A stretch of DNA of 64,000 nucleotides from Marinomonas sp. SBI8L (lineage in GTDB: Bacteria > Pseudomonadota > Gammaproteobacteria > Pseudomonadales > Marinomonadaceae), in contig NZ_JSEO01000007.1 of the NCBI RefSeq assembly GCF_001624705.1, forward strand, positions 223,624-287,623. Reading direction: 5' to 3'. Each line of letters starts with the position of its first letter. Within the stretch, counting starts at the first letter, position 1. This document shows positions 1 through 64,000 of the stretch, one piece after another. The notes beneath the pieces were generated by a model. The model did no database searches. It saw only the letters and a program-made list of their open reading frames with translations, and was not told the origin of the DNA. The position numbers were made by a program, and so were the translations under genes.

Positions 1-246
1 AGAATATCTTGGCCAAGTTGCAAGTAGCTGGAATCTAGTTTGATACCTGTCAAAATGCTGCTTATGGATAAAAATAAAGAGGTATCTTTATGGTTAGCAG
101 CATTGACGGGGGAGCTCAATAAACTAAGGGGAAGGCTGGTCGCACTCGCTGCGAGAGCCATCCCTTTTAGCGCTGAGCGTCGAGAAAGAGGCGAGCTTAT
201 CTTGGGCATGTACACTTCCTTTTACATTACACAAAATGAAATTAAA
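1..246. other. left-edge region without a confident gene
   Basis: No convincing long gene is visible. The first 40 bases could be the end of a plus-strand gene entering from the left: two frames stop, at about 38 and 43. An open frame of 78 codons from 40 has no ribosome-binding site and no recognisable family. A 10-codon frame at 90-122 has a very good AAAGAGG box seven bases upstream. A GC-richer stretch at about 125-180 can fold, with a short palindrome CTCGCTGCGAG. What this stretch does cannot be told from the window. Confidence 0.4.
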
Positions 247-269
247 ACAGGGAGTCCCTGTACTTTTTT
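247..269 (+). terminator. intrinsic terminator at left edge
   Basis: A perfect six-base-pair stem (ACAGGG, loop AGT, CCCTGT) is followed two bases later by six T residues. The orientation ends a plus-strand transcript coming from the left. It abuts the stop codon of the convergent diguanylate cyclase gene. Confidence 0.7.
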
Positions 270-1983
270 ATACTGAGCTATTAAGCCTAAAAGTCTCCTG
301 TTGAGCTAACTTTACCTGACTGCGCCCATTGTTCTTCGCTTGGTAAAGCGCACTGTCAGCATCTTTAATCAGGTGCTGTATATTTGACTCAGGCTCAGGG
401 ACGCAGGCCGCAACGCCCATACTTAAAGTGACTATTTGATGAGGATTTTGCAAATGGGGCAAACCCGCTTCAATGATGATATTTAATAGGTGGTCTGCGA
501 TTGCTAAACAGCTGGTTTGATCTTTCATTGGGAGTAGAATAATAAACTCTTCCCCACCATAGCGGGCTATAATGTCAGTGTTTTGATCAAGTTCTTGCTC
601 AAGTAATTTAGCAATTTTTAGTAGGCATTGATCTCCTGCGAGGTGGCCATAATAATCATTGTAAGATTTGAATAAGTCTACATCTAACATGATGATGCCA
701 ATCCAGTTGTTATAGTGCAGAGCGTGTTGCCACTTATCATTAGCCTCAGTAAAGAAGCGTCGTCTATTTGCAACCTGGGTTAATTCATCTGTTTCACTTA
801 ATGTCTGTAATTGATCATTAAACTGCATTAATTTTTGATTAGCTGCTTCTGTTGCTAAATGTGCTTTTTTAAGCTTTTCTTCGGCATCAATCCTTGCTTT
901 AACAAATACGGCAAATGCTTGAGCAATAAGGGCGATTTCATCATTGCCTTTTAGAGGTATTTCTACTTCTTGCCCCTTAACATGACATTGCATGGTGTTA
1001 CTCAGGTTATTAAGTCTACGTATGATATAAAAACGTATGAAGAAATAAGTAATACCTGTTAACAGTAGAAAAACAGCACTAAAAATAAATAAACGGGTGA
1101 TGGCTTGATTGACGACATTTTGATGGTTCGCACTGGCAGTTTGTGCCGCTTCTTTTAATGTCAAAAAGTAGTTATAGCTACTACCACTTAACCTTTGGGC
1201 GTGTAATCTAGCGGTTCTTGCAGCCGCAAGTGTTGCCCTGTGGCTTTTTTGCAGTGGCGTTTGTAGTGCAATCGTTTCTTTTAATAAAGGCTCTAATTGG
1301 TTTAAGAAATTTTGCTCTTTTGTTTGAGTTAACTTAAGGCTGGTTAATGAATTAAAAGAAGCTTGGCTTAACTGGCTAATTTTATTTAATTGCCCAAGGC
1401 TTTCTGTATTTAGGGCAAGGGAGGTGTAATTTAAAACAGCAAGTGCATGGAGGTAGAACTCAGGGTGGCTTGTTTTAATATCTTCTTCGATAAGCCATTG
1501 AGATAATAAGGTGAGCTTCTGTGTATTCTCTTGTTTATCAAAGATGAGCTTTTGTTCTTGCAAAAGGCTTAACTCTAAATGTTTCAAACTTTTAAAGAAG
1601 GGAACTTGTAGTTTATCTATTTTATCTAACTGAGCGGCATCCATTTCAGCATTAGAGTTTAGCTTTTGTCTTACGTTCTGATAAATAGCCACTAAGCTTT
1701 GATTTAAAACTTCCTCATTAGAAATGCTTCTATCACTACTAATGAGTTGTTCGATTGCTTGTGCCGCAATCACCTCAGCATCCCTTGCTAATTCAGCCGC
1801 ATTCATCGCACTTTCAAAATGGTCACCGGATAGGGCTTTAAATTTCTCAGCCTGTTCTGCCAAGGTGTTAATGCTCATATAACTGGCGACAAGATAGAAA
1901 CCAAGTACAACAAACAATACAAGGTTCAGGCGAAAGCTAATATGCTTAAATTTGTTTGACTTCAATGTCTGGTCAATCTTCAT
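268..1983 (-). CDS. membrane-bound diguanylate cyclase (GGDEF) with periplasmic sensor region and HAMP
   Basis: Predicted inner-membrane enzyme making c-di-GMP from two GTP. Of 571 residues, a first membrane helix lies at about 19-37, a mostly helical periplasmic region at about 38-296, a second helix at about 297-317, a HAMP-like linker to about 370, and the GGDEF domain at about 405-560. The active-site motif is GGEEF at 476-480, an accepted active variant. The inhibitory I-site RxxD just upstream reads QNTD, so product inhibition through that site is unlikely. The gene starts 25 bases after the stop of a periplasmic binding-protein gene on the same strand, so the two are probably co-transcribed. 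The periplasmic part is not a family I can name. I infer, but cannot show, that the binding protein feeds signals to it. Confidence 0.88.
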   Translation of the reverse strand: MKIDQTLKSNKFKHISFRLNLVLFVVLGFYLVASYMSINTLAEQAEKFKALSGDHFESAMNAAELARDAEVIAAQAIEQLISSDRSISNEEVLNQSLVAIYQNVRQKLNSNAEMDAAQLDKIDKLQVPFFKSLKHLELSLLQEQKLIFDKQENTQKLTLLSQWLIEEDIKTSHPEFYLHALAVLNYTSLALNTESLGQLNKISQLSQASFNSLTSLKLTQTKEQNFLNQLEPLLKETIALQTPLQKSHRATLAAARTARLHAQRLSGSSYNYFLTLKEAAQTASANHQNVVNQAITRLFIFSAVFLLLTGITYFFIRFYIIRRLNNLSNTMQCHVKGQEVEIPLKGNDEIALIAQAFAVFVKARIDAEEKLKKAHLATEAANQKLMQFNDQLQTLSETDELTQVANRRRFFTEANDKWQHALHYNNWIGIIMLDVDLFKSYNDYYGHLAGDQCLLKIAKLLEQELDQNTDIIARYGGEEFIILLPMKDQTSCLAIADHLLNIIIEAGLPHLQNPHQIVTLSMGVAACVPEPESNIQHLIKDADSALYQAKNNGRSQVKLAQQETFRLNSSV

Positions 1984-2008
1984 GGTTCACTCGTTGGTGA
2001 GGGTGAGA

Positions 2009-3046
2009 TTATTTAAAAATGGGTGCATAGAGTATGCCACCTTGAGTCCAAGGCTGATTGATACCTCTCTCTATGCCTACTCTTGAGTTGATACCAAAAT
2101 GGCGATTGTATATCTCACCGTAATTTCCGACTGCTTTTATGGCTCTATAGGCCCATTGGCTATCTAGGCCAAGTTGTTCACCTATATCACCTTTTTTACC
2201 AAGTAGATTTTGTATTTCTGCATTCTTGGCCAAAGCGAGTGCTTGATCTATGTTGTTGGCATTAATGTTTTTTTCTTCTGCGAGTATTAGGGCATGAACA
2301 ACAGCGCGTATGATTCGACTCCATTGATCATCATTATTTCGTACCATGGGGCCAATAGGTTCTCGGGAGATGGTATCTGGCAGTAGGCGATAGTTTTCCG
2401 GCTTATCGGTACGGTTTGCACGATTTGTGGCAAGGTTCATACGATCAGCTGTATAAGCGTCACAGGGTCCACCTCTGAAAAAGCTATCGCCATTTGAGAA
2501 AAGGACTTTAGTATTTAGTTGCCTGCTTTCGATAAGGTCGACTAGGTTTTGGTGAGTACTAGTATTTTGAGTGACACACACGGTTTTATTATCTAAATCA
2601 TCAAGGGATTGAATATTCGTTGCTGAACGAACAATAAAACCTTGGCCGTCAAATAAATAAACGGCGGGAAAATCTAACTGATAATCACTTTCTCTTGAAT
2701 GAGTCCAAGTCGAGCTATACATGACCACATCTGTTTTTAATTCGAGAAGCGTTGTAAAGCGACTCGTAGCTCCCACTTCAATGTAATTAACAAATTCTTG
2801 GTTTTTTAAGACGGCAGCTGCGGTAGCACGGCAAAAATCAACATAAAAACCTTGCCATTGACCTTCAAGATTAATCGCGCTTCTTGCTGGGTCGTCGGGG
2901 AAAACACCACAGTTAAGATCGCCACGATTTTTGACTTTATCTAAGGTCGATTGTGGGGAATCCACAGCGGATGCATGCAAAGAGGAGGCAGTAAACAAAA
3001 TAAGTAGAGCGAGGTAATAATCCATTTTTCCCAGTATTAACATCAT
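2009..3046 (-). CDS. periplasmic amino-acid-type solute-binding protein (AapJ/BztA-like)
   Basis: A secreted binding protein of 345 residues resembling the general L-amino-acid binding proteins AapJ/BztA of ABC importers. An N-terminal signal peptide is visible (hydrophobic stretch from about residue 10, ending near HASA at about 24-27). The family opening CGVFPDDPA follows, then two lobes and four cysteines that could form disulfides. No ABC permease or ATPase gene lies beside it. Its only operon partner is the diguanylate cyclase 25 bases downstream. This suggests a sensing rather than a transport role, comparable to NspS-MbaA in Vibrio cholerae, where a binding protein controls a c-di-GMP enzyme. 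Ligand identity is unknown. The start could also be an internal ATG at residue 8, directly before the signal peptide. Confidence 0.82.
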   Translation of the reverse strand: MMLILGKMDYYLALLILFTASSLHASAVDSPQSTLDKVKNRGDLNCGVFPDDPARSAINLEGQWQGFYVDFCRATAAAVLKNQEFVNYIEVGATSRFTTLLELKTDVVMYSSTWTHSRESDYQLDFPAVYLFDGQGFIVRSATNIQSLDDLDNKTVCVTQNTSTHQNLVDLIESRQLNTKVLFSNGDSFFRGGPCDAYTADRMNLATNRANRTDKPENYRLLPDTISREPIGPMVRNNDDQWSRIIRAVVHALILAEEKNINANNIDQALALAKNAEIQNLLGKKGDIGEQLGLDSQWAYRAIKAVGNYGEIYNRHFGINSRVGIERGINQPWTQGGILYAPIFK

Positions 3047-3422
3047 GACTCTTATATAATTATTTCATAAAGTAAGTGGATACTAACGCATATTTAAGAG
3101 TTTTTAAATGCGAATTTAAGTTTTGTGGCTTGAATTTATACCTTAAAAAATCGCATATTTTGAATCACTAAGCTTGAAACTGAACATATTTACAATTAGC
3201 TGAGGTTTTAGCGAAAGATTTTAATCTTTAGAATGAAAAATATTTAAAAATTAAAGCGATATTTCAGTAACTCATTTGAGCTTTGCAAAATATAAATCTA
3301 ATTTATCTTTGTATTCACAAGACTATATTCACAGTGCAATTTCTGGGACAATAGGGCCCTTAGAAATGTTTCAAATAGCAGCTAGTTTTCTATGGAAAAC
3401 AGCAAATCAGGCACAGTTAATC

Positions 3423-5717
3423 ATGATCAAAAAACACAAGAGCGCAGCTAATCTATTTTCATACCCACAATACTGGGCTGAATGTTATGGAATAGCCCCA
3501 TTCTTACCCACAAGCCGCGAAGAAATGGATCAACTTGGTTGGGACTCTTGTGATGTTATCTTGGTAACGGGTGATGCCTATGTTGACCATCCAAGTTTTG
3601 GTATGGCGGTTATGGGTCGTTTGCTTGAAAGGCAGGGCTATCGTGTTGGTATCATTGATCAACCCAATTGGCGCAGTGCTGAAGATTTTCGCCGTTTAGG
3701 TGAGCCTAATCTTTATTTTGGTGTGACCGCAGGCAACATGGACTCTATGATTAACCGTTATACGGCCGATTTGAAAGTTCGAAACGATGATGCTTATACC
3801 CCTTATGGTGCTGGTGGTAAACGCCCTGATAGAGCGGTAATTGTTTATTCTCAACGTTGTAAAGAAGCTTTCTCAAATGTACCTGTCATGATTGGTGGTA
3901 TAGAAGCGAGTTTACGCCGTATTGCTCAATATGATTATTGGAGTAATGAAGTGAGGCGCTCTGTTTTAATAGATTCAACAGCCGACATCTTACTCTACGG
4001 CAATGCAGAAAGAGCTATAGTTGAAGTGACTCATGCTATTGCTGCCGGTAAAAAAATGTCAGAGATCAGTGACATTCGCGGTACAACTGTGGTGCTTAAT
4101 ACTCCTCCTGGTGGTTGGACTGAACTTGATTCAACCCGTGTCGATTGGCCCGGTAAAATCGATAAGATTTATAGCCCATATGAATATATTCCCGAAGGTA
4201 AGTGTCAGACTGACGAGGAAGAGTCTGATGTTATGCCGATCCGTGTTATTCCTGCACCACTTGGTCGTAAACAGAAATTAGACCCAGCTAAAACTTATGT
4301 GCGATTACCTTCCTTCGAAAAGGTCTCGAAAGATCCTGTGTTATATGCACATACATCGCGAGTTTTACATTTAGAATCTAACCCGCATAACGCACGAACT
4401 TTGGTGCAAAAGCACGGTAAAAAAGAGATATGGGTTAACCCACCACCAATTCCTCTGTTGACTGATGAAATGGATGGCGTATTTGATTTACCTTATGCCC
4501 GTGTGCCTCATCCAAAATATGGCAAAGCTAAGATTCCAGCCTACGACATGATTAAAACCTCAATTAATATCATGCGTGGCTGTTTTGGAGGTTGTACCTT
4601 CTGTTCAATTACTGAGCATGAGGGGCGTGTTATTCAAAGTCGTTCACATGAATCTATTTTGAACGAAATTGAAGACATTAAGCAAAAGGTGCCTGGTTTT
4701 ACTGGGCATATTTCAGATCTTGGTGGACCGACTTCTAACATGTATATGCTTAATTGTAAGAGTGATGAAATCCAAGCCTCTTGTCGTAAGCTATCTTGTG
4801 TTTACCCGACAATTTGTGAAAACCTAATTACAGATCATAGCCCAACTACCCAGCTATACCGTAAAACACGTGCTGTTGAAGGCGTGCATACTGTCTCTAT
4901 TGCCTCTGGCTTACGTTATGACTTAGCAGTAGAAGATCCTGAATATGTTCGTGAACTGGTTACTCATCATGTGGGTGGCTTGTTAAAGATTGCACCAGAG
5001 CACTCTGAGACGGATACCTTGGCGAAGATGATGAAGCCGGGCATGGGAACCTACGACAGATTCAAGCGTATGTTTGATAAGTATTCAAAAGAAGCAGGTA
5101 AAAAACAGCATCTCATTCCTTACTTTATAGCAGCTCACCCTGGCAGCGATGACAAGGACATGTTGAGTTTAGCCCTTTGGCTCAAACAAAATGATTTCAA
5201 GCCAGATCAGGTACAAACCTTCTATCCTTCGCCTATGTCATTGGCAACGGCCATGTACCATTCTGGTAAGAACCCGTTAAAAGCGGTGACTTATAAGAGT
5301 GAAGATGTGGTGACAATTAAAGAAGCTGAGCAGCGAGTAGTGCAAAAAGGCTTCTTGCGTTATCACGATCCTGATAACTGGTCAGCGTTACGTAAAACAT
5401 TGCGAGCAATGGGTCGTGGTGACTTGATTGGTGATGGCGTTAATAAATTGGTGCCTGGCGAAGAAAGGGATAAACAAGTTTCCCGTCGACCTAAAAAGGC
5501 AAAACCGGGTCAAGCAACGGGCGCATCCCATTCTAGTAATAGACCAACCATGGCAAAGAATGCAGCGAAAGCAAAAGCTAATCAAAAAGCGGATAAAGCC
5601 AATGGTAGAGGAGAGTCTCGTCCTGCTAAACCTGCAAGTGCTGGTAAAAAGCCAAATGCGTCAAGGCCTTCTCAGCAAAAATCAGGGAATCGCAAGCCTA
5701 AACGTCCAGGCCGTTAA
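3423..5717 (+). CDS. ygiQ: YgiQ-family radical SAM protein
   Basis: Belongs to the YgiQ (UPF0313) radical SAM family, whose reaction is not established. The N-terminal B12-binding-like part contains the strongly conserved [14 protein letters not shown] stretch. The radical SAM cluster cysteines are at C387, C391 and C394 (CFGGCTFC). From about residue 680 a low-complexity tail rich in Lys, Ala, Pro and Ser closes the 764-residue protein. The frame is open from a TTG at 3276, but similarity to family members begins only around the ATG at 3423, so I place the start there; the extra 49 residues look like translated intergenic DNA. The gene stands alone and ends in a terminator at 5735. Confidence 0.88.
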
Positions 5718-5734
5718 TTGATATTGAGTCGAAT

Positions 5735-5760
5735 AAAAAAGCAGCCTAGGCTGCTTTTTT
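5735..5760. terminator. bidirectional intrinsic terminator between ygiQ and lldR
   Basis: A symmetric hairpin built on GCAGCC/GGCTGC, with six A residues before and six T residues after. It can end both the plus-strand ygiQ transcript and the minus-strand lldR transcript. Confidence 0.85.
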
Positions 5761-5784
5761 GTGAATAGGATTAATTTTGAGGGC

Positions 5785-6531
5785 TTATAGTAATAAATTT
5801 GCTTGCTTTAGGGCTCTTTGCCTGCGGGATTCAAGTCGGCTTACTTCAAGTAATATGTCCTCAACATACGACAGATGTTCATGGATAGCGAGTTTAGCCA
5901 CATTACCGTCGCCTGTCATAATGGCATTATAAATACTTGTATGCTGTTGCATGACCATTTCTCTTGCTTCGCTGTGTTGAAATAAATAATTCAGATTGGC
6001 AGCGATACTTTGTGACAACATTTGAAATAGCGCTCGCATAGTATGTAGCATTACAGCGTTATGGGCGCATTCGGCAATGGTTAAATGAAATGCAGCGTCT
6101 TTTTTAGCTTCTAATTCAGGTAGGCGCATATTGTGTGCTTGCACTAAATCTTCATAGGCTGCAGTCAATTTCTGTTTATCTTCATCTGTGCTTCTTATCG
6201 CAGCATAGTAAGTGGAGATGCCTTCTAATGCGTCCCTAAATTCTAGTAAATCATATCTAAATTCATCGTGTTCTGATAAGGCTTGTAATAAAGGGTCTCT
6301 CAGATCGCTGCCTAGTGTTTCACTGATGTAATTACCGCCCCCTTGGCGACTAACAACCATGCCTTTTGCTTTTAAGTTTTGAATTGCCTCTCTTAAAGAA
6401 GGGCGGGAAACTTTAAAGCGCTCAGCTAACTCTCTTTCTGGAGGTAGCCTGTCTCCAGGTTTAAGTACACCTTCAATCATCATGCTTTCAAGCTCTTTGG
6501 TGATTTGATCAGAGATTTTTAAGCCTGCCAT
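5785..6531 (-). CDS. lldR: FadR/GntR-family regulator, LldR/PdhR-like
   Basis: A 248-residue transcription factor: winged-helix DNA-binding domain at residues 1-75 (PPERELAERFKVSRPSLREA is the recognition region) and a helical FCD effector domain at about 90-235. The sequence is closer to PdhR than to enterobacterial LldR, as is usual for LldR of pseudomonads. It is divergent from lldD, whose product oxidises L-lactate to pyruvate, so it is expected to control lactate use. The intergenic region carries ATTGGT-N3-ACCAAT palindromes, the operator type known for PdhR. The effector is presumably lactate or pyruvate. No lactate permease gene is adjacent, unlike E. coli lldPRD. Confidence 0.85.
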   Translation of the reverse strand: MAGLKISDQITKELESMMIEGVLKPGDRLPPERELAERFKVSRPSLREAIQNLKAKGMVVSRQGGGNYISETLGSDLRDPLLQALSEHDEFRYDLLEFRDALEGISTYYAAIRSTDEDKQKLTAAYEDLVQAHNMRLPELEAKKDAAFHLTIAECAHNAVMLHTMRALFQMLSQSIAANLNYLFQHSEAREMVMQQHTSIYNAIMTGDGNVAKLAIHEHLSYVEDILLEVSRLESRRQRALKQANLLL

Positions 6532-6568
6532 TTGTATTTCCTAAACTGCGTTTGATGATATCGACAAA

Positions 6569-6582
6569 TTGGTAATACCATT
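6569..6582. promoter_or_regulatory. putative LldR/PdhR operator near lldR start
   Basis: TTGGTAATACCATT contains the palindrome TGGT-AAT-ACCA and lies about 38 bases before the lldR start. It matches the core of the PdhR-type operator and suits autoregulation. Confidence 0.6.
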
Positions 6583-6674
6583 TAATGGTTCTGTTTAATC
6601 GATTTTAGCTTTCAGGCTCTTAAATATCTAGTGCTTGATAAAATTTCTACAATATGGAATAAAGAGATTAACTA

Positions 6675-6698
6675 ATTGGTAATATTGGTAATACCAAT
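6675..6698. promoter_or_regulatory. putative LldR/PdhR operator upstream of lldD
   Basis: Positions 6684-6698 form the perfect palindrome ATTGGT-AAT-ACCAAT. An additional ATTGGT half-site lies at 6675-6680, nine bases (about one helical turn) upstream. The site fits the known PdhR-family operator and lies about 190 bases before the lldD start. With the site at 6569 it makes a two-operator arrangement, which could allow looping as described for E. coli lld. Confidence 0.7.
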
Positions 6699-6891
6699 TA
6701 AATGTTTTAATTCAAAAATTTCAATATATTTGGTTGTTTGAATTATTTGCCATGGATGAGTGTGCTTATGTAGTGCTGGCTATTTTCAAATGTTTGGAAG
6801 AAAACCGTCATCTATTAAATTGTGGTGATGTATTACTGCTGAGTGTTTGATGTTTTTATCATTTTTCATATTAAAGCGAGAGGTTGGTCCT

Positions 6892-8031
6892 GTGATTATT
6901 GCGTCTTCAACAGATTACCGTAAAGCAGCAAAAGCGAAATTACCCCCATTCTTATTTCACTATATAGATGGTGGTTCCTATGGCGAGCATACGCTTAGAA
7001 GGAATACACAAGATCTCGCTGATATCGCGTTAAAGCAACGTGTTTTAAATGATATGTCTGAATTGGATTTAAGTTCTGAGCTGTTTGGCGAAAAGCTGGA
7101 TTTGCCGATTACTTTGGCACCAGTTGGTTTAACTGGTATGTATGCAAGGCGAGGAGAAGTGCAAGCCGCAAAAGCAGCGGACAAAAAAGGCATTCCTTTT
7201 ACTATGTCGACGGTATCTGTCTGCCCAATCGAAGAGGTCGCACCAAGTATTGAACGACCTATGTGGTTTCAACTTTATGTCCTAAAAGACCGCGGCTTTA
7301 TGAAGAATGCATTAGAGCGAGCTAAGGCGGCTGGTGTCACTACCTTAGTGTTCACTGTGGATATGCCTGTGCCGGGGGCCCGTTATCGGGATATGCATTC
7401 AGGAATGAGTGGTGCTAATGCTCCCATTCGACGTGTGCTTCAAGCTATGTGCCATCCTGAATGGGCGTTGGATGTGGGGTTGTTGGGTAAGCCTCATGAC
7501 CTTGGAAACATTTCAACCTATCGAGGTGAAGCGACCAAGTTGGCTGATTATATTGGTTGGTTAGGTGATAACTTTGATCCTTCTATTTCATGGAAAGATT
7601 TACAGTGGATTCGAGATTTTTGGGATGGGCCAATGGTTATTAAGGGGATTCTGGATGCTGATGATGCTAAAGATGCAGTGAAATTTGGAGCGGATGGCAT
7701 CATAGTATCTAACCATGGTGGGCGACAGTTAGATGGTGTGTTATCCACAGCTAGGGCATTACCAAGTATCGCAGATGCGGTAAAAGGTGACGTTAAGATT
7801 TTGGTGGATTCAGGGATTCGTAATGGCTTAGATGTTGTCAGAATGCTGGCATTAGGTGCAGATGCGACTATGTTAGGGCGCTCGTACATTTATGCTTTAG
7901 CAGCAAAAGGGCAGTCGGGAGTTGAGAATCTTATTGATCTTTACGAAAAAGAAATGCGTGTTGCTATGACATTATGTGGTGCTAGCAAGTTAAGTGACCT
8001 TAGCAGAGACTCATTGGTGAACTTAAAATAA
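6892..8031 (+). CDS. lldD: L-lactate dehydrogenase (FMN, respiratory)
   Basis: FMN-dependent, membrane-associated oxidation of L-lactate to pyruvate with electrons passed to the quinone pool. The sequence follows E. coli LldD almost throughout (SDYRxAA-like opening, [36 protein letters not shown]). The catalytic base histidine falls at H275. A GTG at 6892, preceded by GAGAGG with normal spacing, gives an N-terminus that aligns with the family. The ATG 45 bases upstream adds 15 hydrophobic residues and has no Shine-Dalgarno, so it is not used here. Length 379 residues. Probably controlled by the divergent LldR through the palindromes in the 360-base gap. Confidence 0.95.
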
Positions 8032-8328
8032 ATCTTTCTTTTTGTCTTAGGCTTATTGGATTGAGGCATTGTAAAAGTGATGATATAACCCTTAGTAATT
8101 GTTTTTCTTAAATTTATGAGTAGTGTGTTTGCTTGTAAGGGAAATATTCAAACCATTGCGGGATAATCAGATGGTGAGAGTAGGACTAAAGCGCAGGGTA
8201 AGGTATTATGGGCAGGATTTAAAATTGTTAAGCAAGTGCCTAGCAATTGATAACACTGGATTATTATCACTTTCGGCCTAGATCATCTTTATTGTAATTG
8301 GCTGGAAATACGACATTGAGAAAATTTT

Positions 8329-9531
8329 ATGATCATTAAACCAAAGATTCGCGGATTTATTTGTACGACAACACATCCAACAGGTTGTGAGTTGAATGTT
8401 AAAGAGCAAATTGAATTTACTAAAAACAAGGGCGAAATCAAAAACGGTCCGAAAAAAGTTTTAGTAATTGGTTCTTCTAGTGGTTACGGTTTGGCGTCAC
8501 GTATTACAGCTGCGTTCGGTTCTGGCGCTGCAACTTTAGGTGTTTTCTTTGAGAAGCCTGCAACTGAGAAAAAGACAGGGACAGCAGGTTGGTACAACGC
8601 AGCTGCCTTTGATAAGTTTGCAAAAGAAGAAGGCTTATACGCTAAAAGTATTAATGGCGATGCCTTCTCAAACGAAGCGCGTGAAAAAGTTATTGAAACA
8701 ATCAAAGCTGATTTAGGTCAGGTAGATATGGTTGTTTACTCTCTTGCCTCTCCAGTGCGTAAGCTGCCTGAAACAGGTGAAGTGATTCGCTCTGTACTTA
8801 AGCCAATTGGTGAAACTTATCGTGCGACTGCAATTGATACGAATAAAAACACCATTATTGATGCTGAGGTAGAGCCTGCAACAGAAGAAGAAATTGCCGC
8901 TACTACGACTGTTATGGGTGGGCAAGATTGGGAGTTGTGGATGTCAGCGCTTGAAGAAGCTGGTGTTCTGGCTGACGGCGCACGTACCGTTGCATACTCT
9001 TATATTGGTTCAGAGATCACTTGGCCTATCTACTGGCATGGTGCGCTAGGTAAGGCTAAGGAAGATTTGGATCGCGCTGCAAATGCAATTAATACGCGTC
9101 TTGCTGTTAATGGTGGTGGTGCGAATGTTGCTGTACTTAAATCTGTTGTGACTCAAGCATCTGCCGCAATTCCAGTGATGCCTTTGTACCTAGCAATGGT
9201 ATTTAATGTTATGCGTAAAGAAGGCATCCATGAAGGTTGTATTGAACAAATTCAGCGTATGTTCTCTGAGCGTTTATACAATGATCTTGATCCTGCTGCC
9301 AATGTTGATGATGCTAATCGTCTACGTTTGGATGACCTTGAGCTACGTGAAGACGTACAGTCTGCTTGTCGTGAATTATGGCCAAGTATTACAACTGAAA
9401 ACTTGTTTGAAAAAACAGACTATCAGCTGTACAAAGATGAATTTTTGAAACTATTTGGCTTTGGTGTTGAAGGTGTTGATTATGACGCTGATGTTGCACC
9501 AGAAGTTGAGTTTGACGTTATTGACTTGTAG
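8329..9531 (+). CDS. fabV: enoyl-ACP reductase FabV
   Basis: NADH-dependent trans-2-enoyl-ACP reductase completing each cycle of fatty-acid elongation. The 400-residue length, the opening [15 protein letters not shown] and the glycine-rich cofactor loop [12 protein letters not shown] identify the FabV/TER family. The catalytic Tyr-X8-Lys is present as Y235 and K244, the same numbering as in characterised FabV enzymes. FabV is known to be insensitive to triclosan, unlike FabI. The gene stands alone behind a 297-base gap and is closed by a terminator at 9607. Confidence 0.95.
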
Positions 9532-9606
9532 TTTTTGAGATAAGTCGTCTAACTAAGTAGTTTAGGTTTATAGTCTAGATTAATAATTTAGATCAAAGTT
9601 GAACTA

Positions 9607-9638
9607 TAAAAAAGCCGAGCCAAGTGCTCGGTTTTTTT
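9607..9638 (+). terminator. intrinsic terminator after fabV
   Basis: Stem CCGAGC/GCTCGG extended by A and T residues, small loop CAAGT, then a run of seven T residues. Confidence 0.85.
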
Positions 9639-9790
9639 ATGCCTGATATAACCTTGTAAAATTAAAAATAACCTTGTTCTTGAGTAATATTTAAAAGAGT
9701 CGATAAATTAAGGTTAGAGTTTATCTATTGGTGAGGTACACTCAATAGAGTCATTTAGTTCTTTGATCAATTATTTTGGGCGAGGGTTTT

Positions 9791-10444
9791 GTGTTTAAGC
9801 CAGTTCTGTTATTCGCATTAGTGTCATCTAGCGCATTTTCTCAAACGATTGAGAGGCGCATTGTTGATATCGTTTATGGTGACAAGGTGATAAGAACAAC
9901 GCATCAGGTTGTTCTAGATACTGAGCTTGAGGTTGATGTCATTCCTGCGGAAGAAACCAAACCAGAAGTTGCTACAAATGTGGTTATTACGGCTAATGAT
10001 GATCGTTTGTCTTATTTAGAAACAAATAGGGCAGCGATACGAGAACAGGAAATCTATTCGGAAGTAAATCGACGAACGCGAGATGCACCTTATACCGTAT
10101 TGTTTACTGGCTATATTCCGCCAGAAATTCAGAAAAAAAGAATGGCTATGATGCCTGAGGTTGGTTTGTTTGGTGACCAGAAAGATAAGCTGCTAAATAA
10201 TCAAGGTGATATTACGCAGGAAATTGGCCTACCAACAACTAAGGATAACAGTCTTAATGTTGGGCAGTTCTCCAGTATGTCTGATAAAGAACAAAGTGCT
10301 AGAGGGAAAACAGGTTCTAATCAGGGTGAGGTGGACTCAGGTTTGAACAACTTTATTAATGGTACGAGTGGCAACGCTAGTGAGCAAACACCTGATGCTG
10401 AGCCTAGTAATGATGAAATGCTTGAGAAACTTATTGGAGGCTAG
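9791..10444 (+). CDS. secreted protein of unknown function
   Basis: I do not recognise the family. The GTG at 9791 with GAGGG five bases upstream is the best start. It gives 217 residues beginning with a clean signal peptide (hydrophobic core at about 4-14, likely cleavage after SSAFS). The rest is polar and low in cysteine. The middle contains RDAPYTVLFTGYIPPEIQKK. The last 80 residues are rich in Asn, Ser, Gly, Asp and Glu and look disordered. A TTG 15 bases further upstream is also in frame but leaves no room for the ribosome site. The protein is likely periplasmic. The gene is monocistronic between two terminators, so context gives no clue to function. Confidence 0.65.
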   Translation: MFKPVLLFALVSSSAFSQTIERRIVDIVYGDKVIRTTHQVVLDTELEVDVIPAEETKPEVATNVVITANDDRLSYLETNRAAIREQEIYSEVNRRTRDAPYTVLFTGYIPPEIQKKRMAMMPEVGLFGDQKDKLLNNQGDITQEIGLPTTKDNSLNVGQFSSMSDKEQSARGKTGSNQGEVDSGLNNFINGTSGNASEQTPDAEPSNDEMLEKLIGG

Positions 10445-10480
10445 TTTAGCTTTAGTCAGATTCTTATAATTATTAAGATT

Positions 10481-10515
10481 AAAAAAATGCCAACATCAAA
10501 TGTTGGCATTTTTGT
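10481..10515. terminator. bidirectional intrinsic terminator
   Basis: Ten-base-pair stem AATGCCAACA/TGTTGGCATT with loop TCAAA, A-rich before and T-rich after. It serves the plus-strand secreted protein gene and the convergent protease gene. Confidence 0.88.
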
Positions 10516-10541
10516 TTTGAGTTAAAAGTAGTTGTGCTTAC

Positions 10542-13484
10542 TTATTTAAGCTCTATGCTATTCGCGGAAACTTCTAACCAATCTTCTTTAAGGTTTTCAT
10601 TGAGAAGAGGCTTATTGTGAACCAAGATGCTAGGTGCTTCGCCAGATAGAATTTGTTGCGAAACGAATTCGCTAAATTCTTCTTGAGTAATGTCGGACAT
10701 GACCTGAATAAACTTTTCACGACGATGGAAGTCTTGCTCTGGTTTGGCTATCTCGCTCCAAAAACGCCCTGTGTCTTCACCAAGCTCTTTTTGTTTACGT
10801 TTTAGCTGAACCAAAATGTTATTGCGGATTTGCTCAAATTCTGGCGCGCTTAGTTCGCAGATTCTCTGCAAGTCTTGGCTAATAAAGTTCTCAATTTCTT
10901 CAACAATTTCAGGGCTTTCATGATCTGGTGATTGCACTGTAAAGCCGATAGCAGGCACATCTGCCTTGGTTAAATTATGAGTGCTAACAATATAGCCTAG
11001 TTGTTTTTCCGTTCTGAGTTGGCCAAAGAAACGGCTACCAATAGCTTGTTTCAATAAAGCAAAGTTAGCCTTCTCTGTGAGGTTGTTTTCTTTCTCACCA
11101 GATAAAACATAAAGAATGGCGTTGTCTTGGCTTGTTGTCTCTACCTTGAACGCATTGCGGCTTCGGTTGTTAAGTAGTTGACGCTTAATTTGCTTGGCTG
11201 TTGATGGTTGAAGTTTTTCTTCATATTGCTCTGTAAGGGTCTTAGCAAGTGCTAGTGTTTGCTCTTCTTTGATGTTGCCATTGCTGAACCCTACAATATT
11301 GTATTGGGAGAGGGCGAGGTTTTTGAAGTTCACAAGATCATCAAAATGGATGTCATCTAATGTCGCTAACATGTCTGAAATAGTGTGGCTGTCTTCAATT
11401 AATAGCTCGGATAAGCGCCAGAGTGCAACAGAGTATGCATTTGCGTGCTTACTGTTAAGTAGGTCTTTTCTTAGTTGTTGTTTGGCAATTTCAAACCTAT
11501 CTGCTTGAGGTTCAAGCTCATTGATTTGTTTCATAAGCCATAATAAATACTGGTTTTGTTTGTCGTTATAGCCCGCTGTAATTAGGGTTAAGCCATTGAT
11601 GTGTGAATAAATATTGTAATTCAAGTTAGCATTGTATGGCAGGTAGGTAGCTTCACTTAAAGCGTCATTAAGTAGACGAGCCCAAAGTTTATTTAAGACG
11701 TACTGCTTGTTGTTGTCTGAGGCGCCTGGGTAACGTACTGCTAGATAGTTGCTGCTTTTGGGTTTGTCGAAGCGGTTGTCTGATCTATGCCAAAAGCTAA
11801 CCCCTTGTGATTGGTAAATGCGTTTTGGTACTTCGTCATAAGTATCGATTAAAGCCAATGAGTCTGGAATATAAGTGTTTGCTTCTGGTGCTTTGATTTC
11901 ATCTAGATTAGCTGCGTGATCAAGCTTGCTAATAAACTCATCAGATAGGTTCAAATTGGTGTATTGGCTATGGTACCAAGGCTCTTCTTGCCAGTTGGTT
12001 TTGCCACTTGCCCAATGTGAGGGTACATCACCTTTGGTAGCTAACTGGATAAGCATGTTGTTTGGATTAAGGTGTTGAGCTAAAGCTTTTACTTCGTCTG
12101 GGTTTGCTGATTCAGAAATCTGGAAGGCGTTTAAAACATCCTCAGCTGGTGTATCAAGTAGCTGGCTAGCGAGCGTTCTTGATAACTGAATTGGGCTTAT
12201 GTAACTGTGATAGTTAAAACCAAGTTGTGATAGGGCCTTCTCTTCTTCTATATAGGCCAGGTTAATCTCATTGTTTTTAATTTTATTGATGTTTGAGAAG
12301 GTGGCGAATATCACATCATCAATTGCTTTGACTCCATCGTCAGTCAGCTTGATACGAATGCTAAAGCTTTGTTCCTTGATATAGTCTGTTCCTAACCCAG
12401 CGCTAAGGCTTCTTATCCAGCCGTTACCTTTGAGATAGCTATGTAATGAGCCTTGGCTTTCTTGGCCTAAAAGGTAGCTTAGATAGCGTGTTGGTTGATC
12501 TTTATAGCGACCATTTTGTGATGGCAGGAGAAAGTTTAGTGTTAAAGTGTGACCATCCTTTATTGGTTTGATGAACTGTAAGTTTGCTGTGTTAGGTAAA
12601 AGTAAGTTAGGGGTGTCTTGCTTTGTAATACTTTCTGTTTGTGAGGTTTGTTGCTCTGCAATTGGGCCGAAATAGTGTTTTGCTAGAGCCTCAAGCTCAT
12701 CTAAGGGAAGGTTGGCGACCAAGGATAGAGTCATGTTTTGAGCGAAATAATGAGTTTGGTAGCAATTGATTAGCTGCTCTCTCAATGAGGCTTCAGGTAA
12801 GTCTTTTAATGTGTCTAGATTACCCACACTGAAGTGATTGCTTGGGTGGTGTGGGTTAAACAAGGTTTTAAAAGCTTGGTTGTTTCGTCGTGCGTCATCG
12901 TTTAGCTTTGCAGTGTACTCTGAGTGAACGGCTTTTCTTTCTCTTTGTGTATATTCTTCACTAAAAAGTGGTGCAATGAAAAATTGTGAAAAACGATCTA
13001 ATGCCCCTTCATAACCTTCGTCTTGAATATCAAAAAAGTAATTGGTGTGATTTGCTGCTGTATAGGCATTATTTGAACCACCAAACTTATTTATGTAAGT
13101 CTTATACTCAGCTGCATCTGGGTATTTCTCTGTTCCTAAAAAGAGCATATGCTCCAAAAAGTGTGTGAGACCTTCTTGTCCTTCTGGGTTGTCATTTGCA
13201 CCCACACCAACTGCAAGTGCAGCAGAAGACTTCTCGGCTTTGGCATCAGAGGCGAGAATAACCTTTAAGCCATTGCTAAGCTCAAGGTAGCGATATTGGT
13301 TGTTATCACTTTGGCTTTGTTTAATTTGAATCATACTTGTGTTGTTGGCTTCTAAATTGGTTGTGTGATGTGAAGAGGCTATTGCCATACCAGAAGAAAG
13401 GGTAAGCAATGCTATAAGAGTCTGAAAAGATTTAACTGAACTGACTTGTAAGTGTTTGGTGAAGCAGCTTGTAAATAAGGACAT
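10542..13484 (-). CDS. M16-family zinc metalloprotease, pitrilysin/protease III-like
   Basis: Large periplasmic insulinase-type peptidase, expected to degrade small proteins and peptides. The inverted zinc motif HFLEH lies at H108-E111-H112, within the family signature LTHFLEHMLFLGT. Three or four M16 repeats fill the 980 residues, similar in length to E. coli Ptr (about 960). The N-terminus has a hydrophobic segment ending at GMAIAS (about residue 32) that can act as a signal peptide, after a rather long N-region. The ATG at 13484 is preferred over a TTG 15 bases upstream; neither has a clear Shine-Dalgarno. It is a lone gene, not next to recBCD as in E. coli, so I leave the symbol empty. 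Confidence 0.88.
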   Translation of the reverse strand: MSLFTSCFTKHLQVSSVKSFQTLIALLTLSSGMAIASSHHTTNLEANNTSMIQIKQSQSDNNQYRYLELSNGLKVILASDAKAEKSSAALAVGVGANDNPEGQEGLTHFLEHMLFLGTEKYPDAAEYKTYINKFGGSNNAYTAANHTNYFFDIQDEGYEGALDRFSQFFIAPLFSEEYTQRERKAVHSEYTAKLNDDARRNNQAFKTLFNPHHPSNHFSVGNLDTLKDLPEASLREQLINCYQTHYFAQNMTLSLVANLPLDELEALAKHYFGPIAEQQTSQTESITKQDTPNLLLPNTANLQFIKPIKDGHTLTLNFLLPSQNGRYKDQPTRYLSYLLGQESQGSLHSYLKGNGWIRSLSAGLGTDYIKEQSFSIRIKLTDDGVKAIDDVIFATFSNINKIKNNEINLAYIEEEKALSQLGFNYHSYISPIQLSRTLASQLLDTPAEDVLNAFQISESANPDEVKALAQHLNPNNMLIQLATKGDVPSHWASGKTNWQEEPWYHSQYTNLNLSDEFISKLDHAANLDEIKAPEANTYIPDSLALIDTYDEVPKRIYQSQGVSFWHRSDNRFDKPKSSNYLAVRYPGASDNNKQYVLNKLWARLLNDALSEATYLPYNANLNYNIYSHINGLTLITAGYNDKQNQYLLWLMKQINELEPQADRFEIAKQQLRKDLLNSKHANAYSVALWRLSELLIEDSHTISDMLATLDDIHFDDLVNFKNLALSQYNIVGFSNGNIKEEQTLALAKTLTEQYEEKLQPSTAKQIKRQLLNNRSRNAFKVETTSQDNAILYVLSGEKENNLTEKANFALLKQAIGSRFFGQLRTEKQLGYIVSTHNLTKADVPAIGFTVQSPDHESPEIVEEIENFISQDLQRICELSAPEFEQIRNNILVQLKRKQKELGEDTGRFWSEIAKPEQDFHRREKFIQVMSDITQEEFSEFVSQQILSGEAPSILVHNKPLLNENLKEDWLEVSANSIELK

Positions 13485-13576
13485 AAAATGCAAATTCAAA
13501 AAATGATTTCACATACTAACAGCAGGTTATTTTTAAGTGCAAAGTATTTTTAGTCCCATTTTTAAAGGGTTAGAAC

Positions 13577-13608
13577 AAAAAAAGAGAGACAGCGCTCTCT
13601 TTTTTTGT
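13577..13608 (-). terminator. intrinsic terminator of the deaminase-ubiG-yciK group
   Basis: Stem AAAGAGAG/CTCTCTTT around loop ACAGCG with T-runs on both sides. It follows the stop of yciK on the minus strand by 17 bases. Confidence 0.8.
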
Positions 13609-13624
13609 GTGAAAAAATTAGCAT

Positions 13625-14389
13625 TTAATTGCTAGGTTTTTCCTTTTTTTCTTGCGCGTCAATGGATTGACCGTTTACATCTTTGCTGTCGTCACCCATC
13701 AAATATAGGTAAAGAGGCATGATATCTTCAGGAGATGCGATTGTGTTTGGATCTTCTGCAGGGTACGCGCGACTGCGCATAGTTGTACTTGTTGCGCCCG
13801 GATTAATTGCATTAACTCGGATTTCAGTTGTGTTTTCGAGTTCTTCTGCCAGTAACTGCATCATAGACTCAGTAGCAAATTTGGAGATTGAATAAGCGCC
13901 CCAATAAGCTCTCGCCTTGCGGCCAACGCTTGATGTTGTAAATACAATAGAGCCGGCTTTGGATTTTTCCATTAAGGGCATAACTGCCTGAGTCAGCATA
14001 AATTGGCTTGTTACATTAACACGTAAAACTTGCTCGAATGTACTTGCTTCATAATTTGCTAAGGCTGTTCTATCGCCTAAAATGCTGGCGTTATGAAGTA
14101 GTCCATCTAGATGGCCAAACTCAGTTTCTATGATGTTTGCTAAATCGGTATAATCATGTTCACTTGAGCCATCCAAATTAAGAGGGACGATAGCTGCTTG
14201 GGGATAACCAAGGTTTTCTATTTCATCATAAACAGCTTCAAGTTTTTTTGTTGTACGGCCCAGTAAAATGACTGTGGCGCCATGCTTGGCGTAGTTAATG
14301 GCAGCAACTCTGCCGATACCGTCGCCAGCTCCTGTGACAAGGATAACCTTGTCTTTTAGTAAATCGTTTGGCGCTTGATAATCTAACAT
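13625..14389 (-). CDS. yciK: short-chain dehydrogenase YciK-like
   Basis: Classical SDR oxidoreductase of 254 residues, very similar in pattern to E. coli YciK. The nucleotide-binding TGAGDGIG is at 19-26. The catalytic residues are Ser153 (TTSSVGR) and Tyr166-x3-Lys170 (YSISK). Family features near the C-terminus are INPGATST and EDIMPLYLYLMGDDS. The natural substrate is not known. It lies 33 bases downstream of ubiG on the same strand. In Pseudomonas a phosphatase gene (mupP) sits between ubiG and yciK; here they are directly adjacent. Terminated at 13577-13608. Confidence 0.88.
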   Translation of the reverse strand: MLDYQAPNDLLKDKVILVTGAGDGIGRVAAINYAKHGATVILLGRTTKKLEAVYDEIENLGYPQAAIVPLNLDGSSEHDYTDLANIIETEFGHLDGLLHNASILGDRTALANYEASTFEQVLRVNVTSQFMLTQAVMPLMEKSKAGSIVFTTSSVGRKARAYWGAYSISKFATESMMQLLAEELENTTEIRVNAINPGATSTTMRSRAYPAEDPNTIASPEDIMPLYLYLMGDDSKDVNGQSIDAQEKKEKPSN

Positions 14390-14422
14390 ATAAATTCCTT
14401 TGAATATCTGTGTTAAAGCGGG

Positions 14423-15145
14423 TTAGTTATCTGCTTTGATGGTATGCATTAGATAGTTAACCGAGACATCTTTTTCAGTTAGTCGATAGTGTTTGGTGAT
14501 TGGGTTGTAAGTCATGCCTGTTAGGTCTTGAACTTCAAGTCCTGCAAGACGTGCATAATTACTAAGCTCGGCCGGTTGGATGAATTTGGCATAGTCATGC
14601 GTGCCTTTTGGTAGCATATTAAGAATGTACTCAGCCCCAACGACTGCAAATAAGTAGGCTTTAGGATTGCGGTTAATAGTCGAAAAGAATACCTGGCCGC
14701 CTGGTTTTACTAATTTATAACAAGCTCGGATAATAGATGCAGGATCTGGAACATGCTCAAGCATTTCTAAGCATGTGACAACGTCATACTGCCCAGCTTC
14801 GCGTTCAGCTATCTCTTCAGCCGTAATGCGTTCGTAATCAATGTCTAGCTTACTTTCTAATTTATGGAGTCTAGCAACACCTAGCGGTGCTTCACCCATG
14901 TCAATGCCTTTTACATTGGCACCTCTTTGGGCCATAGACTCGGATAAAATGCCGCCGCCACAGCCTATGTCGATAACCTTTTTGCCCGCAAGCGGTGCTC
15001 GTTCATCAATATAGTTGGTGCGTAATGGGTTGATGTCATGAAGAGGTTTGAATTCACTCTCTTTATCCCACCAACGGCTTGCTAAAGCTTCAAATTTTGC
15101 AATTTCAGCTGTATCTACATTGTTTTGATTTGCGTCGCTGTTCAT
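14423..15145 (-). CDS. ubiG: bifunctional 3-demethylubiquinol / 2-polyprenyl-6-hydroxyphenol O-methyltransferase
   Basis: SAM-dependent methyltransferase carrying out both O-methylations of ubiquinone synthesis. The 240-residue protein opens with the family region [19 protein letters not shown]. It has the SAM-binding motif VIDIGCGGG at 57-65, and later [11 protein letters not shown] and [13 protein letters not shown], all typical of UbiG. It is followed by yciK and preceded at 90 bases by the amidohydrolase gene, so the three may be co-transcribed. Confidence 0.95.
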
Positions 15146-15234
15146 TAAAAAATTCCAATCGAGAAAGGGTTAAATCAATTTTGTTTGCAGGGCTTAGGCT
15201 CATTTTATCACTTGGCTGCCGCTGTCTACTATTG

Positions 15235-16566
15235 TTAGGGTGCTAATTTTTCTTGCCAATGCAAAACATCCTGCTTGAGCTTATCGCAATCTAGCGTTGT
15301 TAATTTTTTATCTTTTAATAGGGCGTTGCCTGCAACCCAAACATGGCTGACCTGGTCTCGGTTTGCCGTGTAAATAAGTTGTGAAATGGGGTTGTAGACG
15401 GGTAAGTTTGCCAGTTCATTTAATGCTGTTGCACAAAGGTCTGCTTGTTTGCCAATCTCTATGCTGCCGACTATGTCATCAATGCCCATGCATTTTGCAC
15501 CTTCAAGGGTTGCCATGCGTAATGTGCTTGCAGCATTTAATTCTGTTGCATCATTAGCAACGGCTTTAGCTAGCATGGAGGCGCAACGCATCTCGCCCAT
15601 CATATCTAAATCATTATTGCTTGCTGCGCCGTCCGTACCTAACGCTAATGTGATATCTCTTGCTCTTAATGAACTGACAGGGCAGAAGCCGCTAGCAAGT
15701 TTTAGGTTAGATTCAGGGCAGTGGACAACTTTAATATCTCTTTCGGCTATCAGGTCCATTTCATGTTCTGTTAACTGAGTCATATGCACGGCTTGTAGTT
15801 TACTTGTTAGCATGCCAACTCGATCTATTCTGGCAATAGGACGACAGTAGTATTGCTCAAGAGAGTTGCTTATCTCTTCTGCTGTCTCATGTATGTGCAT
15901 TTGTATCATACAGTCTAGGTCATTCGCTTTAGTTACTACCTTACTTAATTCAGCATCATTAAGTGCATAAGGTGAGTGAGGGCCTAATATACTGTTTACT
16001 AACGGACTAGATTTGAATTTATGAAAGCTATCTTCTGCTTGTGCTAAATATTCATCAACGTGATTTGCCCAGCTTGTTTTTATATTCAATATGGTCGGGC
16101 AAAGCTGTGCTCTAATCCCTATTTTTTGAGCGCTGCTGCCAACATCGTGACTGAAAAAGTAATTGTCACTGAAGCAAGTCGTACCACCTCGAATCATTTC
16201 TGCTATTGCTAACTCGCTCCCAACACGAGTGAATTCCGCGCTTAACCAGCGACTTTCATTTGGCCAAATGTGATCTTCTAGCCAAGCCATCAGAGGGAGG
16301 TCATCCGCATAGCCGCGAAACAAGGTCATTGCTGCATGTCCGTGGGCATTTATATAGCCAGGAGTGACTATATGCTCATCTAGATGGTAGGTGTTTTCTG
16401 CTTGGTATTTTTGTCTGGCTTGTGTTTGGGGAAGTAAGTCCACAATTATCCCTTGATCCACCACAATTGTGTGGTCGATAAGTGGTTCATCTATATTAAC
16501 CCTAGCAATCCACTTGGCGTGAATTAGGGTGTCTACAGATTGCTTTTGTTGTGGGCTGGTTAGCAT
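15235..16566 (-). CDS. 5-methylthioadenosine/S-adenosylhomocysteine deaminase-like amidohydrolase (TRZ/ATZ family)
   Basis: Zinc amidohydrolase of 443 residues predicted to deaminate methylthioadenosine or S-adenosylhomocysteine. Metal ligands are the HxH at H75-H77 (NAHGHAAM), a histidine in MHIHETAEE, and the aspartate in GTDGAASNNDLDM. The neighbourhood equals that of the P. aeruginosa methylthioadenosine deaminase PA3170: divergent from gyrA and upstream of ubiG. Disposal of these thio-nucleosides fits with SAM use by UbiG next door and by spermidine synthase elsewhere in the window. The mtnA gene that adjoins gyrA in Pseudomonas is absent here. The exact substrate is inferred from the family. 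Confidence 0.85.
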   Translation of the reverse strand: MLTSPQQKQSVDTLIHAKWIARVNIDEPLIDHTIVVDQGIIVDLLPQTQARQKYQAENTYHLDEHIVTPGYINAHGHAAMTLFRGYADDLPLMAWLEDHIWPNESRWLSAEFTRVGSELAIAEMIRGGTTCFSDNYFFSHDVGSSAQKIGIRAQLCPTILNIKTSWANHVDEYLAQAEDSFHKFKSSPLVNSILGPHSPYALNDAELSKVVTKANDLDCMIQMHIHETAEEISNSLEQYYCRPIARIDRVGMLTSKLQAVHMTQLTEHEMDLIAERDIKVVHCPESNLKLASGFCPVSSLRARDITLALGTDGAASNNDLDMMGEMRCASMLAKAVANDATELNAASTLRMATLEGAKCMGIDDIVGSIEIGKQADLCATALNELANLPVYNPISQLIYTANRDQVSHVWVAGNALLKDKKLTTLDCDKLKQDVLHWQEKLAP

Positions 16567-16833
16567 GCATGCTCCTTAAACTTAATGCTTACATTATAGC
16601 TGCTTCACTGGCTTTTATTCCATTTTAAACTTGGCTTTTGTCTTGTCTTGCCTAGATTTTTTCTTTTTTTGATGATTTTTGTCCCTAGATTATTTCAATC
16701 TTGCGAAGGGGGTGAAAGCAAATGAAAGATGAGAGTGGGAGTTCTGGATTTGCTTGTGCTACAATGCCGCGCTTATAAAAGAACATATCCAGAGAGTCGA
16801 TGTGACTCTAAGGCATAAGGAACGATTGTACCT

Positions 16834-19521
16834 ATGGGTGAATTAGCCAAAGAAATTACTCCCGTCAGTATTGAGAACGAACTGAAAAGCTCTTATTTAG
16901 ATTACGCCATGAGTGTTATTGTTGGCCGAGCTTTGCCTGATGTTCGTGACGGTTTAAAACCTGTCCATCGTCGCGTTTTATTTGCGATGCATGAAGAGAA
17001 AAATGATTGGAATAAAGCATATAAAAAATCGGCTCGTATCGTTGGTAACGTAATTGGTAAGTACCACCCACATGGTGATACTGCCGTTTACGATGCAATT
17101 GTCCGATTGGCTCAGCCTTTCTCCATGCGTTACACCTTGGTTGATGGTCAAGGTAACTTCGGTTCAGTAGATGGTGATAACCCAGCTGCGATGCGTTATA
17201 CCGAAATTCGTATGGAAAAAATTGCTCACAACTTCCTAATGGATCTTGAGAGAGAGACGGTTGACTTTGTACCTAACTATGATGGTACAGAGCATATGCC
17301 TGATGTTATGCCGACTCGAATTCCAGGCCTTTTGGTTAACGGGTCTTCTGGTATTGCGGTTGGTATGGCGACAAATATTCCACCACATAACTTGAGTGAA
17401 GTGATTGATGGTAGTTTGGCGCTTATAGATAATGAAGCGATTACCATTGATGAGCTTATGGAGTTTATCCCAGGCCCTGACTTTCCAACGTCTGCTTTTA
17501 TTAACGGTAGAGCCGGCATTGTCGACGCTTATAAAACAGGTCGTGGCAAAATCTATATGCGTGCTCGTCACCATATTGAACAACTTGAGAAAGGAAATCG
17601 TGAAGCTATTGTTTTCACCGAAATTCCTTACCAGTTAAATAAAGCGCGTGTTATTGAAAAAATTGCAGAACTTGTTAAAGACAAAAAGCTTGAAGGCATT
17701 AGTGAGCTAAGAGATGAGTCCGATAAAGAAGGTATGCGTATTGTTATCGAGCTTCGTCGTGGCGAAAATGCAGATGTAGTCGTTAATAATCTATTTATTC
17801 AAACTCAGTTGCAGGGTGTTTTTGGTATTAACATGGTGGCCTTGGTTGATGGTCGTCCAGAGTTGTTGAACCTGAAACAAGTGCTTGAGTGTTTTGTTAA
17901 GCACAGACGAGAAGTTGTTACTCGTCGTACTATTTTTGAACTTCGTAAAGCACGTGAGCGTGGCCATGTGCTAGAAGGTCTAGCTGTTGCTTTGGCGAAC
18001 ATTGAAGAAATCATCGAGTTAATACGTCAATCGCCAACTTCAGCTGAGGCAAAAGAGAAATTAGTCTCTAAAGCTTGGGCACCAGGTGATGTATCGGCAA
18101 TGTTAGAACGTGCTGGTACTGATGCTTGTCGTCCAGATGATTTACCAGAAGAGTTTGGCTTTAAAAATGGTTCTTACTATCTATCTCCAGTTCAAGCGCA
18201 GGCGATTCTAGATTTACGTTTACACCGCCTGACAGGTCTTGAGCATGAGAAGCTGCAAAACGAATATAAAGCTCTTATTGAACTAATTGCTGAGTTGTTA
18301 CATATCTTGTCATCTCCAGCTCGTTTGATGGAAGTAATCCGAGACGAATTAGTTGAAATCAAAGAGCAGTTTGGTGATGAACGTCGCACTGAGATTTTGA
18401 CATCCCGTCAGGACTTGACGGTTGCTGACTTGATTGATGAAGCGCCAATGGTAGTAACCATCTCTAATACAGGTTACGCCAAATCACAGCCACTAGAAGA
18501 GTACCAAGCTCAAAGACGTGGTGGTCGTGGTAAGTCATCATCTAGCATGAAAGATGAAGATCATATTAGTCATCTATTAGTAACAAGTAGTCACGATACC
18601 ATCATGCTATTTAGTAACTTTGGTAAAGTATACTGGTTGCGTGTATTCGAAATTCCTGTTGCTAGCCGTAATGCGAAAGGTCGTCCGATTATTAACCTTC
18701 TGCCATTGAGTGAAGGTGAGTCGATTTCTGCATTATTGCCTTTGGTTACCCCAGAGAAAACAGATGCTGATGACTCTGAAGTGGATGAGAATGAAGACGC
18801 TGAAAGCTTTATCTTCATGGCGACTGCGAATGGAACCGTGAAGAAGACGGCTATGCAGCATTTCTCTCGTCCTCGTTCAACGGGTCTGATTGCCTTGAGC
18901 TTAGATGAGACCGATGAGCTTGTTGGTGTTGCTATCACAAGCGGTAAAGATGATGTCGTACTTGTCTCTAGTACAGGTAAGACAATACGCTTTAAAGAGT
19001 CTGATGTTAGAGCTATGGGTCGAACAGCGGCTGGTGTTCGCGGTATCAAGCTTGCAGCAGAAGATGCAAAAGTTGTGTCTTTGATCGTGCCAGAAGAAGG
19101 TATGAGCGTACTGACTGCTTGTGTACACGGTTATGGTAAGCGAACACTGATTGATGACTTCCCAGTTTATGGTCGTGGTGGTCAAGGTGTCATTGGTATT
19201 CAGGTATCTGATCGTAATGGCCCAGTTGTTGGGGCTGTCCAGGTTGCTGATGATGATGAGATTATCTTGATTACTGATCAGGGAACCTTAGTACGTACTC
19301 GTGTCAGTGAAGTTTCTTGCCAAGGACGTAATACACAGGGTGTTACCTTGATTCGCTTGACTAATGATGAGCATCTAGTTGGTGTTGTTCGAGTTGTCGA
19401 GGATGATGAAGAGCTAGAAGATGAAGTTGATGGTGAGGTAATTGAGGGTGAGGTGGCAGAAGTAAATGCTGAAACCGCACCTGATGACACGGCTTCAGAT
19501 TCGGGTGAATCTGAACAATGA
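16834..19521 (+). CDS. gyrA: DNA gyrase subunit A
   Basis: A subunit of type II topoisomerase, introducing negative supercoils with GyrB. The catalytic tyrosine is Y122 (MRYTEIRME). The quinolone-resistance region reads [10 protein letters not shown] with Thr83 and Asp87; Thr83 is the natural residue in many non-enteric species, so no resistance mutation is evident. The GyrA box QRRGGRGK, the hallmark that separates GyrA from ParC, is present in the C-terminal beta-pinwheel part. The protein ends in an acidic tail of about 40 residues. The ATG at 16834 follows AAGGAACG. A strong hairpin terminator sits between it and serC. Confidence 0.98.
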
Positions 19522-19551
19522 TAGTGTGTCTCATTAGTTAGTGTATCTAAG

Positions 19552-19591
19552 CAAGGGCGCCTTATTTTGATAATGCGCCCTTGTGTTTTTT
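19552..19591 (+). terminator. intrinsic terminator between gyrA and serC
   Basis: Nine-base-pair stem CAAGGGCGC/GCGCCCTTG with a 14-base loop, then TGTTTTTT. It suggests that gyrA is largely its own transcription unit and that serC onward needs its own promoter or readthrough. Confidence 0.8.
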
Positions 19592-19626
19592 GGTGGTTTT
19601 AGTTTTTAAGAAGGGTTTTTAGCGTC

Positions 19627-20709
19627 ATGTCTCGTGTTTATAATTTCTGTTCTGGTCCTGCTGCTTTGCCTGAAGCTGTTTTAGTAAAGGCGCAACGTGA
19701 AATACTAGATTGGCACGGAGTTGGAATGTCGGTGATGGAAATGAGTCACCGTAGTAAAGAGTTTGTATCTGTTTTGGAGTCAGCTAAACAGAACTTGATT
19801 AAGTTACTTGATATTCCAGAAAATTATGAAGTGCTGTTTATGCAAGGTGGTGCATCGACTTTGTTTGCACAAATTCCTGCTAATTTAACGCCTGGTTATG
19901 AGTCTGCTTGTTATTTGGATACAGGAGTTTGGTCTGCAAAAGCGATCAAAGAAGCTGCTAAATATACAAAAGTGGATGTTGTAGCTTCTTCAAAAGATTC
20001 AAACTACCAGACAGTGCCGGCTTTCGATGGTCTACAAATTGATGAATCTGCATCATATCTTCACATTACTCCCAATGAAACCATTGGTGGTTTAGAATTT
20101 GCTGATTTACCAGAAACTGACTTGCCTATTGTTGCAGACCTTTCTTCAACGATTCTGTCTCGTAAAATTGATGTGAGCCGTTATGGATTAATTTATGCGG
20201 GTGCCCAGAAAAACATTGGTCCTGCAGGTGTTGTTGTTGTCATTATTCGTAAGGACCTGTTAGCGCGAAGCCAAGATAGTCTGCCAACAACATGGAACTT
20301 TGCCAAAATTGCTGAAAATGGCTCTATGGTAAACACGCCTCCAACTTACAGTATTTACTTGGCAAATCTGGTTTTTGAATGGTTGCTAGAGCAAGGTGGT
20401 GTTGAAGCGATTGAGCAAGTCAATATTGAAAAGGCGCGTCGTCTTTATCAGAAATTGGATTCAAGTCGTCTGTTTGCTAACAATATAGATGCTAACTACC
20501 GTTCTCGCATGAACATTCCTTTTACCTTAGCTGATGAGTCTTTGGAAAAAGCTTTCTTAGAAGAATCTGAAGCCGAAGGATTAAAAACATTGGCTGGCCA
20601 TCGATCTGTGGGTGGTATGAGGGCAAGTATTTATAATGCTATGCCAATTGAAGGTGTGACAACACTGATTGACTTTATGAATGCATTTGAGAAGAAATAC
20701 GGTTATTAA
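19627..20709 (+). CDS. serC: phosphoserine aminotransferase
   Basis: PLP enzyme converting 3-phosphohydroxypyruvate and glutamate to phosphoserine in serine synthesis, and the equivalent step in pyridoxine synthesis. The 360-residue protein starts with the SerC signature NFCSGPAALP. The PLP lysine is K195 in AGAQKNIGPAG. The C-terminus has the family pattern GHRSVGGMRASIYNAM. It heads the aromatic amino-acid group, as in pseudomonads. Start ATG at 19627. Confidence 0.97.
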   Translation: MSRVYNFCSGPAALPEAVLVKAQREILDWHGVGMSVMEMSHRSKEFVSVLESAKQNLIKLLDIPENYEVLFMQGGASTLFAQIPANLTPGYESACYLDTGVWSAKAIKEAAKYTKVDVVASSKDSNYQTVPAFDGLQIDESASYLHITPNETIGGLEFADLPETDLPIVADLSSTILSRKIDVSRYGLIYAGAQKNIGPAGVVVVIIRKDLLARSQDSLPTTWNFAKIAENGSMVNTPPTYSIYLANLVFEWLLEQGGVEAIEQVNIEKARRLYQKLDSSRLFANNIDANYRSRMNIPFTLADESLEKAFLEESEAEGLKTLAGHRSVGGMRASIYNAMPIEGVTTLIDFMNAFEKKYGY

Positions 20710-20823
20710 AATAGTTTGCACTTGTGTGGGCTTTGCAAAGTATTTTTGAAGAATAAGTGAGTGCCGAGTAGGCATCAAACGAGCCGTAAGAGCTCGAGAA
20801 CTAATGAAAGGTTGCTAGAGAAC

Positions 20824-21945
20824 GTGCCAAAAAATAATACAAATGTACCAGATACTTTGCCTTTATTAAGGGATCGTATTGATGCGATAGATACTGAAAT
20901 ACAAGCATTGATTAATGAGCGTGCCCAGTGTGCGCAGAAAGTAGCAGATGTTAAATTGTCAGAACAGGGGGATGAAGCGGTTGTCTTCTATCGTCCTGAA
21001 CGGGAAGCGCAGGTTTTACGTCGTGTGATGGAGCGTAATAAGGGGCCGTTAGGTAATGAAGAGATGGCGAAAATTTTTCGTCAGGTAATGTCTTCATGTC
21101 TTGCCCTTGAAAAACCTATGCGCATTGCCTTTTTAGGGCCTGAAGGTACCTTTACTCAACAGGCAGCGATTAAGCACTTTGGACGCTCTATTATTAGTGC
21201 GCCAATGGCAGCGATTGATGAAGTATTTCGTGAGGTTGAATCTAGTGCAGCTAACTATGGGGTTGTGCCAGTAGAGAACTCAACCGAGGGTGTGGTTAAT
21301 CATACCTTAGACAGTTTTAGAGACTCTACATTAAAAATCTGTGGTGAAGTTGAATTGCGTATTCATCATCACTTGTTAGTTGCTCCTAATATTGATGCTG
21401 AAAAAATTACTCATATTTATTCTCATCAGCAGTCTTTGGCACAATGTCGCGCTTGGCTTGATAGATATTGGCCTCATGCAGAGCGTATTGCCGTTAACTC
21501 TAATGCCGAAGCGGCTAAAATGGTAGCCGATGCGGCGCAAAAAGGGGCAGCGATTGCGGCTATCGCAGGGGATATTGCCAGCGAACTTTACTCTTTAACT
21601 AAGCTGTCTTCCAATATTGAAGATCACCCTGATAATACCACTCGATTTTTGATGATAGGGCATCAAGATGTATTGCCAAGCGGTAAGGATAAAACCTCTT
21701 TGCTGATTAGTGCTAAAAATGAGCCGGGTGCCTTATATAAGCTATTGGAACCATTTCAGAAGCATAATGTCAGTATGACCCGATTAGAAACTCGTCCATC
21801 TCTTATGAGTCGTTGGGGCTATATTTTTTATATCGATTTTGAAGGTCATGCTGATGAAGGAAGTTCTGTTGCTGTGATCAAAGATCTAGAGAAGCGGGCA
21901 TCAGAAGTGAAGGTGTTAGGATCTTATCCGATCGCTGTTCTTTAA
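20824..21945 (+). CDS. pheA: chorismate mutase / prephenate dehydratase (P-protein)
   Basis: Bifunctional enzyme converting chorismate to prephenate and then to phenylpyruvate. The AroQ-type mutase domain covers about residues 10-95. The prephenate dehydratase domain at about 100-285 begins RIAFLGPEGTFTQQAA and carries the catalytic TRF motif (NTTRFLMIG). An ACT domain for phenylalanine feedback follows (GALYKLLEPF and LETRPS). The frame is open from a GTG at 20761, but that adds 21 basic residues unlike the family. The GTG at 20824 gives 373 residues in line with pseudomonad PheA. Neither start has a strong ribosome site, so the start is uncertain. Confidence 0.92.
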   Translation: MPKNNTNVPDTLPLLRDRIDAIDTEIQALINERAQCAQKVADVKLSEQGDEAVVFYRPEREAQVLRRVMERNKGPLGNEEMAKIFRQVMSSCLALEKPMRIAFLGPEGTFTQQAAIKHFGRSIISAPMAAIDEVFREVESSAANYGVVPVENSTEGVVNHTLDSFRDSTLKICGEVELRIHHHLLVAPNIDAEKITHIYSHQQSLAQCRAWLDRYWPHAERIAVNSNAEAAKMVADAAQKGAAIAAIAGDIASELYSLTKLSSNIEDHPDNTTRFLMIGHQDVLPSGKDKTSLLISAKNEPGALYKLLEPFQKHNVSMTRLETRPSLMSRWGYIFYIDFEGHADEGSSVAVIKDLEKRASEVKVLGSYPIAVL

Positions 21946-21988
21946 CTGTATTTATCAATGCCGTTTTTTATAAGGTGGCAAATTTAAT

Positions 21989-24271
21989 TTGAAGTATAAG
22001 GTGTTTACGTTGTCTGAGTTGCAATCCAATCAGTTTGAAAAAGCTGATGAGCATTTTGGTAATGTGTTAATTGTTGGTTTGGGCATGATAGGTGGCTCAG
22101 TTGCTAAGGCATTAAAAGAACGCGGTCTTGCTTATCTATTTGGTTCTGATCGACGCCATGATGAACTGACATTGGGTGTTGCAACTCATGTAATTGATTT
22201 TGAAGCTGAGCTAGATGCTGAGTTTATTGAAAAAATGGACGTCATTCTTCTGGCGACGCCAGTAAGAGCGATGGAGGTTGTGCTCGAACAGATAAAGCCT
22301 TTTTTATTGGATACCACCTTAGTAACAGATGTAGGTTCGACTAAGGGGAGTGTTGTTGAGGCGGCAAGAAAGGTGTTTGGTTCCGTACCTGCGAACTTTA
22401 TTCCTGGGCATCCTATTGCAGGGGCTGAAAAAAGTGGTGTCTTAGCTGCTAACCCCAATCTATTCGAAAATCATAAGGTTATTGTTACACCTTTACCCAA
22501 CAGTGATGCATTGTTAGTTGATAAGCTTCACAGGATGTGGACTGCAATTGGTGCTGATGTGGTAAGTATGGATGTGACGCATCATGACCATGTTCTTGCT
22601 GGTTCTAGTCACTTGCCTCATTTACTTGCTTATACTCTGGTTGATGCATTGGCTAACAGTGAGCGTAGTCAGGATGTATTTAGATTTGCAGCAGGTGGGT
22701 TTAGAGATTTTACTCGTATCGCTTCAAGTGATCCTATTATGTGGCGAGATGTCTTCTTGGCAAATAAGGATGCGACTCTTGAGTCTTTAGATTCTTTTAC
22801 TGAGCATTTACAACAACTGAGACATTCTATTGAAGTGGGTGATGGGCCTGCGATGTTTGGTGTATTTACTCGAGCAAAATCTGCGCGAGATCATTTTTTG
22901 CGTTTATTAGAGGCGAGATCATCTTCAAGCGCTTCGACTGTAAAGCCTATTTCTATTAAGGTATTGCCCGCTTCACTGGTGAAAGGTGAGATTAATGTGC
23001 GCGGTGACAAATTTCTGTCACATAGTCTGATTACTATGGCTGCCCTTAGTGAAGGGGTAAGTGAATTCTCGAACCTTGATATGGGTCAGGGGGTCAAAGT
23101 GACCTTGCAAGCTCTGCGAGATATGGGGGTTGTTGTTGAGGATTTTGGTGGTCAACGTATTCGCATTCATGGTGTTGGCTTAAATGGCTTAAAAGCACCT
23201 ATTGCCCCGATTAATGTGCATGAATCCGAGTTAAGCTTACATGTGTTGCTGCCAGTGCTTGCTGCGCAAAAGTTTGCTGTTACCTTTGTTGCTGAAGGGG
23301 CTTTAAGCTCACAGCCTTTTGTAGATTTACTCTCGATTGTTAAGGTAATGGGAGCAAGTGTGACGACTTCTGAGTCTGGATGCTTACCTTTTACGATAGC
23401 AACAGAAAATCAATTGATAAATCAGTATAAAATTGATGTTAAAGGGCGCTCAAGGCAGTTAAAATTAGCCGCGCTAATTGCTGGGGTGATGAGTCAAAAA
23501 AATGTTGAGCTGAATTTGCCGAGGGATTTAGATGGCAGTGATGCTGTTTTATCTCTGTTTTCGTGTGAGCAGGATGTTCGTACTAACGACAAGGGTGACA
23601 ACATACTTGCTGTAAAGCAGGGGCAGAAGCCACAGGCTGCAAGTCTAGATGTGCCTGCAGATGACAATAAAACAGCTTGGTTAACATTATTGGCATGTTT
23701 ATCTCCTGGGTCTAAGTTGATGATTAATAATGCTGGCATTACTCAAATGAACTCAGCATTTTTAAAAGTTCTGCTAGCAAATGGCGCCAATATTGAATTG
23801 CACAATGTTAACGAAGATCAGCCGCTTACTGTGTCTGAAGGCAAAATTAAAGTTGGGTTTGCTGCTTTCTCTGGCTTTACAATAAAAGAATCAGAGATTT
23901 TATCAGTTTGTAGCGAATTGCTACTACTGTGTGTTGCAGCTGTGTACGCCAAAGGTACCAGTAGAATCGAAGGAATACATAGCTTGCCCTATCGCTGGGA
24001 AGATAGAGTGACAACCTTTGTCGATGCTTTAACTATTATAGGTGTGCCATGCAGTTTACAAGCTGGTGTGCTGGAGATCGAAGGTTGCATTCCTTGTGGT
24101 GGGGAGCTGGATAGTGCGGGCGATTACCATTTAAGTTTAGCTATGTTGGCTTTGGGTATGCGCAGCCGTAGTCCTGTGACAGTAAATGATTGTCACAAGT
24201 TGTTAGAAGAATTTGAAGAGTTTGAAACTATTGTTGAGTCATTAGGCTTTCATTGCCAACTTACTCAATAA
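21989..24271 (+). CDS. tyrA: TyrA-AroA fusion: prephenate dehydrogenase with a degenerate EPSP-synthase-like domain
   Basis: The N-terminal part (about residues 22-310) is a normal prephenate dehydrogenase: NAD-binding [32 protein letters not shown] and [16 protein letters not shown] are all intact. A Ser/Ala linker leads to an EPSP-synthase-like domain at about 325-755. That architecture is normal in pseudomonads, but here the second domain has lost most active-site residues. K341 (E. coli Lys22) remains, but the neighbouring Ser23 and Arg27 are Phe and Ser; the NAGTAMR loop is replaced by HESELSLH; Arg124 is Ala; catalytic Asp313 is Ser642; Lys340-Glu341 are Arg-Trp; His385-Arg386 are Tyr713-His714. 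The frame is fully open, so this is a pseudoenzyme rather than a broken gene. The start is TTG with AAGGTGG upstream. No hisC lies before it. Confidence 0.9.
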
Positions 24272-24287
24272 CAAGAGAGGAAAGAAT

Positions 24288-24971
24288 ATGATCAATCAGG
24301 CACCTATCATCACAATAGATGGTCCGAGTGGCGCTGGTAAGGGCACTGTGAGTCAGGTAATTGCTGATAAACTAGGCTGGAATCTATTGGATAGTGGTGC
24401 GTTGTATCGCCTATTAGCACTTGCTGCTGCCCATCATGGGATGGCGATGGACGATGCTGACACATTAAAAGTTTTAGCTGAACACTTGGATGTTCAATTT
24501 CGTCACGGAGAAAATGGCGAAACAGAAATCGTGCTAGAAGGCGAGAATGTGACTCAAGCAATTCGCACGGAAGTGGTTGGTAATAATGCCTCTAAACTTG
24601 CTGCTATTCCGGAAGTGCGTGAAGGTTTGCTTCTACGTCAACATGCGTTTGCCCATGAGCCAGGTTTAGTGGCGGATGGAAGAGATATGGGGACAATCGT
24701 ATTTCCTGATGCGCCAGTTAAGGTTTTTTTAACAGCTAGTGCTGAAGAACGCGCAAACCGTCGCTTCCTTCAATTGAAAGCGAAGGGCGAGAGTGTTAAT
24801 ATTGAAGAATTAGTGAGCACCATTCAAGAAAGAGACGAGCGTGATGCAAATCGTGCCGTTGCCCCTCTAGTGCCGGCAGTCGGCGCCTTGGTTGTTGACA
24901 GTACAGATCAATCCATAGAACAGGTCGTTGAATCTATTCTTGCCGAAGTGGCAAAGAAGGGTATTAACTGA
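24288..24971 (+). CDS. cmk: cytidylate kinase
   Basis: Phosphorylates CMP and dCMP using ATP. The P-loop GPSGAGKGT lies at 12-20. LLDSGALYR, the substrate-binding [13 protein letters not shown] and [10 protein letters not shown] are classical Cmk elements. Length 227 residues, as usual. The ATG at 24288 follows AAGAGAGGAAAG, an excellent ribosome site 17 bases after the upstream stop, so it is translated from the same message as the tyrA-aroA fusion. rpsA follows. Confidence 0.97.
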
Positions 24972-25136
24972 TCTGTTTTTTGGCGTTAATGACGCTATAC
25001 TTTAAAGCGTTTGTAACAAATTATCCCTGAGATAGGCGCCAGCAAAGTCTATCTCGCACTTTTTTAAAATTGACCCGTGTTTGCTGGCAATGCGGTTACA
25101 GTATGGTTTATCCATGCTTACTTAATAGGAAATACA

Positions 25137-26822
25137 ATGACTCAAAGCTTCGCTGAACTGTTTGAAGAAAGCTTGTTAACCGTCGAAATGGCGCCAGGCT
25201 CAATTGTTACCGGTATTATTGTTGATATCGACAATGAATGGGTAACTGTTCATGCAGGTCTTAAATCTGAAGGTGTTATTCCTCGTTCTCAGTTCCTATC
25301 TGAAAGCGGTGAATTCACTCTTAATATCGGCGACGAAGTAAAAGTTGCTCTAGACGCAGTAGAAGATGGTTTCGGTGAAACTAAGCTTTCTCGTGAGAAA
25401 GCTAAGCGTGCTGAGACTTGGGAAGTTCTTGAGAAAGCATACGAAGACAGCGAAATCGTTGTTGGTGTTATTAACGGTAAAGTTAAAGGTGGTTTCACCG
25501 TTGACATCGCTAATATCCGTGCTTTCCTACCTGGTTCCTTGGTTGACGTTCGTCCGATCCGTGACACTTCTCACCTAGAAGGTGTTGATCTAGAGTTTAA
25601 ACTTATCAAACTTGATCAAAAACGTAACAACGTTGTTGTATCTCGTCGTGCCGTTATGGAAGCGACAAACAGCGCTGAACGCGAAACATTGCTTGCTTCT
25701 CTAGAAGAAGGTCAAGAAGTTAAAGGTATCGTTAAGAACCTTACTGACTACGGTGCATTCGTTGATCTTGGTGGTGTTGACGGTCTTCTACACATCACTG
25801 ACATGGCTTGGAAACGCATTAAGCACCCAAGCGAAATCATTGCTGTTGGTGATGAAATCGACGTTAAAGTACTTAAGTTCGACCGTGAGCGTAACCGCGT
25901 ATCTCTAGGTCTTAAGCAATTGGGTGAAGATCCATGGGTAGCAATCAAAGCCCGTTACCCAGAAGGTACTAAAGTAACTGCTAAGGTTACTAACCTAACT
26001 GACTACGGTTGCTTCGCAGAACTTGAAGAAGGTGTTGAAGGTCTTGTTCACGTTTCTGAAATGGATTGGACAAACAAGAACATCCACCCATCAAAAGTTG
26101 TTCAAATTGGTGATGAAGTAGAAGTTATGATCCTAGACATCGACGAAGAACGTCGTCGTATTTCTCTAGGTGTTAAACAGTGTACTCCTAATCCATGGGA
26201 AGAGTTCGCTACTTCTTACAACAAAGGCGACAAGATTTCTGGTGGCATCAAGTCTATCACTGACTTCGGTGTATTCATCGGTCTTGAAGGCGGTATCGAC
26301 GGTCTTGTACACCTATCTGACCTATCTTGGGATGAGACTGGTGAAGAAGCAGTTCGTCAATACAAGAAAGGTGATAACCTTGAAACTGTTGTATTGTCTA
26401 TCGATGCTGAACGTGAGCGTATTTCTTTGGGTGTTAAACAACTTGAAGAAGACCCATTTGTTGGCTTCGCAGCTGAAAACGACAAAGGCGCTATCGTAAC
26501 TGGTACCGTTAAAGAAGTTGATGCTAAAGGCGCAGTAGTTGTTCTAGCTGAAGGTGTTGAAGCAACACTTAAAGTATCTGAGCTAAGCCGTGACCGTGTT
26601 GAAGATGCAACTTCTGTATTGAAAGAAGGTGATTCTGTTGAAGCTGCTGTGATCAATGTTGATCGTAAAGCTCGCACTATCGCTCTTTCTATCAAGCAGA
26701 AAGATGCTTCTGAAGAGAAAGCAGCAATGAAGACTCATTCAGAGAAAGCAGCACAAGTTGAAGCAAATGGTCCTACCACTATCGGTGATTTGATCAAAGC
26801 TCAACTAGAAAACCAAAACTAA
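25137..26822 (+). CDS. rpsA: 30S ribosomal protein S1
   Basis: RNA-binding ribosomal protein needed to start translation on most messages. The 561 residues contain six S1 (OB-fold) repeats, with repeated signatures such as [19 protein letters not shown] and [19 protein letters not shown]. The ATG at 25137 with TAGGAA upstream gives the family N-terminus [13 protein letters not shown]; an in-frame start 60 bases earlier is not credible. Codon use is markedly different from neighbours (many GGT, CGT, AAC, TTC, CTA codons), typical of highly expressed genes. The 165-base leader may carry a promoter (TATACT at 24996) and the autoregulatory region known in other species. The ihfB gene that follows in pseudomonads is absent. 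Confidence 0.98.
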
Positions 26823-26841
26823 GTTTTAGTTCTCTAGTGTT

Positions 26842-26875
26842 AAAAAAATGCGGGCTTATGCCCGCATTTTTTTTA
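26842..26875 (+). terminator. intrinsic terminator of the rpsA operon
   Basis: Stem AATGCGGGC/GCCCGCATT with loop TTAT followed by eight T residues; very strong. Confidence 0.93.
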
Positions 26876-27025
26876 TTTAAATTCTCATAAACAAGCCCTA
26901 AGTCGTTGACAATAAAAGTATGCACAGAAACTGTGGATAACTGTGGGTATATGGCAATAGGCCAAATAATTGTTTATAAATCGTTTCTTTTCTATCTGTA
27001 AATTAACACTTGTTGAGGTGTTTCC

Positions 27026-27643
27026 ATGTTTGATAAAAGGGTTTCAGTTGCTATCACGGGCGCGTCTGGCGTGCAGTATGGATTGCGCTTAATCGAGTTG
27101 TTAGTTAAAGCTGATGTTCAGATATTTGTGATGATATCCAAGGCAGCTCAAATTGTTATGGCAACGGAAACAAGTTTTAAACTGCCCGGACAAGCCGCAG
27201 CTCAAGAGGCACATTTATCACAGGCTTTTGCTGCAAAAGAAAATCAAATAAAAGTATTTAATAAAGAGCAGTGGTTTTCACCTGTTGCTTCTGGGTCTTC
27301 TGCGCCTTCATCTATGGTGGTTGTGCCTTGCTCAACAGGATGCTTATCTGCAATAGCAACAGGCGCCAGCAATAATTTGATAGAAAGAGCGGCAGATGTT
27401 GTGCTTAAAGAGAGACGCAAGTTAATTTTAGTGCCAAGGGAGACGCCTTATTCTGAAATACATCTTGAGCATATGTTGAAGCTTACACGCATGGGGGCTG
27501 TGATTATGCCTGCTTCACCTGGTCTCTACCATAAACCAGAAACTATTGAGGATATGATCGACTTTATTGTCGCTAGACTGCTAGATCATGTCGGTATTGA
27601 TCAATCTTTGATTGAAAAGTGGGGGGAATCCTCACTGGCATAA
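27026..27643 (+). CDS. ubiX: flavin prenyltransferase UbiX
   Basis: Makes the prenylated FMN cofactor used by the UbiD decarboxylase in ubiquinone synthesis. The 205-residue flavoprotein has the family opening VAITGASGVQYGLRLIE, the PVASGSS loop, PCSTGCLSAIATG, and the RKLILVPRETPYSEIHLE and MPASPGLYHKPETIEDM motifs. ubiD is not in the window. The gene is monocistronic, with RBS TTGAGGTG upstream of the ATG at 27026. Confidence 0.95.
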   Translation: MFDKRVSVAITGASGVQYGLRLIELLVKADVQIFVMISKAAQIVMATETSFKLPGQAAAQEAHLSQAFAAKENQIKVFNKEQWFSPVASGSSAPSSMVVVPCSTGCLSAIATGASNNLIERAADVVLKERRKLILVPRETPYSEIHLEHMLKLTRMGAVIMPASPGLYHKPETIEDMIDFIVARLLDHVGIDQSLIEKWGESSLA

Positions 27644-27834
27644 GAGCTATAAATTTTTTTAATGTCATTTTTGTGTAAGGATTGTGTCATAAAGCTCACC
27701 TGTTATTATTAGGTATTAGAAATATTTTTAACTAACTGTTTGTTTAAAATGGATAAATCACACTTTGTGATCCACTCTTAATAAATAATCGAAAAAGTTA
27801 AATTTTAAATCCTATTAAATATACTGGTGAATTT

Positions 27835-29718
27835 ATGAAGGTTTCTCATAAGGTAGCTCTTTGCGCATCTTTTGTTGTTGTTTTAGTTTTTTCAATTTAT
27901 TCATGGATGCAATACAGCAACTTAAAGACGGCGCTGTTTGAGAAGACAACAATTAGTACACAAGAGACTAGTAAGGCGCTTGCTGTACAGGTAAATAACT
28001 GGCTAAACAGTAAGTTAGCTTTAATTGATATAGCTGCTCAGAATATCGAAACTGATTTCAATGGCGCAAATATTCAAAAAACATTTGATTTGCCACTTTA
28101 TAAGCAAGAGTTTTTGCTGATATTTGGTGGTTTGTCTACAGATGGTAAACGTATAACAAATGACCCTTCTTGGAATCCTGCCAATTGGGATGCAAGAAAG
28201 CGACCTTGGTATCCTCTTGCTAAGGCGCATAAAAGAGCCATCCTAACTGAACCCTATGCTGACTCAGTGTCAGGTGAATTGCTAATTTCTGCTGTTGCTA
28301 ACTTCTATGATAATGGCAAGTTTAAAGGTGCTTTTGGTGGTGATTTAAGCCTAAAAACAGTATCTGATGCAGTGAATACCCTTAACTTTAACCATACTGG
28401 CTATGCCTTTATTTTGAACAAAGAAGGTAACATTATTAGCCATCCTCAGTTAGATTTTAATGGGAAGAACGTTTCCGATTTAATTAAAGGTGGGGAGTCT
28501 AGTTTTGGAACCAGCTTGAAACCAACCGAGCTACTAGATGGCACTGATGTGTTTACTACTTTTAGCCCTTTGTCGAATCTATATGGAACAGATTGGTATA
28601 TAGGTGTAGTGCTTGAAAAGCATAAAGTTATGTCAGATGTTGAGAAGTTCGGTTGGATTGCGCTAATTAGTACAATTATTGCTGCTCTGCTTTGTTCGGC
28701 TGTGCTTTATTATGTTGTGTCGCAACTATTGCTTCCATTAAAGGCGTTAAGAGAATCTCTACAAGATATTAACTGTGGTGAAGGTGATCTAGTTAAGAGA
28801 CTTGATATAAATAGTAACGATGAATTTGGTAAGGTATCTGAAGACTTTAATCAGTTCTTAAGTTATCTACAAAACTTGATCAAAGAAGTTAAGTCAACTT
28901 CCAGTCAAGTTAGGCTGAATACTGATAAAACAGAAGATTCATCATCGCAAGCCGCGCAAGAGCTGAATTCACAGCTTTCAGAGTTGGATCAATTGGCGAC
29001 TGCTATGAGTGAAATGTCCGCTACTGCTCATGATGTGGCTGGTAATGCTCAAAGCGCTGCACAAAAAGCCAGTGAAGCTGATGATATTGCGAGAAGTGGT
29101 GTTGCGATTGTCGATAAAACCTCTGCATCAATTGCGCAATTAACAACTCAGATGGGGAGTGTGGTTACTACAATTAATGAGCTAGTTAACTATAGTAACA
29201 ACATAGAGTCTATTTTGACTGTTATTACTGATATTGCAGATCAAACAAACTTATTGGCTTTGAATGCGGCGATTGAGGCTGCACGTGCAGGTGAGCAAGG
29301 CCGAGGTTTTGCTGTTGTGGCCGATGAAGTGAGAACCTTAGCTTCTAAGACTCAAGAATCTACAGAGCAAATAAAAGGCATGATATCCCAGCTGCAAGTT
29401 GGTGTGAAAAATGCTGAATCAGTGATTTTGAAGAGCCGTGAAAATGCGGATGAAACTCAGCAGGTTGCAATTCAGGCAAGTACTTCTCTAAATGAAATAC
29501 GTGCAAGTATCGATGCAATTAATGGTATGAATGTTCAGATAGCAACAGCTGCTGAAGAGCAAAGTATGACCACAAAAGAGATTAATCAAAATACGCAAAA
29601 TATTCGTAACATAAGTCAGTCGGTGTCAGATCGTGCTATGAGCCAAGAAGGGCTGTGTAAAGTGATGGTAGAGTTGACTGAACAACAAGAGCAGGCGCTT
29701 GCTAAGTTTAAAGTCTAA
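27835..29718 (+). CDS. methyl-accepting chemotaxis protein with dCache sensor
   Basis: Transmembrane chemoreceptor of 627 residues. A first membrane helix lies at about 7-27, a periplasmic double-Cache domain at about 35-270, a second helix at about 278-300, then HAMP and a long cytoplasmic signalling coiled coil. The highly conserved hairpin tip ([18 protein letters not shown]...) starts at residue 469. The Cache pocket shows RPWYPLA, typical of dCache_1, but the tyrosine expected five residues before that arginine in amino-acid sensors is Trp, so the ligand is unclear. No C-terminal CheR/CheB pentapeptide is seen. The gene is monocistronic with an A+T-rich 191-base leader and its own terminator. 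Confidence 0.93.
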
Positions 29719-29748
29719 TACTGAAAGACCTTTGATATAGTAGAAAGA

Positions 29749-29778
29749 AATGGCTCGTAGAAATACGGGCCATTTTTT
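29749..29778 (+). terminator. intrinsic terminator after the chemoreceptor gene
   Basis: Eleven-base-pair stem (AATGGCTCGTA pairing with TACGGGCCATT through one G-U pair), loop GAAA, then six T residues. Confidence 0.82.
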
Positions 29779-29884
29779 GTTTTTCACATAGTTTACTTTT
29801 TTCTTGCCATAAGTTTGTTATTAAGCACTTGTTATGACGAGCTAAGGCTTTATAGTGAATTGATATATTTTGAAGGAGTAGATA

Positions 29885-30739
29885 ATGCAAGATAATAACG
29901 ATTACGTACCGCCTAAAGTTTGGAAATGGGAAGCTGAAAGTGGTGGTACTTGGGCAAGTATTAATCGTCCTATTTCTGGCGCAACTCATGAAAAAGAGTT
30001 ACCTGTTGGTAAGCAGCCTTTGCAGTTGTATTCCTTAGCAACGCCTAACGGTATTAAAGTGACCATAATGTTAGAAGAGCTTTTAGCTTTGGGTGTGAAA
30101 GAGGCTGAATATGATGCTTATTTGATTAATATTGGCGAGGGTGATCAGTTCTCTTCTGGTTTTGTTGATATAAATCCAAACTCTAAAATACCCGCCTTGC
30201 TTGATAATAGCCTTGAGGTGCCACAAAAAGTATTTGAATCTGGAGCCATCCTTTTATATTTAGCAGAAAAATTTGGCCATTTGATTCCAGCAGATTTTGC
30301 TAAGCGAACTGAGTGTATGTCTTGGTTGTTCTGGCAAATGGGAAGTGCTCCATACTTAGGCGGTGGTTTTGGTCATTTTTATGCCTATGCGCCAGTCAAA
30401 ATAGAATATTGTATTGATCGTTTCACTATGGAAGCGAAGCGTCAGTTAGATGTGCTTGATAAGCAGCTTGAGGGAAAACGCTATATTTGTGGTGATGAAT
30501 ACTCAATCGCTGATATCGCAATTTGGTCATGGTACGGTAACGTTGCACTGAATGAAGCTTATAATGCAGCAGAGTTTTTAGATGCAGAGTCTTATCAAAA
30601 TGTGATTAGATGGGCTAAAGATATTAAAGATAGGCCAGCCGTTAAGCGCGGAAGAATTGTGAATCGATCTTGGGGTGAGGAAAATGAACAAGTACCTGAG
30701 CGTCATGATGCGAGTGACATTGATGCTAAACTAAAATAA
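29885..30739 (+). CDS. yghU: glutathione S-transferase, YghU/Nu class
   Basis: Disulfide-bond oxidoreductase/glutathione transferase-like protein of 284 residues. The opening DYVPPKVWKWEAESGG and TFxxINRP-like region are characteristic of YghU. The thioredoxin-fold domain contains SLATPNGIKVTIMLEEL, IPALLD and FESGAILLYLAEKFG. The all-helical C-terminal domain ends with RPAVKRGRIVNRSWG. Family members bind two glutathiones and reduce disulfides. The gene stands alone with GAAGGAG before the ATG. Confidence 0.92.
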   Translation: MQDNNDYVPPKVWKWEAESGGTWASINRPISGATHEKELPVGKQPLQLYSLATPNGIKVTIMLEELLALGVKEAEYDAYLINIGEGDQFSSGFVDINPNSKIPALLDNSLEVPQKVFESGAILLYLAEKFGHLIPADFAKRTECMSWLFWQMGSAPYLGGGFGHFYAYAPVKIEYCIDRFTMEAKRQLDVLDKQLEGKRYICGDEYSIADIAIWSWYGNVALNEAYNAAEFLDAESYQNVIRWAKDIKDRPAVKRGRIVNRSWGEENEQVPERHDASDIDAKLK

Positions 30740-30754
30740 TTAGCATAAGTTATG

Positions 30755-30793
30755 AAAAAAGGCGGACCCAGTTTAACTGGCTCCGCCTTTTTA
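30755..30793. terminator. bidirectional terminator between yghU and the YjiH-type gene
   Basis: GGCGGA(CCCAGT)/(ACTGGC)TCCGCC long stem flanked by A6 and T5 runs. It serves both converging genes. Confidence 0.87.
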
Positions 30794-30818
30794 TTTGGCT
30801 CTTTTATGTCAGCTTAAT

Positions 30819-32186
30819 TTAAAAAATTAAGTGAGCCATTAATGCGATAACAGGTAAGGTAATAATTGTTCTAAGTAAAAAGATGACAAATAACTCAAAA
30901 ATATTCACAGGAATTTTACTACCTAAAAGGAGTGCGCCAACTTCAGACATGTAAATAAGCTGAGTAACGGACATGGCCGCTATCACAAAGCGAGTCATAT
31001 CTGATTCAATTGATGCTGCCAAAATAGACGGAATAAACATATCAGCAAATCCAACGACTATTGTTCTTGATGCTTCTTCTGCTTGTGGAATTTGTAGTAG
31101 CTCTAAAAAGGGTACAAAAGGCTGACCTAACCAATCAAAAATAGGTGTATTTTCTGCGATAACAAGGGCTAGTGTACCTATTGCCATAATGACAGGCAGC
31201 ACTCCAAGAACCATGTCAGCAGCGTTGCGTGAGCCTTCAGCGGCAAGCTTACTTAAGCTAGGTGCTTGCTGCGCACGGTTTAAAGCTTGTTTCATTCCCC
31301 ATTGGAAAAGGTTGCTATCGCTAGGGCGTTTATCTCTTTCTCCATCAGCTTGACTGCCATCGATAAAGACATCTTTTTTCCAGCTAAGCGGAGGTAGTCT
31401 CGGGATGATCACAGCACAGACAAAACCTGCTAAACAAACAGTCAGATAAAAAGGTAAAAAGTAAGCTTCAAGTTCAACTTGGGCGATTACAACCAAACTA
31501 AATGTGATTGAGACTGCTGAAAAGGTTGTACCAATAACGGCAGCTTCTCTTTGTGTGTAAAATTTCTCTTGATATTGCTTGCTGGTAAGCAAAATGCCGA
31601 CGCTACCGTCGCCAAGCCATGAGGCAAGGCAGTCAATAGCTGAACGGCCAGGAAGCTTGAAAATAGGACGCATAATAACGGTGAGTAATGTGCCCATTAA
31701 TTCAAGCAAGCCGAAGTTAAGAAGTAGCGGAAGTAGAAGGCCTGCAAAAATAAACACACATAGAAGAACAGGAAGTAGATCGTTTAATACAAGTCCACCT
31801 GTTGCCCCATCATGAAACATAGCGGGTCCAGCTTGTGTAAATGTTGCTATGGCTAAAACAGCTCCAAGAATACGAATGACTAACCAAAAAGGGCTAACTA
31901 GGAATAATTCTTTTAAATAGTGACTACGGGTAATGAAGTTGGGTTTTACTACCACGGCTACAATTGAAATCAGGGCGGAAATCCCAATGATGGCAGAGAT
32001 GATCATGGTCATTTGATCACCAATTAGAGCTTGTAATTCTTTGGCTAGGATAGCGACTGGAATTGTGATGGCGTCATTATAATCGATAGGGGTCATAAAT
32101 AAGAAAAGACCCAATAAAGACGGAATTAAAAAGCTTAACCATGTTTTACTGGAATAACTTTGTGTTGAGGTCATCTGTTTTTGCAT
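30819..32186 (-). CDS. YjiH-family inner-membrane protein with nucleoside-recognition (Gate) domains
   Basis: Polytopic membrane protein of 455 residues with about ten hydrophobic helices, resembling the YjiH family. Two Gate-type segments are recognisable: one around GRSAIDCLASWLGDGSVGILL and one around GFADMFIPSILA, similar to those in nucleoside transporters and SpmA/SpmB. A hydrophilic loop near residues 270-305 divides the two halves. The transported substrate is unknown. The gene is monocistronic and converges on yghU. The ATG at 32186 lies immediately before a basic N-terminus. Confidence 0.8.
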   Translation of the reverse strand: MQKQMTSTQSYSSKTWLSFLIPSLLGLFLFMTPIDYNDAITIPVAILAKELQALIGDQMTMIISAIIGISALISIVAVVVKPNFITRSHYLKELFLVSPFWLVIRILGAVLAIATFTQAGPAMFHDGATGGLVLNDLLPVLLCVFIFAGLLLPLLLNFGLLELMGTLLTVIMRPIFKLPGRSAIDCLASWLGDGSVGILLTSKQYQEKFYTQREAAVIGTTFSAVSITFSLVVIAQVELEAYFLPFYLTVCLAGFVCAVIIPRLPPLSWKKDVFIDGSQADGERDKRPSDSNLFQWGMKQALNRAQQAPSLSKLAAEGSRNAADMVLGVLPVIMAIGTLALVIAENTPIFDWLGQPFVPFLELLQIPQAEEASRTIVVGFADMFIPSILAASIESDMTRFVIAAMSVTQLIYMSEVGALLLGSKIPVNIFELFVIFLLRTIITLPVIALMAHLIF

Positions 32187-32609
32187 ATTTTTATGATTCT
32201 AAAAACGGGAACTACCTGACGCTTCCTGCGAGGGTAACTAGATTAATGGGGTCGGCTATCCTAAACCGGCTGCGTAAGATACAGGTGCAAGCAATAAAAT
32301 AGAAGATAGAAAATTATAAGATTGAGTCGTTAAGTTTTGATAAAAAGCCAAAATGAATGTAATTGGCTGCAATTTGAGCAGTTTTGTGTGGGTTTAAGAT
32401 CTTTTCTGATCACTTGGCTTTTAATTAAGATGTAATGACGAAAGCAAATTGTACAAACAAGAAAAGAGAATTAGTCCGTTTTAAAAAGTTTGTTGGTTTT
32501 TCAAACTCTCACAGGTTCGAACAATATTGATAATGGACTTTTTGCAGCTTTTATTGCTGGGTATAATGTTCGAATAAGTGGTTTTTATTGAGATTAAAAG
32601 AGAGGTTCT
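32187..32609. promoter_or_regulatory. divergent upstream region with probable promoter for the PhoD-like gene
   Basis: 423 bases without a gene between divergent genes. A perfect TATAAT box lies at 32562-32567, about 43 bases before the GTG start of the phosphatase gene; the matching -35 (TTTTTG or TTGCAG near 32539-32547) is weak. The sequence TTCGAACAATATTGATAATGG at about 32516-32536 and the similar TTCGAATAAG at about 32570 share a TTCGAA core. The half next to the minus-strand gene shows nothing I can name. Confidence 0.45.
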
Positions 32610-34484
32610 GTGGTAGATGTTCTAGGGAAGGGTGAGATGACTTTACCCATGGTGTTAGCAGGACCTGTTTTACGACATATTTCCAGTGATGAGCTAACGT
32701 TTTGGCTGGTAACAAGTTGTTCAGCTAAATTTGAGCTATCTCTTTATGATGAAAGCGATCAATGTTTTGACACTCTGTGGCTTGACGGCTATCAGCAAGA
32801 GATACAGGTTGGTGAGCATTGCTTTATTCAATTAATACACTATTCACCTAGTAAGTCATTAGAACAAGATGTGCTTATCCAATATCAGTTGAAGGTTAAT
32901 GGAGAAGAGATAACTAAACTCATTCCAGAGCTTTGTTATCTTGATCAAGAAAAACCTGGGTTCATGATTAAATCACGTGCCGATAATATTTTGCATGGTT
33001 CTTGTCGTAAGCCTCATCATGCAAGTGAAGACGGTTTATTAGCCGCTGATCAAGTCTTGTCAAAAGCGCATCTTGATGCGGTAAGTCGTCCTGCTTTGAT
33101 GATCTTCTCTGGTGACCAAATTTATGCTGATGATGTTGCTGGACCAACTTTAGTGGCTATACATCAGTTAATAGGCAGGTTGGGTTTATATGATGAGAAT
33201 ATCGAAAATGAACTGGTACCAGATAGCCAAACACTTATCGCGCATGCTGATACCTATTATGGGCGTAAAAAACTCTTACCAAACTGCCAGTTTACTAGCT
33301 TTAATATTAAGGGTGAGCAACCCATATTTAGTTCAGACTCTGCTGAAAACCACTTAATCAGCTTATCCGAAATGCTTGCCATGTATTTATTGGTTTGGTC
33401 GCCAAGCTGTTGGCAGTTGGTGGATTGTGAACTGGGATTAGCTCGCATCCCCAAAGAGCATCAAGATACTTACCTATCTCAATTTAAGACGTTAAAAGAG
33501 TTTGTACTTGGCTTAACTAAAGTACAAAGACTAATGGCGCATTTACCTGTTTATATGATTTTTGACGATCATGATGTCACTGATGACTGGAATCTAACGA
33601 GAGCGTGGGAAGAGGCTATTTATTCAAATCCATTAGGTCGTCGTGTAATTGGTAATAGCTTGATTGCATATTGGCTTTGTCAAGGGTGGGGAAATCAGCC
33701 AAACCGATTTGAGGAATTGCAAAACGATGCGTCTCTTTATTTTGGGCAAGATGGGTTTAGTCAGCAAGATGAGTTAGTTGATCGTATCTTAGATTGGAAT
33801 AAGTGGCATTATAGTTTAGCGACTTCGCCTAAAATCCTTGTGTTAGACACTAGAACTCAAAGGTGGCGTTCTGAATCCAAAGCGAATAAACCCTCTGGTT
33901 TGATGGATTGGGAAGCGCTTATAGAAATGCAGCAAGAGCTAATTAATGAACCTGAGGTTATTTTGGTGTCACCTGCACCTGTATTTGGTGTGAAGCTCAT
34001 AGAAGTAATCCAGAAAATATTTACTTTTGTTGGCCGACCTTTAATGGTCGATGCTGAAAACTGGATGGCGCATCCAGGATCTGCCAATGTGATGTTAAAT
34101 ATTTTTAGGCATAAAAAAACACCACCAAACTTTATAATTTTATCGGGTGATGTGCATTACTCGTTTGTTTATCAAATCAAAATACGTTTTAGAAAGCATG
34201 GCCCACAAATTTTGCAAGTTACGACAAGTGGTATAAAAAATAACTTCCCAGCTAAGTTGTTAAACTGTTTTGATACTTTGAATCGTGTGTTGTTTTCTAG
34301 TGCTTCGCCGTTAAATTTACTGACACAAAGGCGAAGAATGTCTGTGCGTTGGCGCCAACCTGAAACAGGATGTAAAAGCGTGCTTTATAATCAAAGTGGA
34401 ATAGGGCAGCTTATTTTAGATGAAGAGTTTGAAAAAACTAAAGCCTTGGTGATAAGTCGAGAGAGGACTACCGAGTTTAAATAA
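32610..34484 (+). CDS. PhoD-like alkaline phosphatase D family metallophosphatase
   Basis: Predicted metal-dependent phosphoesterase of 624 residues. The PhoD-type ligand motifs appear in order: HGSCRKPHHASEDGL, FSGDQIYADDV, IFDDHDVTDDW and, near the C-terminus, LSGDVHYSFVY. The first 110 residues form a beta-rich domain. No signal peptide, Tat motif or lipobox is visible, so this group may be cytoplasmic, unlike secreted PhoD. The GTG at 32610 follows AGAGG with normal spacing. The convergent small gene ends only 10 bases downstream, with no terminator between them. Substrate unknown. Confidence 0.85.
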   Translation: MVDVLGKGEMTLPMVLAGPVLRHISSDELTFWLVTSCSAKFELSLYDESDQCFDTLWLDGYQQEIQVGEHCFIQLIHYSPSKSLEQDVLIQYQLKVNGEEITKLIPELCYLDQEKPGFMIKSRADNILHGSCRKPHHASEDGLLAADQVLSKAHLDAVSRPALMIFSGDQIYADDVAGPTLVAIHQLIGRLGLYDENIENELVPDSQTLIAHADTYYGRKKLLPNCQFTSFNIKGEQPIFSSDSAENHLISLSEMLAMYLLVWSPSCWQLVDCELGLARIPKEHQDTYLSQFKTLKEFVLGLTKVQRLMAHLPVYMIFDDHDVTDDWNLTRAWEEAIYSNPLGRRVIGNSLIAYWLCQGWGNQPNRFEELQNDASLYFGQDGFSQQDELVDRILDWNKWHYSLATSPKILVLDTRTQRWRSESKANKPSGLMDWEALIEMQQELINEPEVILVSPAPVFGVKLIEVIQKIFTFVGRPLMVDAENWMAHPGSANVMLNIFRHKKTPPNFIILSGDVHYSFVYQIKIRFRKHGPQILQVTTSGIKNNFPAKLLNCFDTLNRVLFSSASPLNLLTQRRRMSVRWRQPETGCKSVLYNQSGIGQLILDEEFEKTKALVISRERTTEFK

Positions 34485-34494
34485 ACTACTGAAC

Positions 34495-34755
34495 TTAGCG
34501 CAACATAGCTAATAGTTTTTTAGTGTCTTCCTCACTCCAGTCTTCTTTATTAATAAGAGACTGAAGCTCTGGGTGGCCTTGGGCTTGAGCTAAATTCTTT
34601 TTGAATTTTGCAAAGTGGTATTCTTTGATAAGCGCTTCATCTTCTGCACTCTTATAGAGGTCAGACTGGTATTCAGGTTCAGTTGGTACCTGTGCTTTAG
34701 GCTCAGCTAGTTTATTAATCGTTTGGTAGGCTTTTAAAAAGGCTTTCTTATTCAT
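34495..34755 (-). CDS. small hydrophilic protein of unknown function
   Basis: An 86-residue, highly charged, mostly helical protein without cysteine, signal peptide or membrane helix; not a family I recognise. Residues 20-35 are Pro/Gln/Glu-rich; the end is KEDWSEEDTKKLLAMLR. The ATG at 34755 follows a GGTGAG-type site. It lies 19 bases after the stop of trmO on the same strand, so the two are probably co-transcribed. It could be a small accessory or a stand-alone helical protein. Confidence 0.65.
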   Translation of the reverse strand: MNKKAFLKAYQTINKLAEPKAQVPTEPEYQSDLYKSAEDEALIKEYHFAKFKKNLAQAQGHPELQSLINKEDWSEEDTKKLLAMLR

Positions 34756-34774
34756 AATCTCACCTAATGGCCAC

Positions 34775-35512
34775 TTATAAAGAAGTGGCCGCTTCTAAAC
34801 GTAAAATTTCAAAATGATCAGTCTTAGCTTGCCACTTAATGTTGATATCCCAAAGTTGCATGCCATGCTCTCTGTCTGTCTCTTCAGTCAGGTAAGCGGG
34901 TCTAGGGTCTTGGCTAACAATTTGCTCAATTAAATCACGAATGTTTCGCCCAGTATCTAGAGTATAGCTTTGACAACCCTGTTCAGCTTGTTCACTGAAA
35001 ACAACGGGGCGTGTCACAGTGGATATAGGTGCAAAGCCACCTTTGGCCTCTTCTATAATATCGGCATAAGGTAAGTATGGCTTAATATCTATCACTGGCG
35101 TGCCATCTAATAAGTCAGCGCCATGTAAGTCGATAAAAACTTTTTTTCCTTCCTGGTAAATCTTCCCCAATTTTATAACAGATAAACCAACGGGATTGGG
35201 TCTATGGGTTGCTCTTGTAGCAAATACCCCCATCTTAGTTTTACCACCAAGACGAGGTGGGCGGATTTTTGCTTTCCAGCCATCTTGAATGCAGGCATGG
35301 AAGATAAAGTGAACCCAAATATGTGAGAAGTCTTCAAGGCCGTCAAGAACATCAAGTCGGTTAAATGGCGGTAATAATTCAATTCTAGCGGTGGCTTCTG
35401 TTACTAATCCGGGCTGTCTTGGGATGCCGAATTTTTGTTGATAACAAGAATGTACGATTCCTATGCTAGTTAATTGAAAAGCTTGATGATTTGTTTGAGC
35501 GCTGAGAGACAA
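34775..35512 (-). CDS. trmO: tRNA (N6-threonylcarbamoyladenosine-37) methyltransferase TrmO
   Basis: SAM-dependent enzyme (TsaA/UPF0066) that methylates t6A37 of certain threonine tRNAs. Family elements are QKFGIPRQPGLV, LEDFSHIWVHFIFH, RPPRLGGKTKMGVFATRAT, HRPNPVGLS and DGTPVIDIKPYLPY. The TTG at 35512 has GAGG six bases upstream and gives 245 residues aligned with the family. A GTG 39 bases further upstream is open but has no ribosome site, so I use the TTG. It precedes the small unknown gene in an operon of two and is divergent from proA. Confidence 0.9.
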   Translation of the reverse strand: MSLSAQTNHQAFQLTSIGIVHSCYQQKFGIPRQPGLVTEATARIELLPPFNRLDVLDGLEDFSHIWVHFIFHACIQDGWKAKIRPPRLGGKTKMGVFATRATHRPNPVGLSVIKLGKIYQEGKKVFIDLHGADLLDGTPVIDIKPYLPYADIIEEAKGGFAPISTVTRPVVFSEQAEQGCQSYTLDTGRNIRDLIEQIVSQDPRPAYLTEETDREHGMQLWDINIKWQAKTDHFEILRLEAATSL

Positions 35513-35645
35513 AATAATCCTCGAAAAATAAGCGGATGGGCAGTAATTCACCTGAGAATTTTGTTAGTATACCTTTTACACGTCTAGGTAACCTAGGCTT
35601 GTCGATTGAATTTTCATTTTTAGTTAATTAGTTTGAGATAAGAAG

Positions 35646-36905
35646 ATGACTGTCAAAGATTACATGATCCAAGTTGGCCAACAAGCCCGAGCGGCTTCAA
35701 GGAAACTAGCACGCGCGTCTACACAAGATAAGAACGCAGCCTTAAATGCTATGGCGAATGCTTTGGATCTGGCACGACCTCAACTGTTAGCTGAAAATGC
35801 CAAAGATCTTGAAAACGGAAAAAACAAAGGTTTAGATGCGGCTTTACTCGATCGCTTAGCATTAACTGAAGCACGTATCGACGGCATGATAGAAGGTCTT
35901 CGCCAAGTGGCTGGTTTATTAGACCCAGTTGGTGAGATTACAGATATGGCGTATCGTCCTTCTGGTATCCAGATTGGTAAAATGCGCGTTCCATTAGGCG
36001 TGGTTGGTATTATTTATGAGTCTCGTCCTAATGTGACCATAGATGCTGCAAGCCTGTGCTTAAAATCAGGTAATGCCACCATTTTACGAGGTGGTAGTGA
36101 AGCTTATTATTCTAACCAAGCGATTGCTAAAGCGGTAGTTGAAGGTTTAAAAGTGGCTAACTTGCCTGAGCATGCAGTACAGGTAATCAATACGACAGAT
36201 AGAGCGGCAGTAGGTGAGTTAATTACCATGCCTGACTATGTGGATGTGATTGTACCAAGAGGTGGTAAAGGGCTGATTGAGCGTATTTCTAATGATGCTC
36301 GCGTGCCAGTTATTAAGCATCTTGATGGTAACTGTCATGTTTACATTGATGACGAAGCAGATATCGATAAGGCCATTAAAATAGCGGTTAATGCGAAAAC
36401 TCGCCGTTATGGTGTTTGTAATGCCATGGAATCTTTATTGGTCCATAAGGATATTGCCCAAACAGTATTACTTCAATTGGCTGATATTTATGCCGAAAAA
36501 GGCGTGGAGCTAGTGGGTTGTGACTCAACTCAAGCTTTACTTTCTGGTGTAGGTGACGCCACTGAAGAAGATTGGTATACGGAATATATGGCACCTAAGT
36601 TATCTATTAAACTTGTAGATGACATGGATGAAGCGATTGAACATATCAATAAATATGGTTCACAACACTCGGATGCTATTGTGTCTCAAAACTATTCTAA
36701 GACGCGTATCTTTATGACAGAGGTTGACTCTTCTTCTGTCATGGTCAATGCTTCAACAGCATTTGCTGATGGCTTTGAATATGGTCTTGGGGCTGAAATC
36801 GGTATTTCTACCGATAAAATTCATGCTCGTGGACCAGTTGGTTTAAATGGTTTGACTAGCCAAAAATATGTTGTGTTTGGTGACGGCCATACAAGAGATA
36901 ATTAA
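35646..36905 (+). CDS. proA: gamma-glutamyl phosphate reductase
   Basis: Second step of proline synthesis, reducing gamma-glutamyl phosphate to glutamate semialdehyde with NADPH. The catalytic cysteine is C258 in [11 protein letters not shown]; other family features are [31 protein letters not shown] and [17 protein letters not shown]. 419 residues, normal length. The ATG at 35646 follows a GATAAGAAG site. proB is not nearby. nadD starts one base after the stop, so the two are co-transcribed. Confidence 0.97.
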
Positions 36906-36906
36906 G

Positions 36907-37581
36907 TTGGCAGAATTTAATACCGAGAAAAAGAGTACAAATGAAAAAGTAAGTGTGGCCATAATGGGAGGGACATTTGACCCTATTCATAATGGCCATT
37001 TACGAATTGCGGTCGACATAGTCGACCGCTTTCATTTTACTGAATTGCGTTTAGTCCCTTGTTTTATTCCTGTGCATAAATCCCATCCTTCTATTACCGC
37101 CAAGCAAAGATTAGAAATGGTTTCTTTGGCTGTTAAACAACATCCAGATTTGTTGGTGGATGATAGGGAAATTAAGCGTACAGGGCGAAGTTACAGCATA
37201 GATACTCTAATCGAGTTAAGACAAGAGCTAGGTCCGGATGCTTGTATTACTATGGTGATGGGGATGGATAGTTTTATTTCATTACCTAGTTGGCATAAGT
37301 GGCAAAGTATTTTGAACTATGCTCATATTTTGGTTGTCTCAAGACCAGGTTGGCATCCAGAATTTACTTTGGATTTGCAAGACTTGATTGAAAAGAGTCG
37401 TGCTAAAACGGCGGCTGAGTTACAATCCGCTCCCGCTGGCAAAATTCATATGGAAGCCCTGACAGAATTAGGGATTTCATCAAGCATGATACGTACATTA
37501 TGTGAGCAGAATAAGTCGATTGCTTATTTATTGCCTGAATCCGTACATGCGTACATAGACCAGCACACACTTTATCAATAG
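36907..37581 (+). CDS. nadD: nicotinate-nucleotide adenylyltransferase
   Basis: Adenylates nicotinate mononucleotide in NAD synthesis. The nucleotidyltransferase motifs GGTFDPIHNGH and GISSSMIR are both present. Of the possible starts I choose TTG at 36907, one base after the proA stop, with AGAGA nine bases upstream, giving 224 residues. A GTG at 36955 would leave only two residues before the conserved IMGGTF and has no clear ribosome site. The order proA-nadD-rsfS-rlmH-mrdA-rodA is widely conserved. Confidence 0.94.
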   Translation: MAEFNTEKKSTNEKVSVAIMGGTFDPIHNGHLRIAVDIVDRFHFTELRLVPCFIPVHKSHPSITAKQRLEMVSLAVKQHPDLLVDDREIKRTGRSYSIDTLIELRQELGPDACITMVMGMDSFISLPSWHKWQSILNYAHILVVSRPGWHPEFTLDLQDLIEKSRAKTAAELQSAPAGKIHMEALTELGISSSMIRTLCEQNKSIAYLLPESVHAYIDQHTLYQ

Positions 37582-37595
37582 GAATACAGAATTTT

Positions 37596-37949
37596 ATGAG
37601 CGATACACAAATCACAAGTGATCAAATTTTAGAGCTTGCCGTTGAAGCCTTGAAAGATGTTAAAGGTGACAAGATCACTGTGCTGAATGTTAAGTCACAC
37701 ACTGACATGATGGACTTTATGGTTATCTGTAGTGGTACCTCAAAACGTCATGTAAATGCATTGGGGCAAAATGTTATCGATACACTTAAGCAAAATGGTC
37801 TGCAGCCTCTAGGTTCTGAAGGTCGTTCTATGGGTAACGATTGGGTTTTAGTTGATTTGTATGATGTTGTTGTTCATGTCATGACAGAAGAAGCTCGTTC
37901 TTTTTATGACTTAGAGAAATTGTGGGATATTACCCCAGAAAGCATCTAA
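37596..37949 (+). CDS. rsfS: ribosome silencing factor RsfS
   Basis: A 117-residue DUF143/Iojap-family protein that binds L14 of the large subunit and blocks subunit joining when nutrients run low. Typical pieces are TDMMDFMVICSGTSKRHV, GSEGRSMGNDWVLVDLYDVVVHVM and FYDLEKLWD. The ATG at 37596 lies 15 bases after nadD. Part of the conserved nadD-rsfS-rlmH cluster. Confidence 0.95.
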   Translation: MSDTQITSDQILELAVEALKDVKGDKITVLNVKSHTDMMDFMVICSGTSKRHVNALGQNVIDTLKQNGLQPLGSEGRSMGNDWVLVDLYDVVVHVMTEEARSFYDLEKLWDITPESI

Positions 37950-38039
37950 TTTAGGTGAGTGAATTACTCGCATTACCCAAACCTCATGATCAAAATTAGG
38001 CTGTATGTAAATTCAGCTTAAATAAGGTGAAGTCATTAA

Positions 38040-38507
38040 ATGAGAATAAAGCTCATTGCTGTTGGCACCAAAATGCCAAAATGGATTACCGACGGTTTTA
38101 CTGATTACAGTAAGCGTTTACCAAAGGATTTTAGCTTGGAGCTGGTGGAAATACCTATGTCTCCAAGAGGGAAAAATACCGATATAGCCAAGGCCATCCG
38201 TAAAGAAGGTGATGCTATGTTAGATGCAATCCCAGCTAATGACAGAGTAATCGCAATGGAGGTTTTGGGTAAGGAGTGGTCGACAGAGCAATTAGCAGAG
38301 CAATCTGAGAATTGGCGTATGGAAGGTAATAATATCAGTTTATTAGTCGGTGGCCCTGATGGACTTGATCCAAGATGTAGCGCACGTGCTGATAGATTGT
38401 GGTCTTTATCCAAGTTAACTTTGCCTCACCCCATTGTCCGTGTGATCTTGGCTGAGCAAATCTATCGAGCTTGGACCCTTATGAATAATCACCCATATCA
38501 TAGGTAA
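38040..38507 (+). CDS. rlmH: 23S rRNA (pseudouridine1915-N3)-methyltransferase RlmH
   Basis: SPOUT-class methyltransferase acting on pseudouridine 1915 in helix 69 of the assembled 70S ribosome. The 155-residue length is typical. The SAM-binding knot region is visible as LLVGGPDGL and the C-terminal LSKLTLPHPIVRVILAEQIYRAWTLMNNHPYHR-like end is diagnostic. The ATG at 38040 follows AAGGTG. The gene precedes mrdA by 10 bases. Confidence 0.96.
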   Translation: MRIKLIAVGTKMPKWITDGFTDYSKRLPKDFSLELVEIPMSPRGKNTDIAKAIRKEGDAMLDAIPANDRVIAMEVLGKEWSTEQLAEQSENWRMEGNNISLLVGGPDGLDPRCSARADRLWSLSKLTLPHPIVRVILAEQIYRAWTLMNNHPYHR

Positions 38508-38517
38508 TTAACTCGGT

Positions 38518-40398
38518 ATGGATGCTGGTCAAAAATACTTCCGTAATTATAAGTTAGAGCAATCCCTCACTCAGAGACGAATTGTTTTTGCTGCCATTTT
38601 TGTAATGGTATTAATAACTGTCTTAATTGGCCGCCTATTTTATTTACAGGTTGTTGAGTTTGAGCGGTATCAAACCAAAGCCGATCAGAACCGTTTAAAG
38701 CTGGTAACAGAGCCACCTTCAAGAGGCCTGATTTACGACAGAAATGGCTTGGTTCTAGCTGATAACCGGCCCATTCATAGTTTGACCATAGTGCCTGAGC
38801 GTGTAAAAGATATGGATGCTTTTCGCGAAGAGCTGGCCGGTGTTATTGAAATTACCGATGAAGAATGGGATGACTTTAACCAAAGGCGCAAAGCCTATAG
38901 ACGCCCTTATCAATCTATTACCTTAAAATCTCACCTCACTGACAAAGCTTGGGCTAAACTTTCAGTTGATCTTTACAAATGGGAAGGGGTTCAAGTCGAA
39001 GCTCAATTAACTCGTTATTACCCTTATGGTGAAGCCTTTGCTCATGCCATTGGTTATGTGGGGCGTATTAACTCTAAAGACTTAGAAAAGTTGGATAAGC
39101 AAAGATATCAAGGGTCTTTGTTTTTAGGTAAATCTGGTATTGAGCGTTTTTATGAAGAAGAACTGCACGGCTTTCCTGGGTTTAGTAAGGTAGAAGTCAG
39201 TGCCCGCGGACGTATTATGTCTGAGGTAGAAAGGCAAAACCCAGTACCAGGTAAAGCGATTCAATTACATTTGGATGCCAGACTCCAGCAGTATGCCTAT
39301 GACTTGTTAGGTGATTATACTGGCTCAGTTATCGCTATGGACCCTAAAACAGGTGGTGTATTAGCTTTTGTTAGTAAGCCTGGTTTTGATGCCAATATGT
39401 TTGTACGAGGTATTAGTGTTAAAGAATATGGCGCTTTAAGAGATTCGCCGAAACTTCCTTTGTTCAACCGTGCTCTAAGAGGTGGTTATCCGCCGGCCTC
39501 TACCATTAAGCCTTTTATGGCATTAGCCGGGCTTGAAAATAAACTCTCCTCTTGGACCGAACGTTATTATGCCTCTGGTGCTTATCAGATTAACCCTGAC
39601 GGTAGACGTTATCGTGACTGGAAAAAAGGCGGCCATGGTTGGATTAATCTAGAGCGCTCTATTATTGAGTCGGTTGATACCTACTATTATCAGCTTGCCC
39701 ATAAAATGGGAATTTCACCTATCCATAGCTTCTTATCAAGGTTTGGATATGGTGAAAAGAATATCTTGGACCTTTATGGTGAAAACGCAGGTTTGCTTCC
39801 CTCAAACCAATGGAAAAAATCTAAATATGGCGAACCTTGGTACCCAGGTGACTCTGTCAATGTGGGGATTGGACAAGGATTTATGGTTGCCACACCACTA
39901 CAAATTGCAACAGCGACCACGGCATTGGCTAATCGAGGCGAATGGCTAGCACCACGTATGGCAAAAACTGTATCGGGTGATGTTATCGAATGGCCAGAAG
40001 ATAAACTGGTTTCTAAGAGGATTACCCTAAGACGAGAAGCTGATTGGCAACGTATGGTTAATTCCATGAAAAAAGTTATCACGGATGATCAGGGTACGGC
40101 CAGACGTTTACAGGGTACAAGTTACGATATTGCTGGTAAGACAGGGACAGGGCAAGTATTTAGTTTGCAAGACGATGAAGAATATGAAGCAGATAAACTA
40201 GCCAAAAAACTCCATGACCATGCTTTATTTATTGGTTTTGCCCCTTCTAAAGAGCCTGATATTGCCATATTCGCGATTTTTGAAAATGGTGGAAGTAGCT
40301 CTAAACCTGCAGATTTATCAAAAAAATTATTTGATGCTTACATCCTAGGTAAGTATCCGCGTAAATATAATTATTTAAAGGTTGGCTCTAATGAATAA
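38518..40398 (+). CDS. mrdA: penicillin-binding protein 2 (elongasome transpeptidase)
   Basis: Class B penicillin-binding protein that crosslinks peptidoglycan during cell elongation, working with RodA. One membrane anchor lies at about residues 20-42. The dimerisation domain follows and then the transpeptidase domain with active-site S328-T-I-K331, SVD in the SxN position, and K541-T-G-T544. 626 residues, as usual for PBP2; target of mecillinam in other species. The start ATG at 38518 lies 10 bases after rlmH. The stop overlaps the rodA start. Confidence 0.96.
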   Translation: MDAGQKYFRNYKLEQSLTQRRIVFAAIFVMVLITVLIGRLFYLQVVEFERYQTKADQNRLKLVTEPPSRGLIYDRNGLVLADNRPIHSLTIVPERVKDMDAFREELAGVIEITDEEWDDFNQRRKAYRRPYQSITLKSHLTDKAWAKLSVDLYKWEGVQVEAQLTRYYPYGEAFAHAIGYVGRINSKDLEKLDKQRYQGSLFLGKSGIERFYEEELHGFPGFSKVEVSARGRIMSEVERQNPVPGKAIQLHLDARLQQYAYDLLGDYTGSVIAMDPKTGGVLAFVSKPGFDANMFVRGISVKEYGALRDSPKLPLFNRALRGGYPPASTIKPFMALAGLENKLSSWTERYYASGAYQINPDGRRYRDWKKGGHGWINLERSIIESVDTYYYQLAHKMGISPIHSFLSRFGYGEKNILDLYGENAGLLPSNQWKKSKYGEPWYPGDSVNVGIGQGFMVATPLQIATATTALANRGEWLAPRMAKTVSGDVIEWPEDKLVSKRITLRREADWQRMVNSMKKVITDDQGTARRLQGTSYDIAGKTGTGQVFSLQDDEEYEADKLAKKLHDHALFIGFAPSKEPDIAIFAIFENGGSSSKPADLSKKLFDAYILGKYPRKYNYLKVGSNE

Positions 40399-41515
40399 AG
40401 GCTTTTATGCTCAACTAAGGGCCTTCAGTAACGCTAAATTCTGGCGTGACCTTCATATTGATTTTTTCCTTGTTGTATCCTTGGCCTTGGTGGCAGGTGG
40501 TGGCCTTATCATACTTTATTCTGCTTCTGGGCAGGATGTCGCTATGGTTGAAAGGCAGTTTGTACGCTTATCTATAGGGTTTGCTGCTTGCTTGTTTTTG
40601 GCTCAGGTACCGCCTAAATTTTTAAGACGTTTGTCTCCTTTATTATACCTTGGCGTATTCAGTTTACTTGTCATGGTGCTGTTCTTTGGTGTTGGGGCCA
40701 AAGGTGCACAGCGGTGGCTAGAAATACCAGGAATAGGCAGGTTTCAGCCCTCAGAGCTAATGAAGGTTGTTATGCCTATGGCTGTTGCTTGGTATTTTTC
40801 TAATCGTCATTTACCACCAAAATTCAAACATATTAGTATTGTTCTTATCATGGTCGCAGTGCCTGTTTTCGTTATTGCTAGGCAGCCAGACCTTGGAACA
40901 TCACTACTGGTTGGTGTGTCAGGTATTTTTGCACTTTTCTTAGCGGGGTTGGGCTGGCGTTATATTTTAGGTGCAGCACTTTCAGCACCTATTGCAGGCT
41001 TTTTCTTGTGGCAAGTGATGCATGCCTACCAAAAACAAAGGGTGCTGACTTTCTTAAACCCTGAGAGTGACCCTTTGGGTTCAGGCTGGAATATTATTCA
41101 GTCTAAGACGGCTATTGGTTCGGGTGGCCTAGAAGGAAAAGGCTTTTTAAGTGGCACACAGGCTCAATTAGAATTTTTACCAGAAAGCCATACTGACTTT
41201 ATTATTGCTGTACTTGCAGAAGAATTTGGCATGTTTGGTTGCTTAATTTTGCTAACAGGATATTTATTGATTATTGCTCGTGGCTTATATATCGCTGCTT
41301 TTGCTGAAGATAATTATGCTAGATTGTTAGCAGGTAGCTTAACCTTAACTTTCTTTGTTTATATTTTCGTTAATATAGGCATGGTATCTGGCATATTACC
41401 TGTTGTAGGTGTGCCATTACCTTTAGTGAGTTATGGCGGTACATCCATTATTACTATTATGTCGACGTTCGGGATATTGATGTCCATTCACACTCATAAA
41501 AGAGCGAGAAAATGA
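40391..41515 (+). CDS. rodA: rod-shape peptidoglycan glycosyltransferase RodA
   Basis: SEDS-family membrane polymerase that makes glycan strands from lipid II together with PBP2. About ten membrane helices over 374 residues. Conserved features are LYSASGQD, GAKGAQRWLEIPGIGRFQPSELMK, RQPDLGTSLL, FLPESHTDFI and PLPLVSYGGTS. The ATG at 40391 overlaps the end of mrdA by eight bases and has AAAGG upstream; a TTG nine bases earlier is a weaker choice. The stop overlaps the mltB start in ATGA. Confidence 0.96.
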   Translation: MNKGFYAQLRAFSNAKFWRDLHIDFFLVVSLALVAGGGLIILYSASGQDVAMVERQFVRLSIGFAACLFLAQVPPKFLRRLSPLLYLGVFSLLVMVLFFGVGAKGAQRWLEIPGIGRFQPSELMKVVMPMAVAWYFSNRHLPPKFKHISIVLIMVAVPVFVIARQPDLGTSLLVGVSGIFALFLAGLGWRYILGAALSAPIAGFFLWQVMHAYQKQRVLTFLNPESDPLGSGWNIIQSKTAIGSGGLEGKGFLSGTQAQLEFLPESHTDFIIAVLAEEFGMFGCLILLTGYLLIIARGLYIAAFAEDNYARLLAGSLTLTFFVYIFVNIGMVSGILPVVGVPLPLVSYGGTSIITIMSTFGILMSIHTHKRARK

Positions 41516-42636
41516 TGAGACCTTTATTAGTTATTGGTATGGCTTATTTGTTGACCGCGTGTTCACAGGACGGTCTTCAGGCACAAGTTGCTGCGCCAGT
41601 TACAGAAAACACCTTAGTTGCTGAGCAAACCTTGGCTTTGTTAGATGGTGAAGCACAAGACACAGTTAAGCATAAAAATATCAGTGATAACCTGCATAAA
41701 AATAGCCAAGATTTTAAAACATCCTATGCAGCAAAACCTGATGTACAAGCATTCATTGAGAAGATGGTCTCAACCCACAAATATGACGGCGCTTTATTGC
41801 AAGCAGCCTTTGCCAAAATTCAGGCGCGTAAAAAAACCATCTCAAAATCTAACAACCAGCCCGAAGTCCTAACGCCTTACTACAAGTATCGAACGCGTTT
41901 TGTTGAATCGAGCCGAATCCGTGAAGGCAAACGCTTTATTAAGACGAATCAAAAATGGTTGAAAAAGGCACAAGCAGAATACGGTGTTAACCCTGAAATT
42001 ATTGCAGCCTTAATTGGTGTCGAAACTTTCTATGGCCGCATCACAGGTAAAAGAGATGTCTTTACGTCACTTTCGACACTTGCTTTTGATTACCCAAGAA
42101 GAGCTGAATACTTTCAATCTGAGCTAGAAGCTTATCTTCTGTTAGTGAGAGAGAATCAATGGCAAATAGGGAATACCAAAGGCTCTTACTCTGGAGCCCT
42201 AGGTATGACTCAGTTTATGCCTTCCAATTATCGTAAACTTGCCGTCGATTTTGATAAGGACGGTAAAGTGGATTTGTGGGGGTCAGTACCTGATGCAATC
42301 GGCAGTGTAGCTAATTACTTGCGTCACCATGGCTGGCAGGATAGCCGTGGGGTTATCGTGGCAACATCTGCTAATGCGGCAAGTAAAAAGCAATGGGAAG
42401 AGTGGATAAATAAAGGTAGAAAGCCTGAAAAATCCCTATTGGAATGGCAAGCCATTGGCATAGGTAAAGAAATCAATAAATTAAAAGCGCAAACTGGGCT
42501 AATTGGTTTGCAAGTGGGTGATGAAAAGTATAACTACTGGTTAGCGGACGAAAACTTTTTTGTCATCATGCGTTATAACCCAAGCCGTCGCTATTCAATG
42601 GCCGTGCTTGAGTTAGCGAAGGAGATACGTCTTTAA
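41512..42636 (+). CDS. mltB: lytic murein transglycosylase B, lipoprotein
   Basis: Outer-membrane lipoprotein that cleaves glycan strands, forming 1,6-anhydroMurNAc ends. A lipobox LTAC with the modified Cys at residue 17 follows a short signal. The SLT family 3 catalytic glutamate is E171 in GVETFYGRITG. GSYSGALGMTQFMPSNYRKLAVDFD and DAIGSVANYL are family signatures. 374 residues. Between the signal and the catalytic domain lies a linker rich in Lys, Asn and Gln. Translationally coupled to rodA and rlpA. Confidence 0.94.
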   Translation: MMRPLLVIGMAYLLTACSQDGLQAQVAAPVTENTLVAEQTLALLDGEAQDTVKHKNISDNLHKNSQDFKTSYAAKPDVQAFIEKMVSTHKYDGALLQAAFAKIQARKKTISKSNNQPEVLTPYYKYRTRFVESSRIREGKRFIKTNQKWLKKAQAEYGVNPEIIAALIGVETFYGRITGKRDVFTSLSTLAFDYPRRAEYFQSELEAYLLLVRENQWQIGNTKGSYSGALGMTQFMPSNYRKLAVDFDKDGKVDLWGSVPDAIGSVANYLRHHGWQDSRGVIVATSANAASKKQWEEWINKGRKPEKSLLEWQAIGIGKEINKLKAQTGLIGLQVGDEKYNYWLADENFFVIMRYNPSRRYSMAVLELAKEIRL

Positions 42637-43565
42637 TGAAATCCATATTAACTATAGCCGGTGTAACCTTATTTTTAGTCGGTTGTAGTAATACTCAAAC
42701 AGTTTGGAACAATAACGTTAGTAAGAGTAAATCTGTTCCTCGAAATATGACTCAAGCTGAGTATGACAAAGCTTCTGGAGGCGGTCGTTATACTCAGTTG
42801 CAAGATACCGCACCAACTGAATCGGTCAATACTGAGCTTTTACCTGAGCTTACGCCAAAGTGGGAGCCTAAAAGTCGTGGGGGCAATAAGAACCCTTATG
42901 AAGTTTGGGGTAAATCTTATAATGTGATGGATTCTGCCAAAGGCTTTGTGCAAACAGGGACAGCCTCTTGGTACGGTAAAAAGTTTCATGGTCATACCAC
43001 CTCAAATGGTGAAACCTATGACATGTTTAATTACTCAGCGGCCCATAAAAACCTGCCTTTACCAACTTACTTAAAAGTTACCAATCTTGATAATAATAAG
43101 AGTGTCATTGTTAGGGTTAATGACAGAGGGCCATTCCATAGCGATAGAATTGTAGACTTATCTTATGCTGCTGCCGTTAAACTTGATTACCATACCAAGG
43201 GATTAGCAAGAGTTAAGATAGAAGCAATTACGCCAGAAAAAGGCGAACCTTATCAAGCGCCTGAGGTCACAACTAAGGTAATAACGCCAGTGGCTATTTC
43301 GGCACCGGTAGAAGTAAAAGCTGAAACTAACTTTACCCATTTACAAATGGGGGCTTATAGTAAATTAGCTTCAGCAGAAGCATTAAAGCAAAAACTTTTG
43401 GAAGAGTTTGATACCAGTATTAGTGTTTTTGTGAGTGAGCAAACAGGGTCATTATTCAAAGTAATGGTAGGGCCGTTTGCAAATGCACAAGATATGAATA
43501 CTTGGAGCAATAAGTTGCTCGATCAAGGGTTTAGCAAACCAGTTAGAGTAAATCTAACACCATAA
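42636..43565 (+). CDS. rlpA: RlpA-type septal-ring lytic transglycosylase, lipoprotein with SPOR domain
   Basis: Lipoprotein that cuts peptidoglycan lacking stem peptides. Lipobox VGC at the end of the signal, Cys17. A double-psi beta-barrel domain is visible with TGTASWYGKKFHGHTTSNGE and VRVNDRGPFHSDRIVDLS, including the conserved aspartate of the DRGPF motif. A C-terminal SPOR domain at about 230-305 begins THLQMGAYSKLASAEAL and is expected to bind denuded glycan at the septum. 309 residues. The start overlaps the mltB stop in TAATG. Sits in the common mrdA-rodA-mltB-rlpA-dacA cluster. Confidence 0.94.
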   Translation: MKSILTIAGVTLFLVGCSNTQTVWNNNVSKSKSVPRNMTQAEYDKASGGGRYTQLQDTAPTESVNTELLPELTPKWEPKSRGGNKNPYEVWGKSYNVMDSAKGFVQTGTASWYGKKFHGHTTSNGETYDMFNYSAAHKNLPLPTYLKVTNLDNNKSVIVRVNDRGPFHSDRIVDLSYAAAVKLDYHTKGLARVKIEAITPEKGEPYQAPEVTTKVITPVAISAPVEVKAETNFTHLQMGAYSKLASAEALKQKLLEEFDTSISVFVSEQTGSLFKVMVGPFANAQDMNTWSNKLLDQGFSKPVRVNLTP

Positions 43566-43642
43566 TGTTGATTCAGGCTAGAGATTGATTAAGGCCTCTA
43601 GTATCATTCGCACTTCATTCTTTGGAAAGCACAAAATTGGAT

Positions 43643-44791
43643 ATGAAACGACCATTTATTTTATTCGCCGCACTGATGTTGAGTTTTGTCACATCTGTTT
43701 ATGCCGCTCCGACTTTAATTCCTGCGCCGCCTCAGCTATCAGCAACGAGTTATATCTTGCTAGATGCTTACACAGGTGAAGTGCTGGTTGAGCAGAACTC
43801 CAAAAAAGAATACCCACCTGCAAGTCTTACCAAGCTAATGACTGCTTATATTGTCGATTATGAACGTAATCGCGGCAATATTGCATTAGACGATATGGTA
43901 AGAGTGAGTGAAAAAGCTTGGCGCATGGAAGGATCTCGTATGTTTATACGAGAGGGCACCAAGGTTCGTTTAGAAGATTTAATGCGCGGTATTATTATTC
44001 AATCTGGTAATGATGCGAGTGTTGCAGTAGCTGAACATATAGCAGGTAGTGAAGGTGCTTTCGCTGACTTGATGAATCAACATGCTCAATTGTTAGGCAT
44101 GAATAACTCTAATTTTGTTAACTCAACAGGCTATCCGGCTGAAGGACATTATTCGAGTGCGTATGATTTAGCTGTATTAGCACGTGCTAAAATAGTACAG
44201 TTCCCTGATAGTTACCCAATGTACTCAGAGAAATACTTTACTTACAACGATATTCGTCAACCAAACCGTAACAAACTGTTATGGCGAGATAAGACAGTTG
44301 ATGGCCTGAAAACAGGGCATACGGAGGCGGCAGGCTACTGTCTAGCGGCTTCTGCTGTGAGAAATGGTACGCGCCTTATCTCTGTTGTTATGGGTACAAA
44401 AAGCAGTGAAGCCCGTGCTAATGAGACACAGAAACTGTTGAATTATGGTTTCCGTTATTATGAAACACGTAAACTTTATAGCCGTGGTCAAGTGATCAAT
44501 GAAAGTAAAGTCTGGGGTGGCGCAGCTGAAACTGTTAAAATCGGTTTCGTAGAAGATGTATTGGTGACAATTCCAAGACGTCAAGCAGATGCAATTCCTG
44601 CTACATTAGAAATTTCTCCTACAATTAAAGCACCAATTAGTGCTGGTGATGTGTTAGGTAAAATAGTAGTAACAGGTGATGATGGCATTATTTTAGAGAG
44701 AGACGTTGTTGCTCTTGAGAATGTTGCTGAAGGCGGATTCTTCAAACGCCTATTAGATAGTATAAAACTGTTCTTTATGAACTTGTTTTAA
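43643..44791 (+). CDS. dacA: D-alanyl-D-alanine carboxypeptidase (PBP5/6 type)
   Basis: Periplasmic carboxypeptidase trimming the terminal D-Ala from stem peptides. Signal peptide at residues 1-22 (cleavage around VYAAP). The three active-site motifs are S61-L-T-K64, S121-G-N123 and K223-T-G225. The C-terminal beta domain is followed by an amphipathic membrane-binding helix GFFKRLLDSIKLFFMNLF. Start at the ATG 43643, directly before the signal peptide; an open frame from TTG 43622 adds seven residues and is not credible. 382 residues. Followed at 19 bases by ybeD. Confidence 0.96.
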   Translation: MKRPFILFAALMLSFVTSVYAAPTLIPAPPQLSATSYILLDAYTGEVLVEQNSKKEYPPASLTKLMTAYIVDYERNRGNIALDDMVRVSEKAWRMEGSRMFIREGTKVRLEDLMRGIIIQSGNDASVAVAEHIAGSEGAFADLMNQHAQLLGMNNSNFVNSTGYPAEGHYSSAYDLAVLARAKIVQFPDSYPMYSEKYFTYNDIRQPNRNKLLWRDKTVDGLKTGHTEAAGYCLAASAVRNGTRLISVVMGTKSSEARANETQKLLNYGFRYYETRKLYSRGQVINESKVWGGAAETVKIGFVEDVLVTIPRRQADAIPATLEISPTIKAPISAGDVLGKIVVTGDDGIILERDVVALENVAEGGFFKRLLDSIKLFFMNLF

Positions 44792-44810
44792 GTAGTACTG
44801 AGAACACGTT

Positions 44811-45119
44811 ATGGCACTGATTAAAACCGATGGCAAACAAGCTGTCGATGTCTCAGATGAGGCGGTAAAAATTGAATTTCCTTGCGAAAATTACATGGTA
44901 AAAGTAGTCGCAACGGATGGTGAGAATCTTTTAGAAGAACTAACTGAGTGCATGCAAAAACATGCACCAGAGATAACAGCGGATTCTGTTACAGCGAAAC
45001 GTTCTTCTAAAGCGCGCTTTGTGAGTTTTACTTTCCGCATTTTAGCGACAGGTGAAACTCAACTGGCTGCGTTACATAAAGACTTAATGGCACATGCAGC
45101 TGTGAAGATGGTTATTTAA
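44811..45119 (+). CDS. ybeD: YbeD/DUF493 family protein
   Basis: Small protein (102 residues) of the UPF0250/DUF493 family with an ACT-like fold; function unknown, possibly a regulator of lipoate metabolism judged only from constant linkage to lipB. The family core [20 protein letters not shown] and the ending [19 protein letters not shown] are clear. The stop TAA shares bases with the lipB ATG (TAATG), so translation is coupled. Confidence 0.92.
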
Positions 45120-45760
45120 TGCCGAAGTTAATTTGTCGTGACCTTGGCATTGTTGATTACAGTGATACATGGGAAAAAATGAAAGAATTTACTCAGACGC
45201 GTGATAAAAGCGCGGCTGACGAGATTTGGTTGTTACAGCATCCTCAAATTTTTACTCAAGGTCAGGCAGGTAAATCCGAGCATCTACTCGCGCCCGGTGA
45301 TATCCCTGTCGTTCAAGTTGATCGAGGTGGTCAAGTTACTTACCATGGCCCAGGGCAATTAATTGCCTATGTTATGGTGGACTTGAAACGTGCACAAATA
45401 GGGGTGCGCGACCTAGTTACCCTATTAGAAAATTCTGTGGTAAATACGCTCGAAGAAAATGATATTGACGCCTATCCCAAAGCGGATGCTCCAGGTGTTT
45501 ATGTTAATGAAAGAAAAGTAGCGTCATTAGGGCTGAGAGTAAGGCGAGGGTGCTCCTTTCATGGACTAGCTTTAAATGTGGATATGGATCTTTCCCCTTT
45601 TGACCGTATTAATCCGTGTGGCTACCAAGGCTTACAAATGGTAGATATGAAACATCTCAACAACAATGTGATGTTTTCGCACGTTGTCGTTCAGTTAGCG
45701 AATCAGTTAGCTGAGCTGCTCGGACACCCAAGTCCGACTATCCAACAAGGGTGGAATTAA
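45119..45760 (+). CDS. lipB: octanoyl-[acyl-carrier-protein]:protein octanoyltransferase
   Basis: Transfers octanoate from ACP to lipoyl domains, the first step of lipoate synthesis. Family signatures are [35 protein letters not shown], the lysine-containing [20 protein letters not shown], and the cysteine in [11 protein letters not shown]. 213 residues. Starts on the ybeD stop and ends three bases before lipA, which completes the pathway. Confidence 0.96.
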
Positions 45761-45763
45761 GAA

Positions 45764-46723
45764 ATGACTACACAAGTAAAACGCGTTGTACAAGGTGAAA
45801 AACTACGTGGTGCCGAAAAAATGGCACGCATCCCTGTAAAGGTAATTCCTACCGAAGAAATTCCACGTAAACCAGAATGGTTACGTGTCAGAATGCCTGC
45901 TTCTCCAGAAATTGCCCGTATCAAAAAAACACTTCGCGACCATAAATTAGCGTCTGTGTGCGAAGAAGCAAATTGCCCTAACCTTGGCGAATGTTTCAGT
46001 AACGGCACAGCAACCTTTATGATTATGGGCGAGATTTGTACACGCCGTTGTCCATTTTGTGATGTCGCTCACGGTCGACCAAATGCATTAAGCCCGGATG
46101 AGCCAAAAGAATTGGCTGCTGCTATTCGTGATATGAAGCTTAAGTATGTGGTTATTACATCTGTTGACCGTGATGACTTGAAAGATGGTGGTGCTCAGCA
46201 CTTTATTGATTGCATCAACGAAACACGTAAAGAGTCTCCAAATATTGAGATCGAAACTCTGGTGCCAGACTTCCGTGGTCGTATGGACAAAGCCCTAGAC
46301 ATTCTTGAGCTTGCGCCACCTGATGTTTTCAACCATAACCTAGAATCTATTCCACGCTTGTACCGTCAAGTTCGTCCTGGTTCTGATTACCAATGGTCGC
46401 TTGATCTACTTAAGAAATTTAAAGACCGTTGCCCAGATGTTGCAACTAAGTCTGGCCTAATGGTTGGTATGGGTGAAGAGTTCGAAGAGATTGTTCAAGT
46501 AATGAAAGACCTTCGCGCTCACAATGTTGATATGTTGACTATCGGTCAGTATCTACAGCCTTCTAAGCATCACTTCCCAATGTCACGCTTTGTGCCACCA
46601 GAAGAGTTTGCTCGCTATGAAGAAGTAGCTAAAGAGCTAGGCTTTAAACATGCAGCTTGTGGACCATTAGTACGTTCATCTTACCATGCTGATAAGCAAG
46701 CACATGGAGAACATGTTTCCTAA
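45764..46723 (+). CDS. lipA: lipoyl synthase
   Basis: Radical SAM enzyme inserting two sulfurs into protein-bound octanoate. The auxiliary cluster cysteines are C66, C71 and C77 ([12 protein letters not shown]). The radical SAM cluster cysteines are C92, C96 and C99 (CTRRCPFC). 319 residues, with the conserved C-terminal [13 protein letters not shown] providing the serine ligand of the auxiliary cluster. The ATG at 45764 lies three bases after lipB. Ends the long plus-strand run, with a terminator at 46808. Confidence 0.97.
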
Positions 46724-46807
46724 GATTATTTATTCCATTAGTAAAAAATCTTGCTATGCAAAGACTTTTTAGATATATAAATGCTAGAAAATCTTTCATA
46801 AAGAAAC

Positions 46808-46839
46808 TTAAAAAAGGGGGCCATTTGGTTCCCTTTTTT
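46808..46839 (+). terminator. intrinsic terminator after lipA
   Basis: A-rich and G-rich arm AAAAAAGGG pairs with CCCTTTTTT across a short loop, about 85 bases after the lipA stop. Confidence 0.78.
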
Positions 46840-46937
46840 CATCATTAGAAATTATATTTGCCAAAAGAATAGGTAGATGGATAGTAAGTAGCATATTGCT
46901 GCCTTTTAGTCTTTCGCACCTAGGTTAGGAGAAAATT

Positions 46938-47786
46938 ATGACGAAACGATTATTAACAGAAGCACTACATACAGGCTACGGACAAAGCTTTGAAGTTGAT
47001 GAAGTATTATTTGAAATCGATACAGATCACCAACATTTAGTGATTTTTAATAATAGTCAGTTTGGTCGTATTATGGCATTAGACGGTGTTATTCAGACAA
47101 CAGAACGTGATGAATTTATTTATCATGAAATGATGGCTCACGTGCCAATGTTTGCCCATGGCAATGCTAAAAAAGTATTGATTATTGGTGGTGGTGATGG
47201 CGGTATGCTTCGCGAAGTATTACGTCACCCAGGTGTAGAGCAAGTGACTCAAGTTGAGATAGACCAAGCCGTAGTGGATATGTGTACCAAATACCTACCA
47301 AACCACTCAGCAGGGGCTTATGAGCATGAAAAAACCCAAGTAGTTATTGCTGATGGCGTTGATTATGTGAATGAGACTGACGAGAAGTACGATGTGATTA
47401 TTTCTGACTGTACTGATCCAATTGGTCCTGGTGAAGTGCTGTTTAGCTCACGTTTCTATGAAGGCTGTAAACGTTGTCTAACACCTGGTGGTGTTTTTGT
47501 TGCACAAAATGGTGTTAGCTTCATGCAAATTGAAGAAGTCACAACGACTGCACAAAGACTAAAACCATATTTTGCTGATCAGTCTTTTTATTCAGCGGCT
47601 GTACCGACTTATGTTGGTGGCATAATGACATTCGCTTGGGCTACAGATAACCAAGCCCTAAGAAGCCTTGATGCTAAGACAATAAGAGAGCGTTTTGAAA
47701 CGGCTGGCTTTAGTACACGTTTTTATACACCAGAGGTTCATCAAGCGTCTTTTGCTCTGCCTCAGTATGTGATTGATGCAATCTAG
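46938..47786 (+). CDS. speE: polyamine aminopropyltransferase (spermidine synthase)
   Basis: Transfers an aminopropyl group from decarboxylated SAM to putrescine. The 282-residue protein has the family regions [50 protein letters not shown], the catalytic aspartate region [17 protein letters not shown], and [13 protein letters not shown]. The ATG at 46938 has TTAGGAGA upstream. Its by-product methylthioadenosine could be handled by the deaminase-like enzyme at 15235. It precedes speA on the same strand but is separated from it by a terminator. Confidence 0.96.
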
Positions 47787-47814
47787 CGCTTAATTAGATA
47801 ATAAGTTCTAAGAC

Positions 47815-47854
47815 AGGCTGACCTTATGCTATTGCCATAAGGTCGGCCTTTTTT
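47815..47854 (+). terminator. intrinsic terminator between speE and speA
   Basis: Fourteen-base-pair stem (AGGCTGACCTTATG with CATAAGGTCGGCCT) and a short loop, followed by TTTTTT. Confidence 0.88.
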
Positions 47855-47910
47855 CTATTTTTCTGATAACTTCCTTTGCTTATCAGATGTGTCTGTATGA
47901 AGGAGACACT

Positions 47911-49809
47911 ATGACAACTTGGTCTGTCAAAGACTCAATCGAACTTTACAATGTAGATCACTGGAGTGGTGGTTTCTTTTCGATTAATGAAAGTGGCAAT
48001 GTGGAAGCCCGCCCTGATAGGGAACAAAATATTGACTTAACCAAGTTGGCAGCTGAGTTACAGCAGCAGAATATTCCATTTCCTACTTTAGTTCGTTTTC
48101 CCAATATTCTGCATTCTCGTATTAGCAAAATTACCAGTTCATTCCATCAAGCGATTGATTTTTACCAGTACCAAGGGGATTACGCTATTGTGTATCCTAT
48201 CAAGGTAAACCAACAGCGGCGTGTTGTTGAGGAAATAACAGGTTTTCAAAAAGATAACCCGCTGTCAGTGGGTTTAGAAGCGGGCAGTAAGCCAGAGCTA
48301 ATGGCCGTTCTTGCCATGCACCAAAGTCCTGATGGTGTGATTGTTTGTAACGGTTATAAGGATAAAGAGTTTATTCATCTTGCGCTTATGGCAGAGAAAA
48401 TGGGCCACAAAGTGTTTATTGTGGTGGAGAAGATGCATGAACTTGGCTGGATTCTAGAAGAAGCAGAACGCTTGAATGTGAAACCAAGAATCGGTATTCG
48501 CATCCGTCTTGCTTCAACCTGTACAACGCATTGGGATAATAGTGGCGGTGATAAGTCTAAATTCGGTTTAACTACCTCTCAGCTTATGCGCGCGATAGAA
48601 GCATTACGCCAATCTGACATGCTAGATTGCCTTGAGTTAATTCACTTCCATCTAGGGTCTCAGATTACCCGTATCCGTGATATTCAAAATAGCCTAAAAG
48701 AGTGCGCTCGTTTTTATGCCGAACTGCATAGCCTAGGTGCCAAAGTGCAATGGGTTGATGTAGGTGGCGGATTAGGTGTGGATTACGAGGGCACAAGGTG
48801 TCAAAGTGCATATTCTGCTAACTACAGCATCAGTGAATATGCGAACAATGTGGTTTTCGCTTTTCATAACATTTGCCAATTACATGATTTGCCTCACCCC
48901 AATCTAATTTCTGAATCAGGCCGTGCTGTGACTGCGCATCATGCCATGATGATAACGAATGTCTTTTCTCATGGGGAAGAGCCTCTAGTGACCGAAGCGC
49001 CAGAGCAGGATGATGATCAAACTGTCACCATGAGGCTTTGGGAATCGTTACAAGCATTGGAAGGTAAGGCTCAAGATAAGCGTTCTCTAGTGGAGCTTTA
49101 CCATGATTTATGGGATGACTTTAACGAAGCCTTGTCATTGTATAACCATGGCCAATTAGCACTGATGCAAAGAGCGCAAGCAGAAAACCTCTTTACCGCA
49201 GCATGTCGCTTATTACTACCAAGACTAGATAATAGAAACCGAGGCCATAGAACCATTATTGATGAACTTAACGATAGGCTAGCGCAAAAAGTTTTTGTGA
49301 ACTTGTCAGTGTTTCAGTCCATGCCTGATGCATGGGGGATAGATCAAGTTTTCCCCGTACTGCCTTTACAAGGGTTAGATAAAGCCCCCTCTTTTAGAGG
49401 GAAAATACAAGATATAACCTGTGATTCTGATGGCTGTTTGTATCGTTATGTGGATGGCCAAGGCTTAGAGTCTAGCTTGCCTTTACCTCCGCCACCTAAA
49501 GAGAATGAAGATTATCTTTTTGGCTTTTTCCTTGTGGGTGCTTATCAAGAAACCTTGGGGGATTTACATAACCTTTTTGGTGATACTAGTTCTGTTGATG
49601 TTTATCTTACTGATACAGGTTTTAAACTTGATCATGTGCTTATGGGTGACAGGGTACAAGACGTACTAAGGTACGTAAGTTATAAGGAGAACGAGTTGCT
49701 TGAGCGTTATCAGGAAAAAATCGCATCAAGTAAACTCAATCAAGATGAGCAAGGCGCTTTGCTAGCTCGATGTGAAAAGGTATTAAGTGGTTATACCTAT
49801 CTAACTTAG
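47911..49809 (+). CDS. speA: biosynthetic arginine decarboxylase
   Basis: PLP enzyme converting arginine to agmatine, entry to putrescine. The ATG at 47911 follows AAGGAGA, a near-perfect ribosome site; an ATG at 47887 is rejected because it lies upstream of that site. The PLP lysine is K98 in VYPIKVNQ. Other SpeA features are GLEAGSKPELM, CNGYKDKEFI, HFHLGSQI, WVDVGGGLGVDY and SESGRAVTAHH. 632 residues. No speB is visible next to it. With speE it forms a polyamine locus. Confidence 0.97.
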   Translation: MTTWSVKDSIELYNVDHWSGGFFSINESGNVEARPDREQNIDLTKLAAELQQQNIPFPTLVRFPNILHSRISKITSSFHQAIDFYQYQGDYAIVYPIKVNQQRRVVEEITGFQKDNPLSVGLEAGSKPELMAVLAMHQSPDGVIVCNGYKDKEFIHLALMAEKMGHKVFIVVEKMHELGWILEEAERLNVKPRIGIRIRLASTCTTHWDNSGGDKSKFGLTTSQLMRAIEALRQSDMLDCLELIHFHLGSQITRIRDIQNSLKECARFYAELHSLGAKVQWVDVGGGLGVDYEGTRCQSAYSANYSISEYANNVVFAFHNICQLHDLPHPNLISESGRAVTAHHAMMITNVFSHGEEPLVTEAPEQDDDQTVTMRLWESLQALEGKAQDKRSLVELYHDLWDDFNEALSLYNHGQLALMQRAQAENLFTAACRLLLPRLDNRNRGHRTIIDELNDRLAQKVFVNLSVFQSMPDAWGIDQVFPVLPLQGLDKAPSFRGKIQDITCDSDGCLYRYVDGQGLESSLPLPPPPKENEDYLFGFFLVGAYQETLGDLHNLFGDTSSVDVYLTDTGFKLDHVLMGDRVQDVLRYVSYKENELLERYQEKIASSKLNQDEQGALLARCEKVLSGYTYLT

Positions 49810-49914
49810 CATAAGTTAAAAGAACCAAGCCCTCGTATCTCCCTTAGTGGGTATTGGTTTGCACTAAAGGGCTTGATAGCATGCTTTACTTATCTGAGGT
49901 AAAAGCCTGATAAG

Positions 49915-49943
49915 CAAAAAAGAGCCCGTGCAAAACACGGGCT
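49915..49943 (-). terminator. minus-strand intrinsic terminator with no annotated upstream gene
   Basis: Perfect eight-base-pair stem AGCCCGTG/CACGGGCT, loop of five. Read on the minus strand it is followed by a run of six T residues after one C. On the plus strand no T-run follows. It therefore ends a leftward transcript that must start between here and about 50260, where no minus-strand gene is otherwise found. Confidence 0.75.
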
Positions 49944-50143
49944 AAGAATCTACTAAGAGAATACCGTTAAAGGGGGAAACGGCATTCGATTTGATAGCAA
50001 TACAGAAACTGAATTGCCTGACAGTCCTACAAGTGATACTGCGCTTTTGCTAATCTTTTGATTGAGTCCTAATGATGGACATGCTCCAACTGAGCCTTAT
50101 AGCATCAGTAGCAGTATAGTAATGGTTCCAAATCAAAAGCCAT
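49915..50143 (-). ncRNA. candidate small RNA or micro-ORF transcript
   Basis: Inferred only from the minus-strand terminator at 49915. Upstream on that strand are four GGA triplets in different contexts, a nine-base-pair hairpin with a CCCCC loop, and a 12-codon frame at 50105-50143 (ATG with AGG five bases before, peptide MAFDLEPLLYCY). TATACT and TATAGT boxes exist at 50113-50118 and 50162-50167, but without good -35 partners. It could be a regulatory RNA, including a CsrA-binding type, or a leader transcript. I do not recognise the family. Confidence 0.3.
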
Positions 50144-50264
50144 AATTACCTGTCACTTCTAACTATAGACAAACTTCTGATTTTGCGCGTTTTTTTAATA
50201 AATTTTATTTGCCTTTAATCTTTATGATTGAAAATTTAGCAAAGGTTTTGCCATAGGAAAGAGT

Positions 50265-50963
50265 ATGAAAATAGCCTTATTACTGTGTGATGATATCAGT
50301 GCAGAGCTGCATGATGAGTTTGGTCACTATCAAGATATGTTCCGTCATTTAGTAAATAAAGACGATGAATTGACCGTGTTTCCTGTGTATCTATACCCAG
50401 AAAGCCAAGACACGCATTTGCCTAATATTGATGAGTTTGATGGTTTTATTGTCTCTGGTAGTAAGCATGGCGTCTATGAAGATCATATTTGGTTAGCACC
50501 CTTGTTCGAAACTATTCGTGCTGTGTTTAAAGCGAATAAAAAGCTTGTTGGTATCTGCTTTGGGCATCAGGCGATTGCTATGGCGTTAGGTGGTAATGTG
50601 GCTAAATCTGATAAGGGCTGGGGAATAGGGCACTACCAAAATCAATGGTTATCAGAAAGCAAAGAGTCTGATAATGACTTAGTGTTGTTAAGCTTTCATC
50701 AAGACCAAGTAGAAGCTATGCCAGCAGGTTTTGAGGTTTTGGCAGCAAGTGAATTTTGCCCTTATTATGTAACCCGTTATCAGCAACAGGTACTGACTAC
50801 TCAAGGCCATCCAGAAATGTCTGCTGACTATATTCTCGCCATAGTGAATTTATTTGAAGAAAAGATAGGGTCTGACACAGCCAAGCAATGTCGACAAAGT
50901 ATGCTAAAGCAGGATGATACTCAAAACTTTCGTAGAAAAATCTGTGAATTTTGGAATAATTAG
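50265..50963 (+). CDS. class I glutamine amidotransferase (GMP-synthase-like)
   Basis: Stand-alone GATase1-domain protein of 232 residues. The nucleophile is C98 in GICFGHQ and the catalytic His-Glu pair is H182/E184 in GHPEMS, so the triad is complete. FDGFIVSGSKHGVYED forms the oxyanion-side loop. Family members include proteins annotated as GMP-synthase-related or gamma-glutamyl hydrolases acting on small amines. The location near speA would allow a role with gamma-glutamyl polyamines, but that is only a guess. The ATG at 50265 has AGGAAAGAG upstream. The next gene follows at 51 bases and may be co-transcribed. Confidence 0.85.
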   Translation: MKIALLLCDDISAELHDEFGHYQDMFRHLVNKDDELTVFPVYLYPESQDTHLPNIDEFDGFIVSGSKHGVYEDHIWLAPLFETIRAVFKANKKLVGICFGHQAIAMALGGNVAKSDKGWGIGHYQNQWLSESKESDNDLVLLSFHQDQVEAMPAGFEVLAASEFCPYYVTRYQQQVLTTQGHPEMSADYILAIVNLFEEKIGSDTAKQCRQSMLKQDDTQNFRRKICEFWNN

Positions 50964-51014
50964 GCACACTGGAATAAACCCTCTTGCTATAAGTGCCAAA
51001 AAGGAAGTCGCTTA

Positions 51015-51899
51015 ATGTTTAGTGAATCTGTTGAGTTACCTTATTATGCCGCTATTTTAACAGTAAGGCTGAATTCAGCGCATGCTGCATTTGAAATCAT
51101 GATGGATAAAATGATGCAGGTGGCGACTCAACAAAAGGGTTTTTTAGGTGCAGAACAATCTCAAAACGAAGAAAATATCTACATTTCATATTGGCAAGAT
51201 GTCGATAGCATTCATGCTTGGCAAGCCCACTCTTTGTATACAAGAGCCGAAAGTCTTGGAGAGAATTTCTGGTTTGAAGCCTATGAACTTCGCATTGTCG
51301 AAGTGCGAGAGCAAAAAAGCTTTGTTGCCCCTGATAATGAAATAGTGCACGTTCGTTTCCCTGAAATAAAAACCGAACGGGGGGTATTGAAAATACTTTC
51401 TCCCGATCAAGCGCCACTATTACATGATTATGTGTGTCAGAATCGCACTTTTTTTAAAGAGTGGGAACCCGCAAGGCACGATTCCTATTATGAACTGGAA
51501 ACCTCCATTCAAAGAATTAAGCAGTGTCGAAAGGACTTCCTTCAACATCAAGCCTTTGCATTTTTTTTATTAAACCCAGAAGAAACGAAAATCTTAGGTT
51601 ACTGTAACTTCTCCAATCTTGTTCAAGGTGTTTTTCAAGCTTGTTACCTAGGTTATAGCTTAGCCGAAGCCGAGCAGAAAAAAGGGTTAATGCATGAAGC
51701 TATTTCAGCAGGTATTGAGTACATGCATAAAACACAAAACATCAGTCGTTTTATGGCGAATTATATGCCCAAAAACCAAGCCAGTGGGGCTGTTTTAAAG
51801 CGTTTAGGTTTTGTTGAAGAAGGCAGAGCAGAGAAGTATTTGAAGATAGCGGGTAAATGGGAAGACCATATACTCACGGCAAAGGTATTGCGTTCTTAG
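51015..51899 (+). CDS. two-domain protein: ABM-like domain fused to GNAT acetyltransferase
   Basis: The N-terminal 100 residues look like an antibiotic-biosynthesis-monooxygenase (ABM) ferredoxin-like domain (AILTVRLN, GFLGAEQSQ, ISYWQDVDSIHAWQAHSLY). Residues about 120-294 are a RimJ/RimL-type GNAT acetyltransferase with FFKEWEPARHDSYY, the acetyl-CoA-side LGYSLAEAEQKKGLMHEA and the C-terminal NQASGAVLKRLGFVEEGRAEKY. Each domain is common; I do not recall them fused. The ATG at 51015 follows AAAAAGGAAG. Substrate unknown. It may be co-transcribed with the amidotransferase 51 bases upstream. Confidence 0.8.
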   Translation: MFSESVELPYYAAILTVRLNSAHAAFEIMMDKMMQVATQQKGFLGAEQSQNEENIYISYWQDVDSIHAWQAHSLYTRAESLGENFWFEAYELRIVEVREQKSFVAPDNEIVHVRFPEIKTERGVLKILSPDQAPLLHDYVCQNRTFFKEWEPARHDSYYELETSIQRIKQCRKDFLQHQAFAFFLLNPEETKILGYCNFSNLVQGVFQACYLGYSLAEAEQKKGLMHEAISAGIEYMHKTQNISRFMANYMPKNQASGAVLKRLGFVEEGRAEKYLKIAGKWEDHILTAKVLRS

Positions 51900-51961
51900 G
51901 ATTTGTTTAGGCGTCGATTTTGTCGTTTTGATTTGCAATGCTTATTTGTTGCTGCGATTCG

Positions 51962-52663
51962 TTATTTCTTTTTAATCACCAGCACCCTGTCTTTTGCTGG
52001 TGGTGGACTATAAATACTCAAGCACTGGCTAGTACCTTGGTTAAGGTTTTTAAGCCTGTGCCTTTGTTTTTCATTTACCAAAGCCCAATCAAACTTTTCT
52101 AATAGCACTTCTTTTTTATCTATCAGCAGGTTGAAATCACCCTTTAGTGACATGATGAACTGTCTGGATTGCCTATGATAATGCAAATGCTCAGCTTCAT
52201 TCTCTGGGTAGGTTTCAAGATCAATACTTAAGCTTTCGATATGACTGATGGTTTGTCGGTTAATACTTTCATTATTTTCGATTTTGCTTTTAGAGCTCTG
52301 ATTCATCAGATAATGCTCGTTAGCGCAAGGAGCTAAATTGCCTTGATAAGCCACTAGCAGTAACTCTACCGAAGGAGATAAAAGCACCAGCTTGTGGGCG
52401 CGGTTTGGCTTAATCCAAGCGCCTTGGTATTGGTTTAACGCCGTACCAACGTCTGCATCACTTAAGTAAGCTTGTCCAGCCAGAAGAAATACAAAAGCAT
52501 CATTGGGGAAATGGTAAAAGCGACTATGTTGCTCATCTTGAATGACACTTTCATGATAGATTCTAAAATGACTTTCGTTACACAAGATCCGCCTTTTGCT
52601 CGCTTGGCCAAGCGCGTGCTGCGGGCTTGGGTAGGGGGCTTGGGATGGATCGGCTGAATTCAT
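51962..52663 (-). CDS. cupin-fold protein of unknown function
   Basis: Cytoplasmic protein of 233 residues without signal peptide. Two beta-rich halves look like cupins: about 45-110 (FHFPNDAFVFLLAGQAYLSD-type strand pattern, then GAWIKPNRAHKLVLL) and about 165-225 (HLHYHRQSRQFIMSLKGDF, then WALVNEKQRHRLKNL). The second half retains a possible metal-binding HxH (HLHYH) and a later histidine. No DNA-binding domain is attached, unlike AraC regulators. It converges with the ABM-GNAT gene and is divergent from parC. No specific function can be assigned. Confidence 0.6.
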   Translation of the reverse strand: MNSADPSQAPYPSPQHALGQASKRRILCNESHFRIYHESVIQDEQHSRFYHFPNDAFVFLLAGQAYLSDADVGTALNQYQGAWIKPNRAHKLVLLSPSVELLLVAYQGNLAPCANEHYLMNQSSKSKIENNESINRQTISHIESLSIDLETYPENEAEHLHYHRQSRQFIMSLKGDFNLLIDKKEVLLEKFDWALVNEKQRHRLKNLNQGTSQCLSIYSPPPAKDRVLVIKKK

Positions 52664-52857
52664 TTTACTTCCTTCATAAAGTAAAGAGACGGTTTTAATA
52701 GCATTTATTATGCCTTATTTTTCCTTTCTTCAAACCAAAAATCTCTGCTATTTGGTTGGCTAATGAATGAGTTAAGGTAAAAATGACGAAAATCTAACCA
52801 GAGGGCAAAGATTTCAGCAACTCATGGCGTTTATTTAGCATTTAAAGGTCGATAAAG

Positions 52858-52887
52858 TTGCGGGCATTGGCTGCAATTCTTTATAGT
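52858..52887 (+). promoter_or_regulatory. possible sigma-70 promoter of parC
   Basis: TTGCGG at 52858 and TATAGT at 52882 are separated by 18 bases, about 95 bases before the parC start. It lies in the 317-base gap between the cupin gene and parC. Nothing else recognisable is present in this gap. Confidence 0.35.
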
Positions 52888-52980
52888 AGAGCCCATATTT
52901 TTCATCCTAATTAAGATTAGGGAAGCAAAGACTTAGTTCATTCTAAGTGCTGGCCAAATTTTGTAAGAAGGAAATCATCC

Positions 52981-55269
52981 TTGAGCGAGTTGTCAAATTT
53001 CGAGCAGAACGAAACATTGTCCCTGCAGGAATACACAGAAAAAGCCTATTTGAATTATTCCATGTACGTCATCTTAGACAGGGCTTTGCCCCACATAGGT
53101 GATGGACTCAAGCCAGTGCAAAGGCGCATCATCTATGCGATGAGCGAGCTGGGTTTAAAAGCGACGGCTAAATATAAAAAATCAGCACGTACTGTGGGTG
53201 ATGTACTAGGTAAGTTCCATCCACATGGTGATAGTGCTTGTTATGAAGCTATGGTGCTAATGGCTCAGCCGTTTTCTTATCGTTATCCTATGGTCGATGG
53301 TCAAGGTAACTGGGGCGCGCCGGATGATCCAAAATCCTTCGCCGCTATGCGTTATACCGAATCTAGGTTATCAAAATATGCCGATGTGCTATTGCGTGAA
53401 GTATCACAAGGTACGGTTGATTGGATTCCAAACTTTGATGGCACATTAAAAGAGCCGTCAGTATTACCAGCAAGATTACCTAACCTACTATTAAACGGTA
53501 CTACAGGTATTGCGGTAGGTATGGCAACGGATGTGCCGCCACACAACCTCACCGAAGTGGGTAATGCTTGTATTCATCTGCTTAATAATCCAAATGCGGA
53601 TTTAGATGATTTGATGAACTTCGTACAGGGTCCTGATTATCCGACTGGTGGTGAGATCACAACACCGAAAGCCGATATCAAAAAGCTGTATGAAACAGGT
53701 AAAGGCCAAATTAAAGCCCGCGCTCGTTATGAGATGGAAGAGGGCGACATTGTTATTAATGAATTACCTCATTACGCCTCTGGCTCGAAGATTCTAGAGC
53801 AGATAGCCGCGCAAATGCAGGCTAAAAAATTACCTATGATAGTGGACTTACGTGATGAGTCTGACCATGAAAACCCAACACGTTTAGTGCTCGTGCCTAA
53901 ATCAAACAGGGTTGATGTGGAAGCTGTCATGACGCACTTATTCGCTTCAACAGACCTTGAACGATCTTATCGCGTTAACATGAATGTTATCGGATTAGAC
54001 GGCTTGCCTCATGTTAAAGGCCTAAAAGCATTTTTAACTGAATGGCTTAAATTTAGAATCGATGTAGTACGTAAGCGTCTTCAATTTAGATTAGATAAAG
54101 TCCTTAATCGTTTGCATATTCTTGAAGGTTTATTAGTTGCCTTTTTGAATATTGATGAAGTGATTGAAATTATCCGTAATGAAGAAAAACCAAAGGCAGA
54201 GCTTATGTCTCGTTTTGGTTTAACAGACATTCAAGCGGAAGCTATTTTAGAGCTGAAATTACGTCATCTAGCAAAACTAGAAGAGATGCGTATTAAAGGT
54301 GAACAAGACGAGTTAGAGAAAGAGCGTAAGCAACTTGAAGCACTACTTGGTTCAGATCGCAAACTGAAAAAACTCATCAGTGAAGAGATCCAAGAAGCGA
54401 TTGATGCCCATGGCGATGAAAGACGTACACCGATTGTTGAGCGTAAAGAGTCTCAAGCTTTCAGCGAAGAAGACTTATTGTCTAATGACCCTGTCACGGT
54501 TGTGATCTCTAAACAAGGTTGGATACGTTCTGCTAAAGGTCATGATGTTGACCCGTTAGCTCTTAACTACAAGTCTGGGGATGAATTCTCTATTTCCTGT
54601 AAAGGACGCAGTAATCAGACACTCGTTCTATTAGCGTCTAATGGGCGTAGCTACTCAATTAAAGCGCATACCTTGCCATCAGCGAGAGGGCAAGGTGAAC
54701 CAATCACAGGGCGTATTAGCCTAGATAAAGATGTCACAATCGTGGCGGCTATGCTTGATACAGACAGTGCTTTCTACCTTATTGCCAGTGATGCCGGTTA
54801 TGGCTTTATTGCTAAATTGGGTGATCTTCATGCTAAGAATAAGGCAGGTAAAGCAACCTTAACCTTGCCTACTTCGGCGAAAGTGCTTGGCCCTATACGC
54901 GTGTCAGACCCTGCTAACTCTCATATCGTCGTGACCTCTAACGAAGGACGTATGCTTGCCTTTAAAGCTGACTCCCTGCCTCAAATGGCGAAGGGTAAGG
55001 GTAATAAGATGATTAGCATTCAAGCCTCTCGTGCCGCGAGTCATGAAGAGTATGTGGTTGCCATGGCAAGTGTGTTAGCGGATGACTTATTACAAGCGCA
55101 TTCTGGTAAGCGCTTTATGTCTTTCACACAAAAAGACTTAAATGAATACCAAGGTGAGCGAGGGCGACGTGGTTTGAAATTACCTCGTGGTTTCCAACGT
55201 GTTGATGCATTAGAAGTGAAATTAGGTGAAGGTAAAAGTGCTCAGGCACAATCTGATTTACTTAGCTAA
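52981..55269 (+). CDS. parC: DNA topoisomerase IV subunit A
   Basis: Decatenates daughter chromosomes with ParE. 762 residues. The catalytic tyrosine is Y125 (MRYTESRLS). The quinolone region reads [10 protein letters not shown] with S85 and E89 (E. coli Ser80 and Glu84), the sensitive type. It lacks the GyrA box, and the C-terminal domain is shorter and more degenerate than in GyrA, as expected. The start is TTG at 52981 with AAGGAA upstream. parE is not adjacent. Confidence 0.97.
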
Positions 55270-55305
55270 CGAGTTGAAGCCAACTCACTGAAAAAGCAGA
55301 GATAA

Positions 55306-55335
55306 ACAAAAAAGGGCCGTATGGCCCTTTTTTGT
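55306..55335. terminator. bidirectional terminator between parC and a LysR gene
   Basis: Symmetric hairpin AAAAAAGGGCC/GGCCCTTTTTT with loop GTAT; ends both converging genes. Confidence 0.92.
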
Positions 55336-55352
55336 GCCTAGTGATTAGCTTT

Positions 55353-56261
55353 TTAACGATCTTTATTTAGCGCTTCACTAACAAAGTCGATAAAACAGCG
55401 CACCTTAGAAGAGAGGTGTTTACGGCTCGGGTAGATCAAATAAACATCAATTTTGAACCTGTCATAATCTTCAAAAAGCTGGACTAACTTGCCGGTTTCT
55501 ATCTCATCACCTAGGTTGAACTTAGGCATGCGTGTAATGCCTTTACCAGCAAGACATAAATCCAACTCTAGCTCAGAGTTATTCGTCATTAAGCGGCTTT
55601 TTACCTGTACTTGAATCGGTTTTTCTTTGTCTGTTTCAAACGACCAAAGATTAGGTTGCTTTACATAAGAATAGGAAATCGTTTGATGATTAACTAACTC
55701 ACTTGGATGAGCCGGGGTGCCGTATTTTTTTAAATAGTCAGGTGAGGCGATAGTCACAGCGTGGGATGAGTATATCTTACGGCTAATAAGACTAGAGTCA
55801 TCAAGCTGATGCGCTCCTCGAACCAAAATATCATAGCCTTCAGTAATCATGTCGACTTTGCGATTGTTTAAATCCACATCCAAATTAACAAGCGGATATC
55901 TATCCAGAAAGTCAGCAAAGATCTCAGGCATTTGAGATAAACCAAAGCTGGTAGGGCAGCTAATACGTAAATCGCCTTTAGGTTCAAGTTGCTGGCCACT
56001 TAACGCTGATTCAGCTTCTTCTGCTTGGTTAATAATCAAGGAGCACTGTCTATAATAAGCTTCACCTTCTGGCGTTAAGCTTAGTGATCGTGTTGTTCTG
56101 TGCATCAGGCGTAAGCCCAAGCGTGACTCTAACTTGTGGATTTCTTTACTGATATAAGAGGTCGAGTGGCCACTGTTTTGCGCTGCTTGAGTAAAGCTGC
56201 CGCTATTGACGACTTCGACAAAAATTACCATGCCGTCTAAAAGTTGTGCGTTATAGGTCAT
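55353..56261 (-). CDS. LysR-family transcriptional regulator
   Basis: Regulator of 302 residues: helix-turn-helix at about 8-65 (FVEVVNSGSFTQAAQNSGHS..ISKEIHKLESRLG, then LMHRTTRSLSLTPEG) and a periplasmic-binding-protein-like effector domain at about 92-295. Divergent from the FMN reductase gene across 185 bases, the standard LysR layout, so it probably controls that gene and itself. The A+T-rich gap holds ATTAATCATTAT near 56352, a possible site, but no clear T-N11-A palindrome was fixed. Effector unknown. Confidence 0.9.
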   Translation of the reverse strand: MTYNAQLLDGMVIFVEVVNSGSFTQAAQNSGHSTSYISKEIHKLESRLGLRLMHRTTRSLSLTPEGEAYYRQCSLIINQAEEAESALSGQQLEPKGDLRISCPTSFGLSQMPEIFADFLDRYPLVNLDVDLNNRKVDMITEGYDILVRGAHQLDDSSLISRKIYSSHAVTIASPDYLKKYGTPAHPSELVNHQTISYSYVKQPNLWSFETDKEKPIQVQVKSRLMTNNSELELDLCLAGKGITRMPKFNLGDEIETGKLVQLFEDYDRFKIDVYLIYPSRKHLSSKVRCFIDFVSEALNKDR

Positions 56262-56446
56262 ACGTTCGAGTTCTAATTTAGATAATTCACTCTAGTGTGC
56301 CTTGTTTCTGATTAAGAGCCAAATGGAAATTATTATTCTACAAAATGTGGATTAATCATTATGTGTTGATAGTCTAATATAACTTCATCGATCAGCTGCA
56401 CCAGATTAAAAGGCAGCTCCACACTGAATTAGATGAGAGAAATATT

Positions 56447-56980
56447 ATGAAAGTATTAGCTTTTGGCGCAAGTAACAGCACTCAATCACTAAACAAGCAA
56501 TTAGCAACTTATGCAGCAGGCCTTCTTGGCCAAAAAGACAATGTAGAAGTTGAGATCCTAGATCTAAACGATTTTGAAATGCCTATCTACAGCAGCGATA
56601 TAGAAAACGCGTCAGGCTTGCCACAATTAGCAAAAGACTTTTATGCAAAAATTGGTGAAGCAGATGCCCTTATTATTTCTTTTGCTGAGCACAACGGTAC
56701 TTACACGGCAGCTTATAAAAATATCTTTGACTGGACATCACGTGTTGATATGAAGCTTTATCAAGAAACGCCAACTGTTTTATTAGCAACATCACCAGGT
56801 CCTGGTGGCGCAGCAACTGTGCTTGCTCAAGCAAAAACATCGGCTCCTTATTTTGCCGGTAATGTTAAAGCGGATCTTTCTATTCCAAGCTTTTATGACA
56901 ACTTTGATTTAGAAAAAGGCGAGTTAACTAACCCAGAGCTTAAAGACAAACTAGAGTCTGCATTAGCTCAGCTTGTTTAA
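56447..56980 (+). CDS. NAD(P)H-dependent FMN reductase / oxidoreductase
   Basis: Flavodoxin-fold enzyme of 177 residues using FMN and NAD(P)H, similar to chromate/azo/quinone reductases. The phosphate-binding opening is FGASNSTQSLNKQLA. The flavin-stacking segment SFAEHNGTYTAAYKNIFDW corresponds to the family's S-xE-YNxSxxAxLKNxxDW region. ATG at 56447. Monocistronic, likely controlled by the divergent LysR protein and possibly induced by quinones or electrophiles; that is inference. Confidence 0.88.
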   Translation: MKVLAFGASNSTQSLNKQLATYAAGLLGQKDNVEVEILDLNDFEMPIYSSDIENASGLPQLAKDFYAKIGEADALIISFAEHNGTYTAAYKNIFDWTSRVDMKLYQETPTVLLATSPGPGGAATVLAQAKTSAPYFAGNVKADLSIPSFYDNFDLEKGELTNPELKDKLESALAQLV

Positions 56981-57046
56981 CTTTATGAGAAGAAACTAGG
57001 TTGAAAAATCTAGCTATAGCGAGAGTTAAAAGCTTAGATCTTCTGT

Positions 57047-57083
57047 TAAAAGCCATCAAATATATCTGTTTGATGGCTTTTTT
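57047..57083. terminator. bidirectional terminator after the FMN reductase
   Basis: Stem AAAAGCCATCAAA/TTTGATGGCTTTT with an eight-base loop and a T-run. It is shared with the converging LysR gene at 57122. Confidence 0.9.
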
Positions 57084-57121
57084 GTATTTGAACTTGTTTA
57101 AGTAAACTTAAATGTACAGCG

Positions 57122-58096
57122 TTAATTGAGTGACTCAGGTGGGTTTATCGTCACATGCTCAAGGCATTTTTGCTGAATAAATTCTCTTAACCAAATATGG
57201 GCAGGGTTGGTTTGTTGGGTTTCAGGCCAAAGCATAAAGTACCTTGCAGGCGCGAGATGAAAAGGCATAGGCAACATCTTTAACTGATATCGTTCGCATA
57301 ACTGATTGGCAAAAGCTGAGGTGCAAATCATGCTCATATCCGAATGTTGGGTGAGTAGGGCGGCACTGTGAAAATCAGCCACTACGGCTAAATCCGTACT
57401 TTCATTACCTTGTGCTAAAAGCACTTCGTCTAGCAGCCAGCGGGTTTGCTCTTCCACACTGATCTTAATACGAGATAAGGTTAAAAAGTTTTCTAAATTC
57501 CACGTACTCTCTAAAATAGGGTGATCATTTCGGACTAAGCAAACATTCTCATCTTCAAATAAAGCCACCTTTGGAAGATCTGGTAAATGGTTGATGTTCC
57601 AAGGAAAGCCTGCTCGTGAATCCGTATCACGGGCAATAATAAGAAGGTCAAGCTGGCTTTGCTCAACGAGCTGGATACTTTTGGAATGTGTCTTAGCTAT
57701 GTTGAGTTTTACCTTGGGTGCTGCCTGTGTCAGAGATTGCATAAAACTGGGAACCACAACAGGGAAAGCATTTTCAGCAATGGAGATTTTAAACTCTCTT
57801 TCATCCTCTTTAGGATCGAACTGACTTGGCACCATCATTTGGCAATAAAGCCTTATCCATTCTCTTAATGGTTGCTCCATCGCTTGGGCTTTCGCCGTTG
57901 CTTTAAGGCCAGTACCCGCCTTAATAAAAAGAGGGTCTTTGAGTTCGCCACCAACTTGTTCCCTTAATTTCGTAAGCTGTTTACTGACAGCAGATTGAGT
58001 CAGGTTAAGTTGATAAGCCGCGCGGCTAACGCTGCCTTCTTCTAAAAGAATCAGCATGAGTTTGAGTAGGTTTAGATCGATTTGAGCAAGTTGCAT
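57122..58096 (-). CDS. LysR-family transcriptional regulator
   Basis: Regulator of 324 residues. The DNA-binding domain opens DLNLLKLMLILLEEGSVSRA and has LTQSAVSKQLTKLRE, the pattern of the NodD/NahR/LeuO-type subgroup. The effector domain follows from about residue 95. Divergent from the efflux gene at 58227, so probably its regulator. Distinct from the LysR protein at 55353, with which it shares only the general fold. Confidence 0.9.
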   Translation of the reverse strand: MQLAQIDLNLLKLMLILLEEGSVSRAAYQLNLTQSAVSKQLTKLREQVGGELKDPLFIKAGTGLKATAKAQAMEQPLREWIRLYCQMMVPSQFDPKEDEREFKISIAENAFPVVVPSFMQSLTQAAPKVKLNIAKTHSKSIQLVEQSQLDLLIIARDTDSRAGFPWNINHLPDLPKVALFEDENVCLVRNDHPILESTWNLENFLTLSRIKISVEEQTRWLLDEVLLAQGNESTDLAVVADFHSAALLTQHSDMSMICTSAFANQLCERYQLKMLPMPFHLAPARYFMLWPETQQTNPAHIWLREFIQQKCLEHVTINPPESLN

Positions 58097-58226
58097 GGAT
58101 TATTCCAAAATGGAAACAAGATGAAGCCAATAAGTCATTATATTTCATCTTCAAATCAAACTAAACTAAGTATTAATTAAACATTAAATCATGTTTGTCC
58201 TACCTGCTTTTTGGAATACTTGTTTT

Positions 58227-59408
58227 ATGGCTCAACCACCTTCTCTCAATCTGTTTTTGCTCATTATCTTATTAGGCCCTCTCGGAATAGACGTCTATTT
58301 GCCTGCAATTCCCGCCATTGCTGAATCCATGAATACCCATGTTGATGGGGTTCAAGCCTCGGTTGCCATGTATTTGTCTGCCATGGGGTTAGGGCAATTA
58401 ATTGCAGGGCCTTTAGCTGATAGGCATGGTCGTAAGCCTTTAGGTTTGACCGGTATTGCCTTGTATTTTAGTGGTGCATTAATTGCCTCATTAGCCACAG
58501 TGGTTGAAGTCTTGTGGTTCTCTCGTGTGTTACAAGGTTTAGGGGCTTGTGCCATTTCTGTCTGTGTTATTTCAGGTGTGAGAGACAGTTACAGCCTAGA
58601 AAAAGCCAGCCGTATATACAGTTACTTGAACGGCGTTATCTGCGTGATTCCTGCTTTAGCTCCAATGTTAGGCGGTATACTTTTAAATTGGTGGGGTTGG
58701 GAATCTGGCTTTATTCTTATGTATGCCTATGCGATTCTGATGGCGTTTGTCATCATACTAAAACTGCCAGAAACCTTGCCTTCTGACACGGTAAAACAAA
58801 AGAAACTGATCAGTTTAGAACGGTATAAACCTATCTTAATTAACCCTAAATTTCGCTTTCACGCGGGTATGGTTATGCTGTTTATGGGCATCATTATCGC
58901 CTACATCAGCATGGTTTCAGTCCAGTTAATGGTGGTGATGAAACAGTCGACTTTCGCCTTCTCCCTTTGGTTCGGTTTCAATGCCTTTATTAATATTATT
59001 GCTTCTTTCACAGCACCTAAAATCATCGACAAAGTAGGGCGTAAATTTGCGATACAGTTTGCTTCGTCGTTAGCCTTATTTGCAGGTGTTTGGTTATTGT
59101 TAGTCCTTGATAGCCTTGATCCACTTGCCTTGATGATACCTGTCTTTATTTCGAGTACAGGTGTTAGCTTTGTCTTTGCTGTATCTAATGCGGGAGCTTT
59201 AGCGCCATTTGCTGAAAGAGCTGGAACAGCATCAGCCTTATTAGGCTTTTTCCAAATGACAGGTGCTTCTTTAATGGTTGCCATGATTAACACCTTGCCT
59301 TTTGGTGCTATGGCCAATTTTGCTATTGTCATGTTCTTGCCAATAATTTGGCTAGGTCTGCATAGTTTTAATAAACAAGACCTGTTTAAATTAGATCCAG
59401 CTAACTAA
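58227..59408 (+). CDS. MFS multidrug efflux transporter, Bcr/CflA family
   Basis: Twelve-helix drug:proton antiporter, 393 residues from this start. Family features are LGPLGIDVYLPAIPAIAESM in helix 1, AMGLGQLIAGPLADRHGRKP (the MFS loop 2-3 motif) and RVLQGLGACAISVCV..VRDSY. The ATG at 58227 gives the expected short N-terminus; an ATG at 58191 adds 12 residues and has no ribosome site. Divergent from a LysR gene. Followed at 17 bases by a Nudix gene, likely co-transcribed. Substrates unknown. Confidence 0.9.
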   Translation: MAQPPSLNLFLLIILLGPLGIDVYLPAIPAIAESMNTHVDGVQASVAMYLSAMGLGQLIAGPLADRHGRKPLGLTGIALYFSGALIASLATVVEVLWFSRVLQGLGACAISVCVISGVRDSYSLEKASRIYSYLNGVICVIPALAPMLGGILLNWWGWESGFILMYAYAILMAFVIILKLPETLPSDTVKQKKLISLERYKPILINPKFRFHAGMVMLFMGIIIAYISMVSVQLMVVMKQSTFAFSLWFGFNAFINIIASFTAPKIIDKVGRKFAIQFASSLALFAGVWLLLVLDSLDPLALMIPVFISSTGVSFVFAVSNAGALAPFAERAGTASALLGFFQMTGASLMVAMINTLPFGAMANFAIVMFLPIIWLGLHSFNKQDLFKLDPAN

Positions 59409-59425
59409 TTCGAAGAGGAATAAAG

Positions 59426-59839
59426 GTGGAAGACAATAAACAGGTACAAGTAGGAATCGGTGTCATCCTAGTTAAGGAGGGTAAGGTTCTTTTAGGCCAG
59501 CGTATTGGCGCTTATGGTGCCAATACTTGGGGGCTACCTGGCGGTCATTTAGAATATGGGGAAACCTTTGAAGACTGCGCCATCAGAGAAACTTTCGAAG
59601 AGACAAACCTCACTATTTCAGGCTTAACCAATGTTGGCGTAACAAATGATTTATTTGCTGATGTGGGTAAACACTATGTCACGCTATTTCTACAAGCCGA
59701 GCAAATTTCTGGCGAGCTAAAGCTTGCTGAGCCGGAAAAGTGCTTAACTTGGCAGTGGTTTGATTGGCAGGATTTACCTAAGCCTTTGTTTCCTTCTCTT
59801 GCTAATTTCATAAAACAAGGGTTTGAGTTAAAAAGTTAA
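59426..59839 (+). CDS. Nudix hydrolase, MutT/NUDT15-like
   Basis: Hydrolyses nucleoside diphosphate-linked compounds. The Nudix box spans residues 40-62: G40, E46, R54, E55, E58 and E59 are all present, so the metal site is intact. The usual final glycine is Asn61. WGLPGGHLEYGETFEDCA resembles the NUDT15/nucleotide-pyrophosphatase subgroup. 137 residues; GTG start with GAGGAATAAAG upstream. Lies 17 bases after the efflux gene. Confidence 0.9.
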   Translation: MEDNKQVQVGIGVILVKEGKVLLGQRIGAYGANTWGLPGGHLEYGETFEDCAIRETFEETNLTISGLTNVGVTNDLFADVGKHYVTLFLQAEQISGELKLAEPEKCLTWQWFDWQDLPKPLFPSLANFIKQGFELKS

Positions 59840-59943
59840 ATTAATTTATCTATTCTAGCTGCTTCTAATGTTAAAGTTTTTAAGGTAAGAATTATCAGGC
59901 AACCAGCCTTATTACTCGTCACATAAAATGAACAAGGATGATT

Positions 59944-60549
59944 ATGTACATTGAATCAGAAGTACAACTTAGAGAGCTCTATGGCTTTGCAAAAGGCAGA
60001 GCAAAAGACAAGCAGCTGGATGCACTAGAAAAGCATTCGATTAACTTTATCGAGCATTCTCCCTTTGTCACCTTATCCAGTTATGCTAAATCGGGCGCGT
60101 TAGATTCATCTCCAAGAGGAGGTGAGCCCGGGTTTATCAAGGTGGTCAATAACAACTACATCATCATCCCAGATGCCCGAGGTAATAACCGTCTTGATAC
60201 CTTGGTAAACCTTCTCGATACAGGCAATATAGGTTGTCTCTTTCTGATCCCTGGGGTGGACGAAACCTTAAGAGTCAATGGCACAGCGCGGATTTCGACA
60301 AGAGAAGATTACTTGAACCTCTTTACCTCTCACCAAAAAACACCTATATCATGTATCGAGGTCCAAGTCACAGAAGTCTTTTTACATTGTGCTAAGGCGT
60401 TAATGCGATCCGAGCTTTGGTCTGAAGAGTCGAAAATAGAGCGTTCTCAACTACCGACCATGGGCAGAATGATGCACGATCAACTTAAGATAGATGAAGA
60501 GCCAGAAAGCCAAGAGGCCATGGTCGCCCGATATAAACAGGGTCTTTAG
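59944..60549 (+). CDS. pyridoxamine 5'-phosphate oxidase-fold flavoprotein
   Basis: FMN-binding split-barrel protein of 201 residues, of the group annotated as MSMEG_1061/PPOX-class. Key pieces are FVTLSSYAKSGALDSSPRGGEPGF, IIPDARGNNRLDTLVNLL, LIPGVDETLRVNGTARIST and the helical end with CAKALMRSELW. The second of two in-frame ATGs is chosen because AAGG lies six bases before it and abuts the first. Substrate unknown; probably an oxidoreductase or flavin reservoir. Followed by a 185-base gap. Confidence 0.83.
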   Translation: MYIESEVQLRELYGFAKGRAKDKQLDALEKHSINFIEHSPFVTLSSYAKSGALDSSPRGGEPGFIKVVNNNYIIIPDARGNNRLDTLVNLLDTGNIGCLFLIPGVDETLRVNGTARISTREDYLNLFTSHQKTPISCIEVQVTEVFLHCAKALMRSELWSEESKIERSQLPTMGRMMHDQLKIDEEPESQEAMVARYKQGL

Positions 60550-60734
60550 CATAGAAAACACTCAGTTTTGCTAAAATCCGTATTAATCAGGTTTTAAATG
60601 AATTCCTTTCATGATGGCTTGGGGACTTTGCGTGGTAATAATTTTGAAGTGACGTAAGCTTGTCGCCCGCTGTGAGCTGCCATAAGTGGCTCACAGTGTG
60701 TTACTTCTTATTATCCTTCGGAGCGTTTGACCCA

Positions 60735-62054
60735 GTGAACAAAGTGTCCTCTTTGGCAGTTTTGCCATTTCTCGTATTTTTAAGTCTTTTTATTGGTAGC
60801 GGGCTTTATTATCAAAGCTTAGGTACTGATTTTGCCTTCTATCAAATCAAAGCCCCGGTTGCGATTTTACCCGCCATTCTGATCGCCTTTTTAATGGTAA
60901 AAGGGTCTTTCAATAAAGCGCTAGATACCTTCATTAAAGGTGTGGGCGATAACACCATTATTACCATGGTACTTATCTTCTTATTGGCGGGTGCTTTTGC
61001 CAGCGTGATGAAGTCGATAGGTGCGGTTGATGCGACGGTTAACTTTGCCTTAGCAAGTGTACCTAGCAGCTTTATTCTGCCGGGTTTGTTTATTATCTCT
61101 GCCTTTATTGCCACTGCCATGGGTACGTCAATGGGCACCATCGCCGCGATTGCACCCGTTGCCTTAGGTGTGTCTGAGGTCAGTGATATTGAGCTAGTGT
61201 TAGCTATCTCAAGTGTAGTGGGTGGTGCCATGTTTGGTGACAACCTATCTATCATTTCAGATACCACGATTGCGGCAACCCGTACCCAAGGTTGTGAGAT
61301 GAAAGACAAGTTCCGTATGAATGTGAAGCTTGCCATTCCAGCAGCTCTAATCACGCTGATTGTCCTATATTTCGCAGGTGCCGATAGTCAATTAGCTGAT
61401 GTAGGCGACTATGAATACATCTTGATTCTGCCTTACCTATCGGTATTAGCTTTAGCCGTTTTGGGTATCAATGTTTTTGTGGTGCTTTTTAGTGGCTTGC
61501 TACTCGCTTCGGGTATTGGTTATTTCCACCAAGAAACCTATGGCATTGCGAGCATTAGCCAAGATGTGTATGCAGGCTTTGGTGCCATGCAAGAAACCAT
61601 GCTCTTATCTTTGTTGATAGGTGGTCTTGCGGCTCTCATGCGAAGTGAAGGTGGTCTAGCTTGGATCTCAGCCAAACTACAGGCCTTGGTAAGTAAACTT
61701 GCTGATCTGGGTTTAATGCAAACCAAAGCCGGTGAGATCTGTATAGCCTTACTCGTCGCATTAATGAACTTTGCGACCGCGAACAATACCATTGCCATTC
61801 TCATCTCAGGGGCAGTAGCAAAAGAGATTGCCGAGAAATACCAAGTAAGCGCCGCCAGAAGTGCTAGCTTGTTAGATATCTTCTCTTGTGTGGTACAAGG
61901 GTTAATTCCTTATGGCGCGCAAATTCTATTGGCGAGTTCTATCGCTGCTATTCCACCTTTTGCTTTGGTTTCAAGTATCTATTATTGTTGGGCCCTTGCG
62001 ATTATTACCTTGTGCTTTGTTCTGTTCTTATGGCCAAGGGAAGATAAGCGCTAA
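60735..62054 (+). CDS. NhaC-family Na+/H+ antiporter-like membrane protein
   Basis: Polytopic membrane protein of 439 residues with about eleven helices. The family motif ATAMGTSMGTIAAIAPVAL and the GGAMFGDNLSIISDTTIAAT stretch are typical of NhaC-type transporters. A GTG at 60735 with GGAG upstream is the preferred start; the frame is open from TTG 60660, adding 25 residues. Ion or organic acid specificity cannot be told. Followed at 35 bases by an OsmC gene. Confidence 0.85.
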   Translation: MNKVSSLAVLPFLVFLSLFIGSGLYYQSLGTDFAFYQIKAPVAILPAILIAFLMVKGSFNKALDTFIKGVGDNTIITMVLIFLLAGAFASVMKSIGAVDATVNFALASVPSSFILPGLFIISAFIATAMGTSMGTIAAIAPVALGVSEVSDIELVLAISSVVGGAMFGDNLSIISDTTIAATRTQGCEMKDKFRMNVKLAIPAALITLIVLYFAGADSQLADVGDYEYILILPYLSVLALAVLGINVFVVLFSGLLLASGIGYFHQETYGIASISQDVYAGFGAMQETMLLSLLIGGLAALMRSEGGLAWISAKLQALVSKLADLGLMQTKAGEICIALLVALMNFATANNTIAILISGAVAKEIAEKYQVSAARSASLLDIFSCVVQGLIPYGAQILLASSIAAIPPFALVSSIYYCWALAIITLCFVLFLWPREDKR

Positions 62055-62089
62055 TCGGTTTTATCACTAGATGCATTTAGGGAGAGGAT

Positions 62090-62566
62090 ATGTCTGAGTA
62101 TTATGCTTGCGTGCAATGGCACAAAGGTGAAGATGAAAGTTTTATCGATAACCAATATAGCCGAGCACATCAATGGCATTTTGATGGTGGCCTGAGTATG
62201 CCTGCATCTTCTTCTCCCCATATCGTGCCTTTGCCGTATTCGGTTGAAGCGAATGTTGACCCAGAAGAAGCTTTTGTGGCCTCTTTGTCGAGTTGCCACA
62301 TGCTCTTTTTTCTTTCTATTGCAGCAAAAAAGCGTTATCTGATTAATGAATATAAAGATGATGCCATAGGTTTGATGGAAGAAGACGAAGAGGGCAAAAT
62401 GGCCATGACTAAAGTTACCCTTCGACCTTATGTGGCTTTCTTGGGCGAGCGTCAACCAAGCCTAGAGCAACTTGAAAAGATGCATCACCAAGCTCACGAT
62501 CTTTGTTTTATTGCTAATTCAGTGAAAACCCAGATCGAAACCCAAGTACGTTTGTCTTTGGCCTGA
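62090..62566 (+). CDS. OsmC-family peroxide-related protein
   Basis: OsmC/Ohr-superfamily protein of 158 residues. Reactive cysteine C69 lies in FVASLSSCHMLFFL and a second cysteine is in HDLCFIANSVKT, matching the redox pair of this superfamily. The opening HKGEDESFIDNQYSRAHQW is typical of the YhfA-distant OsmC subgroup. Likely reduces organic hydroperoxides or thiol adducts. ATG at 62090 with GGAGAGG upstream; terminated at 62600. Confidence 0.88.
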   Translation: MSEYYACVQWHKGEDESFIDNQYSRAHQWHFDGGLSMPASSSPHIVPLPYSVEANVDPEEAFVASLSSCHMLFFLSIAAKKRYLINEYKDDAIGLMEEDEEGKMAMTKVTLRPYVAFLGERQPSLEQLEKMHHQAHDLCFIANSVKTQIETQVRLSLA

Positions 62567-62599
62567 GTAAAGTAAGAAAAAAGCGAAGATCTCAGAAAG

Positions 62600-62631
62600 C
62601 AAAAAGGGAAGCCAATGGCTTCCCTTTTTTA
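62600..62631. terminator. bidirectional terminator between the OsmC and DsbA-like genes
   Basis: Stem AAAAAGGGAAGCC/GGCTTCCCTTTTT, tiny loop, T6; convergent genes on both sides. Confidence 0.92.
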
Positions 62632-62646
62632 TGTCGCAAGACGCGC

Positions 62647-63291
62647 TTAAGCGGGTGTCTTCTCAGCAATATCCATAATCACTTTGAAGAAGTCTTTTGC
62701 TTGGTGTGGCCCTTGGATAACGTATTGATCGTTAATCACATAGGTCGGCGAGCTATCGATTTCTAGCTTCTTAAATTGCGCTAGCTTCTTCTCAACCTTG
62801 ATCTTAGTTTCTTCTGTGAAGGCATCTTCAATCGCATCTTCATCAAGGCCAGCTTGCTTACCAATCTCAGCCAACACGTCCACATCACCTATGTCTTTCG
62901 CATCGGTAAAGTAAGCGTGGAAAAGCGCTAACGCGAGGTTAGTGCCAAGCTTCTTTTTATTAGCAATATGGATAAGCTGGTGGCTTAGATGAGTATTAGG
63001 GATAAGCGCCTTATCGCTAAAGTTAAACTCTATGCCTTCTTCTTTACCCACTTGCTGTAGCGCGTGATCCGCTTCGTTGAGCCTTTCTTCACTGCCAAAA
63101 CGGCTGGTCAAATATTCGATTCTGTCTTGTCCTTGAGTAGACACTTCTGGGTGTAACTCAAGGGGCTGCCAGCGAATATCAAATCGATAATCATCACCTA
63201 GCTGTTCCATCGCTTGTTTTAAGCGTGAATAACCAAGGTAAGCCCAAGGGCAAACTGTGTCACAAATGATATCGATACGAAAATCAGCCAT
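62647..63291 (-). CDS. DsbA/FrnE-family oxidoreductase-like protein
   Basis: Thioredoxin-fold protein of 214 residues, FrnE type, without signal peptide, so cytoplasmic. The N-terminus RIDIICDTVCPWAYLGYSRL is diagnostic. The usual CPWC centre reads C14-P-W-A17, so the resolving cysteine is replaced by alanine; another cysteine is at C10. The helical insertion and the C-terminal SSPTYVINDQYVIQGPH with the cis-proline are normal. It may act as a monothiol isomerase or transferase. ATG at 63291 with GGAGGC upstream. Confidence 0.88.
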   Translation of the reverse strand: MADFRIDIICDTVCPWAYLGYSRLKQAMEQLGDDYRFDIRWQPLELHPEVSTQGQDRIEYLTSRFGSEERLNEADHALQQVGKEEGIEFNFSDKALIPNTHLSHQLIHIANKKKLGTNLALALFHAYFTDAKDIGDVDVLAEIGKQAGLDEDAIEDAFTEETKIKVEKKLAQFKKLEIDSSPTYVINDQYVIQGPHQAKDFFKVIMDIAEKTPA

Positions 63292-63485
63292 ACGGCCTCC
63301 AATAGTCTGTTTCTTTGCGACGCTTTATACCTTATTACGCGAGGGAGTGTTAGGGCTTAGGGTGAAAAAAGTTGGAAATTGTGGGTTGGGGGTGAGTGAG
63401 GCAAAAGTGAGCTTATTAAAAATTAACAGATTTTATCTTTGAGTCGGGTTTAAAGTTATATAGAATCAATGAGTTATAATGTTGC

Positions 63486-63590
63486 TAAGCGTGGTTTTGT
63501 AACTGATTAAGCAGGGATTGAGGTAACGCACATGTGCGTTTAGCCAGGAAGGTTTTCAGTTGGTAGGTAGCCGCCTTTCCTTTTTAAATC
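63486..63590 (+). ncRNA. candidate structured RNA
   Basis: A perfect TATAAT at 63475-63480, though without a clear -35, would start a transcript near 63487. About 40 bases later comes a hairpin from the perfect palindrome at 63525-63540. The segment ends with AGGAAGG pairing imperfectly with CCTTTCCT and then TTTTT at 63581-63585. Together this resembles a short RNA of about 100 bases. No known family was recognised, and the final stem is weak. Confidence 0.3.
63525..63540. repeat. 16-base perfect palindrome
   Basis: AACGCACATGTGCGTT is its own reverse complement. It could be a hairpin in RNA or a binding site for a dimeric regulator. Confidence 0.6.
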
Positions 63591-63629
63591 TTATCTAAAA
63601 AAGAGTGATGTGACGTTTTGAATGTGGTT

Positions 63630-63665
63630 GATAAGTCGGATAAATCGGATAAATCGGATAAATCG
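63630..63665. repeat. 9-bp tandem repeat, four copies
   Basis: Four consecutive copies of GATAAATCG, the first with one change (GATAAGTCG). It lies about 25 bases before the apparent IS left end. It may be slippage-generated and variable between strains. Confidence 0.85.
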
Positions 63666-63689
63666 AGCGTGAGCATTATTAAAATAATG

Positions 63690-64000
63690 AAATGGACACC
63701 CCTTCTATACTGAGCTAGTTCTTCAGTTTAGGAGGTTAATATGGAATGTATTCAAGTAGCAGGTATTGATCTTGCTAAATCGATATTTCAAGTGTGCGCC
63801 ATTAATAGCGCAGGTAAACCAATTTTGAATCGATCATTTAGGCGTAATCAGTTACTTAAATTTTTTAGTAACTTAACGCCCTGTTTAATTGGTATGGAAG
63901 CTTGCGGTAGTGCGCATTATTGGGCTAGAGAACTTCAAAAATTAGGTCATGAAGTTAAGTTGATGCCACCACAATATGTAAAGCCTTACGTTAAAACGAA
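63690..64000 (+). mobile_element. IS110-family insertion sequence, left part
   Basis: The transposase gene start at 63741 defines the element. The left boundary near 63690 (around TGGACACCCC) is an estimate: IS110-type elements lack conventional terminal repeats and usually make no target duplication. The right end is outside the window. Confidence 0.7.
63741..64000 (+). CDS. IS110-family transposase (partial, runs off right edge)
   Basis: Eighty-six codons are visible. The RuvC-like DEDD domain shows D10 in VAGIDLAKSIFQVCA and E53 in IGMEACGSAHYWA, followed by GHEVKLMPPQYVKPYVKT, a diagnostic IS110 segment. GGAGG lies five bases before the ATG. IS110 elements insert site-specifically, guided in studied members by an element-encoded bridge RNA. 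The start is intact; whether the rest is complete cannot be seen. Confidence 0.93.
   Translation, partial: MECIQVAGIDLAKSIFQVCAINSAGKPILNRSFRRNQLLKFFSNLTPCLIGMEACGSAHYWARELQKLGHEVKLMPPQYVKPYVKT

Follow-up and report, generated by a model that had tools for sequence, protein, structure and literature searches.

A fused EPSP synthase domain without its catalytic residues is probably retained as a pseudoenzyme appendage of TyrA in Marinomonas

The window analysed here is a stretch of 64,000 nucleotides from Marinomonas sp. SBI8L. It contains a tyrA-aroA fusion gene on the forward strand (21989..24271), which the ORF list of the window gives as one exact frame of 760 amino acids with a TTG start. 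The sequence AAGGTGG stands 5' of this TTG, and a GTG at 22001 is an alternative start. In the protein, Pfam places PDH_N at residues 38–192, PDH_C (Pfam's dimerization domain) at 197–292 and PF00275 at 329–746. The gene can thus be divided into a TyrA (prephenate/cyclohexadienyl dehydrogenase) domain (residues 24–300, 22058..22888), a linker that fills the gap between the Pfam domains (residues 301–323, 22889..22957) and a domain with the EPSP synthase fold (residues 324–758, 22958..24262). The TyrA domain is normal; columns invariant in 78 aligned fusions include H141, P142, A144, G145, S207–H211, R243 and W252. The match to PF00275 scores 141.7 bits against a cut-off of 22.8, so the fold profile is present. 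The fusion protein falls below the cut-offs of the aroA family TIGR01356 (169.2 versus 287.25) and of the NCBIfam bifunctional equivalog PRK14806 (788.2 versus 902).

The neighbouring genes are on the same strand, and from the ORF list and gene order we take them to be serC (19627..20709), a part of the ancestral supra-operon context, pheA (chorismate mutase/prephenate dehydratase, 20761..21945) upstream, and cmk (24288..24971) and rpsA (25077..26822) downstream. The order gyrA serC pheA tyrA-aroA cmk rpsA was found in 32/32 loci tested in the genus; these are 19 + 13 loci from sets that share genomes, and so represent fewer than 32 genomes. A Pseudomonas aeruginosa record has the order serC-pheA-hisC-fusion-cmk-rpsA. 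Because this neighbourhood largely matches, the fused AroA domain is most likely an old copy that has been vertically inherited. Unlike in the P. aeruginosa cluster, hisC is absent between pheA and tyrA in the window (20761–24271). Loss of hisHb from the supra-operon cluster of some Pseudomonas is described in the available text of Song et al. 2005 (PMC1173090).

The fused domain was aligned with E. coli AroA, which served as the reference, using MAFFT, and residues were mapped between the two. We scored the 18 residues common to the AroA proteins of E. coli, P. aeruginosa and A. baumannii, which we take to be active-site residues of EPSP synthase. The working fusions of P. aeruginosa and A. 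baumannii, the type covered by PRK14806, have the same domain order and, in the P. aeruginosa record, largely the same neighbourhood; they carry 18/18 of these residues, whereas the window gene, which is below the equivalog cut-off, carries 5/18. The five are K22 (K341 in the window protein), S169 (S488), Q171 (Q490), R344 (R673) and D384 (D712). The catalytic and substrate-binding residues are presumably K22, R27, R124, D313, K340, E341, H385 and R386 (letters checked in E. coli AroA), and of these the window protein keeps K22 only.

The losses are spread along the domain. The former shikimate-3-phosphate site reads GDKFLSHS (23003..23026), in which K22 is kept, S23 is F342 and R27 is S346. 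In the former PEP loop (23198..23254) N94–R100 are replaced by ESELSLH (412–418). R124 corresponds to Q442 and S170 to R489. The catalytic D313 is replaced by S642 (23912..23914) and N336 by S665. Where WRVKETDR is expected the protein has LPYRWEDR (23984..24007), in which R669–W670 stand at K340–E341. Finally, D384-H385-R386 read DYH (24122..24130), with Y713–H714 in the last two places, and K411 is E740.

HMMER, run independently of MAFFT against 5bs5, the solved EPSP synthase of A. baumannii, pairs the same blocks, and a profile of the genus matches 5bs5 with an E-value of 7.8e-78. An alignment artefact is ruled out by this agreement: neither the MAFFT nor the HMMER alignment, the profile check that the first-pass annotation had proposed, restores the catalytic residues. 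That annotation had listed active-site substitutions read by eye, and all of its letters are correct except that at R124, which is Gln442 and not Ala. Its description of a normal TyrA half in a frame open to the end is borne out by the exact ORF and by PDH_N and PDH_C. A murA-type reassignment of the domain is ruled out, murA being a separate gene and the window protein reaching only 40.6 bits against TIGR01072. Judged from these alignments, the fold is retained and the catalytic residues are gone, which fits a pseudoenzyme domain.

A second, functional aroA had been predicted elsewhere in the genome. Three genes with PF00275 lie in the source assembly (5.19 Mb, 69 contigs, 99.98% complete): the fusion, one murA and one stand-alone aroA. 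The latter is complete (C56:162792-164081, 430 amino acids) with 18/18 sites intact. A stand-alone aroA is present in 48/49 genomes of the genus and is a single intact frame in 47/49, and all 47 intact proteins match the E. coli letter at each of 25 sites checked. In a tree of 41 AroA sequences E. coli AroA nests inside the stand-alone clade of the genus (support 0.60), far from fused AroA. Two genomes are exceptions. No stand-alone aroA was found in G042, whose genome is 77% complete. In G027 the gene (L101, G027:C45:83106-86331) is split over two frames of 188 and 316 amino acids, which keeps it out of the 47-row counts, and the fused copy belongs to the decayed set; the split is probably a draft-assembly error, and otherwise the strain would be an auxotroph.

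The fusion is full length, in frame and open to its end in 49/49 genomes examined in the genus, and a search across the family returned the identical 49 genomes. M99, R100, K340, E341 and H385 are kept in 0/49 fused copies, R124 in 10/49 and D313 in 18/49. With R100, K340, E341 and H385 lost in every member, chance can be set aside. Recurrence of the losses in 49/49 genomes also rules out a sequencing or assembly artefact. Some other sites are mostly retained: K22 in 47/49, R344 in 48/49, S169 in 42/49 and D384 in 41/49. At positions 94, 96, 97, 124, 313 and 386 no single replacement is common to the genus copies. Among the matches listed, the named genomes with the pseudo-domain belong to Marinomonas (at least 12 loci) and Maribrevibacterium (at least one locus), and all 13 of these loci have 4–8 of the 18 sites. 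The remaining 67/80 loci among these matches score 17 or 18 and come from Pseudomonas, Marinobacter, Neptuniibacter, Salinicola and others; four of them lie in frames of 448–485 amino acids and are hence not fused in one frame. Of the clades examined, Marinomonas is the largest to keep a deeply decayed domain at full length.

The dN/dS of the domain across relatives, another check suggested at first pass, points to purifying selection. Maximum likelihood codon models on 47 genomes (G042 and G027 set aside in the joint tree and omega runs) put omega at 0.091 in the pseudo-domain, compared with 0.024 in TyrA and 0.029 in stand-alone AroA, values that rest on synonymous sites saturated across the genus. 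Fixing omega at 1 (kappa fixed at 2) lowered the log-likelihood from -42124 to -46428, a cost of 4304 log units. By segment, omega is 0.054 for residues 324–440, 0.096 for 441–640 and 0.085 for 641–758. Pairwise NG86 estimates were used as a check on saturation, counting a pair as unsaturated where dS is 0.05–1.2 in all three parts; 17/1081 pairs qualified, the other 1064 being saturated, too close or not computable, and the pseudo-domain omega is 0.05–0.12 in 17/17 of them. A pseudogene under drift is ruled out by these low values, including the 17/17 unsaturated pairs below 0.13. In Marinomonas the data give no backing to the proposal that TyrA relies on the C-terminal lobe alone, the N-terminal segment (omega 0.054) being the most constrained there.

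The pseudo-domain nevertheless evolves faster than its partner. Median identity in the genus is 46% for the pseudo-domain, 82% for TyrA and 87% for stand-alone AroA. Among fusions of the order (49 sequences, of which L107 and L141 are partly decayed) the AroA part is more conserved than TyrA in 1083/1176 pairs, and in the genus this holds in 0/1176 pairs. The relaxation of the pseudo-domain relative to TyrA is real. That the AroA-like half is dead yet preserved, the central claim of the first-pass annotation, is well supported by the 5/18 sites together with purifying selection, as far as sequence can indicate activity.

What selection preserves was examined against a reference set of working AroA, comprising 47 fusions of the order (L107 and L141 removed). 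The hydropathy profile of the pseudo-domain tracks that of working AroA over 419 positions (r 0.73), in keeping with the earlier remark that the fold pattern remains; at the 286 positions with a changed consensus letter r is still 0.61, and controls shifted by 1–6 positions give -0.13 to 0.04. The same letter is kept at 95% in the genus at 29/162 positions that are at least 95% conserved in the 47 fusions. Former active-site positions are more variable than other once-invariant ones (1.64 versus 1.13 bits, n = 20 versus 142, p = 0.01). There are also 16 positions that are at least 80% conserved in the order fusions and at least 95% something else in the genus (two of these are gaps), and several of them adjoin the old pocket. 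The switched positions of the protein are 337, 351, 358, 362, 408–409, 417, 422, 466, 564, 658, 667, 671 and 738. Among the switched letters, L408I, Y409N, M417L and G422P fall in the former PEP loop, and R667P and S671E where the KET motif used to be, so that I408, N409, L417, P422, P667 and E671 are each at least 95% conserved in the genus, unlike in working AroA. The kept fold pattern, the new conserved letters and the variable pocket together indicate that selection maintains the fold along with some new local features, and no longer the former catalysis.

Fusions in the order normally carry a working AroA half. At E <= 1e-100, an E. coli-like stand-alone AroA was found in 79/390 genomes of the order, 18 of them in the genus and 61 in others. 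Of these 61, 20 have a full-length fusion, six (one genus of family f44) have a remnant of 306–349 residues, 33 match over the TyrA part only (including G195, in a 710-aa frame) and two are without a TyrA match. The 20 full-length copies retain, of the 18 sites, 18, 18, 17, 17, 17, 16, 16, 14, 14, 13 (six copies), 12, 7, 7, 4 and 2; the last two (G377 and G531, family f6) are decayed as far as Marinomonas. By comparison, 52/53 copies from genomes outside the 79 score 17 or 18, and one copy cut by a contig end has 11/11 visible sites; all 53 presumably belong to the 390-genome sample, eight have TyrA and AroA in separate adjoining frames, and the scoring leaves aside L109 and L110, which are TyrA only. 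Decay of the fused domain thus goes with the presence of a stand-alone aroA. The link runs in one direction, since the 20 include three to five copies of intact appearance (two with 18 sites, three with 17). Beside a stand-alone aroA, a fused domain may be intact, decayed without shortening, reduced in size or absent. In two genomes of other families, G148 (L106/L225) and G055 (L145/L227), a fused AroA with 18/18 sites lies beside an intact stand-alone AroA, which is the expected starting state of decay.

If catalysis once lost is never regained, the TyrA tree requires at least 14 changes, made up of eight decays and six losses; this is a FastTree of 100 sequences with weak deep support, which includes 10/49 genus members and leaves out the other 39 and L243 (G377), whose TyrA frame did not pass the filter. 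The eight decays are spread over four families (f1 Marinomonas, f6, f37 and f44), the count for f6 being inflated by the 16/17 threshold for decay. Family f44 is a second lineage with a retained remnant. Its remnants (L255–L260, six genomes) have 1–3 of the 18 sites, a shortened middle and 20–40% identity between species. The two that match best cover profile positions 2 or 29 to 77 or 72, plus 221 or 238 to 426, and the other four match at the two ends only, some of them weakly. Their omega is 0.052, from saturated data on six sequences.

Three Pseudomonas genomes (G609, G619 and G646; loci L350, L347 and L354) have a truncated domain of the P. syringae type, in which profile positions 185/186–427 are kept. 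They also have a separate AroA-like frame of 437–450 amino acids. Among 12 other genomes examined alongside, ten have TyrA frames of 337–355 amino acids without a match to a fused AroA part, and the frames of the other two (G629 and G633) are broken. The C-terminal part is retained in each shortened case. In Marinomonas the N-terminal segment is more constrained, which gives little reason to attribute retention to one lobe. In G114, G216 and G348 (family f47) an E. coli-like aroA adjoins a stand-alone tyrA, i.e. it takes the place of the fused domain.

The nearest known case is the TyrA-AroF (EPSP synthase) fusion of P. syringae. According to the available text of Song et al. 2005 (PMC1173090), catalysis by the fused half was abandoned there beside an acquired stand-alone gene, and the authors raised the possibility of the remnant becoming a regulatory domain. 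It is the same fusion in the same order, with a dead EPSP synthase half and a stand-alone gene. As far as that text goes, the P. syringae domain has a deletion of about 200 N-terminal residues, and the stand-alone gene there belongs to a different type. The Marinomonas domain has its full length and carries point losses, a state that spans a whole genus and for which purifying selection was measured. The same text describes a degraded AroQ carried by the TyrA of Nostoc/Anabaena (PMC1173090), which is likewise a dead pathway domain on TyrA, but a chorismate mutase and not an EPSP synthase. A literature search with most subscription journals outside its range found no report of a full-length, genus-wide, selected dead EPSP synthase domain, no report on Marinomonas and no EPSP synthase pseudoenzyme. 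Within these sources the kind is already known from the truncated P. syringae domain (PMC1173090), and the full-length, genus-wide, selected variant appears to be new.

We propose that the catalytically dead EPSP synthase domain is kept as a pseudoenzyme appendage of TyrA, and would put the probability of this reading at roughly two in three. The stand-alone gene would have been there earlier, rendering the active site of the fusion redundant, with the EPSP step then carried out by the stand-alone enzyme only. The TyrA half would depend on the domain, hence its retention, and the domain would most likely be a dimer or stability scaffold for TyrA, or else an allosteric part. We infer from this a structural or allosteric role for TyrA, as the first-pass annotation had suggested. 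Some observations count against the proposal: an omega three to four times that of TyrA and a median identity of 46% would also fit slow relaxation, and other lineages with a stand-alone aroA keep TyrA alone, so TyrA does not need the domain in general.

The best parallel for a scaffold role is Candida albicans Aro1. In the available text on that protein (PMC9074039), its DHQase domain is dead through active-site changes and is compensated by the stand-alone Dqd1, and the domain mediates the homodimer; assays established the inactivity and structures the dimer. Both proteins are multi-domain proteins of the shikimate pathway with one dead domain, although the domain and the kingdom differ and the Marinomonas case is known from sequence. 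DHQase mutants, or a linker in place of the domain, gave no effect on growth or viability in the same text (PMC9074039). A structural role may thus not need to matter for growth, and retention in Aro1 is not explained by an obvious need.

The proposed appendage could take two forms. In the first, entrenchment, the domain is inactive and TyrA needs it for folding or solubility, which would be a ratchet and not a new function; we regard this form as plausible, at somewhat below even odds. It would account for the constraint over all three segments (omega 0.054, 0.096 and 0.085), for former pocket positions that vary by species and for a fold pattern that stays while letters change. The new conserved letters, I408, N409, L417 and P422 in the PEP loop and P667 and E671 in LPYxxED, suggest more than passive upkeep.

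In the second form, which we consider rather unlikely, the old pocket is a ligand-binding regulatory site that controls TyrA, for example through shikimate-3-phosphate, PEP or tyrosine. K22, R344 and D384 are mostly kept, so some ligand binding may be possible; the equivalents of K22, R344, S169 and D384 persist in 47, 48, 42 and 41 of 49 copies, and several of the 16 genus-specific conserved positions are near the old pocket. A conserved binding site is harder to reconcile with former active-site positions that are more variable than other once-invariant ones, and with the lack of a common replacement at 94, 96, 97, 124, 313 or 386. Since the old pocket varies between species, we favour a scaffold or entrenched part over a ligand-sensing role. 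A doubtful extension is that the abandoned pocket was rebuilt as a sensor, which would couple an upstream metabolite of the shikimate pathway to tyrosine synthesis by the fused TyrA. If this were true, an enzyme domain would have turned into a regulatory domain with all stages still alive in one order.

It is very improbable that the domain is a neutral leftover, functionless and merely not yet deleted. Its fast evolution (median identity 46%) and its outright loss in several related lineages fit such a leftover, but omega is 0.05–0.12 in 17/17 unsaturated pairs, 49/49 frames are open and the hydropathy pattern is preserved; were the domain free to go, a C-terminal stop would cost TyrA nothing. 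An EPSP synthase that is still active through an unusual active site is scarcely credible: the domain is full length with PF00275 above the Pfam cut-off, but the window protein has none of R27, R124, D313, K340, E341, H385 and R386, the genus copies lack K340, E341 and H385 in 49/49 cases, and the genome carries an intact stand-alone aroA.

In Marinomonas the homology label 'bifunctional prephenate dehydrogenase/EPSP synthase', if applied to this gene, would be a misannotation, with consequences for metabolic models and for research on EPSP synthase inhibitors. Pseudoenzymes are usually seen at their end point only. In this case a single gene family spans the stages within one order: an intact redundant domain (two genomes, 18/18), partial loss, a genus with a far-decayed, selected, full-length domain, shrunken remnants and loss. 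With this series one could test directly what decides whether a dead domain is retained or dropped.
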